Source: Olleya sp. YS
GTDB lineage: Bacteria > Bacteroidota > Bacteroidia > Flavobacteriales > Flavobacteriaceae
Length of the DNA stretch: 64,000 nt
NCBI RefSeq assembly: GCF_029760915.1
Contig: NZ_CP121685.1
Location: forward strand, 62,001-126,000
Reading direction: 5' to 3'
Both the position numbers and the translations under genes were made by a program. Shown piece by piece: positions 1 to 64,000 of this stretch; positions within the stretch are counted from its first letter, which is position 1; each line of letters begins with the position of its first letter. A model generated the notes under the pieces. It ran no database searches. It had not been told where the DNA came from and saw nothing but the letters and a program-made list of their open reading frames with translations.

Positions 1-560
1 ACAATATACGGTCTAGATCCTGAACTATCTATTGGATTAAAATGAAACGGTTTTCTTTTATGAAATTCAAGATTAGAACGATTAATTCTTGATAACATAA
101 AAAACCACGAAAGAAAATTTTTCTCTTTCTGTTTAATTAATTCAGAATTGATATAATTGTATTTAGATAGTGGTATTAATCGATCTATCCTAAATTTAAG
201 AGACGCTTCTTCAATAAACTCATAAGGAGTATCTATGACTAAAACAACAATTTTAGGTACACTATTGTATTTTAAAAGAGTTTTTAAAACAAACTCATGA
301 AATATGACATTTGAACCTTCATAGGATAAATTATAAGATGTAAACCCTGTCTCATTCTCTAGTTGTCCTGCTAATACATCTGAGGCTCCTTTAGAAGAAC
401 CTAGTACTATTAACTCTTTATTCATTTTACCTTCTAAAACAGTTTCTAGTCTTTTATCATACTCACGTTTTGGTGCTTCTAGCAAAAAAATATAGGTGAT
501 TTTTTCTACAATAAAAAAGAGTAGCACAAATAAAACGATATGTTTTAAAAAACGTTTCAT
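1..560 (-). CDS. SGNH-hydrolase-like membrane protein, partner of MBOAT acyltransferase (3' end outside window)
   Basis: The gene reads from an ATG at 560 and runs off the window, giving about 186 residues. One membrane segment is visible at residues 5-27. A GSSKG turn follows at residues 54-58 and an N-L-S-Y-E-G stretch at 77-82. The small-residue/Ser turn and the later Asn resemble the first blocks of SGNH/DltD/AlgJ-type proteins that act with MBOAT transferases to O-acylate polysaccharides outside the inner membrane. The catalytic Asp-His block would lie beyond the window, so enzyme activity cannot be judged. The start lies one base after the MBOAT stop codon, which supports co-translation and a joint role. 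Confidence 0.6.
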   Translation of the reverse strand, partial: MKRFLKHIVLFVLLFFIVEKITYIFLLEAPKREYDKRLETVLEGKMNKELIVLGSSKGASDVLAGQLENETGFTSYNLSYEGSNVIFHEFVLKTLLKYNSVPKIVVLVIDTPYEFIEEASLKFRIDRLIPLSKYNYINSELIKQKEKNFLSWFFMLSRINRSNLEFHKRKPFHFNPIDSSGSRPYI

Positions 561-561
561 C

Positions 562-2001
562 TTAAAACTGGAAATAAATAAATTCTTGTTGTTTTTCGTT
601 ACTAAATACAAATACTAATGCTATAATAACCATATAAAAAGCCCATCGTAACACTCTGGATTGTTTTAATAACATGACCTCAATTGCATATTGTTGTCGT
701 CTTCCAATCCACTCAACTACTATAAATATAAATATCAATATGATTATATTAGTTGGCCTTATCGTTGGTAAAGACAATAAGCTTTTACTAAAAATACTTT
801 TTAGGTAAGAAATTGCATGCGTAATGGTCTCTGCCCTAAAAAAGACCCAAGCTAAAACAGTAATCCCAAAAGTAATAAGCATTTGTACACTTTCTTTTAA
901 ATTAGGAAAACGTCTATCTTGAGCTATAACATTTAGATTATTACGGTTACGTTTTGCTAGTAATAAAGGTAAAAAATAAAGTGCATTTAAAAATCCCCAA
1001 ACCAAAAACGTCCAATTAGCACCATGCCAAAAACCGCTAACTAAAAAAATAATAAATGTATTGCGGACTTTCATCCACGTGCCACCTCTACTTCCTCCTA
1101 ACGGAATGTATAAATAGTCTCTAAACCAAGTAGATAAAGAAATATGCCAACGTCTCCAAAATTCAGCAATATCACGCGAAAAATAAGGGAATGCAAAATT
1201 TTGTTTTAAGTTAAATCCAAACAATCTAGACGTCCCAATTGCAATGTCTGAATACCCTGAAAAATCACCATAAATCTGAAAGGTAAAAAACAAAGCACCC
1301 ATCAATAAAGTACTTCCTGAATGTTCTGCAGAATTATTAAATATTTGATTGGCATATTCTGCACAATTGTCTGCAATCACAACTTTTTTGAAAAATCCCC
1401 AAAGGATCTGTCGGCATCCATCAACCGCTTGACTGTAATGGAAATGACGTTTTTTATAAAATTGAGGTAATAAATTAGTAGCACGCTCTATAGGTCCTGC
1501 AACTAATTGTGGAAAAAAGCTGACAAACGCTAAAAAAGACACAATATCTTGAGTGGGATCTAATTTTCTTTTATAGACATCAATAGTATAACTTAAGGTT
1601 TGGAAGGTGTAAAAACTTATTCCGACTGGAAGAATAATATCCAAAGTATTAGGTTGAATTTTAGTCCCGAAAAACGAAAACGCTTCCACAAAATTATCAA
1701 CAAAAAAATTATAATATTTAAAAAAGCCTAAAAACCCTAAATTAACAAGAATACTAGTCCATAGCAGTAATTTTCTTTTGCTGGGTAAATCTTCTTTTTT
1801 TAATTGTAAACCTATAGTATAATCTACTAAAGAACTGAAGATAATTAAAGACAAAAAACGCCAATCCCACCAACCATAGAACACGTAACTGGCTAATACT
1901 AGTAATGCATTTTGCAGTTTCAGGTTTTTATCTGTTATAAACCAATACAGTATAAATACTATAGGTAAAAAAACAGCAAAATCTAGTGAGTTAAATAGCA
2001 T
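562..2001 (-). CDS. MBOAT-family membrane-bound O-acyltransferase (AlgI/PatA-like)
   Basis: The protein has 479 residues, many hydrophobic segments, and the hallmark MBOAT blocks. These are PVGISFYTFQ near residues 125-134, FWRRWHISLSTWFRDYLY at 281-298, and SGFWHGANW at 322-330 with the invariant His326. Length and layout match AlgI-type transferases, which move acetyl or other acyl groups across the inner membrane to a surface glycan. It abuts a glycosyltransferase upstream and an SGNH-like gene downstream, the usual acylation pair. The substrate is probably the polymer made by this locus, and the acyl group cannot be told from sequence. The start ATG sits immediately next to the stop of the previous gene. 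Confidence 0.9.
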   Translation of the reverse strand: MLFNSLDFAVFLPIVFILYWFITDKNLKLQNALLVLASYVFYGWWDWRFLSLIIFSSLVDYTIGLQLKKEDLPSKRKLLLWTSILVNLGFLGFFKYYNFFVDNFVEAFSFFGTKIQPNTLDIILPVGISFYTFQTLSYTIDVYKRKLDPTQDIVSFLAFVSFFPQLVAGPIERATNLLPQFYKKRHFHYSQAVDGCRQILWGFFKKVVIADNCAEYANQIFNNSAEHSGSTLLMGALFFTFQIYGDFSGYSDIAIGTSRLFGFNLKQNFAFPYFSRDIAEFWRRWHISLSTWFRDYLYIPLGGSRGGTWMKVRNTFIIFLVSGFWHGANWTFLVWGFLNALYFLPLLLAKRNRNNLNVIAQDRRFPNLKESVQMLITFGITVLAWVFFRAETITHAISYLKSIFSKSLLSLPTIRPTNIIILIFIFIVVEWIGRRQQYAIEVMLLKQSRVLRWAFYMVIIALVFVFSNEKQQEFIYFQF

Positions 2002-2886
2002 TTACGCAGAATAATTTAGCGGTTTTAAACTTAATTTTCTAATAATAGTGTCTTGTTGTACAGGTTGTCTGTATTTTAATATACTTGGTAGTTTAATTAG
2101 CGTAGTAAAACATACAAAAACAAACGACTTAAAATAGTTCCAATCTTTTAAAGCATACTTATTAAAGTTATGCCATAATGTTTTAAATACCTTTTTAATT
2201 GGTTTAGGGTAATAGACCAAATAATAACGTAATGTGTTTTTTAATTGTCGTTCAAATCTAAAATAGTTGCGACCTTGTAATTGTCTTTTTTTGACATCAA
2301 TACGATGGTTGACTTTAATATTTGGTTGATAAATAATATCAAATCCTAAATCCAAAACTTCTAATGCTACTGCTGGTTCTTCACCATAAATATCTATCCA
2401 AACTGGAAAACCGTTTGTAGCTTGATACACTTCGTTTTTAATCGCAAAACCACAACCTACAAAGTCATTGGTCAAATGTGACTCTAAATCTTTAGAATGC
2501 TGTAAAGCGTCTTCATCGGTTTTAAACATCCCTCTAACTTCCTGAAATGCAATAATGCCCAAATGTGTATTGTGTTGAAATTCGGCTTCAATTGCTTCAA
2601 TAAAATGAGGACTTATCGGATGTGCATCATCATCTAGTCCTATAAAAATTCTTCCTTTTGCTTTTTTATATAATATATTTCTTGCAGGAGACGCACTAAC
2701 ACTTTGCTTTGAAACTGTCCAATGTACCCAATAAAAATCTGCAATAATACTTTCGGTATTAGAACAACCATCAATAAATACCAACACTTCATGAATAGAT
2801 AAATCTATTATAGTCTTCAACTTATTTAAAGTTAAAGCCAAATCTTCTGGTCTATTTTTAGTGACTATTAAAAATGAAAGTTGCAT
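2002..2886 (-). CDS. Family 2 glycosyltransferase
   Basis: This 294-residue protein opens with the GT-A nucleotide-binding strand LSFLIVTKNRPEDL and has an acidic GLDDDAHP block at residues 83-90 that fits the DxD metal site. A GEEPAVALE segment near residue 168 matches the ED acceptor-site region of GT2 enzymes. The C-terminal 90 residues are basic and partly hydrophobic and may sit on the inner membrane. It probably adds one sugar to the lipid-linked glycan of this locus. Donor and acceptor are unknown. It directly abuts its neighbours on both sides, with no intergenic bases. Confidence 0.85.
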   Translation of the reverse strand: MQLSFLIVTKNRPEDLALTLNKLKTIIDLSIHEVLVFIDGCSNTESIIADFYWVHWTVSKQSVSASPARNILYKKAKGRIFIGLDDDAHPISPHFIEAIEAEFQHNTHLGIIAFQEVRGMFKTDEDALQHSKDLESHLTNDFVGCGFAIKNEVYQATNGFPVWIDIYGEEPAVALEVLDLGFDIIYQPNIKVNHRIDVKKRQLQGRNYFRFERQLKNTLRYYLVYYPKPIKKVFKTLWHNFNKYALKDWNYFKSFVFVCFTTLIKLPSILKYRQPVQQDTIIRKLSLKPLNYSA

Positions 2887-4038
2887 TTATGAATGTTCCG
2901 ACAAAACGGTTTGATATAGGGTTTGTATTTTGGGTTGCAATGTAGCACGATTATACTGTTTTTGTATAAGATTAGTATTAAAAACTTGAGATTGCTCTCT
3001 TAAATTTTGATTTTGAAGTGATTTGTTAATGTGATTAGCAATTTCTTTTTCATCAAACGGATTAGCAATTAGTAATCCATTTTTACCATGTATAATGACT
3101 TCTTCAGTGACTTGACCTGGATTTGATTGAATTGGGAATGCTCCCATTGACATCGCTTCCAATAAGGCGTTAGGCATTCCATCTGAAATACTATTGGCTA
3201 TATGAAGACAGCTTCTACCCATTAACTCTAACAAGTGTTGATTTTGAATGAAGGCATATCTAGAGTGAATGGTTATAGCTAAAGTTGGCAATATCTTAGA
3301 TTGATTTATTTGTTTTTGGATACTATCATCTGCACTATAAATAACAATTTGCTTATCTTCTAAAAGTTCTACTGTAACTAACTCCAAAGCGTTTAATACT
3401 ATTGAAGCTTTACCCACACCATCGTCGTAACCTTTAATTAAAATAACTGGTCGTTCTGAAACAGATTTAATTTTAGAATTATCGATAGTTAGTCCTCCAT
3501 TTCCAGGGAAAACGCCTAAAAACTGATTGTTAAATCCATTTTTAACTGCTAAATGATAATCCCGTTTGCAATCTGTTATCAGATAATTGGCACGCTTATA
3601 AAAGCGTTGCAATTCGTTTTTTGAAACGCCTAATTGTTCAAAATAAAACACATCGCTTCCCCAAGACGAATAGATTAATGGAATAGTATTCTGTTCCATA
3701 ATAGGAAGAATAGGCAGTCCTGCTAATTGCATTTCAAAACAATGGATAATATCTGGTTCTATGGATTCTACAGCTTTTTGAAAAGCACTTGACACACTAT
3801 TTTCATTAATCTTCTTTATACTTTTATATATTTTTGGGAACCTTTTTTTAATTGCACTTCTAAACGGAAAATTCAATTTTAATTTCCATCCTTTTATTTG
3901 AGTCACCCATTCTATTTTTGGCGATTGTGGTCCACCATCTGTTATGTCAAACCAATAGACATCATACCCAGAATCTTTCAATTGGTTGACCCATTGAAAG
4001 AAATGATGGTTTGGTATGGCGACCATTAAAATCTTCAT
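2887..4038 (-). CDS. Family 4 glycosyltransferase (GT-B)
   Basis: The 383-residue protein has a typical GT4 layout. The N-terminal Rossmann-like half begins MKILMVAIPNHHFF and contains PDIIHCFEMQLAGLP. The C-terminal half carries SDGMPNALLEAMSMGAFPI at about residues 283-301, which is the EX7E-type donor-binding region where Glu contacts the nucleotide sugar. It is expected to be a retaining transferase using an NDP-sugar on the cytoplasmic face of the inner membrane. Position inside the polysaccharide operon supports that role. The exact sugar is unknown. Confidence 0.85.
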   Translation of the reverse strand: MKILMVAIPNHHFFQWVNQLKDSGYDVYWFDITDGGPQSPKIEWVTQIKGWKLKLNFPFRSAIKKRFPKIYKSIKKINENSVSSAFQKAVESIEPDIIHCFEMQLAGLPILPIMEQNTIPLIYSSWGSDVFYFEQLGVSKNELQRFYKRANYLITDCKRDYHLAVKNGFNNQFLGVFPGNGGLTIDNSKIKSVSERPVILIKGYDDGVGKASIVLNALELVTVELLEDKQIVIYSADDSIQKQINQSKILPTLAITIHSRYAFIQNQHLLELMGRSCLHIANSISDGMPNALLEAMSMGAFPIQSNPGQVTEEVIIHGKNGLLIANPFDEKEIANHINKSLQNQNLREQSQVFNTNLIQKQYNRATLQPKIQTLYQTVLSEHS

Positions 4039-4040
4039 AA

Positions 4041-4985
4041 TTACAACTTAAATAAAGGTTTAAATTTTGTATCTCCTTTTTTGATGACTTTAAAAATACC
4101 ATAGAAAAAACGAATTCGAGATAGTTTTGATTTTAAATCATCGTTATAAGCTAATTGTTCTTGTTTTATAAAATTTAAACAGCTCTTAGCTGCTTTAAAA
4201 TTTCGTTCTGCCAAAGCTTGCCTGAAAAATCCTAAAGTCATTTTTAAGATGGCTAGCTTAATATTTTTGGAATCTGACGACCTCAATACGGTTCTTTTAG
4301 CTTCAAAATAAGAGGCTAAACCATAATCGACATTAGTATAAAAACTATGGGTTGAAGAGTTTAATCCAACACGATAAAAAATCAATGGTTTGTTTATTAT
4401 CGCATAAGTTTTATTCTCAAAAAGCGCACGTGCATACAGCTCGTGATCTTCCAAAATATGTAAATCCTCTCTAATGGGCAAATATGGTAACAAACTTGAG
4501 GCTTTCCAAAGTGGAGCTACCATCATCATAGGGAAAGTACCTGTAGCAAAATCTTCAAACAAGTTTTTACTTTCTTGTATTTGAGGTTGAGATTTTGCAT
4601 ATAAATTCTCATTAAAATCTCCTGTAAATTCCTGTAATTGGCAAACTACAAAATCATTATCTTGAATCGCTTCTATCTTCAACTTAAGATGTTCTGGATG
4701 CATAATATCATCACTATCAAAAAACTGAATGTAATGGCCTTTAATCTTAGTAATTGCATAATTCCTGCAACTGCTAGGTCCTTTTTTTAAATTAGATGGA
4801 CGCTCAAACAGTTGAAAACGCTTATCTGCTTCAATTATTTTTTTAGTAATGTTAACAGTCGTGTCTGTACTACCATCATCTACAATTATACACTCCCAAC
4901 TGGTATAGGATTGTGCTTTAATAGAAGCTATAGTTTCTTCTATTAAATGTTCACGATTGTATATGGGAATGATGATAGAAATCAT
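4041..4985 (-). CDS. Family 2 glycosyltransferase, tandem paralogue A
   Basis: This 314-residue GT-A enzyme begins MISIIIPIYNREHLIEETI, has VDDGSTD at 35-41 for nucleotide binding and FDSDD at 89-93 as the DxD metal site. It closely resembles the next gene in the operon along most of its length, including SSCRNYA versus NSCRNYG before the DxD motif, so the two look like a tandem duplication with later divergence. It shares a TAATG overlap (one base) with that neighbour, which suggests coupled translation. Donor and linkage cannot be assigned. Confidence 0.85.
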   Translation of the reverse strand: MISIIIPIYNREHLIEETIASIKAQSYTSWECIIVDDGSTDTTVNITKKIIEADKRFQLFERPSNLKKGPSSCRNYAITKIKGHYIQFFDSDDIMHPEHLKLKIEAIQDNDFVVCQLQEFTGDFNENLYAKSQPQIQESKNLFEDFATGTFPMMMVAPLWKASSLLPYLPIREDLHILEDHELYARALFENKTYAIINKPLIFYRVGLNSSTHSFYTNVDYGLASYFEAKRTVLRSSDSKNIKLAILKMTLGFFRQALAERNFKAAKSCLNFIKQEQLAYNDDLKSKLSRIRFFYGIFKVIKKGDTKFKPLFKL

Positions 4986-5938
4986 TATCTAAAAGCTATA
5001 ATTTTTAAAATATAAAACTGAGATTTAATGCTATCTAATGGCGACATCTGAGGACTTGAATACACGTATTGAAGTCTTCTGTAATACTTTATAAAATCTT
5101 TTAATCTTTGTTTTAAATTGGTCTCAAAACGCAAACCTGCATAAAAAGCCCACAATGTTTTTTTGGCTATTATTTTATTAAAATTAGCATCTACACTAAT
5201 GCTATTATCCTTAGCCAATTTTAAACATTGGTAACGGTAATAAAACACGTCATATAATTTTTGCTTAGTGATGTTTGCTTTTGCGCTGATTTGACTATCA
5301 TGTCCATCACCACTTCTAATGGTTGCTAATACTTTATCAAGAATTACTAGTTTAGGTTGTTGGGCAATCATCCGTATATGAAACTCGTTATCTTGATAGC
5401 GCATAATGGCTTCATCAAATAAGGGTTTTCCTTCAAGAAAAGTCTTTTTCCACATAAAACCACAGGTTTGTATTTCTATAGTTTCCATTGCGTAATTATA
5501 GAATAGAGACTTTCCGTTTTGATATTCAAATTTACTGTCTCTAAATACTGTTAATTGATAATTTGCGTAATTGTTTCTGTGGATAACAGCATCGGTATTA
5601 GTTGTAAAGGCATTTACTTTGTCTTCTAAAAATGTAGACTTCATGACATCGTCACTATCAAACCAATTAATATATATTCCTTTTGCTAAAGTAAAACCAT
5701 AATTACGACAACTATTGGCACCTTTTACTAAGTGATTTGGTCGTATTTTATACTGTATTCTATTGTCTTTATTACTATACTCTGCAATGGTTTGTTCTGT
5801 ATGATCACTACTACCATCATCAATAACTAAACACTCCCAATTATTATAAGTTTGTGCTTGTATAGAATCTAGTGTCATTTTTATAATAGACTCACGATTA
5901 AAGACTGGAATTATAATAGAAACTAATGGTAAATTCAC
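4985..5938 (-). CDS. Family 2 glycosyltransferase, tandem paralogue B
   Basis: The 317-residue protein shows the GT2 signature: LVSIIIPVFNRESIIKMTL at the N-terminus, VIDDGSSD at 38-45 and WFDSDD at 92-97. It is the closest relative in the window of the following gene, so the pair probably acts on related acceptors or donors. Its stop codon overlaps the next start as TAATG. The C-terminal 100 residues are rich in Lys, Arg, Tyr and Phe and may form a membrane-associated helical tail. It is expected to act in assembly of the glycan repeat unit on the cytoplasmic side. Confidence 0.85.
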   Translation of the reverse strand: MNLPLVSIIIPVFNRESIIKMTLDSIQAQTYNNWECLVIDDGSSDHTEQTIAEYSNKDNRIQYKIRPNHLVKGANSCRNYGFTLAKGIYINWFDSDDVMKSTFLEDKVNAFTTNTDAVIHRNNYANYQLTVFRDSKFEYQNGKSLFYNYAMETIEIQTCGFMWKKTFLEGKPLFDEAIMRYQDNEFHIRMIAQQPKLVILDKVLATIRSGDGHDSQISAKANITKQKLYDVFYYRYQCLKLAKDNSISVDANFNKIIAKKTLWAFYAGLRFETNLKQRLKDFIKYYRRLQYVYSSPQMSPLDSIKSQFYILKIIAFR

Positions 5939-5939
5939 T

Positions 5940-6662
5940 TTAAAAAGAAGTTACATACTTATACTTTTTTGTAGCTATTACAAAAACACTCTTATTACCA
6001 ACATATTCCTTAGTAAAAACTTCAATATTTATGAGCTTTAAAAGATCCAAAATAGATTGTGTTGTTTCTTTCTCTCCAATTCGTTCATAATCATCTATAA
6101 TAACCATAAATTCATCTCCTTTAGATTTAAGCTTTAAAAGAGCAACAATATCATGACGCGAAAAATGAGGCGATCCAAAAGGACCATCAACAATGTATAA
6201 ATCAAAAGCTTCTGTTATTTTGCTCTCGATATCTTTGTAACCATTACTGTTATGACCATTAATTTGTTTTTTTGTTAATTCAAAAATTTCGATTTTAGAG
6301 TTAGTTGATGCTTTAAAATTATTTAAAAATAATGTTTTCCAATTGTCATCATGTTCTATAGTTAGTAATTGAGAGTTTGATAGATAATGATCTAAAAATG
6401 TAGAAATAAACTTAGTAGACTCACCAAGTCCAAACTCTATAATTTTTTCAGGTTTATACTCAGATAAAATCCTATTCAACAAATAAAAGAACGTATAGTT
6501 TCCAGCCCATCTACCAACATTTATTGGTAAATTTTCAATCTCTTTCTTCCCTCTAATACTGTCATGATAAATTTGAGCCCATTCCAACTCTTTGGATTGT
6601 AAATACATCAAACGTTGTAACTTTATTTGCTCTCTAAGTATTCTTTTAATTTTACTTATCAT
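5940..6662 (-). CDS. Class I SAM-methyltransferase-like protein of the polysaccharide locus
   Basis: This 240-residue protein has a basic N-terminal helix (residues 1-30) followed by a Rossmann-like core. Residues 73-82 (KIIEFGLGES) occupy the place of SAM motif I, LTIEHDDNW at 100-108 fits the acidic end of strand 2, LYIVDGPFGS near 155 fits motif IV, and VIIDDYER follows. The motifs suggest a methyltransferase or a relative that binds a nucleotide-like ligand. No close named family is recognised. Its place between GT2 genes suggests it modifies a sugar of the polymer. It overlaps the next gene by 11 bases. Confidence 0.6.
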   Translation of the reverse strand: MISKIKRILREQIKLQRLMYLQSKELEWAQIYHDSIRGKKEIENLPINVGRWAGNYTFFYLLNRILSEYKPEKIIEFGLGESTKFISTFLDHYLSNSQLLTIEHDDNWKTLFLNNFKASTNSKIEIFELTKKQINGHNSNGYKDIESKITEAFDLYIVDGPFGSPHFSRHDIVALLKLKSKGDEFMVIIDDYERIGEKETTQSILDLLKLINIEVFTKEYVGNKSVFVIATKKYKYVTSF

Positions 6663-7680
6663 TTTTAAAAAATATTAAAGACTTTATATATAATTTTACT
6701 TTGTCTAAAAAACTAAAATTTGTCGCTGTTAATCTTGAAATTTCTTTCAACTGATTAATCATTTTTGGACTGTATTTTTTATTTGCTTTAAAATACTGAT
6801 TTATAGCTTCTGTTTGAAAAGTTTGCAGAATAGTTTTTAAATTTTCTTGATTAAAAAACCCTTTAGCATTTGCTTTAAAGGCTTTATTGTTCAATTTAAT
6901 CAAAGCAACTAACTCTTCAAAATTAAGTCTTTCAGTATAAGAAAACTGTTTGATATAAGCTTGTTTTTCTAACTCTGTATAATCTAAATTTAATTGATTT
7001 AACATATTAAATCTTGATAAACTAGCACTTTTACGCTGTATTTCTTTTTTAGTTATTGACACTTGATTGTCGTGCACGCGATACAAAAACAAGACGTCTT
7101 GGATGTTGTATAATTGACCTACTTGAGACAGTCTTACCCATAAATCATAATCTTCTGCAGGTTCATAAGCAGTATTATAATTAATGTTATGTGTGTTTAA
7201 CACTGATGTTCTAATCATAGCAGTTGGATGACCAATACAAGACTCTTTTAGTAAACCTAGCTTTATAGCATCATGATGCTCTGGAGCTTCTATGATAGTT
7301 TCTGTATCTATTAGTTTAAAAATAGAACCACAGACAACAATATCGTCATTTTGTTCAAAAATAGCGACTTGTTTTTCAAATCGATTTGGTAGACTAATAT
7401 CGTCGCCATCCATTCTAGCAATATACTTTCCTTTTGCAATGGTCAATCCATAATTTAAGCTATTGGTATAGCCAGAATTTTTTGGTTTAACAATTAGGTT
7501 GATGCGTGGATCGTCAAATGTTTTTATAATATCTACTGTACCATCTGTACTACAATCATCAATTATAATACACTCAAAATTAGTATAGGTTTGGTTTAAA
7601 ATACTTTGTACTGCATCGTGTACATATTGTTCACAATTATAAGTTGGTATTAAAACGGTTATAAGTGGTTGTTGAATCAT
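6652..7680 (-). CDS. Family 2 glycosyltransferase
   Basis: The GT2 core starts at MIQQPLITVLIPTYN, with IIIDDCSTDGT and ARMDGDD (the DxD site) following. An ATG six codons upstream (7698) also reads in frame but would overlap the fucosyltransferase gene by 16 bases. The ATG at 7680 leaves a two-base gap, matches the packing of the other genes, and begins just before the conserved first strand, so I chose it (342 residues). The C-terminal part is Lys- and Asn-rich without a recognised domain. It probably adds a sugar during repeat-unit assembly. Confidence 0.85.
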   Translation of the reverse strand: MIQQPLITVLIPTYNCEQYVHDAVQSILNQTYTNFECIIIDDCSTDGTVDIIKTFDDPRINLIVKPKNSGYTNSLNYGLTIAKGKYIARMDGDDISLPNRFEKQVAIFEQNDDIVVCGSIFKLIDTETIIEAPEHHDAIKLGLLKESCIGHPTAMIRTSVLNTHNINYNTAYEPAEDYDLWVRLSQVGQLYNIQDVLFLYRVHDNQVSITKKEIQRKSASLSRFNMLNQLNLDYTELEKQAYIKQFSYTERLNFEELVALIKLNNKAFKANAKGFFNQENLKTILQTFQTEAINQYFKANKKYSPKMINQLKEISRLTATNFSFLDKVKLYIKSLIFFKNDK

Positions 7681-7682
7681 AA

Positions 7683-8504
7683 CTATAGCTTTATCCAACT
7701 TTTAGGAACAACATCAGTGTAGTCATATTGGTCTCCATTAAACCATTGTTTTGGTGCAATAACTATTTTATTTGGATTGGTATTTAACCAAGCAGACCAC
7801 CAACTAAAACTGCTATTTGCTATAATATTATGTTTACAATTAGACATGAGTTTAATGTCTTCAAAAGCTGTTGCAGCATCATTACAATCGACATAAACTG
7901 CTTTATGATTAGTTTTAAAGTTCGCTTTTACCCATTCCATATCATCCGAAAATAAATAATAGGTTGGTTGTTCTATTTTACTTTCAATAACTGCCATAGC
8001 GTCTTTATAGTATTGCGCTTTAGAAGTATTGTGCACCTCATGTTTTAAAAAATCCCCTCGTCTAATATGAATGGATACTGCATTGGTCTTAGCCATTTCT
8101 GCTAATAAATATTGAGTTTGTTGTTTTAATGGTGAAACAATTTTAAAGTTGTTTAAAATATCGTTTCGATAATTTATAAAATAGTCTTCTGACTGAAAGT
8201 AACCGTTTAACTGAATGTTTTTAGTATTAATATTGAATACTTCTGGGTTAAATCTAAAAGATTGCTCATTATAGTAAGTGGTTAAATTTAGCTTGTGTTC
8301 TAGCTTTCTAATCCACTTGCTTTTTTGATTAAAGAGTTTAGCATTAATATTAAAATGATGCAACCCATAATCATGTAAATTATAATCGTCAAAACCTGAT
8401 GTGTCTAATTTTAATTCTTGTTTAGTATGTAGTGCTACTGCTTTTGCAGCAGCATACTGAAACATTTGATTACCCAAACCACCTATTAACTTTATAACGA
8501 TCAC
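7683..8504 (-). CDS. Alpha-1,2-fucosyltransferase family protein (GT11)
   Basis: The 273-residue protein carries all the landmarks of GT11. These are IGGLGNQMFQYAAAKA at residues 7-22, HIRRGDF at 146-152 (the GDP-fucose pyrophosphate-binding motif) and NSSFSWWSAWL near residue 230. Family members transfer L-fucose from GDP-fucose, usually to galactose in alpha-1,2 linkage, so fucose or a related 6-deoxyhexose is a likely side residue of this glycan. No GDP-fucose synthesis genes (gmd, fcl) lie in the window. The start is GTG at 8504, next to the stop of the next gene, and no better ATG exists before the conserved first strand. Confidence 0.88.
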   Translation of the reverse strand: MIVIKLIGGLGNQMFQYAAAKAVALHTKQELKLDTSGFDDYNLHDYGLHHFNINAKLFNQKSKWIRKLEHKLNLTTYYNEQSFRFNPEVFNINTKNIQLNGYFQSEDYFINYRNDILNNFKIVSPLKQQTQYLLAEMAKTNAVSIHIRRGDFLKHEVHNTSKAQYYKDAMAVIESKIEQPTYYLFSDDMEWVKANFKTNHKAVYVDCNDAATAFEDIKLMSNCKHNIIANSSFSWWSAWLNTNPNKIVIAPKQWFNGDQYDYTDVVPKSWIKL

Positions 8505-9191
8505 TTAGTATTGTTTTAATGTCCAATTTTCCCAAACAAACTCGTATTGATAGGTTAATTGGTGCGTTTTTGACAATTCGTTTTGAATGGCTTTCATTCT
8601 TTCAGCAGCATTTGGTATAATAAAATCATGAAACTGAATTTGTAAATCTGTAAATAAAGGAAGCATATTATGAGCTATTAACGCTTCTAACACGTCATAT
8701 TCGCCACCTTCGATATTTATTTTTATTAAATCAATATGCTTTATGTTATTAGCTTTTATAAAATCTACAATGGATTTAAGCTGAATGGTTTCCGCATGTT
8801 TAGATTTAATATAGACTGAGGACGAATTGTCTGTTAAACTAATTTGCATGGTTTGATCTTGACCTGCTAAACCATACTGATACGCTTTAATTTTAGGGTT
8901 ATCTGCAAACTTCTGCTTAATAATATTATAAAACGATTGAATAGGCTCAAAAACATAAATTGTGGATTCATATTTATTGTAAATATCTGATGCAAATTCA
9001 CCTTTATAACCTCCTAAATCAAACACAACAGAATCCTTATTTAATGGATAATTTAAACGTAACGTTTCATCGCCTTTTACAGTAAACCAAGGTTTGCAAC
9101 GCTCATATTGCAACTGATTTTGTTGATTTTGTTGGTCTATTTGCTTTTTAAATAGAATGTATTTTAATTTTCTTTTAATTTTTTTAATCAT
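8505..9191 (-). CDS. FkbM family methyltransferase
   Basis: This 228-residue protein has VFDLGGYKGEFA at about residues 56-67 (SAM-binding motif I), VFEPIQSF (motif II) and the typical FkbM block LIKINIEGGEYDVLEAL near 155-171. FkbM enzymes are O-methyltransferases, and in polysaccharide loci they methylate sugar hydroxyls. The N-terminal 30 residues are Lys- and Gln-rich. It stands directly next to the fucosyltransferase, so a methylated fucose or a methylated terminal sugar is possible, but the acceptor is not known. Confidence 0.8.
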   Translation of the reverse strand: MIKKIKRKLKYILFKKQIDQQNQQNQLQYERCKPWFTVKGDETLRLNYPLNKDSVVFDLGGYKGEFASDIYNKYESTIYVFEPIQSFYNIIKQKFADNPKIKAYQYGLAGQDQTMQISLTDNSSSVYIKSKHAETIQLKSIVDFIKANNIKHIDLIKINIEGGEYDVLEALIAHNMLPLFTDLQIQFHDFIIPNAAERMKAIQNELSKTHQLTYQYEFVWENWTLKQY

Positions 9192-9202
9192 TTTACTTCT
9201 AT

Positions 9203-10255
9203 TTAGTCTTTATCACTCAAAAAGTCACGTTCTAAAAAGTTATAAATTTGCTCTTTAGTGAGTCCTTTTTGTTTATAAATCCATTGTTTAAAACCTTTAT
9301 ATTTAAATAATTTTTTGAATATTTTTTCTGAAATTATATATTTTAAAGGACTTGCTTTTAACGTACTAATAGCTTCAAAATCGTTATAATGTTTTTCTTC
9401 TGTTTTTAAATTTTCAAATTCCTTTTCTATCCATTCTTCAGAAGCATTACCCATATGATACGCATAATTATCATACGTTGCTAACTGGTAACCTCCCATT
9501 TTAAGGATGGGTAAATCATTATACAAATACTCGCTTGTACCACCAAGTTTATAGTTGCTATTGGTATCTGGAATTTTATTAAATACTTCATTTTTATAGG
9601 TTCCAACAAAATGAGAGTTACCAACTACTGCTTTTGTATTGTTTTTACCTTCTAAAGTAGCTATGACGTCTTTTAAATGTGGTTCTAAATCTGGCCAACC
9701 TACACTTTTTGCAAATTTGGTTAAGCCTTCTGGGCTTTTAACTGGACTAAACTTTAGCTTGCTTGAAAATAAATAATCCATCCATATATTTCCTGTATGA
9801 CGTAATTGGGTTCTATAAATTGGTACAGGACTTACCATTCCTGCTTTTGGAAAGGCTTCAAAAGTTGCTAAAACTGCTTTCTCCCAATCGTTTAAAAACA
9901 AAACGTCTGCATCTGTAATTGTGATTAAGCGTTCTTCTGCGGTCCGTAAAGCTTTTAGTATACTATTTATTTTACCTATGGTTTCAGTTTCTATAATAAG
10001 CTCGTCAATGTGATTATCTTCATATAATTTGAATAGTCTTTCATTGACTTTAGATGTACTTCCGTTTGAGACTACAGATATTTTTAAAGGTGATACAGCT
10101 GTTTTTTGCACTGACAATACACACATTTTAAAAATCTTAAAAGCATCTTTATAATAGCCTTCCTCATTTGGAATATATAAAGGAATAATTACACGATGCG
10201 AGCAAGGTTGTAACTCTAGTGTTTTATTACGTACTATGTTTTCCCCTTTTCTCAT
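9203..10255 (-). CDS. Glycosyltransferase, GT-A fold (GT2-like)
   Basis: The 350-residue protein has a GT-A core starting at RVIIPLYIPNEEGYYKD (residues 21-37). VVSNGST appears at 61-67 and ITDADVLFL at 113-121, where D-A-D is the metal-binding motif. An NSHFVGTYKNEVF stretch near residue 205 resembles the acceptor-side loop. The N-terminal 18 residues before the first strand are unusual and could be a slightly early start, though the ATG at 10255 overlaps the upstream stop by four bases (ATGA type), which favours it. It is expected to add a sugar to the glycan of this locus. Confidence 0.75.
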   Translation of the reverse strand: MRKGENIVRNKTLELQPCSHRVIIPLYIPNEEGYYKDAFKIFKMCVLSVQKTAVSPLKISVVSNGSTSKVNERLFKLYEDNHIDELIIETETIGKINSILKALRTAEERLITITDADVLFLNDWEKAVLATFEAFPKAGMVSPVPIYRTQLRHTGNIWMDYLFSSKLKFSPVKSPEGLTKFAKSVGWPDLEPHLKDVIATLEGKNNTKAVVGNSHFVGTYKNEVFNKIPDTNSNYKLGGTSEYLYNDLPILKMGGYQLATYDNYAYHMGNASEEWIEKEFENLKTEEKHYNDFEAISTLKASPLKYIISEKIFKKLFKYKGFKQWIYKQKGLTKEQIYNFLERDFLSDKD

Positions 10256-11094
10256 GAATGCGTTATGATAAATCTATTTAAATATCCTAAACCTAGTTTA
10301 GATACTGTATTAGCTAAAAATAATTTTATTTTTATGGTTTTTCTACTTCCCCATTTATCATGAAATAATATTAAACCTTCAATCATTTTTTTATTATTTA
10401 ATACCCAAGTCCAGTTTTCTTTAATGATATAATTTGGTGTTTTTGCTGGTAACTCAAACGATTTATTTTTATTATCTCCAACACTACTTTGTCCATGTAA
10501 ATGGTGTACTATTGCGTTAGTGACTAATGCGTGTTTAATATTATATTTTTGTAATTGCATAGCATAGTCATTATCTGCATAATAAAAACCGAAACGTTCA
10601 TCTAATTTTTTTATAGCTTCAAACACCTTTTTATGTGCTACAATACACCAACCTGTAAGGTGTTTTTGTATTTGATAACCAACAATATAATTATTATTTT
10701 CTAATGCCTCTTTAGGTAAGCTATTAGCTTTAGGATCTAATGGCGAAACGGATAACAATTTGGGATTATGTTGCAAAACGTTATTAGTTTCGACTAACCA
10801 ATTTATATCAAAAACGACATCGTTATTGCTTAAAATATAGTACTCTGCATTAGCATGACTTACTCCAATATTTAAAAACTTATGAAAACTAAACGCATCC
10901 TTGGGTGTAATAATTTTTAAATGCTGAACGTTGTATTGGTAATGGCTGTTTTTGTTGCTTTCTATCAATAATATCTCATAATCTACTTTGGCCTTAATAG
11001 CACTTTTTATAAAGGTGTCAAAGCATTCTACATTCATATCGTACGTAGATTGTTGATCTGTTTTTGACAATACTATTAAAGAAAATTTTGGCAT
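10252..11094 (-). CDS. Family 2 glycosyltransferase (rhamnosyl-type layout)
   Basis: This 280-residue protein starts PKFSLIVLSKTD and has NIGVSHANAEYYILSNNDVVFD around residues 75-96, with N-N-D taking the place of DxD. FGFYYADNDYAMQLQKYN near 167-184 is the Asp-rich acceptor block, and HHLHGQSS follows, a His motif common in GT2 enzymes that add 6-deoxyhexoses. The assignment to a particular sugar is only inference. It ends in an ATGA overlap with the next gene and begins one base after the stop of the kinase-fold protein gene. Confidence 0.8.
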   Translation of the reverse strand: MPKFSLIVLSKTDQQSTYDMNVECFDTFIKSAIKAKVDYEILLIESNKNSHYQYNVQHLKIITPKDAFSFHKFLNIGVSHANAEYYILSNNDVVFDINWLVETNNVLQHNPKLLSVSPLDPKANSLPKEALENNNYIVGYQIQKHLTGWCIVAHKKVFEAIKKLDERFGFYYADNDYAMQLQKYNIKHALVTNAIVHHLHGQSSVGDNKNKSFELPAKTPNYIIKENWTWVLNNKKMIEGLILFHDKWGSRKTIKIKLFLANTVSKLGLGYLNRFIITHS

Positions 11095-11095
11095 A

Positions 11096-12988
11096 TTATG
11101 ATTTAAACCTTTTTAAAAAACTCATTATTTTCGTCACATTTTTGACTCCTATTAAAGCTTTACCTTTTTTTAAGGCAAATTGTTTTCTATCGTTAAAACT
11201 TAACTTATTTTTTTTATTTAATTGTTCCTTAATTTTAGATAGTTTGAAAGTTGTTTCATCTTTACTTAAAGAGGAATCTAAACCAACTTTAATTAAACTA
11301 TTAATCGTTTTTTTAGTAAAATCAAACTTTCCAATATATTCATTTAAAGTTAATGCGACAGAGTATATATCTGAAAATCTATCAGATTGTAGTTTAAATT
11401 TATCGCCTAATCCAACAGGAGTAATTTTATTTTTATCGTAATTATAGACACTCCATCCAAAATCTATTAACCTTGGAGATAATTTGCCTCTATCATTGCT
11501 TACTACTAGTATATTATTTGGTCTAATATCTCTATGTATAATATCATTATTATTAAGTTCTATTAGCATGTCTATTAAGTCTTTAATAAAATCATTAATA
11601 CCACTTGTAGACCAAAATGAAGCAATATTATTAATCTCTAAAAAAGAAACACCATTAATTTTCTCAATTTCAACTTTATCGTAGTCTCCTACTTTACTAA
11701 AAGACAATACTTTTGGAAAATAAATGGAATCCTTAAGTGTATTTAGAAAACGATTTTCGTTATGACTAACAGGGAACGATGCGATTTTTATTATGCTATT
11801 AGGTGTTTGGTAAACCTCAGTAAAAAACGACTCGTTTTCAGTTCTAGTAGTACTAGATGTAATTAGTGTCCCTAAGTTAGTTGTTACATTTTGAATATTA
11901 GAAAATTCAATATTCTTTTTATTAAAATGAACCGAAAAGTCTTTTGGAAGCGAATATTGGTAACCGTTTTGAAGCATAAATTGATTTAATAACTCGCCTG
12001 TTTCTTTTAAACTAAGCGTTTTATTATAATTGATATCACTTCTTTCTGCAATAGTTTCTAGTTTGATTTTATAATCTTGTGCAATATGTCTTTTTTGTAC
12101 ATAGGCATGATATAAGAGTGAATAAAAATGATTTTTATCATCTGGTATATAAAAGTTATAATCAGATAATTGACGGTTTTTTAAAATATTAAACTCCCAT
12201 TTTTTATCATAATAATCATCACCCAAATACCTGAAATCAAATGGTACTTCTTCGTTATTAATATTTATATAATGGTAAACACGATGCTTTAAATCTGGAA
12301 AAGCAGTCTTTGCACCTGTTATGTATTTAGTATAATTAAGATGCTCTACCAATAAATCAATATCGCCATGTCCTTCTACGTGATAGTCGTTTGGTAGGCA
12401 ATCAAAATTTCTAAGCACAACGTATTCCAGACTATTATTTAAAGCAAAAAACAACTCGTCTATTGATTTCCAAAAAGGAACACCTAGAACATTATTTTTC
12501 TTATTTATAGTTTTTGAAGTCTGTTTGTAATTATTTTTATAATCTTTTAATGTGGTATTTAATAAAAATGAAATGTCTTTATTAGATTCAAAGTAATTGT
12601 CTGACGCGTGTATTTTGTGTCCTCCACCTGTTAACGCTCTAAATTTTGCTTTTTTATCAAAAACATTTGTGTTTACAGTAGTAATACCGTTTGAAGTCTT
12701 ACGGTTTTCAAATTTAGGATTTTCATCTTCAAAAATTAAAACAGTAAAATCATCTGATCCACAATGTTCAATTTTTCCTGTTATTATTGCATCAAATTCA
12801 GCTTCGGTTTTATCTTTTTGAGAATGTGAATAAAAACGTTTTAGATTTTCATGAAACAATTCTTCTTTCCATGAAAATTGAAACGTATTTAATACATTAA
12901 ATGAATTAGAAATGTCTTGAGAAATTGCTTGTAAATGCGATTTTCCTTTTGACCAAACAATTAATATATGAATTAAAGCTTCATTCAT
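11096..12988 (-). CDS. Three-part protein: unknown N-domain, nucleotidyltransferase-like middle, kinase-fold C-domain
   Basis: This 630-residue protein lies between Wzt and the glycosyltransferases. Residues 1-145 form an unknown domain with RFYSHS at 51-56 and TGGGHKIHASD at 120-130. Residues 165-315 resemble a nucleotidyltransferase fold, with GHGDIDLLV at 206-214 (paired acidic residues) and PFDFRY at 249-254. Residues 385-560 resemble a protein or small-molecule kinase, with Lys401 in IIKIAS, IIHRDIRPNNIL at 483-494 (catalytic Asp487, Asn492) and LIDFGWS at 507-513 (metal-binding Asp509). All core kinase residues are present, so it is probably active. I infer that it phosphorylates or caps the glycan, by analogy with WbdD, but homology to WbdD was not tested. 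A regulatory protein kinase is the alternative. Confidence 0.7.
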   Translation of the reverse strand: MNEALIHILIVWSKGKSHLQAISQDISNSFNVLNTFQFSWKEELFHENLKRFYSHSQKDKTEAEFDAIITGKIEHCGSDDFTVLIFEDENPKFENRKTSNGITTVNTNVFDKKAKFRALTGGGHKIHASDNYFESNKDISFLLNTTLKDYKNNYKQTSKTINKKNNVLGVPFWKSIDELFFALNNSLEYVVLRNFDCLPNDYHVEGHGDIDLLVEHLNYTKYITGAKTAFPDLKHRVYHYININNEEVPFDFRYLGDDYYDKKWEFNILKNRQLSDYNFYIPDDKNHFYSLLYHAYVQKRHIAQDYKIKLETIAERSDINYNKTLSLKETGELLNQFMLQNGYQYSLPKDFSVHFNKKNIEFSNIQNVTTNLGTLITSSTTRTENESFFTEVYQTPNSIIKIASFPVSHNENRFLNTLKDSIYFPKVLSFSKVGDYDKVEIEKINGVSFLEINNIASFWSTSGINDFIKDLIDMLIELNNNDIIHRDIRPNNILVVSNDRGKLSPRLIDFGWSVYNYDKNKITPVGLGDKFKLQSDRFSDIYSVALTLNEYIGKFDFTKKTINSLIKVGLDSSLSKDETTFKLSKIKEQLNKKNKLSFNDRKQFALKKGKALIGVKNVTKIMSFLKRFKS

Positions 12989-12989
12989 A

Positions 12990-14270
12990 TTATTTAGTAA
13001 AATGCCACTCGTTACGTTTTAAAATAAGTGGGATATCTGATGTCACTAAACGTCCAGAATTAAAATAATCTGTAGGATCAATAATTAAATCTGAAACTTT
13101 TACTATATGATCTAAAAGTGCATCGGGTGATTTAACCGAAATATTTATATAATATTCTCCAGGCTTAATTTCTAGACCGTTTTTTAATGAACAGATAAGC
13201 GTATTTTCGCCTTTAGATAAATCAAAGATTGTTGAAGTGTCTCTAGAATCGAAAGCTAAAATCCTTGTTTCATTTTGATCAAATATAGTTATACGTACAG
13301 TTACTTTAACATCAACTTTACTGCTCAATTTTATTTCAAAATATGTAGGTTCATTAATTAATAGCCTATCAGTAATTTCTTTTTTATTATTTAACGTTTC
13401 AAACCCAATAAAACTAACAGGTTTGTTGGCTCTATTTCTATTTAAAAAATCAAACTTATTAACCTCTTGTGTGACTTGTTTTCTATAATTTTCAATAGTC
13501 TCTTCTATTGGACCTTCAAAAGCTATTGTACCATTAGACAACAACAAACCTCTTGTACATAGTTTTTGTACAGACGCCATGTTATGGCTTACAAACAACA
13601 CTGTACGTCCTTCACCTCTTGAGATGTCTTGCATTTTTCCAATTGCTTTCTTTTGAAACTCAGCATCACCTACAGCTAAAACCTCATCTATAACTAATAT
13701 TTCTGGTTCTAAAAAAGCAGCTACTGCAAAAGCTAAACGGACTGTCATTCCAGAACTGTAGCGTTTTACAGGAGTATCTATATAGCGTTGACAGCCTGAA
13801 AACTCTATGATTTCTTCAATTTTTGAGGAGATTTCTTTTTTGGTCATTCCCAAAATGGCTCCATTTAAGTATACGTTTTCACGTCCTGTCATTTCGCCAT
13901 GAAATCCTGTACCCACTTCTAATAAAGAGGCTATACGTCCTCTGGCTTTAATTTCACCAGTGGTTGGTCCTGTGACTTTTGATAAGATTTTTAGAAGGGT
14001 TGATTTTCCTGCTCCATTTTTTCCAATAATCCCTAAAACTTCTCCTTTTTTGACTTCAAAATTAATATCCTTTAAAGCCCAAACATATTCCGAGTCTCCT
14101 TTAGTACTTCTATCATTAGACTCACCAACTTTTAAATACGGATCCTCTTTACCACGTACTTTATGCCACCAACGATTTAAATCGTGACTTATGGTGCCTG
14201 TTCCAACCAAACCTAAACGGTATTGTTTGGAAATATTTTCTGCTTTTAATATTACACGCTGCTCTGACAT
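12990..14270 (-). CDS. wzt: Polysaccharide ABC transporter ATPase with C-terminal glycan-recognition-like domain
   Basis: The 426-residue protein has a complete ABC ATPase in its first 260 residues: Walker A GKNGAGKST at 83-91, signature YSSGM at 171-175, Walker B ILVIDE at 191-196 and the H-loop SHN near 230. The extra domain at about 275-426 is rich in beta-strand-like segments and matches the place and size of Wzt C-terminal domains, which in some O-antigen systems bind the finished, capped chain. It pairs with the permease gene that follows two bases upstream on this strand. The likely job is to power export of a lipid-linked polymer across the inner membrane. Confidence 0.9.
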   Translation of the reverse strand: MSEQRVILKAENISKQYRLGLVGTGTISHDLNRWWHKVRGKEDPYLKVGESNDRSTKGDSEYVWALKDINFEVKKGEVLGIIGKNGAGKSTLLKILSKVTGPTTGEIKARGRIASLLEVGTGFHGEMTGRENVYLNGAILGMTKKEISSKIEEIIEFSGCQRYIDTPVKRYSSGMTVRLAFAVAAFLEPEILVIDEVLAVGDAEFQKKAIGKMQDISRGEGRTVLFVSHNMASVQKLCTRGLLLSNGTIAFEGPIEETIENYRKQVTQEVNKFDFLNRNRANKPVSFIGFETLNNKKEITDRLLINEPTYFEIKLSSKVDVKVTVRITIFDQNETRILAFDSRDTSTIFDLSKGENTLICSLKNGLEIKPGEYYINISVKSPDALLDHIVKVSDLIIDPTDYFNSGRLVTSDIPLILKRNEWHFTK

Positions 14271-14271
14271 A

Positions 14272-15168
14272 CTAAACGGTATCTATAAAAGATTTTTCTG
14301 TTTTATTGAAAACCACTAACCCTAACAAAGCTATAAATACAGTAACAAACAAGGTTATTAGTATACCTTTTATTGAAAAACTACCTTGAGAAAAAAACAT
14401 GTATCTAAAGGTTTCCACAACATTTGCTAACGGATTATTTTCTATTATAGGATTAATAATATTTGCTGTTTTCGGGAAATTATTTTGAATTTTTTCAACC
14501 GCTACATTTATTGGGTACATTACAGCAGAAATGTACATAAGTAATTGCACGCCAAAACCAACAAGAAAAGTTAGGTCTCTATATTTTGTAGTCATAGACG
14601 ATATAATCATCCCTAAGCCTAAACCCAACAATCCCATTAGTAAAACCAAAAGGGGAAATAGCATTAAAACTTTAAAGTCTATAATACCTGCATTATTTTG
14701 CATTGCAAAAAACACATAAAAACCAATAAATATTAAAAATTGTATAGCAAATTTTAATAATGCAGAAATAACTACAGTCATAGGCATAATGACTCTTGGA
14801 AAATAGACTTTACTAAATATACCTTGATTTTTTTTAAACGAATCACTAGTACCTTTTAAACATTCTGCAAAATAATTCCATATAGTGATTCCAGCTAGAT
14901 TAAACAAAAAAGGATGTACACCTGTACCGACGTCAATATTAGCAATACCATTAAATATTATTGTAAAAATTACAGATGTTATTAAGGGTTGTATTAAATA
15001 CCATAAAGGACCTAACACAGTTTGCTTATACATAGTAATAACATCTCGTTTTACAAATAGCACAAGCAAATCACGATAACGCCAAATCTCTTTAAAATTA
15101 AAATCGACAAGCTTTTGCTTTGGTGAAATGGTATATAACCAATCTGATTTTAGATTATCCTTTTCCAA
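14272..15168 (-). CDS. wzm: Polysaccharide ABC-2 type transporter permease
   Basis: This 298-residue integral membrane protein has about six hydrophobic segments and the ABC-2 layout seen in Wzm/TagG/KpsM. WRYRDLLVLFVKRDVITMYK near residues 29-48 is the coupling N-terminal helix region and LGPLWYLIQPLIT follows it. It forms the membrane channel for the adjacent Wzt-type ATPase. Its start is 22 bases after the stop of the tyrosine kinase gene. Pairing a Wzm/Wzt exporter with Wza/Wzc-type genes is common in Bacteroidota and suggests export across both membranes through one apparatus. Confidence 0.9.
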   Translation of the reverse strand: MEKDNLKSDWLYTISPKQKLVDFNFKEIWRYRDLLVLFVKRDVITMYKQTVLGPLWYLIQPLITSVIFTIIFNGIANIDVGTGVHPFLFNLAGITIWNYFAECLKGTSDSFKKNQGIFSKVYFPRVIMPMTVVISALLKFAIQFLIFIGFYVFFAMQNNAGIIDFKVLMLFPLLVLLMGLLGLGLGMIISSMTTKYRDLTFLVGFGVQLLMYISAVMYPINVAVEKIQNNFPKTANIINPIIENNPLANVVETFRYMFFSQGSFSIKGILITLFVTVFIALLGLVVFNKTEKSFIDTV

Positions 15169-15190
15169 GTTTTCAACTTTTTATAGATGT

Positions 15191-17653
15191 TTATTTAAAA
15201 GGATTTAAAAAAGTAGTTACTTTTTTAATAAATGAGTCCTTATTTTTTTCTTCTTCATGATAACCATTAGTATAATTACCATAACCGTAACCATAACCGT
15301 AGCCATAACCATAGCCATAACCATATTTTCCTTTTTGGTCATAACCGTTATACAAGAAACTAATATTATTAATCTCGCCTTTTTTGTGTTTATCGTTAAT
15401 AAGGTTAAGCATTTCTTTTTTGGTATAATCTTGTCTTACTACATACAATGACGCATCTGCGTAGGTTAATAATTCCATTGCATCTGCAACCAAACCAACA
15501 GGAGGTGTATCTAAAATAATATAGTCATAATTAGCTTTAAGGTGATTCATTAACTCATCCATTTTTTCACTAATCAATAATTCAGACGGATTTGGTGGTA
15601 TGGGTCCAGAGGTTATAACATCTAAATTGTTAACTTTTGTACTTTGTGTCACCTCTTCCAAAGTTTTTTGACCTATTAAGTAATTAACTGCTCCAATATC
15701 GTTTTGGATATCAAAATCTCCAAAAATTTTAGGCTTACGTAAGTCTAAGCCAACTAATACTGTTTTTTTACCACTTAAAGCAAAAACGGTTGCAATATTT
15801 ATAGAGCAAAATGTTTTCCCTTCTCCACTAACAGACGACGTAATCATAACGGTTTTAGTACTATCCAAATCGTGTTGCTTATACATATATTGCAAACTTG
15901 ATCGTATAGCACGAAACGCTTCCGCAACTGCAGACTTTGGTTTACGGTGTACCGCTAAATTATTATCTAATAAATTTTTACCGACAACACCTAATAATGG
16001 TATATTACTTAAATTTTCTAAATTTTTAGGTGTATGTATTTTAGTATCAAAAAAGATAACTAAAAACGCCAGCAATAATGGTGGCAAAATCCCACCAAAA
16101 AATGCAAATAAATATCTAGAGCTTAGTTTTAAATCTATTGGACGCGCGCCTGTATTTTTAGCAGAGTCAATCCATAAAATATCAGAGACTGTTGCTGCTT
16201 TAATAATATCTGCCTCACCACGTTTGGACAGAAATAGATTATATGTTTTTTCGTTTAATAGATATTGACGTTCTATATCTAATAAGTTTTGTTGATCTCT
16301 TGGTAATTTATTAAACTGTCCTTTGGCAGTTCCAATTTTACCATTTATTAAATTAAGTTCTCGGTTTAATCCAATTGATGCAGAACTGATATTTTCTAGC
16401 AATACCATTTTAATACTTTCAATTTGTCTATCTAAATCATCAAATATAGATGCTCCTGGTTGTACAGTAGCTTCGTATTTAGCACGTTGTACAGATAGTG
16501 CATTAATTTTTGAAATATTATTTAAAATATTACCGTCGTCTATTCCAGCAACTGATGGTGCTGGTAAGTCTGTAAACGTTTTACTGTTTTCTAAATAGGA
16601 TTTTAAACCTGCATAATAGGCCTTTTTACGATTAATATCATCTCGCTGAAATTCTAAATCTGTTAACTTTTGTGAGATTTGCTCACTTTCTTGATCTAAG
16701 TTGTAAATTCCGTTTCTAGAACGGTATTCATTTAAAGCATCCGCATTTCCTGTTAAAGAGTCTTTAACGCGATTTAGTTGACTATCAATAAACTCAATTG
16801 TATTAGTTACAAACTGATTTTTTCGTTCTAGTTGCTCTTTTGTGACTACCTTGACAGTTTCATTTAAATAATCTTCAATCTTCTTAGTATTATGATCAAC
16901 CATACTTAGGCTAATGATGGCAGAATTTCTAGGATTATTAATAGTTAATTTTCCTCTGTATTTTGCAACAACAGCATCAAATGGCAGTAGCTGTAGAAAA
17001 TAAGAGTCTCCAGATTTAGGTGTACTGTCCTCAACAATATTTATAGTTCCTTTTAAGTAGGGTAAATCAATAAACTCTCCCAAGGTAAAGCGTTTTGTAT
17101 TTACCCCTTGAGGCACATCCACTGATTTAACTGCAAAATTAGAATACTTTTGAGCACTAGCGACTGTAGTTTCAAAATTAAATTCCAATTCAGCTTCACC
17201 TTGTCCTAAAAAAGTAATTTTAATAGGCTTATTTAGTAATTGAAATCCAGTAGTATCTAAAGTAAATCTAAATGGTGCGTCCTTATAGACATCATCTTTT
17301 CTAAATCTAGATTGTTTCAAATACGTTACATAAAACTCTAAGTTTTTTACAACTTGTTCATGCAAGCTTCTAGATTGCAATGTATTTATTAATGTTTGTA
17401 CTTTACCAGAAACTCCTCCATAATTAAAGGTTAAATTAGTGTTGGAGGTAAACAACGGGTTTTTATCGTCTTCAATAGATATTTTAGTACTTAATCTATA
17501 GGATTGCTGCTTGCGTATATTTTGTTGATAGACAATAAAAACACCAATCCCAACACATAATATAAACAGCTTCCAATAACTAAGCGCTTTAAATAAAAAG
17601 GCTTTAATATCAAATGCAGGACTAGAGTCTAAAACATCAAATTCTTCATTCAT
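15191..17653 (-). CDS. wzc: Wzc-like polysaccharide co-polymerase / tyrosine autokinase with Gly-Tyr tail
   Basis: The 820-residue protein has a first membrane segment at about 24-45, a long periplasmic coiled-coil Wzz-type region, and a second membrane segment near 507-530. A cytoplasmic BY-kinase domain follows, with Walker A SGEGKT near 606, Walker A' LVGLDLRKPK near 635 and Walker B YIILDTPP near 708. The C-terminus holds an unbroken run of Gly-Tyr pairs at about 770-789 plus further tyrosines, the autophosphorylation cluster in this family. Cycling of tail phosphorylation normally controls assembly of the export complex and chain length. The Wza gene lies nine bases upstream, in the usual order. 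Confidence 0.92.
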   Translation of the reverse strand: MNEEFDVLDSSPAFDIKAFLFKALSYWKLFILCVGIGVFIVYQQNIRKQQSYRLSTKISIEDDKNPLFTSNTNLTFNYGGVSGKVQTLINTLQSRSLHEQVVKNLEFYVTYLKQSRFRKDDVYKDAPFRFTLDTTGFQLLNKPIKITFLGQGEAELEFNFETTVASAQKYSNFAVKSVDVPQGVNTKRFTLGEFIDLPYLKGTINIVEDSTPKSGDSYFLQLLPFDAVVAKYRGKLTINNPRNSAIISLSMVDHNTKKIEDYLNETVKVVTKEQLERKNQFVTNTIEFIDSQLNRVKDSLTGNADALNEYRSRNGIYNLDQESEQISQKLTDLEFQRDDINRKKAYYAGLKSYLENSKTFTDLPAPSVAGIDDGNILNNISKINALSVQRAKYEATVQPGASIFDDLDRQIESIKMVLLENISSASIGLNRELNLINGKIGTAKGQFNKLPRDQQNLLDIERQYLLNEKTYNLFLSKRGEADIIKAATVSDILWIDSAKNTGARPIDLKLSSRYLFAFFGGILPPLLLAFLVIFFDTKIHTPKNLENLSNIPLLGVVGKNLLDNNLAVHRKPKSAVAEAFRAIRSSLQYMYKQHDLDSTKTVMITSSVSGEGKTFCSINIATVFALSGKKTVLVGLDLRKPKIFGDFDIQNDIGAVNYLIGQKTLEEVTQSTKVNNLDVITSGPIPPNPSELLISEKMDELMNHLKANYDYIILDTPPVGLVADAMELLTYADASLYVVRQDYTKKEMLNLINDKHKKGEINNISFLYNGYDQKGKYGYGYGYGYGYGYGYGNYTNGYHEEEKNKDSFIKKVTTFLNPFK
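15265..15335 (-). repeat. Hexanucleotide tandem repeat coding for (Gly-Tyr)n
   Basis: About nine imperfect copies of a six-base unit, ccataa/ccgtaa/ccatag on the plus strand, encode alternating Gly-Tyr at the end of the Wzc-like kinase. A unit of six keeps the frame when copies are gained or lost, so the number of tyrosines could vary between strains without inactivating the gene. Third-position changes between copies (cat/cgt, taa/tag) show the array is not brand new. Confidence 0.9.
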
Positions 17654-17662
17654 AATAACTAA

Positions 17663-18463
17663 TTAAAGGTTTTTAGCTAAAAAATAAGTAGAAATCAAAA
17701 CAGAGAAGATACTTGCTATTGTAGTAAAGGTTTGCGTAGCAGTTTGACCTGCACCTAATGCCTTACGTTTAAGAGGTTTTACTAATATCATATCGTTTGG
17801 CTGTATGTAATAGTATGGTGATTTCATAGCTGCTTTATCTGTTAAATCGATATGATGAATTTTTTGTCCATTAGGATATTGCCTAATCACCAATACATCT
17901 TTACGGTCACCAGTATCTGAAATATCTCCAGCATTAGCTAAAGCCTCGATGATATTTACACGATCTTGAAATAAAGTTAGAACTCCACCTCCACCTACTT
18001 CTCCTGTTACAGTATAACGCAATCCTGCTAGTTTAACAGTCACAAATATTTTAGATACATCTTTTAAGTACTTATCTAACAATGCTTGCTTCACTTTATC
18101 CTCAATTTCATCTGTTGTAAATCCTAATACATTCACTTTTTCTAAAATAGGAAACTCAATATTTCCGTGTAAATCGACAGTAAACCCATTAAAATATAAA
18201 TTCTGACTGTTACCAGAACCTGCAACTTGTTCTGTTGGTTGAAAAATTTCAACTAATTTTTTTAATTCACTATCTGTAGATTTTATACTAACACTTAATA
18301 TATCATTAATTTGAACTCGGTAAGGTGTTGCTAATGCTTGGATTTGAAGTGAGTCATCTACAATCGTTCCTTTATCTTGTAGATAAACCACGTCTTTATT
18401 TGTAATACATGACGTACTTAAAAGGCTAAATACTACCATGATACAGACTATAATTTGCTTCAT
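17663..18463 (-). CDS. wza: Wza-like polysaccharide export lipoprotein
   Basis: From the ATG at 18463 the protein has 266 residues and a lipoprotein signal: MKQIIVCIMVVF followed by the lipobox LSTSC, with Cys19 as the lipid site. An upstream in-frame ATG at 18514 exists, but it would bury the signal peptide 17 residues inside, and the -7 promoter element (18486-18493) lies between the two, so 18463 is the start. The body has the Poly_export domain (YRVQINDILSVSIKS near 45-60) and SLBB-type segments (YTVTGEVGGGGVLTLF near 150). A hydrophobic C-terminal stretch ends the protein. It should form the outer-membrane/periplasmic exit channel for the glycan and work with the downstream Wzc-type protein. 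Confidence 0.9.
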   Translation of the reverse strand: MKQIIVCIMVVFSLLSTSCITNKDVVYLQDKGTIVDDSLQIQALATPYRVQINDILSVSIKSTDSELKKLVEIFQPTEQVAGSGNSQNLYFNGFTVDLHGNIEFPILEKVNVLGFTTDEIEDKVKQALLDKYLKDVSKIFVTVKLAGLRYTVTGEVGGGGVLTLFQDRVNIIEALANAGDISDTGDRKDVLVIRQYPNGQKIHHIDLTDKAAMKSPYYYIQPNDMILVKPLKRKALGAGQTATQTFTTIASIFSVLISTYFLAKNL

Positions 18464-18485
18464 TGTTGAGGCGTTTGTTAATTGA

Positions 18486-18516
18486 CAAATATAACCTTTC
18501 ATCGTGAAAAACAAAA
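18486..18516 (-). promoter_or_regulatory. Bacteroidota-type promoter of the polysaccharide operon
   Basis: On the minus strand TATATTTG (18493-18486) matches the -7 consensus TAnnTTTG exactly, and TTTTG (18516-18512) lies 18 bases upstream as the -33 element. The predicted start of transcription would leave a leader of roughly 15-20 bases before the wza ATG. I saw no comparably good promoter further down in the locus, though I did not scan every coding base. Confidence 0.7.
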
Positions 18517-18684
18517 CATTTATCGGTGTTTTTGGTTTTTAATCTAACATTTCTAGAAAATTATACTACATATTCTATTATAAAAAAAGCAAGTTCATTA
18601 AATATGTCACAAAGCGTGTAATATTTAAACTTCAAAACTTTCTACTTTTAAACTATAATAGCATCTTTGTAAAAAAATCGAATA

Positions 18685-20550
18685 TTGAATTATCTAACAG
18701 TAGAACATATAGCCAAATCTTATGGCGAGCTTACCTTATTTGAAGGCCTATCCTTTAGTGTACACAAGGATCAAAAAATTGCTTTTGTTGCCAAAAATGG
18801 TACTGGAAAAACCTCCATTTTAAATATGTTGGCTGGACTTGATGTCCCTGATACTGGGAATATAATTTACAGGAAAGACATAAAGGTTGCGTTTTTACCT
18901 CAAGAACCTATCCTTGATACAAATTTAACTGTAGAAGAAACTATCTTTAACTCAGACAACCCTATTTTAGATATTATTAAAAACTATGAGAAAGCTTTAT
19001 TAAATCCAGAAGATGAAGATGTCTATCAAAAAGCGTTTGAGCAGATGGACAGGCACAATGCATGGGATTTTGAAACCCAATACAAACAAATCTTATTTAA
19101 ACTAAAACTTGATAATTTAGAGCAGAAAGTAAGTAACTTATCTGGTGGACAAAAAAAGCGTTTAAGCTTAGCTAACGCCTTAATTAATAAACCTGATTTA
19201 TTAATATTGGATGAGCCTACCAACCACTTAGATTTAGAGATGATTGAGTGGCTAGAAGCCTTTTTTGCAAAAGAAAACATCACTTTGTTTATGGTCACAC
19301 ACGACCGTTACTTCTTAGAACGTGTGTGCAACGAAATATTAGAACTGGACCATGGACAATTATACAGTTACAAAGGAAACTATTCGTATTATCTAGAAAA
19401 GAAAGAAGATCGTATTGCTAGAGAACAAATCGAAACTGGAAAAGCCAAACAACTGTATAAAAAAGAATTAACGTGGATGCGTCGCCAACCTAAAGCGCGT
19501 ACCACAAAATCTAAATCTAGAATAGACGATTTTGCAGACATTAAGCATAAAGCGCATCAACGTAGAAAAGATCATGTGGTCGAGTTAGAGCTTAACATGG
19601 AACGTCTTGGAAGTAAAATTGTCGAGCTAGTTAAACTCTCCAAATCGTTTAAAGACAAAATAATTCTGGATAAGTTTGATTATAACTTCCAACGTGGCGA
19701 ACGTGTTGGTATTATTGGTAAAAACGGAACAGGAAAATCTACGTTCCTAAATATGCTAACCCAAACCATACCTCCTGATAGTGGTAAAATTATTATTGGC
19801 GAAACGATTAAGTTTGGATACTATACCCAAGCTGGAATTACCCCAAAACCAGATCAAAAAGTGATAGATGTAGTTAGAGATTTTGGCGATTATATTCCGT
19901 TAAAAAAAGGACGCCAAATTAGCGCACAACAACTATTAGAACGCTTTTTATTTGATCGTAAAAAGCAATATGACTTTGTTGAAAAACTTAGTGGTGGCGA
20001 GCGTAAACGCTTATATTTATGTACGGTGTTAATCCAAAATCCAAACTTTTTAATTCTGGATGAACCTACAAACGATTTAGATATTGTAACTCTAAATGTG
20101 CTTGAAGATTTCTTATTAGATTTTCCGGGTTGCCTCATTGTAGTGTCTCACGACCGTTATTTTATGGATAAGATTGTGGACCATCTATTAGTTTTTAAAG
20201 GAGAAGGCAAGGTTGAAAATTTTCCTGGAAATTATTCAGATTATCGTGCTTATGAAGACAGTAAAGCTCCGGAAAACACAGATAACACCGAAGATAAAAA
20301 AGAAAAGAAAAACTGGAAAAAAGACAGCAACATAGCGCTATCTTATAACGAGCAAAAAGAGTATAAAAATTTAGAAAGCAAAATCAAAGCACTAGAATTT
20401 GATAAAAAAGACATAGAACAACAGTTTTTAAACCCAGATTTAACACAAGATCAAATCACAGAACTGTCTAACAAAATTCAAACTATTATAGATAGTATTG
20501 AAGAAAAAGAGTTACGCTGGTTGGAGTTAGCAGAGAAGATGGAGAGTTAG
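18685..20550 (+). CDS. uup: ABC-F family ATPase, Uup type
   Basis: The 621-residue protein has two ABC domains in tandem and no membrane segment. The first Walker A (AKNGTGKTS) is at 36-44 and its signature SGGQKKR is near 155. The second Walker A (GKNGTGKST) is near 345 and SGGERKR near 435. The linker holds the basic RRQPKARTTKSKSR segment typical of ABC-F proteins. A C-terminal coiled coil from about 545 matches the Uup-type tail, which binds nucleic acid. ABC-F proteins act on ribosomes or DNA intermediates, not transport. The start is TTG at 18685, chosen because conserved sequence begins at residue 2 and no ATG is available. A weak -7-like CATCTTTG lies at 18662-18669. Confidence 0.88.
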   Translation: MNYLTVEHIAKSYGELTLFEGLSFSVHKDQKIAFVAKNGTGKTSILNMLAGLDVPDTGNIIYRKDIKVAFLPQEPILDTNLTVEETIFNSDNPILDIIKNYEKALLNPEDEDVYQKAFEQMDRHNAWDFETQYKQILFKLKLDNLEQKVSNLSGGQKKRLSLANALINKPDLLILDEPTNHLDLEMIEWLEAFFAKENITLFMVTHDRYFLERVCNEILELDHGQLYSYKGNYSYYLEKKEDRIAREQIETGKAKQLYKKELTWMRRQPKARTTKSKSRIDDFADIKHKAHQRRKDHVVELELNMERLGSKIVELVKLSKSFKDKIILDKFDYNFQRGERVGIIGKNGTGKSTFLNMLTQTIPPDSGKIIIGETIKFGYYTQAGITPKPDQKVIDVVRDFGDYIPLKKGRQISAQQLLERFLFDRKKQYDFVEKLSGGERKRLYLCTVLIQNPNFLILDEPTNDLDIVTLNVLEDFLLDFPGCLIVVSHDRYFMDKIVDHLLVFKGEGKVENFPGNYSDYRAYEDSKAPENTDNTEDKKEKKNWKKDSNIALSYNEQKEYKNLESKIKALEFDKKDIEQQFLNPDLTQDQITELSNKIQTIIDSIEEKELRWLELAEKMES

Positions 20551-20657
20551 TTTCAGTATACAGTAAGCAGTAAGCAGTAATCAAAAAATAAAACTTGGGA
20601 TTAAAAACCATACAGAGTAAAAAGGTCTAATCCTAAAATCAATTCGTAGAATTGAAC

Positions 20658-20800
20658 ATTGAAATGCAGAAATAATGAGCGAAGGAATGGAGATGCAAAG
20701 CGAAGCTTTAAGCACGTAATTCCGAAAGCGAATGGTACTTTAGTAATTTCCTCATTTCAATTTGATTTTTTGGTTCGTTTTGTATCAAGACAAAATGAAC
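20658..20800. repeat. Folded intergenic element (two nested hairpins plus a third), probable dispersed repeat
   Basis: A 16-base arm at 20658-20673 is matched in inverted orientation at 20746-20761 (14 of 16). It encloses a small hairpin AAAGC-GAA-GCTTT at 20697-20709. Immediately after comes a second stem, GTTCGTTTTGT (20773-20783) with ACAAAATGAAC (20790-20800), pairing at 10 of 11 positions. No open reading frame explains it. The shape suggests a REP/MITE-like repeat or a structured RNA. A short direct repeat, three copies of cagtaag/cagtaat, precedes it at about 20560-20580. The rest of the gap 20551-20829 shows nothing else. Confidence 0.5.
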
Positions 20801-20829
20801 AGAAAGATAGAAAAAAGAAATAGCAAAAA

Positions 20830-21609
20830 ATGAGCACTTCTCATCAAATAACATCCTACTTCAAATTTTTAAAACGCTCCACCAATCAACATGGTGTCCA
20901 CTCCCCTTTTGTATTTGACTTAGTAACTAAATGCTTTTATAATAAATCAAATCACGTTGCTTATAAAACAATTAAAGACTACATCAATCAGTTATTAAAA
21001 AGTAATCAAACCATTGATGTCAAAGATTTAGGCTCGGGAAGCCAGGTGTTTAAAACCAACTCGCGATTGGTTTCAAAAATGGCAAAGGTTGCAGGTTCTA
21101 GCTTTAAAGACGCAAAATTATTATATAGACTATCAAATTATTTTCAATTTAATTCTATTTTAGAACTAGGCACATCGCTTGGTATAGCAACACATGCGAT
21201 GCATTTAGGGAATCCTAAAGCCAAAATCACCACTGTTGAAGGCTGCCCAAATATTTCAACATTTTCGCAAAACACGTTTAATAATTTCAATTTAAATAAT
21301 ATAGATCTCTTAACAGGTGACTTTACTATTGTTATTAATCAATTAAAAACAACAACTTTCGATTTGATTTACTTTGATGGAAATCATCAAAAAGAAGCTA
21401 CTTTAAATTATTTTGAAACGTTACTACCCAATAGTCATAACAATTCTGTGTTTATTTTTGATGACATCTATTGGTCCAAAGACATGACAGACGCTTGGGA
21501 GAGTATTAAAAAACACCCTAAAGTCACAGTAACTATCGATACTTATCATTTTGGACTGGTATTTTTCAGAAAAGAACAGGCTAAAGAGCATTTTACTATT
21601 AGAATTTAG
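20830..21609 (+). CDS. Class I SAM-dependent methyltransferase
   Basis: This 259-residue protein has a clear Rossmann methyltransferase core: SILELGTSLGIATHAM at about 114-129 (motif I), ITTVEGCPN near 137-145 (motif II) and FDLIYFDGNH near 178-187 (motif IV). FIFDDIYWSKDMTDAW follows near 208. This pattern resembles O-methyltransferases of the catechol type, but the substrate is unknown. It is followed after 47 bases by the cobalamin adenosyltransferase gene. The intergenic sequence upstream is a folded repeat-like element with no clear promoter. Confidence 0.75.
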   Translation: MSTSHQITSYFKFLKRSTNQHGVHSPFVFDLVTKCFYNKSNHVAYKTIKDYINQLLKSNQTIDVKDLGSGSQVFKTNSRLVSKMAKVAGSSFKDAKLLYRLSNYFQFNSILELGTSLGIATHAMHLGNPKAKITTVEGCPNISTFSQNTFNNFNLNNIDLLTGDFTIVINQLKTTTFDLIYFDGNHQKEATLNYFETLLPNSHNNSVFIFDDIYWSKDMTDAWESIKKHPKVTVTIDTYHFGLVFFRKEQAKEHFTIRI

Positions 21610-21656
21610 CAATACTAACTTTTGCCTTTTGCCTTTTTACTATTAACTTTACGATT

Positions 21657-22229
21657 ATGAAAATTTACACAAAGACAGGAGATAAAGGAACCACTGCATT
21701 ATTTGGTGGTACACGTGTACCAAAACACCATATACGCATAGAAAGTTACGGAACAGTAGACGAGCTAAACTCGCATATAGGACTAGTTAGAGACCAAAAC
21801 ATCAACCAACATTACAAAGACATCCTTATAAACATACAGGACAAACTATTTACAGTAGGTGCTGTCTTGGCAACAGATCCTGAAAAAGCCATTTTAAAAA
21901 ACGGAAAAGAGCGTTTAAACATAGAAAAAATCACTTCCAAAGATATAGAATTACTAGAAACAGAAATGGACACCATGAATGAAGCTTTACCACCTATGAC
22001 ACATTTTGTATTACCAGGTGGTCATCAAACTGTGTCATTCTGTCACATCGCACGTACCGTTTGCAGACGTACAGAACGCTTAGCATCAGCACTTAACGAT
22101 TTAGAACCTTTTGAAGCGAATACATTAACCTATTTAAACCGTCTTTCTGACTACCTTTTTGTATTGGCACGAAAATTGTCTCATGACTTACAAGCAGACG
22201 AAGTTAAGTGGATACCAGAAAAAAAGTAA
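21657..22229 (+). CDS. Cob(I)alamin adenosyltransferase, PduO type
   Basis: The 190-residue protein starts MKIYTKTGDKGTTALFGGTRVPKHH, the ATP-binding N-terminus of PduO-type enzymes. RIESYGTVDELNSHIG and CHIARTVCRRTERL near residues 128-141 follow, where the Arg residues help bind ATP and cobalamin. It transfers the adenosyl group from ATP to cob(I)alamin to make adenosylcobalamin in the cytoplasm. Length is normal for the family. It lies upstream of a DUF2795 gene that has its own promoter, so the two are probably not strictly one unit. Confidence 0.92.
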   Translation: MKIYTKTGDKGTTALFGGTRVPKHHIRIESYGTVDELNSHIGLVRDQNINQHYKDILINIQDKLFTVGAVLATDPEKAILKNGKERLNIEKITSKDIELLETEMDTMNEALPPMTHFVLPGGHQTVSFCHIARTVCRRTERLASALNDLEPFEANTLTYLNRLSDYLFVLARKLSHDLQADEVKWIPEKK

Positions 22230-22340
22230 ACTACTTTACAAAGTGCTGTTATTAGTAACACTGCAAAACACTTTAGTATCAAGTAGTTTCAGTTTAGAAG
22301 ACGTTCTTTTTTTTAATGAAAAAAATAATTCACTTTTTAC

Positions 22341-22370
22341 TTGACTATTTAAACTAAAAATTTATTTTTG
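22341..22370 (+). promoter_or_regulatory. Strong Bacteroidota-type promoter before the DUF2795 gene
   Basis: TTG at 22341-22343 and TATTTTTG at 22363-22370 are separated by 19 bases, an ideal fit to the -33/-7 arrangement TTTG...TAnnTTTG. The start codon follows 23 bases after the -7 element. Confidence 0.7.
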
Positions 22371-22393
22371 CAAAAATTAAAACCGCATAAAAA

Positions 22394-22615
22394 ATGTATT
22401 GGACATTAGAATTAGCATCTTATTTAAGTGATGCACCTTGGCCAGCAACTAAAGATGAGCTTATTGATTACGCTATTAGAACAGGCGCACCTTTAGAAGT
22501 TGTAGAAAACTTACAGTCTATTGAAGACGAAGGTGATTCGTACGACTCCATAGAAGAAATTTGGCCAGATTATCCAACTGATGAAGATTACCTCTGGAAT
22601 GAGGACGAATATTAA
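22394..22615 (+). CDS. DUF2795 domain small acidic protein
   Basis: The 73-residue protein begins MYWTLELASYLSDAPWPATKDELIDYA and matches the DUF2795 pattern of a short helical domain. It continues with an acidic tail (EIWPDYPTDEDYLWNEDEY). The family is widespread and its function is not known. In this window it has a strong promoter of its own and a hairpin terminator right behind it, so it is a single, probably well-expressed gene placed just before secA. Confidence 0.85.
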   Translation: MYWTLELASYLSDAPWPATKDELIDYAIRTGAPLEVVENLQSIEDEGDSYDSIEEIWPDYPTDEDYLWNEDEY

Positions 22616-22633
22616 TAACCTATAAATAGTATC

Positions 22634-22661
22634 AAAAAAGTCTCAATTAGAGACTTTTTTT
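22634..22661 (+). terminator. Rho-independent terminator after the DUF2795 gene
   Basis: Stem GTCTC (22640-22644), loop AATTA, stem GAGAC (22650-22654), extended by A/T pairing and followed by a run of seven T. Confidence 0.85.
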
Positions 22662-22735
22662 GTGCTTTAAAATTTAGCCAAACGCAGCTAAAAACGTATA
22701 TTTAAACCCTATTTAAAAGGAATAAATATAAACTA

Positions 22736-22826
22736 CTGTTATTCTGAGCAAAAGAAAGAATTTCATTATATATCAAAATATATCAAACCAAAATGATAAT
22801 GCTAAGCACTGTCGAAGCATCTCATT
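22736..22826. repeat. Degenerate intergenic repeat remnant
   Basis: The segment contains attctgagcaaaagaaag and, 50 bases on, ctgtcgaagcatctcat. These pieces resemble the two halves of a widely seen intergenic repeat of the form ATTCTGAGC..GTCGAAG..ATCTC, here decayed and interrupted by AT-rich sequence. The rest of the 22662-22894 gap before secA holds no gene and no clear TAnnTTTG promoter. Confidence 0.3.
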
Positions 22827-22894
22827 ATAAAAAAACTAAAACATGAAAGACTTTATATAATAAAGGATTTCATCTTAAATAAAACACAAAACCT

Positions 22895-25800
22895 ATGAGT
22901 TTTTTAAATTCCGTACTAAAAGTGTTTGTTGGAGACAAGTCTAAACAAGACGTTAAATCCATCACACCTATAGTAGATAAAATTAAAACCTTTGAAACAG
23001 CTTTAGAAGCTTTATCACACGATCAATTACGAGCTAAAACTGCCGAGTTTAAGGCTATTATAGCAGAAGCACGTGAGCCTTACTACACAAAAATAGAAAC
23101 GCTTAAAACAGAAGCAGAAGCAACTGAAGATATTGACCAACGTGAGGATATCTATCAAGAGATTGATAAAATTAAAGAAGACGCTTACAAAGTAACTGAA
23201 GATGTATTAAACCAAATCCTTCCAGAAGCATTTGCTGTTGTTAAAGAAACTGCTAAACGTTTTAAAGACAATACAACTATTACTGTAACTGCTAACGAGT
23301 TTGACAGAAGCTTATCTGGAGACAAAGACTTTATAACCTTAGATGGCGACCAAGCTGTATGGTCTAATTCTTGGGATGCTGCTGGTAAAGCCATTACTTG
23401 GGACATGGTCCACTATGATGTTCAACTTATTGGTGGTGTTGCGATGCACCAAGGTAAAATTGCAGAGATGCAAACAGGTGAAGGTAAAACTTTAGTAGCA
23501 ACATTACCTGTCTATTTAAATGCTTTAGCTGGAAATGGTGTGCATTTAGTAACTGTAAACGATTATCTAGCAAAGCGTGATAGTGCTTGGATGGCTCCTA
23601 TCTTTAACTTTCATGGATTAAGCATCGATTGTATAGACTACCATCAACCAAATAGTGATGCACGTCGAAAAGCCTATAACGCAGATATCACCTATGGTAC
23701 TAACAACGAGTTTGGTTTTGACTACTTACGTGATAACATGGCACATGCACCAGGAGATTTGGTACAACGTCCTCACCACTACGCGATTGTTGATGAGGTC
23801 GATTCGGTATTAATTGATGATGCACGTACGCCTTTAATTATTTCTGGTCCAATCCCTAAAGGTGATGAACACGAGTTTACAGAACTAAAGCCTAAAGTAG
23901 AAAACATAGTTGCTGTACAACGCAAATATTTAACCCAAGTCTTAGTTCAAGCTAAAAAATTAATTGCTGAAGGTGATACTAAAGAAGGTGGTTTTCAACT
24001 ATTACGAGTGTACAGAGGTATCCCTAAAAATAAAGCTTTAATTAAGTTTTTAAGTGAAGAAGGTGTAAAACAAATTCTTCAAAAAACAGAAAACTTTTAC
24101 ATGCAAGACAACAATCGTGAGATGCCTAAGGTAGATGCGGAGTTGTATTATGTTATTGAAGAAAAAACTAATCAAATTGAGTTAACAGATAAAGGGGTTG
24201 AATTCCTTTCAGGAAAAGACAATCCAAACTTTTTTGTGATGCCAGAAATTGGTGTTGAAATCGCAAAAATTGAAGCTCAAGGCTTATCAAAAGAAGAAGA
24301 AGCTGACGCCAAAGAAGACTTATTTAGAGACTTTGGTGTTAAATCAGAACGAATTCATACCCTAAACCAGTTACTTAAAGCCTATGCTTTATTTGAAAAA
24401 GACACGCAATACGTAGTCATGGATAATAAAGTAATGATTGTAGATGAGCAGACTGGTCGTATTATGGATGGTCGTCGTTATAGTGACGGATTACACCAAG
24501 CAATTGAAGCTAAAGAAAATGTAAAAATTGAAGATGCAACGCAAACTTTTGCAACGGTAACGCTTCAAAATTACTTTAGAATGTACAAAAAACTGTCTGG
24601 AATGACAGGTACTGCTGTTACAGAAGCTGGCGAGTTCTGGGAAATTTACAAATTAGACGTTGTAGAGATTCCAACTAACAGACCAATTGCAAGAGATGAC
24701 AGACAAGATTTAGTTTACAAAACCAAGCGTGAAAAATACAATGCAGTTATTGATGAGGTGACTAAGTTATCGCAACAAGGTCGTCCTGTATTAATTGGTA
24801 CAACCAGTGTTGAGATTTCTGAATTGTTAGGAAAAATGCTATCCATTAGAAAAGTACCACACAACGTCTTAAACGCAAAGCAGCATAAAAAAGAGGCAGA
24901 AATAGTTGATCAAGCTGGTAAAGCTGGACAAGTTACCATTGCAACCAACATGGCTGGTCGTGGTACAGATATTAAATTATCTGATGAAGTAAAAGCTGCA
25001 GGTGGATTGGCAATTATTGGTACAGAACGTCACGATTCGCGTCGTGTAGATAGACAGTTACGTGGTCGTGCTGGTCGTCAAGGAGATCCAGGAAGCTCGC
25101 AATTTTACGTGTCGCTAGAAGATAATTTAATGCGTTTGTTTGGTTCAGATCGTATTGCTAAAATGATGGATAGAATGGGATTAAAAGAAGGTGAAGTAAT
25201 TCAGCATTCTATGATTTCTAAATCTATTGAGCGTGCTCAGAAAAAAGTAGAAGAAAACCAATTTGGTGTTCGTAAGCGATTATTAGAGTATGATGATGTC
25301 ATGAACTCACAACGTGAAGTAGTTTACAAACGTCGTTATCATGCCTTATTTGGAGAGCGTCTTCGCGTGGATTTAGCCAATATGATTTATGACACATCAG
25401 AAGGTATTGCGGAAACTAACAAGGAAGCTAATGACTTTAAGAATTTTGAATTTGAGTTGATTAGATATTTCTCTATGTCCTCACATATTTCTGAAGAAGA
25501 GTTTAATAAACTATCTGCTTTAGAGGTTGCACAAACCATTTATAAATCTGCGTTTACACATTACAAACAAAAAATGGAGCGCAATGCAGAAATTGCTTTT
25601 CCTGTTATTGAAAACGTATATCTTAATCAACGTGATAAATACAAACGTATAGTCGTACCGTTTACTGATGGTGTAAAAAACTTGCAAGTTGTTACGGATT
25701 TAGAAAAAGCATATGAAACTAAAGGAAAGCAATTAGTAACTGACTTTGAGAAAAATATCTCATTAGCTATTATTGATGACGCTTGGAAAACGCATTTACG

Positions 25801-26251
25801 TAAGATGGACGAGTTAAAGCAATCTGTGCAATTAGCAGTCCATGAGCAAAAAGATCCTTTATTAATTTATAAGTTTGAAGCTTTTGAATTGTTTAAAAGT
25901 ATGATTGACCAAGTGAATAAAGATGTGATTTCATTTTTATTTAAAGGTGAATTACCTACAGAAACTACAAATGCTATTAGTGAAGCTAGAGAAGTCCGTA
26001 AAAAGGAAAATTTACAAACCCAAAAAGATGAAATCCCTAATATGGATGAGCGCGCAGCACAAAGTAGAGCTGCAGGAAACACGCAACGTCAACAACAAGT
26101 GGTTGAAACTATTGTTAGAGACCAACCAAAAATTGGACGTAATGATAGAGTAACCATTAAACATGTGATGAGTGGTGAAAACAAAACCTTAAAATATAAA
26201 CAAGCAGAGCCTTTAATTGCTAAAGGCGAATGGGTTTTGGTTAACGAGTAA
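22895..26251 (+). CDS. secA: Protein translocase ATPase SecA
   Basis: The 1118-residue protein is a complete SecA: MQTGEGKT (Walker A) near 192-199, VDEVDSVLIDDARTPLIISG near 297-316, and TNMAGRGTDIKL near 684-695. The helical scaffold and wing domains follow. It drives Sec-dependent export with SecYEG. Compared with E. coli SecA it carries about 45 extra residues between AKRF and the DVQLIGG strand, and roughly 70 extra residues between the IISG motif and the AYALFEKD segment. The C-terminus ends without the Cys-rich zinc motif that binds SecB. These differences account for most of the extra length and fit Bacteroidota. A hairpin terminator follows. Confidence 0.97.
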   Translation: MSFLNSVLKVFVGDKSKQDVKSITPIVDKIKTFETALEALSHDQLRAKTAEFKAIIAEAREPYYTKIETLKTEAEATEDIDQREDIYQEIDKIKEDAYKVTEDVLNQILPEAFAVVKETAKRFKDNTTITVTANEFDRSLSGDKDFITLDGDQAVWSNSWDAAGKAITWDMVHYDVQLIGGVAMHQGKIAEMQTGEGKTLVATLPVYLNALAGNGVHLVTVNDYLAKRDSAWMAPIFNFHGLSIDCIDYHQPNSDARRKAYNADITYGTNNEFGFDYLRDNMAHAPGDLVQRPHHYAIVDEVDSVLIDDARTPLIISGPIPKGDEHEFTELKPKVENIVAVQRKYLTQVLVQAKKLIAEGDTKEGGFQLLRVYRGIPKNKALIKFLSEEGVKQILQKTENFYMQDNNREMPKVDAELYYVIEEKTNQIELTDKGVEFLSGKDNPNFFVMPEIGVEIAKIEAQGLSKEEEADAKEDLFRDFGVKSERIHTLNQLLKAYALFEKDTQYVVMDNKVMIVDEQTGRIMDGRRYSDGLHQAIEAKENVKIEDATQTFATVTLQNYFRMYKKLSGMTGTAVTEAGEFWEIYKLDVVEIPTNRPIARDDRQDLVYKTKREKYNAVIDEVTKLSQQGRPVLIGTTSVEISELLGKMLSIRKVPHNVLNAKQHKKEAEIVDQAGKAGQVTIATNMAGRGTDIKLSDEVKAAGGLAIIGTERHDSRRVDRQLRGRAGRQGDPGSSQFYVSLEDNLMRLFGSDRIAKMMDRMGLKEGEVIQHSMISKSIERAQKKVEENQFGVRKRLLEYDDVMNSQREVVYKRRYHALFGERLRVDLANMIYDTSEGIAETNKEANDFKNFEFELIRYFSMSSHISEEEFNKLSALEVAQTIYKSAFTHYKQKMERNAEIAFPVIENVYLNQRDKYKRIVVPFTDGVKNLQVVTDLEKAYETKGKQLVTDFEKNISLAIIDDAWKTHLRKMDELKQSVQLAVHEQKDPLLIYKFEAFELFKSMIDQVNKDVISFLFKGELPTETTNAISEAREVRKKENLQTQKDEIPNMDERAAQSRAAGNTQRQQQVVETIVRDQPKIGRNDRVTIKHVMSGENKTLKYKQAEPLIAKGEWVLVNE

Positions 26252-26275
26252 CCGCTTACACACATTAATTAATAC

Positions 26276-26308
26276 AAATCCTAAAGTACAATACTTTAGG
26301 ATTTTTTT
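26276..26308 (+). terminator. Rho-independent terminator after secA
   Basis: Stem ATCCTAAAGTA (26278-26288), loop CAA, stem TACTTTAGGAT (26292-26302), then a T-run. Confidence 0.88.
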
Positions 26309-26358
26309 GTAAATTGAAATACTAACTAACTCAGTATTGAGTATTAATTCTTTATATT

Positions 26359-26775
26359 ATGCTTAAAAATATACTAGCAACTATTGTCGGCTTAGTGATT
26401 GCATCAGGAGTCGTCTATCTATTTGAGTCACTAATTGGACATCATTTTTTTCCGTTACCAAAAGGTATAGACCCAATGAATATGGAATCCATAAAAGCAA
26501 ATATGCATTTAATACCAACAGGAGCCAAAGTATTTGTGGTTATTGGTCATTTTGCTGGGATTATATGTGGGATGTGGATAGCAGGAATAATATCTAAAAC
26601 AAGTATGATTCCAGCTTACATAGTAGGAGGTGTTATGCTTGCTGCTACTGCCTTTAATATTATTATGCTTCCAAAAGAATTATGGTTTAGTTTGGCAGAT
26701 GGTTTATTTGCAATTGCAGCTTTTTTCTTTGGAAAATCTTTAGCCAATAGATATGTTTATGGAAAGTTAATTTAG
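26359..26775 (+). CDS. Small four-helix membrane protein, function unknown
   Basis: The 138-residue protein shows four hydrophobic segments, at about 4-24, 57-80, 86-104 and 110-128. Between the first two lies a polar loop with HHFFPLPKGIDPMNMESIKA. No known enzyme motif is visible. The pattern is typical of conserved small membrane proteins of Bacteroidota. It is followed after 11 bases by the DUF1801 gene on the same strand, so they are probably co-transcribed after the secA terminator. Confidence 0.7.
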   Translation: MLKNILATIVGLVIASGVVYLFESLIGHHFFPLPKGIDPMNMESIKANMHLIPTGAKVFVVIGHFAGIICGMWIAGIISKTSMIPAYIVGGVMLAATAFNIIMLPKELWFSLADGLFAIAAFFFGKSLANRYVYGKLI

Positions 26776-26786
26776 GATTTAATACT

Positions 26787-27389
26787 ATGAAAAAAGTTTA
26801 TTCAGTAGAAGAATATATAGAAAATAATGCGCACTTTAAAGATGCTTTAGAAACTTTACGAGAACTACTTCTATCCACTAATTTAGAAGAATCCATTAAA
26901 TGGAGCGCACCAGTATATAGTTACCAAGGTAAAAATGTTGTAGGATTAGGTGCTTTTAAAAATCATTTTTGTTTGTGGTTTTTTAATGGTGTGTTTTTAA
27001 AAGATGAACAAAATTTGTTGTACAATGCACAAGAAGGTAAAACCAAAGCCTTACGTCAATTAAGATTTACAGCTATTGACGACATAAACAAACCTATTGT
27101 TTTGGCTTACATAAAAGAGGCAATAGACAATCAAAAATTAGGTAAAGAATTAAAACCTGTAAGAGCAACAAAAAAAGATGTCGTTATTCCTACAGAGTTA
27201 AAGGATGAATTAAAAAACAATACTGAATTAAACGCTGCATTTAAAGCACTGTCACCTTCTCACCAAAGAGAGTATTGCAATTATATAGCAGAAGCAAAAC
27301 GAGATGCCACAAAAGTCTCTAGGCTAGAAAAAATCAAACCTATGATTATTGAATCCAAAGGTTTGCACGACAAGTACAAAAACTGTTAA
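26787..27389 (+). CDS. DUF1801/YdeI family protein
   Basis: The 200-residue protein has a DUF1801-like N-terminal domain (ESIKWSAPVYSYQGKNVVGL at about 35-54, HFCLWFFNG after it). The C-terminal YdeI/OmdA-type helical segment has FKALSPSHQREYCNYIAEAK near 150-170 and ATKVSRLEK. Proteins of this kind are small, soluble and of unclear role; no catalytic residue can be named. A bidirectional hairpin terminator lies directly behind it. Confidence 0.8.
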   Translation: MKKVYSVEEYIENNAHFKDALETLRELLLSTNLEESIKWSAPVYSYQGKNVVGLGAFKNHFCLWFFNGVFLKDEQNLLYNAQEGKTKALRQLRFTAIDDINKPIVLAYIKEAIDNQKLGKELKPVRATKKDVVIPTELKDELKNNTELNAAFKALSPSHQREYCNYIAEAKRDATKVSRLEKIKPMIIESKGLHDKYKNC

Positions 27390-27392
27390 ACT

Positions 27393-27427
27393 AAAAAAGC
27401 GGTTATAAATTAATATAACCGCTTTTA
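27393..27427. terminator. Bidirectional terminator between convergent genes
   Basis: Stem AAAAGCGGTTATA (27395-27407) pairs perfectly with TATAACCGCTTTT (27414-27426). A-rich and T-rich flanks on both sides allow it to serve the plus-strand DUF1801 unit and the minus-strand T9SS gene. Confidence 0.85.
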
Positions 27428-27448
27428 GTATTAATAGCTTACATAAAA

Positions 27449-30400
27449 CTATTCAATAACTATCTTTTTAATACCACTACTAGATTCAGCTACTACCCTA
27501 ACCAAATAAGCTCCAGAGCTTAATCCAGTAATTGATATTCCATTTTTAGCTTCTTCTGTTGTCACATCTTTAAACGAAACAACTTGTTGACCCAACATAT
27601 TTATTAAACTAATGGATTTAATGTCTTCTTTTAATCCACTAATTACTAATAAGTCTTTGGTGTTATTAAAGAAAACTGTGACTCCATCTCCTAACAGTAA
27701 ATCATCAGTAGATAAAACTGTTTGCTCTTTAAACACAACTTCAAATCTATCATTAAAGCTACCTGCTTGACTTGTAAATGTGAAGTCTGATTGTCTGATA
27801 TCATGAAAAGTATTTGTATAATTATCTTTAATAAATACATCTTGATCAGAATCAAAATCAACAAAACCACCTATACTTATTGTAAAAGACTGATTAGTTG
27901 AAGCGCTAAAAATTAACGGTATTACTTTATTTGGTGTTATTGGACTATACGCTTGCATAACCATTGGTATGTCATTTAAAACCAAGTTTAAATCATCATT
28001 TTTAAAAGATTCACTTCTTGCATCGTAACCATAATCAAATGTATCAGTAGTGTTGTTGCTAAATCCTAAAACTAATTCTCTTGTTGCTCCATTTTCTGCA
28101 TTCATAAATAGCCTAAACTTACTTATTGTAGTATCAGAATTATCAGAATCTGAGTTTGATTGGTTGTTTGTTGTTCTAAAGAATACTGATCCAGCATAAA
28201 ATGATCCGTTTGCATCTGCTTCTTTAACAAATACACGTTGAGAATTATTGAATTCAATAGTTCCATCAGCAACCACTTCAGTAATAAAACCTTGTCCTAC
28301 AGGCAAATATCTTGTTGCAGATAATGTACCGTCTTGAGCAGAACTATCTATGCCTCCTTCTATGCCAACAAATTGATATGCATCTACAGATGCAAGTTTA
28401 TTCACTACAGCATACCCACCATTATAGTCGGATAAGTTGTGAGAACTACCACTCCATTGTTGCCATAATTTAATACTTCCATCTATTACACCTGCATTAT
28501 CATCTATAAATTTAAAAAGATCTATAGCAGAAGGATAAGGGTTTCCTAACAAGTATTCTGTTTTTGTATAACCACCAGCTTGAGTTGGATCAGAGCCTGG
28601 TCCACCTACATCTACAGCATTAATATGAATAACGCCGTTATTCGGTTTACCTTTAAATATATATTGTTGTTCTGTTCCCATTCCTGTACCTTTTTGAGTA
28701 TACCCAGTACCAGCAGGTATTACATCTGATGGACTAATGTGTGACCAATCATAATAGGACACTCCATTAATAAAATCGTATAACCAATAAGTACTTATAC
28801 TACCATTTGCATGATAAGCATTAGTAAATGATACAGGACTTTCATCTCCATATTGTAAATTATTTAATGAATATCCAATATTATTTACATTATTGAAGGC
28901 ATTATTATCTGTTAATGAAGATGCTGATGAGTTACTTACTGGTGAGCTAAAATAGTTGTACCAATAAACGCTTGATGTCCCTTCTTGTCTTCTTAAGATT
29001 TCTCCTGTACTAGAAGTTACTAAATCACTCTGGATCCCTTGTATTAACTGAGAATCATCTTTTAAATCAATAGTACCATCTAAACCTAAATACCAACTAT
29101 TAACAATCTCATTATCATTATTGACAGTTATTTTTTTATTTGGACTTACAAGTAATCCTAGTGTGTTAAATGACTTATCAACAATAATATCATGATCCAC
29201 TTGTATAATTGCATTTCCTGAATCACTTAATTCATCTAAATTCCATACATCACCATATAACCAACTATTAACGTTGTTAATATTGCCTGCTCCAGAAGTT
29301 CTGTATGGCATTGGAGCGGTTTGTTCTTGATAAGTTGTTATATTATTTAAGTAAAGAGTGTTACCATTACCCGAATAATCTGTAGTTCTTCCTCCTACAA
29401 TATCTGTCATTGGGTAGTAGGCTTTTAAGTTAGACCAAGAAATAGTTAATGAAGTGTTTTTATCCACAATCGTTTTAGGGATAATTAATCCTGATACACT
29501 TCCAGAGTTTTCTTCAATTTCTTGATGCATAATTTTTTTCATCTGGTCTTCTGATAAGGTAACATCAAAAACTCGAATTTCATCAATACATCCTTTAAAA
29601 TACCCTGAATTATCATAAGGTCCTTTTCCAACATTAAAACTAACGTCTTCTGTTATTAAAGGATTTTTTAAATCTGCATGACTACTAGTGCCCAAAAGTT
29701 GCCCGTCCACATAAACTTTTAAATTATTTGATGGCAAAGAACTATCAAAAATTAGTGCTATGTGATACCAAATATTTGAATCCAAAATAACATCTGTTGA
29801 AAAATCAGCATTCACATTATTGACTTCTACAATTAGTTTTCTTGTGGCATCAACTTCAATATTTAAAGCACCTTGACTTAACACATATCCACTATTAGCA
29901 AAAGATGGGTCTAATTTTACCCAAGCCATAATAGTTGATTTAGAATAACCTCCAACATTTAAATTACTATCTAAATAATCATCTACTCCATCGAAATCTA
30001 AAGTTGATGCTGAGTCAGAGAATAAACAATAATTTGCTGGAATTTCAAGCTCATAATCCTGTATTGAACAATTGCCTGAATCATCTGTTATAGTAAAAAC
30101 AAAGGTGGTATTTGTATTGTTAAATGGTCCCAATATTAACGGTGTTCCGTATGTACCAGTTCCAGATATATCTCCTGTAACAGTATAAGAAGCTCCTAAT
30201 CTAGATCCTTCTGGATTTATGGAAATGTTAAAACCATCGTCTGTAGAGTCTTTAGGTGTACCGTTATCATCACATACAATATTTACATTTGGATTTTCTA
30301 AATAGCATCTAAGTAAACCAAAATCATTTGATTTTGAGCAATTTCCAAAACTTCCTGGAGCAAAAGTAGCTACTTCAATATTATCAGTACTGAATATATA

Positions 30401-33400
30401 ACCAGATGGCAAAGTGGAAGTATCTACTTCCATTACAATATCTTCACCACTTACTTTATATCTAATTACTATATCATCAAAAAAGAAATATTCATCACTA
30501 GCAGTATAGCCATTTACTACAGCTCTAATGGTTGTTGTAGCTGTTAGTTTATCTGCGTCTATTGCTAGTCCATTAATTGTAGAACTTATAAAATCGTTAG
30601 CTTTAAAAAATAAGGTTTGACAGTTAGTAAAAGAATTGTTGTCACAAATTTGTATAGTGATATCATCAGAAGCATCTATTTTTCCTCTTTCTAATACTTT
30701 AAAAGAAATATTTGCTTCTGTTACACCAGATAAGTTTACGCTTCTGTAAGCAGAAACATTATCATGCATTCTAAGTCGCTTTTTACTCCCCCAAATTTGT
30801 ACGTCACCTGAGGCACTATTGGAGTCATCCCCAACTTCTGTCCAATTTGTTGACCATCCATTTCCTCCACTATAATTGTTAGAATCAAAACTATCTGAAA
30901 TTTCTACATTATAATTTGGAGACTCAAAGTAATAAAAACCGTCTTCTTTAGTTGTCACTTGAGTAAACAATACGTCTGTACCAGCATCTATTAATCCATT
31001 GGTGTTTATATCATCATAAATATTTATATCAATATTTCCAATTCCAATATCATCATTATTGACGGTATCTTCGTTTAAATCAAAAAAGACTTGACCATAA
31101 ATAATATTTTTATTTCCTGGTGTTGGACAATCTGCAACATTTACAGTTACTAGAGCAGTATCACACGTTCCTGGAAACTCTAAAGAACAAATATTGTATT
31201 CAAAAGTATCTTCGCCAATAAAACCAGTATTAGGTGTATACGTGATTGTACCGTCGTCATTTACAATTAAAGTACCATTTTGAGGTTGTATTAACCCATC
31301 TGTAGTAATTGAAGTTAAATCTATATTTGTTAAAAACTGCGTGTCATTATAGGAGACATTTACATTAATTGGTGTTTCAAATAACGCATAAGCATTATCA
31401 TTATTTGCAAAAACTAGCGCTTTTAAACACAATGGTTGCATTGTTGTACCAACGTCCAAGGATCCAGTACCAGCACCACTTGCTGCTATACCAGCATCTT
31501 GACCAAAAACTGAAAATATTTTTGTACCATCACAAGTAAATACCGCTAGTCCACTTTGGTCATTGTCTGCATTTAGCGTATCAAATATTTGAGTATAATT
31601 TAGCGCATTTAAAGTTCGTGATTCATCATAAGGAATGTTACATGGGCTTAAAGCTGCGCTGGAGTCTGTTAAATCTCCATCATATTTTATGTATATAGTT
31701 GTATTACTTGTTGGTGTCACCCAAACTGGATTATAGTTATTTTGAAAATCCAAAGTACCAGGAGCCCAAGCAATAGCAGCAAAATCTGTTAATCGTTCTT
31801 CTGATATTAAATTAAAAGCCCAATCGTAAGCTTGTCCGCTTGAATCTGAATCAACTACTTCACTTGCAACATAAGATGACCCATCTTGACTTTTAAATTT
31901 ATATCCTGAATTATCACTTAAACTTATGGATGAAGATGATTTTGCAGGAATAGTTATTGTTCCGTTATTACTGTTAGAATTCCAATCTATAGCAATACTT
32001 CTATTTAAACTGTTATAAAAATAAACCACAGCTGGAGCTGCACTATTAGTAGTAGGAACTGGTGAATAATATGTATCTGAATAAAATTTTGAAGGATATA
32101 TATTTATTTGACGTGTACCAAAACAATCTTTAGCTCCAAAAAACAAATCAACTCCTACTGGTAAATCACTTGTAATAATTGCTCCAGATTGCACGCCACC
32201 ATCAACAAACATAACTTCTCCTTCATCTAAGTTATCTGTAACATCGACAACTCCATCATTATCCAAGTCCACATTAACAGTAGTACCGTTCTCTGAAGCT
32301 CTAACAAATAAAGCTGTATATATAAATTCTTGTCCTAAATCTTCACCAAAAGGAACTGTAAAGGAAGTTCCAAACTTATCAATACTGTAAACATCTGTTT
32401 TAGCTAATTGCACCTCAAATCTGTCAATATCTCCTGCAATAGCAGACATCGCAATATCATTAGATGTCACAATTTTATCTCTTCCATCATAAACAATAGT
32501 AGATGAATTTCTAGGATTATAGTTATAAGTGTTCTCTAAAACAATATCTCCTCCAGAAGGAATATAATCCGTAGAGTAATTAGGCGAAGTACCATTTGTA
32601 ATATCCTCATCTCCCCAAACTTGCGTTGTTGCTTGTACTGGGTTATTAATGTCAACTTCATAACCATCTTCCCAGTGATCATAAACTATAACTGTACCTG
32701 GATAAGGACTTTTTATACTTACAATTCTATTGACCTCATTTGTAACAGGAAGATTACATACTGCTGTATTAGTATTTCCAGAATTATTAAAAGCTGTTCT
32801 TAAATCGTCGTCAGAAAAAGGCACATAATAGACTTGTTCTTGTACTGCTTGTATACAAGGATCTATATAATTCTCATCAACATCTATAGTTACTGTGGCT
32901 GTATCACATAAAGGTATTGGTAATGTTGTATCACAAATTTCATATGAAAATGTATCAGTACCAAAAAAGTTACCATTAGGTGAATAAATAATATTACCAG
33001 AACTATCTATACTTACACTTCCATCCATTGGTTGGGTTGTAATAACTAATGATGAGCTATCAATATTATCATCTCCATCTGTATCATTATCTAAAACATC
33101 AATCGATACTGATTCTCCTTGAATTACTGTAGCAAAATCATCTTGTGCTACAGGATTACAATTGGGACCACACATATATAGTCCAAAATTGTTATTACAA
33201 TCTCTCTGACCTATATTGTTAAAAGATACAGCAATTGTACTTGCTGATGTTTTTGTCATACCAGAAGGTATAGTTGCATCATCAAGACTTACTATTAAAT
33301 TTTCGTAAAAACCACCACCTAAAGCTAAATCTAGATTTACATTATCAAAATACAAATAATTACTTCTTTCTTCTCCTATACTACCACTACCTAAAAATCG

Positions 33401-34099
33401 AATGTAAGTACTTCCTCCAATAACCGATGATACATCATAAGAATAATTTTGTTCTGCATCAGAAAAAGAGATGTTATCTATAGTAGTAAAATTAGTTCCA
33501 TCTGAAGATATTTGAACATTGACTGAAAAATTTTGTCCACTTGAAGAGTTAATATTTTTGGTGAAATCAAATGAAAGAGTTCCTGAAGCATAACTGGATG
33601 TAGTTATTAACCTTACTACACCATCTCCGTTTATGTTAGATCCGTCTTCTGCATATCTACCAAATCTTAATTTATTGTTATCAACCCTAACATTTCCAGA
33701 AGTTACTCCACTTTCACCCAATTCTTGCCAATTGTTATCCCAATTGATTGATCCATTATTTCCAGACCACGATGTAGCATCAAAGTTATCAGCAACGTTA
33801 TCGTAAGTAAATAATTCGGGAGCTACTAAAGTATAGTTACCTGTGGCATCAGATATATCAGAATCTATTAAAACATCTTCCGAATCTAAAATACCATTAA
33901 CATTAACATCTTGATACAGATTAACACCTATATTTTGTATGGTAGGCTCAATTCCGCTTTTATTACCATTTTGATTTAAGTCATTAAAAACTAAACCGTA
34001 AACGGTGTTTTGATTTGGAATAACTGATCCACATTGCGCAGTTAATTTTTGTGCACAAAAAAGCGCACAAACAACTATGGTTAATAAAATTTTCTTCAT
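27449..34099 (-). CDS. Giant T9SS-secreted, multidomain adhesin-like surface protein
   Basis: The 2216-residue protein has a signal peptide (MKKILLTIVVCALFCAQKLTAQ) and a C-terminal type A sorting domain at about 2137-2216. That domain carries the ISLINMLGQQV, GISITGLSSGAYLVRV and IKKIVIE blocks used by the type IX system. Between them lie, in order, an SdrD_B-like segment (GLVFNDLNQNG, about 31), an Ig/cadherin-like repeat with DVLDNDTDGDD near 333, and a long region near 450-800 starting VNRIVSIKSPYPGT. Then come a second Ig-like repeat near 915-985, a second SdrD_B-like segment near 1000, a LamG-like domain from LDFDGVDDYLDS near 1368, and a C-terminal module near 2000-2130 (ELVLGFSNN..FDYGYDA). 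Asp/Asn-rich loops suggest calcium binding. It is probably anchored to the surface or released, with a role in adhesion or glycan contact. Confidence 0.88.
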   Translation of the reverse strand: MKKILLTIVVCALFCAQKLTAQCGSVIPNQNTVYGLVFNDLNQNGNKSGIEPTIQNIGVNLYQDVNVNGILDSEDVLIDSDISDATGNYTLVAPELFTYDNVADNFDATSWSGNNGSINWDNNWQELGESGVTSGNVRVDNNKLRFGRYAEDGSNINGDGVVRLITTSSYASGTLSFDFTKNINSSSGQNFSVNVQISSDGTNFTTIDNISFSDAEQNYSYDVSSVIGGSTYIRFLGSGSIGEERSNYLYFDNVNLDLALGGGFYENLIVSLDDATIPSGMTKTSASTIAVSFNNIGQRDCNNNFGLYMCGPNCNPVAQDDFATVIQGESVSIDVLDNDTDGDDNIDSSSLVITTQPMDGSVSIDSSGNIIYSPNGNFFGTDTFSYEICDTTLPIPLCDTATVTIDVDENYIDPCIQAVQEQVYYVPFSDDDLRTAFNNSGNTNTAVCNLPVTNEVNRIVSIKSPYPGTVIVYDHWEDGYEVDINNPVQATTQVWGDEDITNGTSPNYSTDYIPSGGDIVLENTYNYNPRNSSTIVYDGRDKIVTSNDIAMSAIAGDIDRFEVQLAKTDVYSIDKFGTSFTVPFGEDLGQEFIYTALFVRASENGTTVNVDLDNDGVVDVTDNLDEGEVMFVDGGVQSGAIITSDLPVGVDLFFGAKDCFGTRQINIYPSKFYSDTYYSPVPTTNSAAPAVVYFYNSLNRSIAIDWNSNSNNGTITIPAKSSSSISLSDNSGYKFKSQDGSSYVASEVVDSDSSGQAYDWAFNLISEERLTDFAAIAWAPGTLDFQNNYNPVWVTPTSNTTIYIKYDGDLTDSSAALSPCNIPYDESRTLNALNYTQIFDTLNADNDQSGLAVFTCDGTKIFSVFGQDAGIAASGAGTGSLDVGTTMQPLCLKALVFANNDNAYALFETPINVNVSYNDTQFLTNIDLTSITTDGLIQPQNGTLIVNDDGTITYTPNTGFIGEDTFEYNICSLEFPGTCDTALVTVNVADCPTPGNKNIIYGQVFFDLNEDTVNNDDIGIGNIDINIYDDINTNGLIDAGTDVLFTQVTTKEDGFYYFESPNYNVEISDSFDSNNYSGGNGWSTNWTEVGDDSNSASGDVQIWGSKKRLRMHDNVSAYRSVNLSGVTEANISFKVLERGKIDASDDITIQICDNNSFTNCQTLFFKANDFISSTINGLAIDADKLTATTTIRAVVNGYTASDEYFFFDDIVIRYKVSGEDIVMEVDTSTLPSGYIFSTDNIEVATFAPGSFGNCSKSNDFGLLRCYLENPNVNIVCDDNGTPKDSTDDGFNISINPEGSRLGASYTVTGDISGTGTYGTPLILGPFNNTNTTFVFTITDDSGNCSIQDYELEIPANYCLFSDSASTLDFDGVDDYLDSNLNVGGYSKSTIMAWVKLDPSFANSGYVLSQGALNIEVDATRKLIVEVNNVNADFSTDVILDSNIWYHIALIFDSSLPSNNLKVYVDGQLLGTSSHADLKNPLITEDVSFNVGKGPYDNSGYFKGCIDEIRVFDVTLSEDQMKKIMHQEIEENSGSVSGLIIPKTIVDKNTSLTISWSNLKAYYPMTDIVGGRTTDYSGNGNTLYLNNITTYQEQTAPMPYRTSGAGNINNVNSWLYGDVWNLDELSDSGNAIIQVDHDIIVDKSFNTLGLLVSPNKKITVNNDNEIVNSWYLGLDGTIDLKDDSQLIQGIQSDLVTSSTGEILRRQEGTSSVYWYNYFSSPVSNSSASSLTDNNAFNNVNNIGYSLNNLQYGDESPVSFTNAYHANGSISTYWLYDFINGVSYYDWSHISPSDVIPAGTGYTQKGTGMGTEQQYIFKGKPNNGVIHINAVDVGGPGSDPTQAGGYTKTEYLLGNPYPSAIDLFKFIDDNAGVIDGSIKLWQQWSGSSHNLSDYNGGYAVVNKLASVDAYQFVGIEGGIDSSAQDGTLSATRYLPVGQGFITEVVADGTIEFNNSQRVFVKEADANGSFYAGSVFFRTTNNQSNSDSDNSDTTISKFRLFMNAENGATRELVLGFSNNTTDTFDYGYDARSESFKNDDLNLVLNDIPMVMQAYSPITPNKVIPLIFSASTNQSFTISIGGFVDFDSDQDVFIKDNYTNTFHDIRQSDFTFTSQAGSFNDRFEVVFKEQTVLSTDDLLLGDGVTVFFNNTKDLLVISGLKEDIKSISLINMLGQQVVSFKDVTTEEAKNGISITGLSSGAYLVRVVAESSSGIKKIVIE

Positions 34100-34306
34100 T
34101 TGTAGGTTATAGTTATTAAACTTGGGGTTTAATGTTAATTAAGTACTTTTTTGAGGGTATAAAAGTACAGACTAACAGACAATAATACATTTTCACAATG
34201 CAATAATACAATATTTTCTGACAAAATGTATGAAAAATCGGATAAAATGCATTTTTATTAAAAAATAGCATCCTGATTTAGAGACAAGTATCTTTTAGTA
34301 CATCAC

Positions 34307-34338
34307 AAAAAAGGCGACCAAAATTGGTCGCCTTTTTT
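34307..34338 (-). terminator. Terminator after yajC operon (minus strand)
   Basis: Stem GGCGACCA and TGGTCGCC with loop AAAT (plus-strand positions 34313-34332), with A-runs and T-runs on either side. It lies 22 bases beyond the yajC stop. The remaining gap 34100-34306 upstream of the giant T9SS gene shows only AT-rich sequence, with a near-match -7 element (TACTTTTA). Confidence 0.85.
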
Positions 34339-34359
34339 GTAATAAAAATTATATAAAAA

Positions 34360-34656
34360 CTACTTTTTTAAGTCTGTAGTTGTTTTGTTAAGGGCTTTGC
34401 TCATTTCCATAGAAATTGCAGAACGGTCAAACTTTAACTTTCCAGACATCGTCTCAATAATACAACTGTTGTCTTTATCATTAAGGTCGGCAATCTTTCC
34501 GTGCATACCACTTTTTGTTATTACTTTATCACCACGCTTTAATGCAGAAGCAAATTGTTTTTCTTGTTTAGCGCGTTTCATCTGAGGTGCAATCATAAAG
34601 AAATACACTACAGCAAACATGGCTATAATCGGTAAAAATCCGCTAATTCCTTCCAT
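34360..34656 (-). CDS. yajC: Preprotein translocase subunit YajC
   Basis: The 98-residue protein has one membrane helix (LPIIAMFAVVYFFMIAPQMK at about 8-27). The conserved cytoplasmic part follows: KRGDKVITKSGMHGKIADL at about 42-60. It is a single-pass inner membrane protein associated with SecDF-YajC. It is coupled to the upstream DUF1573 gene by a one-base overlap. The order nusB, DUF1573, yajC is common in flavobacteria. Confidence 0.95.
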   Translation of the reverse strand: MEGISGFLPIIAMFAVVYFFMIAPQMKRAKQEKQFASALKRGDKVITKSGMHGKIADLNDKDNSCIIETMSGKLKFDRSAISMEMSKALNKTTTDLKK

Positions 34657-35153
34657 TACTGCGTTACAGGTCCTAAGTTAGTGTTAGCTGCTGGCTTTGG
34701 TGCATTAGGATCTGGCTTAATAAAAGCAGTAATCTTAACAGATTCTTTTCCTGTTGCAGTATTTGCAGTAATATTAATCACTTTTGAGGTTTTATTAGCA
34801 CCTTTTCCGTTAAATTTAACTGTAAATTTATCAGACTCTCCTACTGCTAATGGCTCTCTTGACCAATCTTTTGGTACAGTACATCCACAAGTACTTTTAA
34901 TATCTGTAATAACTAAAGGTGCTTCTCCAGTGTTAGTGTAAGTAAATACAGTTTCTTGAGGTGTTCCAGAAATTATTTCTCCAAAATCGTGTTCTTTTTT
35001 ATCAAATGTAATTACTGGTAATTTGTTAGATTTTGCATCTCTCTCTGCAGCTTCTGCTACATTTCCTGAATTAATTTTTGCTGTCGCATCTTCTTTACAA
35101 GATGTTAAGCTTATTAAGCAAATTGCGCTTAATAGAATCATTACTTTTTTCAT
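34656..35153 (-). CDS. DUF1573 domain lipoprotein
   Basis: The 165-residue protein starts with a lipoprotein signal (MKKVMILLSAICLISLTSC, Cys19). The DUF1573 core follows: HDFGEIISGTPQETVFTYTNTGEAPLVI around 55-82 and STCGCTVPKDW near 87-97. The domain has an Ig-like (ASH/MSP-type) beta fold whose conserved Cys pair CGC is present. It is probably attached to a membrane facing the periplasm. Its role is not established. It sits between nusB and yajC in one transcription unit. Confidence 0.88.
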   Translation of the reverse strand: MKKVMILLSAICLISLTSCKEDATAKINSGNVAEAAERDAKSNKLPVITFDKKEHDFGEIISGTPQETVFTYTNTGEAPLVITDIKSTCGCTVPKDWSREPLAVGESDKFTVKFNGKGANKTSKVINITANTATGKESVKITAFIKPDPNAPKPAANTNLGPVTQ

Positions 35154-35242
35154 AATACTTATTTTTAGATTTGGTGAAGTCTTTATGTAATGGACTTCTA
35201 TTGTTTTAAATTTTGGATTGTAAAAATAATAATATTTTTTAA

Positions 35243-36187
35243 CTACATCAATCCTCGACCAACTTTATTTAGTTTGCCTTGTTCTTGGTACTCTTTTAAT
35301 AGTTTATCTAAAATACCATTAATAAAAATACTACTTTTTGGTGTAGAATATTCTTTGGCTATTTCCAGATATTCATTAATTGTGACTTTGGTTGGTATAG
35401 ACGGGAAGTTTGTTAACTCGCTAATAGCCATTTTTAGTAATACTAAATCTAAGCTTGCAATACGCTCTGTATCCCAATTATTAGTTTTTCCTGCTATTTC
35501 TTCACCTAATTTAGATTGGTTTAGTAATGTTTTTTTAAACAAGTCTATTGCAAACTGTTTGTCTTCTACATCTTTATACAGTTTAGGTGTTAACAGATAT
35601 GCATTGGAAGTTTCTTTTAATTTACGAAGCAACTTTACAATAGAAGTGTTAACCGTTGGTAAATCATCTAACCATGTTAAGTTTTTATCTTCTATATAGT
35701 CATATAACTTATCATTTGGTGCAATAATTTCTTTATATATATCAATTAAAAACTCCTTATCTTCCTTAAAAGTAGATGTCTTAGTTTGCATATAATCTTT
35801 ATACAATTCACTTGCAACTATCGCTTTGTAAATAATATCTACATACTCATTATCTAACTGCCAATTATTAATTTTATTGGCTTCAAAAGCTGATTGTAAC
35901 GCTTCGTTGTTAGCAATTAGCTGAAGTACCTGGTTATTTATAAATTTTTTATTTGGATTTTTTTCTTCTGGAGTCGCTAAGTGCTTTTTTTGGATATTTT
36001 CTAATTGAACTTTAGATTTTTTATTAATCTCAATAAGTAAGGACATCATCATCAAGTATAAATTATACATATTGTCTATACTGTATAATAAAAACTTCTG
36101 ATCTTTTGAGAAATCGTCACTTTCTGTACCATTAAATGCATATAATACTTGCATTACTTTAACACGAATATGTCTTCTACTTAGCAT
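35243..36187 (-). CDS. nusB: Transcription antitermination factor NusB (long Bacteroidota form)
   Basis: The 314-residue protein has the NusB domain in its C-terminal half: DKQFAIDLFKKTLLN near 190, NWDTERIASLDLVLLKMAI near 220-238 and PTKVTINEYLEIAKEYSTPKSS near 250. The first 170 residues form a long helical extension that begins with the NusB-like LSRRHIRVKVMQVLYA. This suggests the usual first helix is separated from the rest by an insertion of about 110 residues. NusB binds boxA RNA with NusE to prevent early termination of rRNA transcription. Downstream are DUF1573 and yajC. Confidence 0.92.
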   Translation of the reverse strand: MLSRRHIRVKVMQVLYAFNGTESDDFSKDQKFLLYSIDNMYNLYLMMMSLLIEINKKSKVQLENIQKKHLATPEEKNPNKKFINNQVLQLIANNEALQSAFEANKINNWQLDNEYVDIIYKAIVASELYKDYMQTKTSTFKEDKEFLIDIYKEIIAPNDKLYDYIEDKNLTWLDDLPTVNTSIVKLLRKLKETSNAYLLTPKLYKDVEDKQFAIDLFKKTLLNQSKLGEEIAGKTNNWDTERIASLDLVLLKMAISELTNFPSIPTKVTINEYLEIAKEYSTPKSSIFINGILDKLLKEYQEQGKLNKVGRGLM

Positions 36188-36242
36188 ACTTACAAAGAAC
36201 TTTAAATTTCAATTGAGTTTGAAATACTTTTTTTTAATGAAT

Positions 36243-36272
36243 TAAAAAGGCGAAAGTCTTAACTTTCGCCTT
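36243..36272 (-). terminator. Terminator after the amino acid dehydrogenase gene
   Basis: Stem AAGGCGAAAGT (36247-36257), loop CTTA, stem ACTTTCGCCTT (36262-36272). Read on the minus strand it is followed by TTTTT. Confidence 0.85.
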
Positions 36273-36299
36273 GCAAAAATAGTATAATTTATATGATAT

Positions 36300-37403
36300 T
36301 TATTGCTGATTTTCTTTTTTTCTAGCTTCAATTCTACTTTTAGCAATATTCAATGCTGCTTGATGTGTAGTAATACCATTAGTATTGGCATTGTTTAAAA
36401 TTTCTAAAGTAGTATTATAGATATTTTCGGTTTTACGCATAATCTCTTGCTTACCATAATTTTCAAGTTCTGCATAGACATTTATAATTCCACCAGCATT
36501 GATTAAAAAGTCTGGTGCATACACAATACCTTTTTGCTGTAATAATTGTCCATGCTTCAGCTCGTCAGCTAACTGATTATTAGCAGCTCCTGCAATAACT
36601 TTAGCTTGTATGGTATTAATTGTAGCATCATTGATAGTAGCACCTAAAGCACATGGTGCATAAATATCTACATTTTCGGCATAGATATTTGATCCATTAT
36701 AAATAGTGGCACCATACTTATTACTAATAGATTCTAAACGCTCCTCGCTGATATCATCAATAATAACTTTTGCTCCATCATTAGTTAAATGCTCTACTAA
36801 AGATTCACCTACATGACCAATACCTTGTACAATTACCGTTTTATCCTCTAAAACATCTGTTCCAAATTTGTATTTAGCAGCAGCTTTCATACCCATAAAT
36901 ACACCATATGCAGTAATTGGTGACGGATTACCTGCTCCACCTTTAGCTTCAGAAATACCTGTAACGTAAGGTGTAACATCTCTTACTAAATCCATATCTG
37001 CAGTTTCCATACCAACATCTTCAGCAGTAATGTATTTTCCGCTTAAACTGTGTACAAATTCCCCAAAACGCTTCATTAACTCTGGAGTTTTCTGTGTTTT
37101 AGCATCACCTATAATAACTGCTTTTCCTCCACCTAGATTTAAACCAGTAATAGCAGATTTAAAGGTCATACCTCTTGATAAACGCAGAACATCGTTTAGT
37201 GCTTCCCACTCGTTAGCATATTGCCACATTCTAGTTCCTCCTAATGCAGGTCCTAAAACCGTATTATGTATTCCAATTATTGCTTTTAATCCTGTATCTT
37301 TGTCATTGCAAAAAACGACTTGTTCGTGATTGTCAAATGATAATTGCCCAAAAACAGGATCTGCTTTTGATAATTGATTAGTGTTAATTAATTCTGAAAC
37401 CAT
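36300..37403 (-). CDS. Glu/Leu/Phe/Val dehydrogenase family, leucine dehydrogenase-like
   Basis: The 367-residue protein has GLNLGGGKAVIIGD near residues 88-101, the amino acid binding glycine-rich loop with the catalytic Lys region. ITAEDVGMETADMD follows near 140, and the NAD-binding motif is VIVQGIGHVGESLVEHL near 190. Length and the QGIGHVG motif fit leucine/phenylalanine dehydrogenases and not the longer glutamate dehydrogenases. It would interconvert branched-chain amino acids and 2-oxo acids with NAD in the cytoplasm, which could also supply precursors of branched fatty acids. It has its own promoter and terminator. Confidence 0.88.
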   Translation of the reverse strand: MVSELINTNQLSKADPVFGQLSFDNHEQVVFCNDKDTGLKAIIGIHNTVLGPALGGTRMWQYANEWEALNDVLRLSRGMTFKSAITGLNLGGGKAVIIGDAKTQKTPELMKRFGEFVHSLSGKYITAEDVGMETADMDLVRDVTPYVTGISEAKGGAGNPSPITAYGVFMGMKAAAKYKFGTDVLEDKTVIVQGIGHVGESLVEHLTNDGAKVIIDDISEERLESISNKYGATIYNGSNIYAENVDIYAPCALGATINDATINTIQAKVIAGAANNQLADELKHGQLLQQKGIVYAPDFLINAGGIINVYAELENYGKQEIMRKTENIYNTTLEILNNANTNGITTHQAALNIAKSRIEARKKENQQ

Positions 37404-37457
37404 TTAATAAACATTTAATTAATGTATAAATATTATGTTATTTATAAAATAAGCACG

Positions 37458-37488
37458 CAAAATTAATTCATAATTAATATTAAAACAA
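37458..37488 (-). promoter_or_regulatory. Promoter of the amino acid dehydrogenase gene
   Basis: Minus-strand TAATTTTG (37465-37458) matches TAnnTTTG exactly and TTG (37488-37486) lies 20 bases upstream. The leader to the ATG would be about 48 bases. Confidence 0.65.
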
Positions 37489-37547
37489 TTATTAGCATTC
37501 AAAATTGCGAAATTGTTAAAAACTTTCGAAACCACCATTTATATTAA

Positions 37548-39290
37548 ATGAAAGAATTACAGCATCTAAACAAATACTTTTATAAATATAGAGTCCAAAT
37601 TATAATAGGTATCTTAATTACCATTGGCTCTAAATTGTTTACCGTTTTTGTACCAAAATTTATAGGGTCAATTATAGATGTTGTTAATAACCAGCTACTT
37701 CAACCTGACATTGACGAAACGGTTTACAAAGCAGAATTATTAAAATTTATTTTGCTTCTACTTGGATCTGCTGTACTCTCAGGAATTTTAACCTTTTGGA
37801 TGCGTCAAACCATTATTAACGTGTCACGTTATATTGAGTTTGATTTAAAAAATGAGATTTATCAACAATACCAAAAACTGTCCTTAAATTTTTACAAAAA
37901 GAACAGAACTGGCGATTTAATGAATCGTATTAGCGAAGATGTTGGTAAAGTCCGTATGTACGCTGGTCCAGCTATTATGTATAGCATCAATACACTAACA
38001 CTATTTGCTGTAGCATTGGTATTTATGTTTAGACAAGCACCAATGTTAACCTTATACACTATTATACCATTACCCATTTTATCTGTGATTATCTATAAAA
38101 TAAGTTCTGAAATCCACAAACGCAGCACCATAGTTCAACAATATTTATCTAAACTATCTACATTCTCTCAAGAGACGTTTAGCGGAATTTCAGTAATAAA
38201 AGCTTACGGAATAGAACCCGAAACCTTTACTAATTTTGACGAATTATCTGAAACAAGTAAAGACAAGCAACTAAACTTAGTACGTATTCAAGCCTTATTT
38301 TTTCCGATGATGATTTTATTAATTGGATTAAGTAATGTGTTAGTTATATACATTGGAGGAAAACAATATATGAATGGCGAAATAAGTTTAGGTACCATTT
38401 CGGAATTTATTATGTATGTTAACTTATTGACTTGGCCAGTTGCAACAGTTGGTTGGGTAACTTCTATTGTACAAGAAGCAGAAGCCTCTCAAAAACGAAT
38501 CAATGAGTTTTTAAAAACCAAGCCAGAAATACAAAATAATAGTAACGAACTGTCTGACATCAAAGGTGATATAGAGTTTAAAAATGTATCATTTACTTAT
38601 GACGACACTAATATACAGGCACTAAAAGAAATTAGTTTTAAGGTGAATTCTGGCGAAACCTTAGCAATTATAGGAAAAACTGGCTCTGGAAAATCTACAG
38701 TTTTAGATTTAGTGGGACGTTTATACGATGTGGACACAGGTGAAATACGTATCGATAACCAACCTATCGAATCCCTAAACTTATACAGCCTACGTGATGC
38801 AACTGGATACGTTCCACAAGATGCTTTTTTGTTTAGTGATACCATTAATAACAATATAAAATTTGGTAAAGAAAATGCTACTGATATCGAAGTTATTGAA
38901 GCAGCCAAACTAGCACAAGTACATAAAAATATTATTAAATTTAATAACAAATACGATACTGTTTTAGGTGAACGTGGAATCACACTTTCAGGTGGTCAAA
39001 AACAACGTGTTTCTATAGCCAGAGCTATTATTAAAAAGCCTCAAATCATGTTATTTGATGACTGCTTATCTGCAGTAGATACTGAAACAGAAGAAAAGAT
39101 TTTAAATAATCTAAAAACTATTACCGAAGGTAAAACAACTATAATTGTTAGTCACAGAATATCTTCTGCTAAAAATGCAGACCAAATTATAGTATTGGAT
39201 GATGGACACATTGTACAATCAGGTACGCATGAAGAGCTTATAAATATTGACGGTTACTATAAAGAGCTATATTTAAAAACGACCAAATAA
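37548..39290 (+). CDS. ABC exporter, fused membrane and ATPase domains (MsbA/multidrug type)
   Basis: The 580-residue protein has six membrane segments in the first 300 residues, including the ABC exporter region YQKLSLNFYKKNRTGDLMNRISEDV near 108-132. A full ATPase follows: Walker A GKTGSGKST near 376-384, LSGGQKQR near 480-487, Walker B IMLFDD near 499 and SHR near 534. It acts as a homodimer or half-transporter exporting lipids or drugs from the inner membrane. No substrate can be assigned. It is divergent from the dehydrogenase gene; no clear plus-strand promoter was seen. Confidence 0.92.
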   Translation: MKELQHLNKYFYKYRVQIIIGILITIGSKLFTVFVPKFIGSIIDVVNNQLLQPDIDETVYKAELLKFILLLLGSAVLSGILTFWMRQTIINVSRYIEFDLKNEIYQQYQKLSLNFYKKNRTGDLMNRISEDVGKVRMYAGPAIMYSINTLTLFAVALVFMFRQAPMLTLYTIIPLPILSVIIYKISSEIHKRSTIVQQYLSKLSTFSQETFSGISVIKAYGIEPETFTNFDELSETSKDKQLNLVRIQALFFPMMILLIGLSNVLVIYIGGKQYMNGEISLGTISEFIMYVNLLTWPVATVGWVTSIVQEAEASQKRINEFLKTKPEIQNNSNELSDIKGDIEFKNVSFTYDDTNIQALKEISFKVNSGETLAIIGKTGSGKSTVLDLVGRLYDVDTGEIRIDNQPIESLNLYSLRDATGYVPQDAFLFSDTINNNIKFGKENATDIEVIEAAKLAQVHKNIIKFNNKYDTVLGERGITLSGGQKQRVSIARAIIKKPQIMLFDDCLSAVDTETEEKILNNLKTITEGKTTIIVSHRISSAKNADQIIVLDDGHIVQSGTHEELINIDGYYKELYLKTTK

Positions 39291-39309
39291 AAAGAATTGT
39301 TCTAAAATG

Positions 39310-39340
39310 TTGTGTCATTCAACTTTTTTTTTGATTTTTG
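39310..39340 (+). promoter_or_regulatory. Possible promoter of the DUF3276 gene
   Basis: TTG at 39310-39312 and GATTTTTG at 39333-39340 are 20 bases apart. The -7 element deviates from TAnnTTTG in its first base, so the call is tentative. Confidence 0.35.
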
Positions 39341-39374
39341 AGATTAAGAATTAACTAACAAATAAATTCAAATT

Positions 39375-39785
39375 ATGCGCAATAACGAGATGATGGAGAA
39401 GGAAGAAATTTTTTCGAAAGTATTAAGAGCAGGACGACGTACTTACTTTTTTGATGTAAGAGCTACTAAAGCAGATGATTATTACTTAACTATCACGGAA
39501 AGTAAAAAGTTTACTAATGATGATGGATCGTTTCATTACAAAAAACATAAAATCTATTTATACAAAGAAGATTTTAATGAATTTAATGATATTTTAAAAG
39601 AAATGACGGATTACATCATTACTGAAAAAGGAGATGAAGTAATTAGCGAGCGTCACCAAAAGGACTTTAAAAAAGAATACGATACACCAAAAGCAGAATC
39701 AACTGAAGATACTGCAAGTACAGAGTCTACTGATGCATCAAGTGCTGAAAGCAGATTTACTGATGTAGATTTTGATGATATTTAA
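39375..39785 (+). CDS. DUF3276 (PUR-alpha-like) nucleic-acid-binding protein
   Basis: The 136-residue protein holds one PUR-type beta-alpha domain: EIFSKVLRAGRRTYFFDVRATKADDYYLTITESKKF at about residues 10-45, then FHYKKHKIYLYKEDFNEF. Its Glu/Ser/Thr-rich acidic tail ends FTDVDFDDI. Relatives in spirochaetes and Bacteroidota bind DNA and RNA, so a nucleoid or RNA-binding role is likely. Two further Met codons (residues 6 and 7) could be the true start. A strong hairpin terminator follows. Confidence 0.85.
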   Translation: MRNNEMMEKEEIFSKVLRAGRRTYFFDVRATKADDYYLTITESKKFTNDDGSFHYKKHKIYLYKEDFNEFNDILKEMTDYIITEKGDEVISERHQKDFKKEYDTPKAESTEDTASTESTDASSAESRFTDVDFDDI

Positions 39786-39811
39786 AAAAATACAATTATA
39801 GTTTTATTACT

Positions 39812-39845
39812 AAAGGTCAATTTTAATAAAAATTGACCTTTTTTT
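39812..39845 (+). terminator. Terminator after the DUF3276 gene
   Basis: Stem AAAGGTCAATTTT (39812-39824), loop AATA, stem AAAATTGACCTTT (39829-39841), then T-run. It slightly overlaps the stop end of the convergent acyltransferase gene and may serve it too. Confidence 0.85.
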
Positions 39846-40872
39846 ATGACTTTATGTAAACTAGCATTAATAGTATTATAATGCTAAACCCAATACTTGC
39901 TATTATTAGCCCAAACGCATAAAATAATATTACACATAAAACCAAAACCCATAAAGGAACCAAAGTTAAACAGATCGCAAATCTAAAGGTCGATAAAAAC
40001 TCTTCTTCATCAACTTTAGGTTTGACTAAGGTCCTCCAAATAATAACTGGAACACATAATATAAGATACACCAAGGGTTGTAATAATATTTTGATAAAGG
40101 AAGCCTTATTAGGCTTAGACACACAGTTTTCAAACCCATTATCAATGCAAGCATTAACTTGCTCTGGATTAGTAAAATCAACATTTAAATCTTGTAACTG
40201 TTGTAATGTGGCTTCATAATTAGTCTCAGGAATTTGAGTGGTCAATTTACTCATTGCCTCAAAAACATCTTGTTTTAATAGATTAGTAGCTTCGACTGTA
40301 CTTAAATTATTATACGATGAAGATAAGATTGGCTGTCCAAAGTAAATAGACACACGACTACCTTTTTCTTTTATATTTTCATAATTAAACCCAACTGGAA
40401 TAAGGTAAATAGTTTGATCGGGAAACTTTTCAGCAAACTCTAAAATAATTCTAGTAAACCCTTTACTTAAAGGTCTAACGCGTCTAACTAAATTATGGCT
40501 ACCTTCAGGAAAAATAGTAATTGCGTTATTATTGCTTAGCAATTGAACACTTTTATTAAAAATTAAATTATTTTTAGTTATAGTGCTCCAACCATCTCTA
40601 ACACGATAAACCGGAAGCATATTTAAGCTTTTTAATAAGCGACTTACTAATGGTTTTTTAAATACTGCAGCTCTGGTTAAGTAATAACAAAATCGTCCAG
40701 ATTGGGTTGCAATTAATAAAGGGTCTAATAAAGCATTTTGATGATTACCTAAGAATAAAACAGGTTGTGTTTTAGGTATGTTGGTTTTTCCTTTTATGAT
40801 GATTTTTTTATAATAAAAAAACATTCCTATTTGGATGTATAATCGTACACTATGTAACCATAAAGACTTCAA
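39844..40872 (-). CDS. Lysophospholipid/1-acyl-glycerol-phosphate acyltransferase (PlsC family)
   Basis: The 342-residue protein has the acyltransferase HX4D motif in GNHQNALLDPLL near residues 42-53 and FPEGSHN near 119-125 (second acyl-CoA/ACP block). The C-terminal third holds three membrane helices. It probably transfers an acyl chain to a lysophospholipid or glycerol phosphate at the inner membrane. The ending with extra helices is seen in many Bacteroidota paralogues of PlsC, so the exact substrate is not fixed. The following gene is eight bases upstream on this strand. Confidence 0.88.
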   Translation of the reverse strand: MKSLWLHSVRLYIQIGMFFYYKKIIIKGKTNIPKTQPVLFLGNHQNALLDPLLIATQSGRFCYYLTRAAVFKKPLVSRLLKSLNMLPVYRVRDGWSTITKNNLIFNKSVQLLSNNNAITIFPEGSHNLVRRVRPLSKGFTRIILEFAEKFPDQTIYLIPVGFNYENIKEKGSRVSIYFGQPILSSSYNNLSTVEATNLLKQDVFEAMSKLTTQIPETNYEATLQQLQDLNVDFTNPEQVNACIDNGFENCVSKPNKASFIKILLQPLVYLILCVPVIIWRTLVKPKVDEEEFLSTFRFAICLTLVPLWVLVLCVILFYAFGLIIASIGFSIIILLMLVYIKS

Positions 40873-40880
40873 AATAAATA

Positions 40881-41780
40881 CTAATTTTTATTAGTTTTAG
40901 ACCAGAAAAACGCCAATATCAATCCAGATACAATATGCCAAATTCCCCAAAAGGCAACTAAAACAGCCATTCCACCCAAGCCATTAAAAAAAGTAAACAC
41001 TAGCAACAGACCTAAACCAGAATTTTGAATTCCAGTTTCTATACTTAACGTTTTTTGATTTTTAAAAGATAGTCTAAATAGTTTAGCTATACCAAAACCT
41101 AGTAGTAAAGCTAAAATATTATGACCAATACCTATTGCTAACACATGATGTATAAAACCTATAAACACCTCTAAATTTTTAGAAAACGCAATAACAACAA
41201 TACTAATAAAAATCAAGATAGATATTGGTTTTAAAATAGTGGAGAGCTTAACTGCTAGTTTAGGCTTATAATTATTGAATAGCATACCTAATAGTAACGG
41301 AATACCAAGAATTAAAATCATAATCTTAAAAATATCCATAGGATGCAGTGTTACAGCTTTTAAAATAGTAGCTGTAGGTTGATAAAAGTTTCCATACAAC
41401 TGAAAATTAAATGGTGTAAAAAACAAAGCTAAAGCAGATGCAAAAGCTGTTAAACTTACAGATAATGCGGTGTTACCTTTGGACAAATGAGTCATAAAAT
41501 TACTAATGTTTCCACCAGGACAAGCTGCTACCATAAACATACCTAAAGCTATACTTGGTACAGGATTAATTAATATTACAAGAAAAAAGGTTACTAATGG
41601 TAATACTATAAACTGAGATAATAACCCAATAAGGATAGGTTTAGGTTGCTTAAATAGCTGTTTAAAATCTTTAATATTAATACCTAAAGCCACGCCAAAC
41701 ATTACAATTGCCAATGCTATATTAAGCATAAACAATCCGTTAGCATCAAATTGGACTTGTGCTTGATTAACGTCTAGCAT
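40881..41780 (-). CDS. Bile acid:sodium symporter family transporter
   Basis: The 299-residue membrane protein has about nine or ten hydrophobic segments. It shows the BASS/SBF landmarks MVAACPGGNISNFMTHLSKGN near 83-103 and ETGIQNSGLGLLLVF near 249-263, the two crossover motifs that form the sodium-binding core. Family members move organic anions such as bile acids, pantoate or 2-oxo acids. The physiological substrate in this organism is unknown. It lies three bases from the CsaA gene. Confidence 0.88.
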   Translation of the reverse strand: MLDVNQAQVQFDANGLFMLNIALAIVMFGVALGINIKDFKQLFKQPKPILIGLLSQFIVLPLVTFFLVILINPVPSIALGMFMVAACPGGNISNFMTHLSKGNTALSVSLTAFASALALFFTPFNFQLYGNFYQPTATILKAVTLHPMDIFKIMILILGIPLLLGMLFNNYKPKLAVKLSTILKPISILIFISIVVIAFSKNLEVFIGFIHHVLAIGIGHNILALLLGFGIAKLFRLSFKNQKTLSIETGIQNSGLGLLLVFTFFNGLGGMAVLVAFWGIWHIVSGLILAFFWSKTNKN

Positions 41781-41783
41781 AAA

Positions 41784-42119
41784 TTAAGATACGACTGTTC
41801 CATTAGGCACTTTATTTTCTGGATTAAGTAAAATAACATCTTTATTATTAACTGCTCCAAGCACTAAGCACTCACTCATAAATGTAGCAATTTGCTTTTT
41901 AGGAAAGTTTACTACAGCTATTATCTGTTTATTTAGCAAGTCATCTTTTGTATATAAAGCAGTAATTTGTGCGCTACTTTTTTTAATGCCTAAATCTCCA
42001 AAATCTATAGTTAGTTGATACGCTGGGTTTTTAGCTTCAGGAAAATCGATAACCTCAACAATAGTCCCTACTCGTAAATCTACTTTAGTAAAATCGTCAA
42101 ATTGAATGGTATGACTCAT
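41784..42119 (-). CDS. csaA: CsaA-type tRNA-binding domain protein
   Basis: The 111-residue protein consists of one EMAP-II/Trbp111 OB-fold: FTKVDLRVGTIVEVIDFPEAKNPAYQLTIDFGDLG at about 10-44, then SSAQIT and VVNFPKKQIATFMSECLVLGA. Free-standing copies (CsaA) bind tRNA or act as small export chaperones. Length is as expected. It heads a unit with the symporter and acyltransferase genes downstream. Confidence 0.88.
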   Translation of the reverse strand: MSHTIQFDDFTKVDLRVGTIVEVIDFPEAKNPAYQLTIDFGDLGIKKSSAQITALYTKDDLLNKQIIAVVNFPKKQIATFMSECLVLGAVNNKDVILLNPENKVPNGTVVS

Positions 42120-42250
42120 AGAATTAGTTAGTTATTAGTATGCAATTTAATGTTTTATATTGAAACCAATAAAATGAATATTTAGATGACACTATGAATC
42201 AAGCTCAAAACCATTTAGCGAGACCAACACATCGTAAATATTTAATAACA

Positions 42251-42283
42251 AAAAAAGCTTCTCTAAAAAAAGAAGCTTTTTGC
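42251..42283 (-). terminator. Terminator after tRNA-His
   Basis: On the minus strand AAAGCTTCT and AGAAGCTTT form a stem around an AT-rich loop and are followed by a T-run. It starts six bases downstream of the tRNA 3' end. The rest of 42120-42250 shows no gene. Confidence 0.75.
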
Positions 42284-42288
42284 TTTTG

Positions 42289-42363
42289 GGTGGAAGACCG
42301 GGTTCGAACCGGCGACTTTCGGTACCACAAACCGACGCTCTAACCAGCTGAGCTACAACCACC
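42289..42363 (-). tRNA. tRNA-His (GTG anticodon)
   Basis: The minus strand folds as a tRNA. The D-arm is GCTC..GAGC, the anticodon stem TCGGT/ACCGA encloses loop TTGTGGT (anticodon GTG), the variable loop is AAGTC, and the T-arm is GCCGG-TTCGAAC-CCGGT. An extra G at -1 opposite C73 is the histidine identity element. The 3' CCA is not encoded. The acceptor stem GTGGTTG/CTTCCAC pairs except at positions 5-68 and 6-67, where T faces T. Confidence 0.93.
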
Positions 42364-42390
42364 ATTTGTGTGCATTAAATAATGCGTGTG

Positions 42391-42421
42391 CAAAGGTAAA
42401 TTATTTAGTAGTTATTGCAAA
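42391..42421 (-). promoter_or_regulatory. Promoter of tRNA-His
   Basis: Minus-strand TACCTTTG (42398-42391) is an exact TAnnTTTG -7 element. TTTG (42421-42418) lies exactly 19 bases upstream. The tRNA begins 27 bases after the -7 element. Confidence 0.75.
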
Positions 42422-42438
42422 CGTTTTTATTAAAATTT

Positions 42439-43155
42439 TTATTTTAAATCAAATAAACTATCTACTGCAACGTAACGCTCTACAGTAAAGCCTTCTGCAT
42501 AATCTACGTGTATTAATCGTCCTAAATCTCTTGCTCTGTAAGTCACACTATCTGTAAAATTTTTACTTGATATAGGTGTTTCTGGCTCTTTGCTACTAGG
42601 ATCAAAAAATTGAGTTTTATAGGCTAACACGCTTTTTAATTTTACATCCATAAAATCTGATACATCAACCACAACATCTGGAGTTATATTTTTCCATTGA
42701 ATATAATGATAGACTTGTTTTGGTCGATATTGCTTTTGTTGCTGACCATTATATGTGGTTTCAATTTTAATTAATCCACTTAAAAAACATGCATCACTAA
42801 TAAGCTTACTGCCTTTACTATGATCTATATGTCTGTCGTCAATAGCATTACACAACACTATTTCTGGTTGATACTTGCGTATCATTTTAATAACTTCTAA
42901 TTGATGTTGCTTGTCATTTACAAAAAAACCATCTGCAAATCCAAGGTTTTCTCTATGTGAAACTCCTAAAATATTTTTAGCGTCTTCAGCTTCAGATTGT
43001 CGTGTAATGTCTGTTCCACGAGTACCCAATTCTCCTTTAGTTAAATCTACAATCGCTACAGTTTTTCCGTTAGCAATTTCTTTAGCTATTGTAGCTCCTG
43101 CTCCTAACTCGACATCATCAGGATGTGCACCAAATGCTAGTATATCTACTTTCAT
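42439..43155 (-). CDS. bshB1: Bacillithiol biosynthesis deacetylase BshB1
   Basis: The 238-residue protein starts MKVDILAFGAHPDDVELGAGATIAKEI, with the zinc ligands in AHPDD (His-Pro-Asp-Asp, about 10-14). DLTKGELGTRGT near 37-48 and DDRHIDHSKGS near 106-116 carry the later catalytic His/Asp. These are BshB1 landmarks within the LmbE/PIG-L family. It should remove the acetyl group from GlcNAc-malate in bacillithiol synthesis. The other bsh genes are not in this window. It follows rlmF by three bases. Confidence 0.92.
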   Translation of the reverse strand: MKVDILAFGAHPDDVELGAGATIAKEIANGKTVAIVDLTKGELGTRGTDITRQSEAEDAKNILGVSHRENLGFADGFFVNDKQHQLEVIKMIRKYQPEIVLCNAIDDRHIDHSKGSKLISDACFLSGLIKIETTYNGQQQKQYRPKQVYHYIQWKNITPDVVVDVSDFMDVKLKSVLAYKTQFFDPSSKEPETPISSKNFTDSVTYRARDLGRLIHVDYAEGFTVERYVAVDSLFDLK

Positions 43156-43158
43156 ATA

Positions 43159-44052
43159 TTATTTATTATTCCAATCTTGTTGTTCTTCTTTGTTTAAAAA
43201 CGTCCAAGCTACTATCCTACTCTTTTTATTTCCAATATTCATTCCAATAGTTAATACAGCTGTTGCGCCTAATTTTTTTAGAGATTGATTTATAGTTTTT
43301 ACATTATCCTTGTTAGACACTAAACTAGTGTACCAAAAGCTATCTGTTTTTTTTAATGAGCTTTCATATAAATACGTATGTAAAAAAGCCTTCTCACCTC
43401 CTTTATACCAAAGCTCGTGTGCTTGACCAGCAAAGTTGCGTACCATCTCATCTGTAGGTTGTCCTAATCCTTTTAACTTTCGTTTTGTTGCTGCTAGTGC
43501 ATCTGCTTCATTTTTAAAAAAAGGTGGATTACACATGGTAACTGTAACTTTATCTTTTTTGGTTAAAACACCTTCCAGAACATGAGACGTGTCATTTTGA
43601 TGTCTTAATGTTATCTTTTCTTGCAGATTATTTTGATTGATAATATTTTGTGCAATTGCCAATGCCTCTTTATTACTGTCAACTCCAATAAAATTCCATC
43701 CATATTCTGAAGTACCTAACAAAGGATAAATGCAATTGGCTCCTGTACCAATATCCATAACTATGACGTTTTCATTAATTTTAGAACGCTCTAGCAAATC
43801 TGCTATATGATGGATATAATCTACGCGACCAGGAATTGGAGGACATAAAAAATGATCTGGAAACTCCCAATAATTGATATTATAGTGCTCTTTTAACAAC
43901 GCTGTATTTAAAGCTTTTACTGCTTTAGGGTTAGCAAAGTCTATAGTCTTTTTGTTGGTAGCATTAGTAAAAATATAAGGTTGTAAGTTTGGATAGACTA
44001 TGACCAATTGATCAAAATTATAATTATCTGTGTGCTTATTTTTTTTGTGCAT
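43159..44052 (-). CDS. rlmF: 23S rRNA (adenine-N6)-methyltransferase RlmF
   Basis: The 297-residue protein has the RlmF N-terminus (FANPKAVKALNTALLKEHY near 39-57, WEFPDHFLCPPIPGRVDYIH near 61-80). The SAM motif is VMDIGTGANCIYPLLG near 99-114. The catalytic MCNPPFFKN near 172-180 is the NPPF signature of N6-adenine methylation. It modifies a single adenine of 23S rRNA. Length is typical. It shares a short unit with bshB1 and the PLP enzyme gene. Confidence 0.92.
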   Translation of the reverse strand: MHKKNKHTDNYNFDQLVIVYPNLQPYIFTNATNKKTIDFANPKAVKALNTALLKEHYNINYWEFPDHFLCPPIPGRVDYIHHIADLLERSKINENVIVMDIGTGANCIYPLLGTSEYGWNFIGVDSNKEALAIAQNIINQNNLQEKITLRHQNDTSHVLEGVLTKKDKVTVTMCNPPFFKNEADALAATKRKLKGLGQPTDEMVRNFAGQAHELWYKGGEKAFLHTYLYESSLKKTDSFWYTSLVSNKDNVKTINQSLKKLGATAVLTIGMNIGNKKSRIVAWTFLNKEEQQDWNNK

Positions 44053-44062
44053 TGTATTGTAA

Positions 44063-45211
44063 TTATAGATTTTGAATGGCTTGTAAAATATCTGTTTTTA
44101 AATCTTTAACGTCTTCTATTCCAACTGAAAATCTGATTAATCCATCAGTAATTCCAACCGCTTCGCGTTGTTCTTGAGTTAATAATGAATGAGACGTTTG
44201 TGCAGGTGATAGCATTGTACTTTCAATACCTGCTAAACTCATTGACGATTTTATTAAATGTAATTGCTTCATAAATTGATTAGAATCTATCGAGTCTAAT
44301 AATTCAAAGGATAACATAGCTCCAAACCCTTTCATTTGTGAGGCTGCTAATTGATGCTCTGGATGCGACTTTAGTCCTGGATAGTAAACCTGTTTAACAA
44401 ATGCTTGCTTATTTAACCATTTAGCTAACTTCATAGCGTTTTTGGTTTGTGCTTTAACACGTAAACCCATGGTTTTCATACTACGCTCTAACATCCAGAC
44501 TGTAAAATCGCTTAAACTTCCTCCATAGTTTTTAGACACATTCCATATTTTATCCATATGACTTTTACTTCCAGCAACAGCTCCTGCACAAATATCACTA
44601 TGACCTCCAAAATACTTAGTTGCAGAATGCATGATTAAATCTATACCAAAATCTGCTGGATTTTGGTTAACAGGACTAGCAAATGTATTATCAATACTTG
44701 TCACAATGTTTCTTTGCTTAGCTAAGGTAGCAATAGCTTTAATATCTGTGATAGTTAGTAACGGATTTGATGGTGTTTCTATATGTATCAACTTGGTGTT
44801 GGGCTGGATTGCTGCCTCAAAATCTTCAACTTTATATCCATTGGTAAACGTAAATTTTATATTGAGTTTAGGAAATTCTTCTCTAATAAAATTAGTTGTA
44901 CCACCATACAAGGTATTTTGTACAACAATATGATCACCCGATTTTAAAAAAGCTAAAAACATATGGCTAATAGCAGCCATTCCGGAACCAAAAATCATAG
45001 CAGTATCTGTATGCTCTAAAGCTGCAATCTTTTTAGCTAAGTATTCTTGATTTGGTGTATTAAAATAACGAGGATAACGTTTGACATCTACATCCATAAA
45101 CTCATAAGATGACGATAAATAAATAGGTGAAATTGCACCTTTAAACTGGTTGTCAGGTACTTCTCCTACGTGCGTACATACAGTATTTAGACCAACGTTT
45201 TTAGATTTCAT
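44063..45211 (-). CDS. Trans-sulfuration PLP enzyme (cystathionine gamma-synthase/lyase family)
   Basis: The 382-residue protein has the Cys/Met metabolism PLP fold. ALEHTDTAMIFGSGMAAI is at about 64-81, TLYGGTTNF near 101-109 (the Tyr that stacks on PLP), and SIDNTFASP near 172-180. LIMHSATKYFGGHSDICAG near 192-210 carries the PLP-binding Lys, and IRFSVGIED is near the end. Sequence alone does not separate cystathionine gamma-synthase, cystathionine gamma-lyase and methionine gamma-lyase. It would act in sulfur amino acid metabolism in the cytoplasm. Confidence 0.88.
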   Translation of the reverse strand: MKSKNVGLNTVCTHVGEVPDNQFKGAISPIYLSSSYEFMDVDVKRYPRYFNTPNQEYLAKKIAALEHTDTAMIFGSGMAAISHMFLAFLKSGDHIVVQNTLYGGTTNFIREEFPKLNIKFTFTNGYKVEDFEAAIQPNTKLIHIETPSNPLLTITDIKAIATLAKQRNIVTSIDNTFASPVNQNPADFGIDLIMHSATKYFGGHSDICAGAVAGSKSHMDKIWNVSKNYGGSLSDFTVWMLERSMKTMGLRVKAQTKNAMKLAKWLNKQAFVKQVYYPGLKSHPEHQLAASQMKGFGAMLSFELLDSIDSNQFMKQLHLIKSSMSLAGIESTMLSPAQTSHSLLTQEQREAVGITDGLIRFSVGIEDVKDLKTDILQAIQNL

Positions 45212-45330
45212 TTTTAGACAGTGATTTAAAAGTTCTAAATTACTAATTAAAAAGATGAATATTAAATTGTAATGACATTAAAACTGACTGATTACATGTT
45301 TTAACGTGTCTTTAACGGAGTTTTCAGGAT

Positions 45331-45338
45331 TAATTTTG
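45331..45338 (+). promoter_or_regulatory. -7 promoter element before the 123-residue protein gene
   Basis: TAATTTTG matches TAnnTTTG exactly, 13 bases before the ATG at 45351. No clear -33 TTG at the right distance was seen. Confidence 0.45.
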
Positions 45339-45350
45339 TATACTATTAAC

Positions 45351-45722
45351 ATGATAGCACAAGATAAAGAAACACACGAAGACATTTTAAAACAATCTAT
45401 TAACCATTTAGAATTTTTAGGTTACGAAAACATTAAAGCAGATCTAGAAGGTTATGAGCAACCTAAAGCATTTGTAAAAAAAGAAAATGATTTGGTCATG
45501 ACTCCAGATATTACAGCTTATAAACGTACCAAAAAATATTTTTTTGAATTAGGTATCAAAAGCGAAAAACCAAAGCTACTAAAAACCAAATGGCGACTAT
45601 TAGATGTTGTAACTAGAATGAAAGATCAGCGATTTAAAATTATTACAACTAGAGGTCATTATAGTTTTACCAATAAAATATTAAATGATTTGAATCTGGA
45701 TAAAACTTTGATTAAAATCTAA
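45351..45722 (+). CDS. Conserved-looking protein of unknown function, possibly restriction-endonuclease-like fold
   Basis: From the ATG at 45351 the protein has 123 residues. A GTG at 45306 also reads in frame, but the -7 promoter element lies between the two, so the ATG is preferred. The middle holds TPDITAYKRTKKYFFELGIKS (Asp53, Glu66, Lys70): an Asp before a strand, then a strand with Glu and a following Lys. This resembles the core of PD-(D/E)XK-type folds, although the Glu-Lys spacing is four and not two. No family is recognised with certainty. A bidirectional terminator follows. Confidence 0.65.
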   Translation: MIAQDKETHEDILKQSINHLEFLGYENIKADLEGYEQPKAFVKKENDLVMTPDITAYKRTKKYFFELGIKSEKPKLLKTKWRLLDVVTRMKDQRFKIITTRGHYSFTNKILNDLNLDKTLIKI

Positions 45723-45730
45723 ACAAAATA

Positions 45731-45757
45731 AAAAAACAGCTTCCGCTGTTTTTTTTA
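45731..45757. terminator. Bidirectional terminator
   Basis: Stem ACAGC (45736-45740), loop TTCC, stem GCTGT (45745-45749) with A6 before and T8 after. It lies between a plus-strand gene and the end of a minus-strand small gene, and could serve both. Confidence 0.75.
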
Positions 45758-45904
45758 TTTCTCTTTATTTTTTTTATTAATAATAGCTCTTAGCTTTTCC
45801 TTTCTTAGAGCTTCTTCCTTTTTCTTCTTATTGATTTTTCTAGCCATTAAATTGGAGTGCTTTGCCTTGTTTTTTGTATTTTTTTGACCTTTAGGTTTAG
45901 GCAT
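45755..45904 (-). CDS. Small basic protein of 49 residues
   Basis: An intact frame from ATG at 45904 to TAA at 45755 encodes a Lys/Arg-rich peptide starting MPKPKGQKNTKNKAKHSN and ending KKNKEK. It begins two bases after the mscL stop on the same strand, a spacing typical of co-transcribed genes. The composition suggests a nucleic-acid- or ribosome-binding peptide. Its function is unknown, and codon composition this skewed could also arise in AT-rich sequence. Confidence 0.5.
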   Translation of the reverse strand: MPKPKGQKNTKNKAKHSNLMARKINKKKKEEALRKEKLRAIINKKNKEK

Positions 45905-45906
45905 TT

Positions 45907-46353
45907 CTATTTTTTTGAAGCTTTTAACAAAGCGTTTTGCTCTTCCATTAAATCAGATAATTTTGCTAAAAGCTCGATATCTTTTGGTGTTTTTACCGTT
46001 TTATTTTTTACATCTTGAGATTTATCCCGCAATTTATTCATGGCTTTTACCACTAAAAAAACCGTTAACCCTACGATTAAAAAGTCTAACACAACTTCAA
46101 ACAGTTCTCCATAATATATTGCAACTTCTTCTGTTGTAGTTTTACCTTTACTATTTAAAACCTCTTCTCTTAATATGTAGCGTTTATTTTGAAAGTTTAA
46201 GCCATCAGTCATTAACGATAATGGTGGTAAAAACACTTTTTTTACTAATACATCTATCACTTTATTAAAGGATGCACCTATTATAATACCAATAGCCATA
46301 TCCATCATATTGCCTTTAACAGCAAATTCTTTGAATTCTTTTAGAAATTTCAT
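45907..46353 (-). CDS. mscL: Large-conductance mechanosensitive channel MscL
   Basis: The 148-residue protein has the MscL pattern. The N-terminal helix MKFLKEFKEFAVKGNMMDMAIGIIIGASFNKVIDVLV holds the pore-lining TM1 (about 16-38). A periplasmic loop follows, then TM2 (VVLDFLIVGLTVFLVVKAMNKL, about 87-108) and a charged C-terminal helix LAKLSDLMEEQNALLKA. It opens under membrane tension to release solutes during osmotic downshock. Confidence 0.95.
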   Translation of the reverse strand: MKFLKEFKEFAVKGNMMDMAIGIIIGASFNKVIDVLVKKVFLPPLSLMTDGLNFQNKRYILREEVLNSKGKTTTEEVAIYYGELFEVVLDFLIVGLTVFLVVKAMNKLRDKSQDVKNKTVKTPKDIELLAKLSDLMEEQNALLKASKK

Positions 46354-46395
46354 TAAAAAATAAATTTGATTAGGAAACTCACCGAGCTGAGTTAG

Positions 46396-46503
46396 TTATT
46401 GATTACGAGTTTTATTATAGGCTCTTACCATAACCAAAGCCCATGCAAAAACGCATAAAAACACAATAATAGAAAACCAAAATACTATACTATCTCCTTC
46501 CAT
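46396..46503 (-). CDS. 35-residue single-pass membrane peptide
   Basis: An ATG at 46503 opens a frame for MEGDSIVFWFSIIVFLCVF, followed by a short positively charged end (RAYNKTRNQ). One hydrophobic helix (about 6-26) with a positive C-terminus is what a small regulatory membrane subunit would look like. The start lies within the last bases of the 62-residue gene (14-base overlap), and a purine-rich GGAAGGAG stretch occurs at the junction. Function unknown. Confidence 0.45.
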   Translation of the reverse strand: MEGDSIVFWFSIIVFLCVFAWALVMVRAYNKTRNQ

Positions 46504-46678
46504 TATTGACCATTTTAATATAAATCATTACACCCAAGAGTGTAGGTGCCCATAAGCCTATAAAGATACCATGTAGTTGATCTCCTTGAAGAAAAAGATA
46601 CTCTGCAACTAAAATAATAGCTAGGCATAATACTAATAATAAAAAGTTGCTTACTCCAAAATTTTTAATGTATTCCAT
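46490..46678 (-). CDS. 62-residue two-helix membrane protein
   Basis: The peptide begins MEYIKNFGVSNFLLLVLCLA and has two hydrophobic segments (about 9-29 and 36-54) with a basic end (NNGRR). No family is recognised. It overlaps a second small membrane peptide gene downstream, suggesting a coupled pair. The 239-base gap up to the divergent gene at 46918 is very AT-rich and shows no exact TAnnTTTG element. Confidence 0.55.
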   Translation of the reverse strand: MEYIKNFGVSNFLLLVLCLAIILVAEYLFLQGDQLHGIFIGLWAPTLLGVMIYIKMVNNGRR

Positions 46679-46917
46679 TAATGTATTTATAATTTTTCAA
46701 CAAGTTAATAAATAATTAAATGATATCAAACAAAGCGAATGGAAAGAGATAAAAAAACATTTTAACGATTAAATATGCTTTTTGTCGATATAATTTAATC
46801 ATAAAAAATTATTTTGAGTATTTCATCGAAAAAATATGTGTTTTATGGTGTTTTTGTAAAAACATATATATATTAGTCGAAGAAATTAACTGTTTAACCG
46901 ATTTATTATCCCTTATC

Positions 46918-47763
46918 ATGAAAAAAGCTACTTTATTTTTATTGTCATTAATCTTTTGTCATTCTATTTTTGCAACAACCAAAGACCAAAACACGTCATC
47001 TGCAATTAATAATGTTCAAATAGTCAGATTAGATTTTACTGCTCCAAATGGAGCTTCAAGAGAACTGATATTAGGTTTCACAGCAGACAACTCTGCATCG
47101 GATGGTATCGATTATGGTTATGATGCTTCAGTAAGCTCTCCGTTTGCTAATGATTTAAATTGGTTAATTGAAGATAATAGATATGTAATACAAGGTGTTG
47201 GATCCTACCAAGAAACTAGTCAATATCTTTTTGGAATGTATAGTGAGATAGGTGGATCTGCTAAAATTGAATTAATCAGTTTAGAAAATTTTGAATCAGA
47301 TATTAACGTATATATCTACGATGCATTATTAGACACTTACACTAACATTAATGATTCAGCCTATATTGGTAATATTGACGCAGGAAATTACACAGATAGA
47401 TTTTATATTACATTTAATGAACCTGCAGCAGAAAATGACTCAGTAGACACAAGCGATATTTCAGATAACTCAAACTCTTCAAATTTATTAGGACCAAACG
47501 GTATTTCAAGCTTAAAACCAAAGAAGAAATCTAATATTAGCTACCTTATTTCTAATAACCAATTAAAAGTAAGTGCAAACGATGAAGAGTTAATAAAAGA
47601 AATTACTATTTATGATTATAACGGAACAGCTTTAGAGTCTGTAAAAGACATTAATAAAGTTAATACGTTAATAAATATTGATGCTGACAACAAAATACTG
47701 ATTGTACATATAGTTACAGAAAATGAAACAATTGTAAAAAAGATTATCTTAAGTAAAAAATAG
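46918..47763 (+). CDS. Secreted protein with T9SS-type C-terminus, sharing a module with the giant surface protein
   Basis: The 281-residue protein has a signal peptide (MKKATLFLLSLIFCHSIFA). The module at about 36-170 contains ASRELILGFTAD, GIDYGYDA and YTDRFYITF. The same order of motifs (ATRELVLGFSNN, FDYGYDA, FNDRFEVVF) occurs near the C-terminus of the 2216-residue protein at 27449-34099. The last 80 residues (LKVSANDEELIKEITIYDYN, ending TIVKKIILSKK) look like a T9SS sorting domain variant. It probably is exported to the surface. Expression signals in the AT-rich upstream region are unclear. Confidence 0.75.
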   Translation: MKKATLFLLSLIFCHSIFATTKDQNTSSAINNVQIVRLDFTAPNGASRELILGFTADNSASDGIDYGYDASVSSPFANDLNWLIEDNRYVIQGVGSYQETSQYLFGMYSEIGGSAKIELISLENFESDINVYIYDALLDTYTNINDSAYIGNIDAGNYTDRFYITFNEPAAENDSVDTSDISDNSNSSNLLGPNGISSLKPKKKSNISYLISNNQLKVSANDEELIKEITIYDYNGTALESVKDINKVNTLINIDADNKILIVHIVTENETIVKKIILSKK

Positions 47764-47780
47764 AAGATAATTTTCAACAT

Positions 47781-47813
47781 AAAAAAGCTCACTAGAAAAT
47801 AGTGAGTTTTTTT
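47781..47813. terminator. Bidirectional terminator between convergent genes
   Basis: Stem CTCACT and AGTGAG (47788-47806) with loop AGAAAAT-type bases, flanked by A6 and T7. Confidence 0.75.
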
Positions 47814-47833
47814 ATGCTTACAGTTTAAAATAT

Positions 47834-50800
47834 TTACTTTTTATAATGAAGGTTATATTTTCTGTAAGAGAAAAAACCAATTATAGCAATTACAACCAGT
47901 GTACCAGCTATAAATTGGAAACTCAATATTTGGTCTCCACTAGCATAACTATGTAATCCTGATAAGTAAAAGTTAACCCCAAAATAGGTCATTAATATAC
48001 TTCCAAAAGTAAGGACAGACATTAAATTAAATAACCAACGTCCACGTAAGCCAGGAACTAAACGCATATGTATTACAAATGCATATAACATAATACTAAT
48101 TAATGCCCAAGTTTCTTTTGGGTCCCAACCCCAATATCTTCCCCAACTTTCATTAGCCCATTGTCCACCAAGAAAATTACCAATAGTCAACATAACTAAA
48201 CCTACAGTTAAAGCCATTTCATTAATAATGGTTAACTCTTTAATATTTAGGTCCATTTTAGTTTTATTGTCTTTATTAGTTAAAATCATTAAAACTAAAG
48301 TTACTAAACCTAATATCATTCCTAAGGTAAGTGGTCCATAACTAGCAACTATAACAGCAACATGTATCATTAACCAATAGCTGTTCAATACAGGTTGTAA
48401 GTTAGCAATTGCTGGATCCATCCAATTCCAGTGTGCAATCATTAAAATCATTGCTGTTACAAAAGCGGTTGACGCTAATGTTAAATCACTTTTTCTTCCA
48501 AATGCTAATCCAAAAAACATGGTTGCCCAAGCAACATAAATCATAGACTCATATGCATCACTCCAAGGAGCGTGACCAGAAATATACCATCGAGCAATTA
48601 AACCTAAAGTATGGATAATAAACAATCCTAAAATAACAAATTTAAATATCGTGACACTAGTATTTAACCACTTATTGGTAGTTTTAAAAATTTGCCATAT
48701 TAAAAGAATAAACAGCAAAGTACCTGCGTATAAATACCAACTGAATAATTTTTTAAACACATCGTATTTATTATATATTATTTCAGCATCAATCTTATCG
48801 TCACTTAGCATCACCTCTGCTCCTACTTTTGATTGCGAGGTTTTAAATGCATTTAATAGTTTTTCTGGTTTGGTATAATCTCCTGATTCTTTAGCCTCAT
48901 TTAACGAGTATAGATACCAGTCAAAGCCAGAGCCTATAAAACTACCATAAGTACTGTCTTTAATTTTTTGATTATAACCTTCATTTTTATATTCAAATGG
49001 AGATATCCAAGTATTATTTTCATCTTCTGGCACAGGAAAAATCTTTAACGATCTACCTTCAATAGCATTACTAAGCAAATTAACACGCTGGTTTGTATCT
49101 AAAAATTCTTTTTGTATTCCTGTTTGCGCCTTTACTGCTGAAGCTTCCTCTAAATAAGGATCTAATTTATATTTAAAATCGTCTGTAAAAAAGTCTAATA
49201 AACTAGCATAATCTTGGTCTTTAGGAATACCAATAACACGTCTAATAGAGTCCGCTTTTTTGGGTTTTATATAAATAATAGGCACATTATACCATAACAT
49301 CGGACTTTCTTGAATACTCAAAAAGATCTGATTAGCAGTCATTCCCTCATAAGTATCATATTTAGTTAATTTACGCAACAATTCTGAAGCATAGGTATCA
49401 ACAGGCATCATACGTCCATCTAAATCTTGGATAACAATTCTACCAAATTTATCCGCATGGACTTTAGGCGCAACATTAGCTTTTAAAATAGAATCAACTT
49501 GAAATTTTGAAGCTCCTTTACGTTCCGTTTTTTGGTGGTCGTGCCCATCATTCTCAGAATGTTGTACAATTTGCCCAAAACTTGATAAACCAAAACATAA
49601 CAACAATACTGTAGTTAGCTTTGCTTTTTTATTTTTTATTTTTTCTAATCCGTTTTGTAAATCTCTAAATCGAGTATGGTTTGCAAACAAAATAGCCATC
49701 ATACCAAAATACAGTAAAAAGTAACCAATATAAGTCACCCAAGTACCCCAAAAATCATGATTAACAGATAAAATGGTTCCTTTTAAATCTTTATCAAAAT
49801 CTGCTTGAAAAAACCGATATCCTCTATGATCTAAAATATTATTCATGTAAATATGAAAATCAAAATCGCCCTGTTCTTTGTCGATTACAGTCACTTTGCT
49901 CTCATATGACGAGTAGTTTTTCTCAGTTCCTGGGTATTTTTCTGCAATAAAGTCATTCAACTTGACCTCAAAAGGGAGTTCTAAAACCTTAGACCCATAT
50001 TTTAATGCAATATCCAGTCCACCCACTTGTATTTGCTTAAACGGATTATTTGACCATTGACTTCCTAATAATTTTACTTCTTTAGTTTCTCCATTAGCAG
50101 TTACATTTAACACTACTGCGTTTTCATCTTGTTTTAATAGTGTTGACTTTTTAACGACATCAAAAGTACCTTTTACTACAGGTTTAGGAAACACCAACTG
50201 CATATCTCCAATGATGTATCTTGAGCGTAACATTAAAGGTTGCAAACTATCCTTTACTAACTTACCTTGCGTCATAGTAGCCATCTGCAAATACTCACCT
50301 TCAAAAGGCGACTCAACCATTAATCCATTATCTGTTGTGGTAATATTTACAGCTCCAGGAGTTGGGTTATCTAGTGCTACTAGAAGGTTGTGGATATTCT
50401 CAACCTCACCTTGTTTTAAAAAATGATTATGTGGATTATCCCCTCTAGCCTCTACTATTTTTAGGTAGTTTTCACCATTTTCATCTGGCACGACATCCAT
50501 TTCTGCACCTTGAATAAAATCGGTTAATTCAAAGCTAACAGGTGTTTTATTATATTTTACATCAAGGTTAAAACTATTATCCATACGTGGAGAAAAATCC
50601 ACCTCAGCTTCAACGGGTAAACGTTGTGGAACACCATCAATTTTATAGTCGCCATCAATGTAAGCTGTAATGTAGGTTTTTTGAGATAAAAAAGCACGTT
50701 CGGTTTCGCCTTCTCGAATAGCTATCATCCCTTCAAAGCTAAAATAACGCGTGATTCCTGCACCAACAATAATTAAAATAAATGCCAAATGCAGAATTAA

Positions 50801-51046
50801 TGTGGCCCATTTCTCTTTACGTAACAATCTGAATCTAAAGATATTTCCAATAAAATTAATTATAAAAAATACCATAATAGCTTCAAACCACCAGGCATTG
50901 TATATTAAATTTCTAGTGTAAGGAGTTGGAGACGTATCCATATTTCTATCCAAAATAGTTCCTGCAGCCATAGCAACAGCAAATACAATAAATAAAATAG
51001 AGGTTAATCGTGTAGAAAATAGGATTTTGGCGATTTTATTTTGCAT
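47834..51046 (-). CDS. Fused cytochrome c biogenesis protein ResB-CcsA (system II)
   Basis: The 1070-residue protein joins two system II components. The ResB-like part (about 1-460) starts with membrane helices (residues 15-30, 52-70, 79-100) and a large periplasmic domain. The middle has a second signal-like helix (LTTVLLLCFGLSSFGQ near 485) and a periplasmic stretch. The CcsA part (from about 770) has several membrane helices and the haem-binding WWD-type block WGRYWGWDPKETWALI near 967-982, plus conserved His residues. It transports and attaches haem to apocytochromes c at the periplasmic face. The fusion is usual in Bacteroidota. Confidence 0.9.
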   Translation of the reverse strand: MQNKIAKILFSTRLTSILFIVFAVAMAAGTILDRNMDTSPTPYTRNLIYNAWWFEAIMVFFIINFIGNIFRFRLLRKEKWATLILHLAFILIIVGAGITRYFSFEGMIAIREGETERAFLSQKTYITAYIDGDYKIDGVPQRLPVEAEVDFSPRMDNSFNLDVKYNKTPVSFELTDFIQGAEMDVVPDENGENYLKIVEARGDNPHNHFLKQGEVENIHNLLVALDNPTPGAVNITTTDNGLMVESPFEGEYLQMATMTQGKLVKDSLQPLMLRSRYIIGDMQLVFPKPVVKGTFDVVKKSTLLKQDENAVVLNVTANGETKEVKLLGSQWSNNPFKQIQVGGLDIALKYGSKVLELPFEVKLNDFIAEKYPGTEKNYSSYESKVTVIDKEQGDFDFHIYMNNILDHRGYRFFQADFDKDLKGTILSVNHDFWGTWVTYIGYFLLYFGMMAILFANHTRFRDLQNGLEKIKNKKAKLTTVLLLCFGLSSFGQIVQHSENDGHDHQKTERKGASKFQVDSILKANVAPKVHADKFGRIVIQDLDGRMMPVDTYASELLRKLTKYDTYEGMTANQIFLSIQESPMLWYNVPIIYIKPKKADSIRRVIGIPKDQDYASLLDFFTDDFKYKLDPYLEEASAVKAQTGIQKEFLDTNQRVNLLSNAIEGRSLKIFPVPEDENNTWISPFEYKNEGYNQKIKDSTYGSFIGSGFDWYLYSLNEAKESGDYTKPEKLLNAFKTSQSKVGAEVMLSDDKIDAEIIYNKYDVFKKLFSWYLYAGTLLFILLIWQIFKTTNKWLNTSVTIFKFVILGLFIIHTLGLIARWYISGHAPWSDAYESMIYVAWATMFFGLAFGRKSDLTLASTAFVTAMILMIAHWNWMDPAIANLQPVLNSYWLMIHVAVIVASYGPLTLGMILGLVTLVLMILTNKDNKTKMDLNIKELTIINEMALTVGLVMLTIGNFLGGQWANESWGRYWGWDPKETWALISIMLYAFVIHMRLVPGLRGRWLFNLMSVLTFGSILMTYFGVNFYLSGLHSYASGDQILSFQFIAGTLVVIAIIGFFSYRKYNLHYKK

Positions 51047-51071
51047 AATAATAGGCCTTTTTTAGCTCGTG

Positions 51072-51079
51072 CAAAGATA
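51072..51079 (-). promoter_or_regulatory. -7 element of the ResB-CcsA gene
   Basis: Minus-strand TATCTTTG (51079-51072) is an exact TAnnTTTG, 25 bases before the ATG. No TTG occurs at the ideal -33 distance. Confidence 0.5.
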
Positions 51080-51131
51080 ATTGTTTTTGTTGGTTTTAAT
51101 TCCTCAAAAACATCCAAATCTTGTGTTAAAA

Positions 51132-51542
51132 TTATAGTTTTTTATTATGTCTAGCTTCAAAGATTTTTAGATACATAAAAGTGCCCATTTTTCTGGCACG
51201 TCGCTTTGCATTATCTGCAACGTCACCCTCAAAATACTGGTCAATTGTAGCATACCATAAGTTTAACCATACACCAAAATGTAATTCGGTAATTGTCTGA
51301 TTATATCTTGTATCTATTTTTACATGCGCTTCAAGTGGGTTTCCTGTGTACTTGTGCTCTAATTTTCTACCAATAAACAAGCTAGTTTCCCAAAATGTAA
51401 CTAAATGATCAAGGTGTGTTTCCCAATCTGTAATAGCATCATTAAAAATTGGTCCTAATAACGCATCAATCCTAACTTTTTTGTAAAACTCATGGACCAA
51501 TAAAGTCACATCATCTCTAGTACTAATTGTTTTTCTATTCAT
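51132..51542 (-). CDS. Group III truncated haemoglobin
   Basis: From the ATG at 51542 the protein has 136 residues. It shows the trHb III pattern: LVHEFYKKVRIDALLGPIFN (helices B/E region), HLDHLVTFWETSLF, YTGNPLEAHVKI with the His before the F helix, and HFGVWLNLWYATID. An in-frame TTG at 51551 lies inside the -7 promoter element, so the ATG is the better start. Group III haemoglobins bind oxygen or nitric oxide and are linked to microaerobic or nitrosative conditions. Its gene follows the divergent promoter region and precedes the haem-handling ResB-CcsA gene. Confidence 0.85.
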   Translation of the reverse strand: MNRKTISTRDDVTLLVHEFYKKVRIDALLGPIFNDAITDWETHLDHLVTFWETSLFIGRKLEHKYTGNPLEAHVKIDTRYNQTITELHFGVWLNLWYATIDQYFEGDVADNAKRRARKMGTFMYLKIFEARHNKKL

Positions 51543-51548
51543 CTTAAA

Positions 51549-51556
51549 CAAAGATA
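51549..51556 (-). promoter_or_regulatory. -7 element of the truncated haemoglobin gene
   Basis: Minus-strand TATCTTTG (51556-51549) lies only six bases before the ATG at 51542, so the messenger would have almost no leader. No good -33 element is present. Confidence 0.4.
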
Positions 51557-51601
51557 GAGCTTTGTTATTTCAATTATGTAATTTCTTAGTATTTTAGCAC
51601 T

Positions 51602-52360
51602 ATGATTAAAATAGTTTTGCTTGGCGCAGGAAACGTTGCCACACATCTTTATAAGGCTTTTAAAAGCCCTTCTAATATAGAAGTTGTGCAATGGTATAAC
51701 CGAAACAAAAAAACCATTGAAGCTTATAAAAATGAAGTTAACGTTACAGACAATATTAATCAATTGGTTGACGCAGATGTATACATCATAGCAGTCAATG
51801 ATGATGTAATTGAAACTTTAAGCAGCGCATTACCCTTTGACAATAGATTGGTGGTACACACCTCTGGTAGCGCTAGTTTATATGATATTGACAAAAAACA
51901 ATATAGAGGCGTGTTTTATCCATTACAAACTTTTAGCAAAACGGTTGATTTAGATTTTACTACTGTACCGATTTGTATTGAAACCCTTAGAAAACAAGAT
52001 TATAAGCTACTTAAAACGTTAGGCGAATCTCTTGGATGCAAAACCTACAAGGTAAATCCAGATCAAAGACCTGCTTTACATCTGGCAGCTGTTTTTGTAA
52101 ATAATTTTACTAATCAGATATACAGAATTGCTCATGAGATTACCGAAAAACATGGTGCCGAATTTGATATTTTGAAACCGCTAATTACAGAAACTGCAAG
52201 AAAAATACAAGACGTTTCACCATATATGGCACAAACAGGACCAGCAAAGCGAAATGACAAAAAAACTATAAAAAGACATTTAAAATTACTGGATAATCAA
52301 CACCATGAAGCCATTTACAAATTGCTAACCTCATCTATCAAAAAAACGCATGGACAATAA
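51602..52360 (+). CDS. DUF2520 Rossmann-fold oxidoreductase-like protein
   Basis: The 252-residue protein begins KIVLLGAGNVATHLYKAF, a dinucleotide-binding GxGNVA loop. VYIIAVNDDVIETL follows near 60-73 and VVHTSGSASL near 83-92, then a helical C-terminal domain (LHLAAVFVNNFTNQIY near 161-176). The layout matches the Rossmann-like/DUF2520 family, related to ketopantoate and pyrroline carboxylate reductases. The substrate is unknown. Its last 11 bases overlap the next gene, so translation is coupled. Confidence 0.85.
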   Translation: MIKIVLLGAGNVATHLYKAFKSPSNIEVVQWYNRNKKTIEAYKNEVNVTDNINQLVDADVYIIAVNDDVIETLSSALPFDNRLVVHTSGSASLYDIDKKQYRGVFYPLQTFSKTVDLDFTTVPICIETLRKQDYKLLKTLGESLGCKTYKVNPDQRPALHLAAVFVNNFTNQIYRIAHEITEKHGAEFDILKPLITETARKIQDVSPYMAQTGPAKRNDKKTIKRHLKLLDNQHHEAIYKLLTSSIKKTHGQ

Positions 52361-52880
52361 AAGCTATAAAGAATATTTACATCAAATAACAACATTTATT
52401 TTTGACGTAGATGGTGTATTAACTAACGGGATGGTTACTATCACTACTTCTGGAGAAATGATAAGACATATGAATGTTAAAGACGGTTATGCTATAAAAC
52501 AAGCACTAAACCATGGATTTAATGTTTGTATTATCTCTGGAGGTACTAATGAAGGAGTAAGACTACGTTTGCAACACCTTGGCGTTAAAGATGTGTATTT
52601 AGGTGCTCATAAAAAAATTGAACCATTTGAAGAGTACTTACATAACTACAAAATCAAACCAGAACAGGTGTTGTATATGGGTGACGATATACCTGATGTG
52701 CCAGTTTTAAAATTGGTTGGTTTGGCAACTTGTCCGCAAGATGCTGTTCAAGAGGTGAAACGTATTTCAAAATATATTTCTCATAAATTAGGAGGTGAAG
52801 GTTGTGTAAGAGACGTTATTGAGCAAGTACTAAAAGTACAAGATAAATGGGATAGCAATTTTGATGCACAGACGTATTAA
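52350..52880 (+). CDS. KdsC-type HAD phosphatase
   Basis: The 176-residue protein has HAD motif I FIFDVDGVLTNG near 14-25 (nucleophile Asp in DVDG), motif II IISGG near 65-69, and motif IV YMGDDIPDVPVL near 107-118. Lengths and the GVLTNG sequence fit 3-deoxy-manno-octulosonate 8-phosphate phosphatase. It would release Kdo for lipopolysaccharide core synthesis. No other Kdo gene lies nearby, so a related phosphatase function remains possible. Confidence 0.85.
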   Translation: MDNKSYKEYLHQITTFIFDVDGVLTNGMVTITTSGEMIRHMNVKDGYAIKQALNHGFNVCIISGGTNEGVRLRLQHLGVKDVYLGAHKKIEPFEEYLHNYKIKPEQVLYMGDDIPDVPVLKLVGLATCPQDAVQEVKRISKYISHKLGGEGCVRDVIEQVLKVQDKWDSNFDAQTY

Positions 52881-52924
52881 CAGCATAATTAGATAATTAA
52901 CCATCAATTTAAATAATTACAACC

Positions 52925-53860
52925 TTGAAACTACTTAAACTTATAAGATATAAAAACTTGCTACTCATTGCATTAGTACAAATTTTAATTAAGTATGCGC
53001 TATTTCCTTCGTTAAATATGCTTATTGATGGTCAACAAGTATTTGTATCAACCACACTAACTCATTTTCAATTTGTATTATTGATACTTTCTACACTTTG
53101 TATTGCAGCTGGAGGATATATTATTAACGACATTTTTGATGTTGAGGCTGACAAAATTAACAAACCCAAGCAACAAATTATTGGTCAACATATTACTACA
53201 GAACAAGGTTATAACTATTATATGGCTTTAACAGTTATAGGTGTTGTGCTAGGGTTTTATTTATCGCATATTGTAGGTGTTAGTAGCTTTTTTGCCATTT
53301 TTGTTATTATTGCTGCGCTACTCTACATTTATTCTTCTTTCCTGCAACACATGCTTCTGGTTGGCAATATTATAATAAGTATGTTGGTTGGTCTAAGCCT
53401 TATGATTGTTGGTGTTTTTGAATTATTTCCAGCTATTACACCTCAAAATCAATTTATTCAATCGTCCATGCTAGAGGTACTTTTTGATTATGCTGTTTTT
53501 GCATTTTTAATATCATTAATAAGAGAAATTGTAAAAGACATACAAGACGTAGATGGCGACTATAAAGCGCAACTTAAAACCTTACCAATTGTATTGGGTA
53601 AGGATAGAGCAGCAAAAATAGCGTTTGGAATAACAGTAATTTCAATATTGGTTTTAGTGTATTATTTAGCATCGTTTTTATTCATGCAAAAAATTGTTGT
53701 TATTTATTTTATAGTAACAGTTGTTGGACCATTAATATATATTGCAATAAAACTATTTACAGCTGAACATAAAAAAGACTTCAAAACCATAAGTAATTTG
53801 CTTAAATTAGTCATGCTATTTGGTATGTTGTCTATGATAATATATTTATTAACAAAATAA
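52925..53860 (+). CDS. UbiA-family prenyltransferase, geranylgeranylglycerol-phosphate type
   Basis: The 311-residue protein has about nine membrane helices. The two Asp-rich prenyl-binding loops are present: NDIFDVEADKINKP near 68-81 and REIVKDIQDVDGDYK near 199-213. This matches UbiA enzymes and especially the digeranylgeranylglycerylphosphate-type branch found in flavobacteria. The start is TTG at 52925 (no ATG before the conserved KLLKLIRYKN). The natural substrate (menaquinone, haem, or an ether-lipid precursor) cannot be fixed from sequence. Confidence 0.82.
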   Translation: MKLLKLIRYKNLLLIALVQILIKYALFPSLNMLIDGQQVFVSTTLTHFQFVLLILSTLCIAAGGYIINDIFDVEADKINKPKQQIIGQHITTEQGYNYYMALTVIGVVLGFYLSHIVGVSSFFAIFVIIAALLYIYSSFLQHMLLVGNIIISMLVGLSLMIVGVFELFPAITPQNQFIQSSMLEVLFDYAVFAFLISLIREIVKDIQDVDGDYKAQLKTLPIVLGKDRAAKIAFGITVISILVLVYYLASFLFMQKIVVIYFIVTVVGPLIYIAIKLFTAEHKKDFKTISNLLKLVMLFGMLSMIIYLLTK

Positions 53861-53863
53861 ATT

Positions 53864-54457
53864 ATGCTCAAAGAAAAACTTAAAAATCGACATATTATTT
53901 TAGCATCTGGATCACCCAGACGTCAACAGTTTTTCAGAGATTTAGGTTTGGATTTTGAAGTCCGTTTAAAACACATAAAAGAAGAATATCCAAATAAATT
54001 ACTCCATTTTGAAATCAGTGACTATCTAGCACAACTTAAATCGCTTCCCTTTTTAGATGAACTAAAAGATAACGATATCTTGGTAACTAGTGACACTATT
54101 GTTTGGCACAATAATACTGCTTTAGGCAAACCCAGAAATAAAGATGAAGCATTTGCTATGCTTAAGGCCTTAAGCGATGACACACACGAAGTTATCACTT
54201 CTGTTTGTATGCGTACAAAAAAGTATCAAAAAACGGTTAATGCTGTTACAAAAGTTAGCTTTAAAAGTTTTACAGACGAAGAAATTTGGCACTACATAAA
54301 CACTTATGCTCCTATGGACAAAGCAGGTGCTTATGGCATCCAAGAATGGATTGGACAAATTGGTGTTATTGGTATAGAAGGCTCTTTTTTTAACGTTGTT
54401 GGTATGCCAACACATCTTGTTTACGAAACGTTAAATACCATTGCAGACGAGTTTTAG
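53864..54457 (+). CDS. maf: Maf-family nucleotide pyrophosphatase
   Basis: The 197-residue protein has ILASGSPRRQQFF near 12-24 (the Maf signature loop), VTSDTIVWHN near 73-82 and GKPRNKDEAFAMLKALS near 87-103. Maf proteins hydrolyse unusual or dTTP/UTP-type nucleotides and influence cell division. The gene starts three bases after the prenyltransferase stop. Length is usual. Confidence 0.9.
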   Translation: MLKEKLKNRHIILASGSPRRQQFFRDLGLDFEVRLKHIKEEYPNKLLHFEISDYLAQLKSLPFLDELKDNDILVTSDTIVWHNNTALGKPRNKDEAFAMLKALSDDTHEVITSVCMRTKKYQKTVNAVTKVSFKSFTDEEIWHYINTYAPMDKAGAYGIQEWIGQIGVIGIEGSFFNVVGMPTHLVYETLNTIADEF

Positions 54458-54488
54458 AGTTGTATTTTTATACTAAATAAAATCGACT

Positions 54489-55394
54489 ATGAAAACCCTT
54501 AAAACACTCCTATTTGTTACAACAATACTACTTTTTAGCTGTAATAAAAATAACAGAGTTAATATAAAAGATGTTGCCAAAACTACAGTTATAGATTTAG
54601 ACATAACAGAAGAATCAACATACAAACCCAACAAACAATTCAATGACTATTGGTATGCAGGTGAAGCAGAAATCACGTCCTACAAATTAGAACAAGCACG
54701 TTACGGAGAAATTAGAGAAGGTCATGCAGTTTTAGTTTACGTCACAGAATCTTTTTTAGCAGAGGCACAAGTTAAAGCAGACCAGAGTAACACTTCAAAT
54801 ATTAATGTTTTAAAATTAAATAGTACTAAAAACTTCAATACAGGAATTTACCCTTATTCTATAATGCAAAGTACATTTTATCCTGTAGCAAACAACCAAC
54901 ATGCTATAAAAGTTAGTGCCTCTATACAAGAATGGTGTGGACAAGTCTACACACAACTTAATAACAGAGAGCAGTTTCAAGTAACGTCTCACTCGTATTT
55001 TCAATGGGAAGCAGACCAACAATTTACGTTAGAAAAAACAGTGTTAGAAAACGAAATTTGGACACAACTTCGTATTAACCCAAACAGTTTACCAACAGGT
55101 TATTTTTCTATAATTCCAAATTTAGAATTTATTAGACTCAATCATAAACCTTTAAAAGGTTATAACGCTTTCGCGGAAAACGCGCCAGGAAAATTTAAGC
55201 TTACCATTAAAGATTTGGATAAGATATTAGAGATATACTACAATCCAGAATTTCCTTATGATATTAAATCTTGGTCAGAAACCACCAATGGTTTAACTAC
55301 AAAAGCAACTAAACTTAAAAGTATAAAATCTGCCTACTGGAATAAAAATAGTAATACAGATTTGGACTTAAGAAAAACCTTAGACTTAGAATAA
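54489..55394 (+). CDS. Predicted lipoprotein of unknown function
   Basis: The 301-residue protein has a lipoprotein signal: MKTLKTLLFVTTILLFSC, with Cys18. The mature part has an N-rich linker, then YWYAGEAEITSYKLEQARYGEIREG near 53-77 and SIQEWCGQVYTQLNN near 144-158. No enzyme motif is recognised. It stands 31 bases after maf, and such proteins are often misnamed by neighbour. I infer outer-membrane or periplasmic attachment. Confidence 0.7.
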   Translation: MKTLKTLLFVTTILLFSCNKNNRVNIKDVAKTTVIDLDITEESTYKPNKQFNDYWYAGEAEITSYKLEQARYGEIREGHAVLVYVTESFLAEAQVKADQSNTSNINVLKLNSTKNFNTGIYPYSIMQSTFYPVANNQHAIKVSASIQEWCGQVYTQLNNREQFQVTSHSYFQWEADQQFTLEKTVLENEIWTQLRINPNSLPTGYFSIIPNLEFIRLNHKPLKGYNAFAENAPGKFKLTIKDLDKILEIYYNPEFPYDIKSWSETTNGLTTKATKLKSIKSAYWNKNSNTDLDLRKTLDLE

Positions 55395-55398
55395 AAAC

Positions 55399-55406
55399 TA
55401 TATTTG
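55399..55406 (+). promoter_or_regulatory. -7 element before mscS
   Basis: TATATTTG is an exact TAnnTTTG, 20 bases before the ATG at 55427. A TTG at the ideal -33 position is missing. Confidence 0.5.
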
Positions 55407-55426
55407 TTTTACAATTAAACTAAGTT

Positions 55427-55957
55427 ATGTTTTTAGACAATTTTAAAACAGAATTAATCAATTCGGCTATTATTTTAGCCATATTTCTTGTTATTCGTTT
55501 TACTGTAAAACTATTCATTAAAAAAATTGGTCAAAAAAGCGGAATTAACGATGCTAGAATCGGATTAATTTCTCGTTACACAACAGTGACACTATTTTTA
55601 ATTTTCATCTTATTTGTAGCCTATATTTTTGGAGCAAAATTTGAAGATTTAGCAGTAATTTTCTCTTCTGTATTTGCAGTTATTGGTATTGGTCTATTTG
55701 CCATTTGGTCCATATTAAGCAACGTGACTTCGGGAATAATTATGTTTTTTTCGTTTCCATACAAAGTGGGAGACAAAATTAAAATTCATGATAAAGACGC
55801 ACCAATTGAAGCCATAATAGAAGATATACGTGCATTTCAACTACATCTTAGGTTGGATAATGGCGACTTAGTCACTTACCCGAACAATCTAATTCTACAA
55901 AAAGCTGTAACTTTAGTTCAGAAAGATGCTATCGAAGATTTTGGAGATATGCATTAA
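55427..55957 (+). CDS. Small MscS-family mechanosensitive channel
   Basis: The 176-residue protein has helices at about 9-30, 48-65 and 73-96. The MscS pore helix region follows: VFAVIGIGLFAIWSILSNVTSGIIMFF near 81-108, then the beta domain (PYKVGDKIKIHDK). This is shorter than E. coli MscS (286) because the C-terminal cage is largely missing. It would gate solute efflux under tension, and the missing domain may alter gating. CorA follows nine bases later. Confidence 0.88.
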   Translation: MFLDNFKTELINSAIILAIFLVIRFTVKLFIKKIGQKSGINDARIGLISRYTTVTLFLIFILFVAYIFGAKFEDLAVIFSSVFAVIGIGLFAIWSILSNVTSGIIMFFSFPYKVGDKIKIHDKDAPIEAIIEDIRAFQLHLRLDNGDLVTYPNNLILQKAVTLVQKDAIEDFGDMH

Positions 55958-55966
55958 ACGGTAAGT

Positions 55967-57046
55967 ATGGCTAAAAAAAGACAAAAAAAACGTACCCAAA
56001 ATTATAAAAAACAGATAGGTCAAGTTCCTGGTGCATTAATTTATACAGGAGCCAAAGAAGATAAATCTTTACATCTGCATGTTTTTGATTATAATGATGA
56101 TGACTGTAAGGAAGCAGATCTGGACTCTGTAGAAGATGCCTTTCGTTTTAAAGATTCAGAAACCATAACTTGGTTTAATCTTAACGGTCTAAACTTTATT
56201 AATGAAATTGAAAAAATTGGTAATTACTACAAATTACATCCACTAATTCTGGAAGATATTGTAAATACTACTCAGCGTCCTAAAATAGACGAGTATAATG
56301 ACTATATATTTATTGTCTTAAAAATGATGTACTACGATGAAACCGAAAACATCGTTGCAGAGCAAGTTAGCTTTGTACTGGGTAAAAATTACGTACTAAC
56401 CTTTCAGGAAGCCGAAGGCGATGTTTTTGATAACGTTAGAGAACGAATACGCACTAAAAAAGGACGCGTTCGTGTACATGAATCGGATTATCTATTATAT
56501 GCCTTAATAGACGCCATAGTTGATAATTATTATGCAATCATTGAGACTATGGGTAATAAAATTGAGGATTTAGAGGACGATCTATTTACAGGCTTAACTC
56601 AAGAAGAAATTTCACAACAAATACAAAACCTGAAAAGAGAAATTCTAAAAATAAGACGTGCTATTTTCCCACTTCGTGAAATAATCAATCGACTTGAAAA
56701 AAGTGAAAATGGATTAATTGACGAAAAAACCACACACTTTTTTAGAGACGTTTACGACCATGTTATACAAGTCACAGAAACCATAGACATTTACCGTGAA
56801 ATGATTTGGAGTTTAATGGATATGTATATGACAACCATTAGCAACAAAATGAATGAAGTCATGAAAGTATTAACCATTATTGCTACCATATTTATACCAT
56901 TAACCTTTATTGCTGGTATCTATGGGATGAATTTTGTAAACATGCCAGAACTACACTATAAATACGGTTATCATATTGTTTGGATTGTGATGATTGTAAT
57001 ATTTGTTGGAATGCTTATTTACTTTAAACGTAAAAAATGGCTGTAA
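55967..57046 (+). CDS. corA: CorA-type magnesium transporter
   Basis: The 359-residue protein has the large soluble N-domain, a coiled-coil region (EISQQIQNLKREILKIRRAIF near 215-235) and two C-terminal helices. The signature GMN sits in IYGMNFVN near 323-330 between them. A Lys/Arg-rich N-terminus begins AKKRQKKRTQNYKK. It transports magnesium or cobalt as a homopentamer in the inner membrane. The gap behind it (57047-57139) includes a short gtaagcagtaa repeat also seen at about 20560 and no terminator. Confidence 0.92.
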   Translation: MAKKRQKKRTQNYKKQIGQVPGALIYTGAKEDKSLHLHVFDYNDDDCKEADLDSVEDAFRFKDSETITWFNLNGLNFINEIEKIGNYYKLHPLILEDIVNTTQRPKIDEYNDYIFIVLKMMYYDETENIVAEQVSFVLGKNYVLTFQEAEGDVFDNVRERIRTKKGRVRVHESDYLLYALIDAIVDNYYAIIETMGNKIEDLEDDLFTGLTQEEISQQIQNLKREILKIRRAIFPLREIINRLEKSENGLIDEKTTHFFRDVYDHVIQVTETIDIYREMIWSLMDMYMTTISNKMNEVMKVLTIIATIFIPLTFIAGIYGMNFVNMPELHYKYGYHIVWIVMIVIFVGMLIYFKRKKWL

Positions 57047-57139
57047 ACAAGTAAGCAGTAAAATACTCCATTGAGTTGGTTTAATTAAACTTCTACTTCG
57101 GGCAAAGTCTGAAATATAAAAATCAAAGTATAGTTTTTA

Positions 57140-57844
57140 CTAGTATTGCATCATTATCAATTTTTTTCTCTCTTTTACAAGTCCAATCACAATAAAATAT
57201 TGAGATAATGCATAAAATAACATAATTGTATACTGGTTGTAAGCTATAGTTTCGCTGTAAAACTCTTTTAAAAGCGTAATACTATCAGAAAACATAGAAA
57301 ACACAACTCCAATTAAAACTAAAAAATAACTAATATTATTTACTTCAGAACGTCTTAAAAAAGCAAACTGTGCAGTTAACATAACAATAAATAAATAAAT
57401 TAAAACTGGAATAAAATAGCTATTAAGATTGTCATAAATAATCATCATAACTACACTCATATATGAAAAGCAAAACAAAAGAAAAGGTAATAATTTTAAT
57501 GTATTAAAATCTTTCTTATGAGAAAATCTAATACTATATAATATCTTTCCAATTCCAAAAAAAATAACACCTAAAACAAAAAAATATCTATTTATATTTC
57601 CTGCAATAATTAACTCATCACCAATTAAAAAACTACAGATTGCTAATACAATTAATCTAATATTTCGTTGGCTTGTATCATTATTATTTAAAATAAAATA
57701 ATACAATAGCGCAATAATCAAAGCTCCCTTTGTAATGTACCTTAATAGGCTATGCAAAAAAAACACTTTTACGTAAGCATCTACCGCAAACAGAAAAAAG
57801 TAAAATAGGGTGAAGTATGTTAAGTTTTTAAATATAGATTTCAT
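57140..57844 (-). CDS. YhhN/TMEM86-like membrane protein
   Basis: The 234-residue protein has seven or eight hydrophobic segments. The blocks FLIGDELIIAG near 72-82, FFGIGKILYSIRF near 95-107, and VFSMFSDSITLLKEF near 186-200 resemble the YhhN family (lysoplasmalogenase type). Conserved acidic residues Asp/Glu in GDE and the second Asp in SDS are in place. The activity is unproven for bacterial members. No exact promoter element was found upstream. Confidence 0.65.
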   Translation of the reverse strand: MKSIFKNLTYFTLFYFFLFAVDAYVKVFFLHSLLRYITKGALIIALLYYFILNNNDTSQRNIRLIVLAICSFLIGDELIIAGNINRYFFVLGVIFFGIGKILYSIRFSHKKDFNTLKLLPFLLFCFSYMSVVMMIIYDNLNSYFIPVLIYLFIVMLTAQFAFLRRSEVNNISYFLVLIGVVFSMFSDSITLLKEFYSETIAYNQYTIMLFYALSQYFIVIGLVKERKKLIMMQY

Positions 57845-57992
57845 ATGATTTGGGAAAAATATGAATACAATAATAACATAATTATTTTTAACTTACTAAC
57901 AACTTGCCATTTACGACTTGAGATTTTCATTATTAATGACCATTCATAAAGTTAAAGAAATCTAAAAAACTAGTATTCCTATTCCTATTGTT

Positions 57993-58000
57993 TATATTTG
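57993..58000 (+). promoter_or_regulatory. -7 element before the PIG-L gene
   Basis: TATATTTG is an exact TAnnTTTG, 28 bases before the ATG at 58029. The -33 region is not recognisable. The gap 57845-58028 holds nothing else I can support. Confidence 0.5.
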
Positions 58001-58028
58001 AAAGACTTTCAAATTATTAAACACAACC

Positions 58029-60557
58029 ATGCAAAAAATAATTGCTTCTCTCCTATTTATATGTTGCTTTACAGTAAGTTTACAAGCACAACAACCAGAA
58101 AAATTAAATGCGTCAGAGATACATCAAGCTATAAAAAAACTTAATTTTTTAGGTTCGGTTTTATACATAGCTGCGCATCCAGATGACGAAAACACACGTT
58201 TAATAAGCTACATGTCTAACCATGTAAAAGCACGGACAGCCTATTTGTCGTTAACACGTGGAGATGGTGGTCAAAACTTAATTGGTCCAGAATTAAGAGA
58301 ACTTTTAGGCGTAATTCGTACTCAAGAATTACTAGCTGCAAGACGCACAGATGGTGGTGAGCAACGCTTTACTAGAGCAAACGATTTTGGCTACTCTAAA
58401 CATCCAGACGAGACTTTAGACATATGGAATAAAGATGAAGTACTTAGTGATGTGGTATTAGCTATTAGACAATTTAAACCAGATATTATTATTAACAGAT
58501 TTAATCACAGAACTCCAGGTACGACTCATGGTCATCATACCAGTTCTGCAATGCTAAGTTTGGAAGCATACGATTTGGCTAACGATAAAAATGCTTATCC
58601 AGAACAAGTAAAACAATATGGAACTTGGCAACCAAAACGTGGTTTTTTTAATACCTCATGGTGGTTTTATGGTAGTCGAGAAAAATTTGAAGAAGCCGAC
58701 AAAACCAACTTACTTAATTTTGATGTTGGTGTGTACTATCCTGCTTTAGGATTGTCCAATAACGAAATTGCATCACTAGCTAGTAGCAAACATTTATGTC
58801 AAGGCTTTGGAAGGTTAACAACCAGAGGTAGTCAAACAGAATGGGTAGAATTGATTAAAGGCGATTTACCTAAAGACAAATCCAACTTGTTTGATGGTAT
58901 TAACACGACTTGGACACGAGTTAAAGGTGGAGATAAAATTGAATCTATTTTAAAAACAGTTCAAAAGAATTTTAATTTTGAAAACCCTTCTATTCATTTA
59001 AATGATTTGTTAAAAGCTAGAACACTCATTCAAAATCTTGAAGATAATCACTGGAAAACCATAAAAACTAAAGAAATAGACCGTATTATTGAAGCTTGTG
59101 CAGGATTATATATCGAAGCTTCAGCTAATACACCAAACAGCAGTACCAATCAAACTATAGACATAACTATTGAAGCACTAAACAGAAGTGATGCCTCTAT
59201 TAGGCTAGACAGTTATTCCATAATTAATAAAGGTGTTAGTATGTCCTCAGGAATGCTATTAAAACCTAACGAAAAAGAACAGATTAAAGAAAGTGTAACC
59301 ATCCCAACCTATCTTAAACCAACAACTCCATATTGGTTAAACCAAAAAGGAAATTTAGGGATGTACAATGTTGAAGATAAAAGCTTAATAGGTAAACCTG
59401 AAACACCTCGTGCTATTACTATTGATTTTAATTTAAACATCAATGGGTTTTCTTATAAAACCACTAAGGATTTAATTTATCGTTATTCTAAACCAGATAA
59501 AGGTGAATTATATAGACCGTTTGAGATTATTCCAGAAGCTTCAGCTAAAATTGCAGAAAAAGTAATCATTTTTGAAACAGACCAACAAAAGGATATTCCT
59601 GTTATTGTTAAAGCAGGACGTGATAATTTGGAAGGTTTCGTACAAATAGCACACCCAAATGGATGGTCCGTATATCCTGAAAAACAAAAGTTTTTAATTG
59701 CTAATAAAGGTCAAGAACAAACATTAATTTTTACTGTAATACCTCCTAAAAACCAAAACGAAGGTCTTATGACACCAATGGTGCATGTTGGTGATCAAAT
59801 TTATACTAGAGAGTTGGTAGAGATAGATTATAATCATATTCCGTTTCAAACTGTAGCGTTACCTAGCGAGAGTAAAGTCGTGCGTTTAGATATTAAAAAA
59901 CGTGGTGAAAACATCGCTTATATTGAAGGTGCAGGAGACGTAGTACCAGAAAGTTTAAGACAAATTGGTTACAACGTGCTAGTGTTAAAACCTGAAGATA
60001 TCACTACTGAAAGATTAAGTGCTTTTGATGCAGTCGTTGTTGGGATTAGAGCCTATAATATTGTGGAAGACTTAAAATTTAAACAAGATATTTTATTTGA
60101 TTTTGTAGAAAAAGGAGGAAATATGATTGTGCAATACAATACTAGTCGAAGGATTAAAGTAGATAATATTGCACCTTATAGTTTAAAATTATCTAGAGAT
60201 CGAGTAACTGATGAACAGGCTGAAGTCACCTTACTAAATCCTAAACACGAGTTGCTTAACTTTCCAAATACAATTACTTCTCAAGATTTTGAAGGTTGGA
60301 CACAAGAACGTGGGCTGTATTTTCCAGACGAATGGGCTCCAGAATTTACACCAATTTTATCCATGAATGATTCAGGTGAAACACCAAAAACAGGAAGTTT
60401 GTTAGTAGCAAAACACGGAAAAGGACATTATATCTATACAGGACTTAGCTTTTTTAGAGAATTTCCTGCTGGTGTGTCTGGTGCTTACAGACTATTTGCT
60501 AATATGTTAAGTATTGGTAAAGACCATTTAAATACTGATACTGGATTAAAAAACTAA
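58029..60557 (+). CDS. Secreted PIG-L/LmbE-family deacetylase with extra C-terminal domains
   Basis: The 842-residue protein has a signal peptide (MQKIIASLLFICCFTVSLQAQ). The PIG-L zinc motif is AAHPDDEN near 48-55, followed by LTRGDGGQN and the second His block RTPGTTHGHHTSS near 160-175. The region 360-600 looks beta-rich. The last 240 residues (from RLDIKKRGENIAYIEG near 618 and AFDAVVVGIRAY near 660) resemble a glutamine-amidotransferase/ThuA-like fold. The enzyme probably deacetylates an amino sugar or glycan outside the cytoplasm. The downstream small peptide and symporter genes suggest that the product is taken up. Confidence 0.85.
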   Translation: MQKIIASLLFICCFTVSLQAQQPEKLNASEIHQAIKKLNFLGSVLYIAAHPDDENTRLISYMSNHVKARTAYLSLTRGDGGQNLIGPELRELLGVIRTQELLAARRTDGGEQRFTRANDFGYSKHPDETLDIWNKDEVLSDVVLAIRQFKPDIIINRFNHRTPGTTHGHHTSSAMLSLEAYDLANDKNAYPEQVKQYGTWQPKRGFFNTSWWFYGSREKFEEADKTNLLNFDVGVYYPALGLSNNEIASLASSKHLCQGFGRLTTRGSQTEWVELIKGDLPKDKSNLFDGINTTWTRVKGGDKIESILKTVQKNFNFENPSIHLNDLLKARTLIQNLEDNHWKTIKTKEIDRIIEACAGLYIEASANTPNSSTNQTIDITIEALNRSDASIRLDSYSIINKGVSMSSGMLLKPNEKEQIKESVTIPTYLKPTTPYWLNQKGNLGMYNVEDKSLIGKPETPRAITIDFNLNINGFSYKTTKDLIYRYSKPDKGELYRPFEIIPEASAKIAEKVIIFETDQQKDIPVIVKAGRDNLEGFVQIAHPNGWSVYPEKQKFLIANKGQEQTLIFTVIPPKNQNEGLMTPMVHVGDQIYTRELVEIDYNHIPFQTVALPSESKVVRLDIKKRGENIAYIEGAGDVVPESLRQIGYNVLVLKPEDITTERLSAFDAVVVGIRAYNIVEDLKFKQDILFDFVEKGGNMIVQYNTSRRIKVDNIAPYSLKLSRDRVTDEQAEVTLLNPKHELLNFPNTITSQDFEGWTQERGLYFPDEWAPEFTPILSMNDSGETPKTGSLLVAKHGKGHYIYTGLSFFREFPAGVSGAYRLFANMLSIGKDHLNTDTGLKN

Positions 60558-60560
60558 AAC

Positions 60561-60665
60561 ATGCAAGACCAACCAAAATACCAATGGAAATCTCTGTACA
60601 CAGTGCTTTTAGTGGCTAATGCTTTATACATTTTAGCTTTTTACTTTATCACTAAACTGTTCTAA
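60561..60665 (+). CDS. 34-residue membrane peptide between PIG-L and symporter genes
   Basis: ATG at 60561 starts three bases after the PIG-L stop and the TAA at 60665 is three bases before the symporter ATG. The peptide begins MQDQPKYQWKSLYTVLLVAN and ends FYFITKLF, giving one hydrophobic helix at about 12-30. The exact fit between two stop/start sites strongly suggests translational coupling. It may be a small subunit or stabiliser of the transporter. Confidence 0.65.
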   Translation: MQDQPKYQWKSLYTVLLVANALYILAFYFITKLF

Positions 60666-60668
60666 ATT

Positions 60669-62372
60669 ATGCAAACATTAGATTGGATTGTCTTATTAGG
60701 AACATTATTTACAATAGTTATTTATGGTACATACCAAACTAGAGGAAGTAAAAACGTACAAGATTATTTAAAAGGTGGTAACACAAGCAAATGGTGGACT
60801 ATTGGCTTATCGGTTATGGCTACTCAAGCTAGTGCCATTACCTTTTTAAGCACACCTGGACAAGCATTCCATTCTGGAATGGGATTTGTCCAATTTTATT
60901 TTGGATTACCTATTGCTATGATTGTGATTTGCATGGTTTTTATCCCATTATATCATAGATTAAAAGTCTATACTGCTTACGAGTTTTTAGAAAATCGGTT
61001 TGACCGAAAAACCAGATCGTTAACTGCTATTCTCTTTTTAATACAACGTGGATTGGCTGCAGGAATTACCATTTTTGCTCCAGCAATTATCTTGTCTGCT
61101 GTATTAGGTTGGAACTTATTAGTACTTAATATTTTAATTGGTGTTTTAGTGATAATATACACAGTGTCTGGTGGTACAAAAGCAGTCAATGTGACTCAAA
61201 AACATCAAATGATTGTGATTTTTACAGGAATGATTATTGCTTTCATTTTAATATTAAATCATTTACCAGACGATATCACATTCAAAAAAGCACTAGATAT
61301 TGCAGGTGCTAGTGGTAAAATGGAAGTGCTAGATTTTTCTTTTGACTTAGACAATAGATATACAGTTTGGACAGGATTAATTGGTGGTACATTTTTAATG
61401 CTCTCTTACTTTGGGACTGACCAAAGTCAAGTACAACGCTATTTATCAGGTAAATCTGTTAAAGAAATGCGTTTAGGGTTGATTTTTAACGGATTGTTAA
61501 AAGTGCCTATGCAATTTTTTATCCTGTTAGTTGGTGTTATGGTGTTTGTGTTTTACCAATTTAATGAAGCACCAATTAACTTTAATCCTACAGCTACAGA
61601 AGTAGTATTAAATTCTGATTATGCAGACGAATATAAAGCACTGCAAATTAAACAACAGGAAGTGTTTGACCTTAAAAAAGCAGCTATAACCGAATTTGCT
61701 AATGCTAATGGAACTGTTAACCAAGAATTAATTGCAGATTACAATGCACAAAGTGACACATTAAGAGCAAACGCAAGAGCACTAATTGTAAAAGCAGGAG
61801 ATGCTAAAAACTTAAAGGTTGAGGATAACGATAAGGACTACGTGTTTATCCATTTTATACTTAATAATTTGCCTAAAGGGTTAATTGGACTATTGTTAGC
61901 AGTTATTTTAAGCGCAGCCATGTCTAGTACTGCATCAGAACTAAACGCACTTGCTAGTACAACAACTATCGATTTATACAAACACAGAGTAGGCCCAAAA
62001 ACAGAATCTGAAATGGTTAAAGCCTCAAAAGGATTTACGTTACTTTGGGGAATTATTGCAATTGGTGTCGCCTGTGTTGCTAATCTAGCTGAAAATTTAA
62101 TTCAATTAGTTAATATAATAGGTTCTATTTTTTATGGAAATGTGTTAGGGATTTTCTTATTAGCATTTTTCTTTAAATACATCAAAGCCAATGCAGTCTT
62201 TATTGCTGCACTAATCACTCAAGTATTAGTGATTGGATTATTTTTCTTAAATGAATATGGTTTTATAAATCTTCCATTTTTATGGTTAAATTTTGTAGGT
62301 TGTGTGATAGTTATAATAATTGCTTTTGTATTACAAACCCTAATGAAAAATGAAGATATAGAAACTTCTTGA
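60669..62372 (+). CDS. Sodium:solute symporter (SSS family)
   Basis: The 567-residue protein has about 13-14 membrane segments. The SSS blocks are YLKGGNTSKWWTIGLSVMATQASAITFLSTPG near 33-64 (sodium-binding TM1/2), IVIYTVSGGTKAVNVTQKHQ near 156-176 and SAAMSSTASELNALASTTTIDLY near 416-438. It would take up a sugar, amino sugar or organic acid with sodium. The soluble stretch at about 310-390 is large for the family. It follows the PIG-L deacetylase and small peptide in one unit. Confidence 0.9.
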   Translation: MQTLDWIVLLGTLFTIVIYGTYQTRGSKNVQDYLKGGNTSKWWTIGLSVMATQASAITFLSTPGQAFHSGMGFVQFYFGLPIAMIVICMVFIPLYHRLKVYTAYEFLENRFDRKTRSLTAILFLIQRGLAAGITIFAPAIILSAVLGWNLLVLNILIGVLVIIYTVSGGTKAVNVTQKHQMIVIFTGMIIAFILILNHLPDDITFKKALDIAGASGKMEVLDFSFDLDNRYTVWTGLIGGTFLMLSYFGTDQSQVQRYLSGKSVKEMRLGLIFNGLLKVPMQFFILLVGVMVFVFYQFNEAPINFNPTATEVVLNSDYADEYKALQIKQQEVFDLKKAAITEFANANGTVNQELIADYNAQSDTLRANARALIVKAGDAKNLKVEDNDKDYVFIHFILNNLPKGLIGLLLAVILSAAMSSTASELNALASTTTIDLYKHRVGPKTESEMVKASKGFTLLWGIIAIGVACVANLAENLIQLVNIIGSIFYGNVLGIFLLAFFFKYIKANAVFIAALITQVLVIGLFFLNEYGFINLPFLWLNFVGCVIVIIIAFVLQTLMKNEDIETS

Positions 62373-62373
62373 A

Positions 62374-62940
62374 ATGAAACTATTTAAAATTCTTGTTTTA
62401 GTATTATTAATTTTTTCATGTCAAGATGATTATAAAATAATTAGTGAATCGGACTTAAAAAAACTTACTATTCAAGATACCTTAGTAAATAACCCAAGTC
62501 ATTTAATAATGACAGTAGGGAAATCGGAGTCTGACGAATTCCCTAAACTACTTTTAAAAAAAAGACATATGTATATGTTTGATAGAGATTTTGAAGTAGC
62601 AAATGATTCTACAATTATTTCTTATTATTCAGCTTTTTTAATTGATAGTGATGGTGCGTTTCGTAAAAATGGAATTTGGTTATATGCACAATTTAAGAAC
62701 GAAGGTGTTTTTCCTTTTAATTCAAATAGTATAATATATAGTGTAGATTCTATCCCAAAAAACTGGAATACAAAACGACCAACTACAGAAGGAATATACT
62801 TTTATGAAAATGATTCGCTACAATTACTTTCTAAAGAACAGTCAGAAGAAAAGTTTAAAGAAAAACGAAAAAATGGATTTTATTTTATACCAAATAAAGG
62901 AAGACTATTTGATAAAATAAATGTCAATGATTTAGAGTAA
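62374..62940 (+). CDS. Predicted lipoprotein of unknown function
   Basis: The 188-residue protein starts MKLFKILVLVLLIFSCQDD, a lipoprotein signal with Cys16. The rest is polar and rich in Lys, Asn, Ser and Asp, with no domain recognised. It begins one base after the symporter stop, so it belongs to the same transcript. It may be attached to the outer membrane. Confidence 0.65.
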   Translation: MKLFKILVLVLLIFSCQDDYKIISESDLKKLTIQDTLVNNPSHLIMTVGKSESDEFPKLLLKKRHMYMFDRDFEVANDSTIISYYSAFLIDSDGAFRKNGIWLYAQFKNEGVFPFNSNSIIYSVDSIPKNWNTKRPTTEGIYFYENDSLQLLSKEQSEEKFKEKRKNGFYFIPNKGRLFDKINVNDLE

Positions 62941-62971
62941 AACGCATTTACAATTACAATTAATAAGAATA

Positions 62972-64000
62972 CTAATCATTCTTAGAGTTTTTCTCCTCAA
63001 TCCATTTACTCATATACTTTGTACTTTGCATAGTTTGATGCATCAAGATTTGACCTAAAAAGTGTTGCTGTCTATGGTTATTTAATCCTGTTTGAAGTAG
63101 CTCTAATTTGTATAACACATCTTTAGTATAGATAGCCTTATCGTAAAGTGTGTTAATAATCATAAAACCATTTTTTTGCTTACCATTCCAGTATATTTTA
63201 TTGGAGTATAGCTCTACTGCTTGCTTAGCAAATGCTTTAGCATCGTCTTCAATAAATGCATTAGTATCTTTTAAGGTACCATACATACCTTCTGCTCCAA
63301 TAGTTGTAGTAATACAAGGCGTACCATTTATCATGGCATCAATCAGTTTACCTTTTAATCCTGCTCCAAAACGTAAAGGTGCTAAACATACTTTAGCCTC
63401 TTTCATCACTTGGTTAACATCTTCTGCAAAGCCTTTAATTAAAAAGCCATCTTTATCGCTATGCAATTGTGTTGCTTTATCAGACACATAGGACCCGTAA
63501 ATATGCATTTCTGCTTTAGGTAATTCTTTTTTTATGAGTGGCCAAATCTCTTCTTTTAAAAATAAAACTGCATCAAAATTAGGCTCGTGCATAAAGTTAC
63601 CTATGGTAATAAAATCGTTACGGTCTTTAAACTTTGGACTGTTGCGCTGTGCTTCTGGAGAAATTGGGTCTAATAAAAACGGAAGGTAATACAACAAGTG
63701 TTCATCTACTTTAAATTGATTAACTAATATTTCTATCTCTACTTGAGATATCATTAATGTTAAATCGCATCTCAAAATACTTGCAATTTCACGTTTTGCT
63801 GTGTCGTTTTGCAAATAATTTTTATCAAAAAACGCTTGATCTTTTAAGGCTTGTTGACGTCCTTTGCGTAAACTGTGCAAATCTTCTGTATCCAATACTC
63901 TTAAAGCATTAGGACAATGCTCTGCCACACGCCATCCAAATTGCTCTTCAACCATAAAACGGTCAAACAACACAATGTTTGGATTTAATGTTTTAATAAA
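62972..64000 (-). CDS. GT4-type glycosyltransferase (5' end outside window)
   Basis: The reading frame is open to the window edge on the minus strand. The GTG at 63973 is a Val codon inside NPNIVLFDRF, not a start. The visible 342 residues hold FITIGNFMHEPNFDAVLFL in mid-protein (second Rossmann domain), IYGSYV, and the donor-site region LAPLRFGAGLKGKLIDAM with NGTPCITTTIGAEGM after it. This fits a group 1 glycosyltransferase. It marks the edge of another cell-surface glycan gene group. Confidence 0.8.
   Translation of the reverse strand, partial: FIKTLNPNIVLFDRFMVEEQFGWRVAEHCPNALRVLDTEDLHSLRKGRQQALKDQAFFDKNYLQNDTAKREIASILRCDLTLMISQVEIEILVNQFKVDEHLLYYLPFLLDPISPEAQRNSPKFKDRNDFITIGNFMHEPNFDAVLFLKEEIWPLIKKELPKAEMHIYGSYVSDKATQLHSDKDGFLIKGFAEDVNQVMKEAKVCLAPLRFGAGLKGKLIDAMINGTPCITTTIGAEGMYGTLKDTNAFIEDDAKAFAKQAVELYSNKIYWNGKQKNGFMIINTLYDKAIYTKDVLYKLELLQTGLNNHRQQHFLGQILMHQTMQSTKYMSKWIEEKNSKND

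Follow-up and report, generated by a model that had tools for sequence, protein, structure and literature searches.

The Wzc-type tyrosine autokinase encoded in a 64,000-nucleotide stretch of the Olleya sp. YS genome (which we call the window) carries near its C-terminus eight perfect, uninterrupted Tyr-Gly units, each encoded by six bases. By analogy with E. coli K30 Wzc, we propose, with a probability of roughly 0.6, that the array would be an uninterrupted YxY ladder working as a K30-like phosphorylation ratchet, with one six-base unit per rung.

Identification of the kinase and its tail

The gene and the parts of its product that concern us here are as follows.

15191 to 17653, reverse strand: wzc-type gene, encoding an 820-residue polysaccharide co-polymerase with a BY-kinase domain at its C-terminus
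15812 to 15829, reverse strand: Walker A core SGEGKT, residues 609–614
15278 to 15325, reverse strand: (Tyr-Gly)8 array, residues 777–792, made of eight hexamers of three types
15257 to 15277, reverse strand: coda NYTNGYH, residues 793–799, with Tyr 794 and Tyr 798; similar in relatives
15194 to 15256, reverse strand: C-terminal segment past the coda, residues 800–820, the end of which is basic and weakly amphipathic

Judged by homology, the gene is a Wzc-type (PCP-2a) tyrosine autokinase of the BY-kinase kind. The profile TIGR01007 (polysaccharide tyrosine autokinase) matches residues 578–784 of the window protein with 167 bits against a cut-off of 108.05, and the E. coli Wzc structure 7nhr is a phmmer match (E = 6e-45), the best stretch being residues 446–798. 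The Walker A core is invariant in alignment A1, which holds 10 sequences, and the Walker A and Walker B columns K540, D642 and P645 do not vary among the 148 family members. The residues E578, R581 and R584 of the oligomerisation motif, which we take to be EX2RX2R, are likewise invariant in the 10-sequence alignment. At E ≤ 0.001 the 3.0-Mb genome yielded no other Wzc-type BY-kinase; the next match is a 259-residue open frame that covers residues 600–755 only.

The sequence-only reading of this DNA had placed about nine Gly-Tyr pairs at the autophosphorylation tail of a Wzc-like protein. The array is real, although it consists of eight perfect units, and its assignment to a Tyr-rich autophosphorylation tail is borne out by homology, through TIGR01007 and 7nhr. 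There are 12 tyrosines from residue 768 onward, of which eight are inside the array. Tandem Repeats Finder returned the identical interval, with a period of 6, 8.0 copies, 80% matches and a score of 68. The longest Tyr-Gly run in 2000 shuffles of the window protein was 2, and on both strands of the window this array is the only TAY-GGN run of at least three units.

Distribution of Tyr-Gly tails

The family set comprises 148 distinct Flavobacteriaceae members with a kinase identity to the query of at least 58%. Kinase matches were present in 247 of 299 family genomes, and 130 of the best 150 places were read, plus one of the other 20 (G140), a sample in which distant paralogues are underrepresented. 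The counts exclude seven duplicate records as well as L034 and L035, where the stretch ends inside the gene. Three remote family paralogues, which bear YGYGYNYGYGYGY, were counted apart. The order and the phylum are represented by their 22 and 30 best-scoring tails respectively, while 18 tails from the class and two extra ones from the phylum were picked by hand to span many families.

A run of (YG)4 or longer is present in 143 of the 148 sampled family orthologues, in 20 of 22 tails from other families of the order, and in 8 of 18 tails from elsewhere in the class Bacteroidia. It was found in none of the 30 best-scoring tails from outside the class, in all of which the YG run is at most 1; these BY-kinases have a Tyr-rich tail in the equivalent position with another repeat pattern, mostly YYKYYRYYNYY- or YYKYYYYY-like. 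The two extra phylum tails (L246 and L247) have YG runs of 3 and 1. Carriers of the ladder include Olleya aquimaris, Hyunsoonleella flava, Jejuia pallidilutea, Algibacter lectus and Christiangramia bathymodioli. On these comparisons the YG ladder is the standard tail form among the family orthologues, and the window protein is ordinary for its group.

Of the 148 family tails, 143 have a ladder of at least five tyrosines at every second residue. Two order members use Asn and Gly in turn as the spacer (YGYNYGYN...) and still have Tyr at each second position. Among 1,061 family units there are only six replacements at Tyr and eight at Gly, a count that favours regularity, since each span was cut at its outermost YGYG motifs and five odd-length spans were excluded. 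Beyond the ladder, the final 18 residues have a median net charge of +5 in those family members (143 of 148) that have at least eight residues past the last Tyr.

These features bear on the suggestion that the array is a sticky low-complexity segment, serving kinase clustering or partner binding, with phosphorylation secondary. Its Gly-Tyr composition resembles that of aromatic sticker-spacer sequences. The AlphaFold2 model of the window protein, made from 10 sequences, has a pTM of 0.33, a quality that does not allow the tail to be positioned; the predicted pLDDT below 50 in the tail would be compatible with disorder, and a predicted helix at residues 807–815 mostly has pLDDT below 50 as well. 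However, the position and homology of the array match the phospho-acceptor tail of Wzc, and a sticker does not obviously need tyrosines at exactly every second residue, a spacing kept even with Asn spacers. We consider a primarily sticky segment very improbable.

Variation in unit number

The family spans 4–11 units (mean 7.48, sd 1.33), with 6–8 units in 116 of 148 members, and the longest unbroken run in the order has 17 (L224). We compared 51 non-overlapping pairs from the family and the order, with kinase identity of at least 80% and no shared member, although their descent is not fully independent. Unit number differs in 21 of them: by one in 14, by two in five, by four in one and by five in one. 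The kinase domains of the same pairs have four indels in 9,903 aligned residues. Because indels are so rare in the kinase and changes so frequent in the array, the sequence comparison supports in-frame gain and loss of units between species. In the cleanest pair, L073 and L084, one array has exactly two extra units at its centre, flanked at either end by three units that are identical in both. The identity of this pair is 97.7–98.8% from a point 500 bases ahead of the array as far as the stop codon, 97.4% over the next 388 bases, and 93.8% over 145 bases further upstream.

Other close pairs are less simple. Hypermutation of the array was considered for L018 and L019, whose kinase regions are 98.5% identical in nucleotides and whose arrays are very different. 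We rejected it: identity falls to 78% past the stop codon, and recombination may therefore explain the difference. Among 13 pairs compared, identity drops from the kinase to just past the stop in L018/L019, L079/L091, L148/L159 and L056/L060 (for example from 0.96 to 0.78, and from 0.82 to 0.43), with no such drop in the remaining pairs. In the dropping pairs the tail lies as if at the edge between conserved and exchanged DNA.

The mean difference in unit number is 1.50–1.63 across kinase identities of 55–75% and rises to 2.7–3.3 at 45–55%. Unit number thus wanders, and looks bounded within the family and less so across families. This matters for a neutral account, in which gaining or losing units would have no consequence as long as enough tyrosines remain for the tail to work. 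In E. coli, no one tyrosine is indispensable or enough by itself, and what matters is the extent of phosphorylation (PMC8285477 and PMC11986026). The order members with up to 17 unbroken units also fit a neutral account. Against it, the narrow band in the family and the flat differences at 55–75% identity suggest a bound, although a mutational equilibrium could give an equal band. On balance we find neutrality doubtful.

The DNA repeat

Read in coding order, the hexamers of the window array are TATGGT TATGGC TATGGT TATGGC TACGGT TATGGT TACGGT TATGGT. No two neighbours are identical, and the array also divides into two 12-base blocks with two copies of each. The DNA repeat is degenerate, with 80% matches to a six-base consensus, and is not a near-perfect tandem repeat (VNTR). 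Across 30 same-length pairs, third bases differ at 257 of 478 array codons (54%), very close to the 278 of 528 (53%) for kinase Gly and Tyr codons in the same comparison: the codons change but the amino-acid pattern persists. A constant unit number together with codon-level conservation had been named in advance as the outcome that would speak against slippage; between species, neither held.

These observations also bear on a contingency locus, in which the repeat would slip within a population so that cells vary in tyrosine number and polysaccharide output. The array is indeed far more prone to indels than the kinase domain, and the near-identical L073 and L084 genes are two units apart. Runs of at least four identical hexamers occur in 16 of 163 arrays compared with about nine in shuffles, including one run of 11 (L219), so that some lineages have probably expanded recently. 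However, the window array contains no such run and has no identical neighbours at all, not one of the 163 arrays has all its units identical, and most of the family stays at 6–8 units. A contingency function therefore seems unlikely to us. The claim that the number of tyrosines changes without a frameshift is upheld as a difference between species rather than as a current switch in a population, and falls away where it relied on a homogeneous, slippage-prone six-base repeat. L224, with its 17 units, and L219, with 12 units of which 11 hexamers are identical, both from other families of the order, are good candidates for active slippage.

Over the 163 arrays, neighbouring hexamers are less alike than in shuffles (0.163 vs 0.213; 0/2000), and hexamers two apart are more alike (0.272 vs 0.214). 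Selection against slippage, as a reading of the unlike neighbours, was rejected. The effect is lost when one array is kept per 75%-identity cluster (38 arrays, 0.228 vs 0.231), and column shuffles of equal-length arrays gave 518/1000 at or below the observed value for n = 7 and 73/1000 for n = 8. The excess at two apart weakly persists in the 38 arrays (0.289 vs 0.233, 18/1000). Outside the array, same-residue codon pairs two apart show a similar small deficit (0.377 vs 0.407), in a control whose Gly/Tyr part may be dominated by one conserved site.

Gene neighbourhood

The kinase gene is flanked by genes for polysaccharide export.

17663 to 18514, reverse strand: wza-like gene for an outer-membrane polysaccharide export protein (Poly_export PF02563, E = 6.6e-14), directly upstream of wzc
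14272 to 15168, reverse strand: wzm-like ABC-2 permease gene (PF01061), directly downstream of wzc
12990 to 14270, reverse strand: wzt-like ABC ATPase gene (PF00005; Wzt_C below the curated cut-off)

The arrangement recurs: a wzm-like frame starts within about 0.5 kb past wzc in 9 of 9 relatives (L003–L011), and a wzm-like match is present in 7 of 8 same-genus loci (L013–L020). According to a review (PMC12220298), ABC exporters are tied mainly to PCP-3 proteins rather than to PCP-2 kinases, and a Wzc (PCP-2a) and wza beside Wzm/Wzt-like ABC exporter genes therefore form an unusual neighbourhood. Adjacency alone does not show that wzc and wzm/wzt, as identified from sequence, work together. The genome has a Wzy_C match at 45,945–46,397, about 16 kb before the start of the window.

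In E. coli K-12, wzb adjoins wzc. A K30-type linked Wzb phosphatase was not found here when the genome was searched with PF01451 and PF19567: the sole low-molecular-weight tyrosine phosphatase match (PF01451) is unlinked, at genome position 1470–1892, about 75 kb from wzc, and the CpsB/CapC family (PF19567) gave no match in the genome profile search.

Two further open reading frames of the window may be mentioned. The translation of a 630-residue frame in the polysaccharide cluster (11096–12988, reverse strand) contains HRDIRPNNIL, presumably a protein-kinase-like stretch. A 2216-residue frame (27449–34099, reverse strand) has a signal-peptide-like start and repeated domain-like stretches, and is possibly a secreted surface protein.

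Comparison with the K30 ratchet and a proposed mechanism

The likeness to E. coli K30 and K-12 Wzc extends over the Walker A and B motifs, the EX2RX2R motif, a Tyr-rich C-terminal YxY tail and the presence of wza in the gene group. PMC11986026 and PMC8285477 describe the K30 Wzc tail as entering the active site of a neighbour. In the account of PMC11986026, Tyr i is at the catalytic centre while Tyr i−2 occupies a pocket, phosphorylation advances in the C-to-N direction, the octamer disassembles after the fourth event, and the YxY pattern is given the name "ratchet". The K30 spacing is broken at N711, and a Tyr put there orders the tail. Its target tyrosines, as given there, are 708, 713, 715, 717 and 718, whereas the window protein has eight unbroken rungs, two more tyrosines and a basic end. 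Tyrosines at i and i−2, the spacing that a K30-type tail requires, follow one another eight times in a row in the window array. The ladder is thus longer than the four phosphorylations that precede disassembly of the K30 octamer, and 22 residues follow the last Tyr compared with five in E. coli K-12 Wzc.

We suggest the following working for the window protein. Within the kinase ring, one tail would thread into the active site of its neighbour, so that Tyr i lies where catalysis takes place while Tyr i−2 is held in a pocket. Phosphorylation would then move along the ladder by two residues per step, each six-base unit supplying one rung, and stepping would end when the ring loosens, after which a phosphatase would reset it. 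This presupposes that the tail is phosphorylated in the window protein and that i/i−2 stepping applies to it. Unit number would then be under stabilising selection, because the number would set the phosphorylation capacity.

The pocket itself seems to differ from that of K30. In one MAFFT alignment of the 148 family members, the K30 E675 column holds Met in all 148 and the S679 column holds Ile, Val or Leu in all 148, so that no K30-type tyrosine pocket with E675 and S679 was found among them. The L647 column (residue 720 of the window protein) holds Gly in 145 of 148, and the P536 column Ser in 146 of 148. Because these columns differ, charge-based rejection of phosphotyrosine may not work as it does in K30. 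In the column next to 675 the window protein has Glu; of the 148 family members, 37 have Glu or Asp there and 101 have Gly, and Glu or Asp is found in 26 of the 30 kinases outside the class. A misalignment by one column at 675 would soften the pocket difference for some members, the window protein included. Three readings fit: a rebuilt pocket, a pocket retained in part, or a different means of holding the tail.

The family members with Gly in the L647 column nearly all have GY tails. The column is also Gly in 19 of 22 order members, and Ile, Leu or Val in 30 of 30 kinases outside the class, which have other tails. At this column it is possible that pocket and tail type co-vary.

The closest published case of varying repeat number among the matches listed is the [YGX] tail of CpsD/Wze from Streptococcus pneumoniae (PCP-2b), likewise a tandem-repeat Tyr tail of a BY-kinase. 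There, according to PMC8519296, serotype 19A subtype V has four rather than three [YGX] units. The two systems differ in that the (YGX)n unit of CpsD is three residues long, is present in few copies and belongs to a kinase that is a separate polypeptide, whereas the Wzc type described here has a two-residue, six-base unit, 4–11 copies in the family and up to 17 unbroken in the order, all in a single chain. The three-residue Y-G-X unit was not found in the window tail. Among the matches listed, with most subscription journals outside the scope of the search, none dealt with Wzc tails made of GY repeats in Bacteroidota.

Implications

It had also been proposed that unit number tunes chain length or export. 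By analogy with the mechanism in PMC11986026 and the threshold model in PMC12220298, such tuning is plausible, and tuning of chain length agrees with that published threshold model. A bolder version, which we put forward as speculative and rather unlikely, is that the Bacteroidia Wzc tail is an evolvable step counter, an unbroken Tyr ladder read by a rebuilt pocket with Met/Gly/Ile instead of Glu/Leu/Ser, in which one unit more or less shifts the phosphorylation threshold and polymer length.

The Tyr-Gly ladder is real and well conserved across the family, in a protein of a known kind. Its number of rungs varies, and its mechanistic fit to the recent ratchet model is tentative in view of the changed pocket. 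The changed pocket columns raise the question of whether the direction of the ratchet is enforced in another way. Because nature has provided homologous kinases whose tails range from about 4 to 17 equal rungs, the ratchet model is directly testable, by comparing polymer length or octamer lifetime with rung number.
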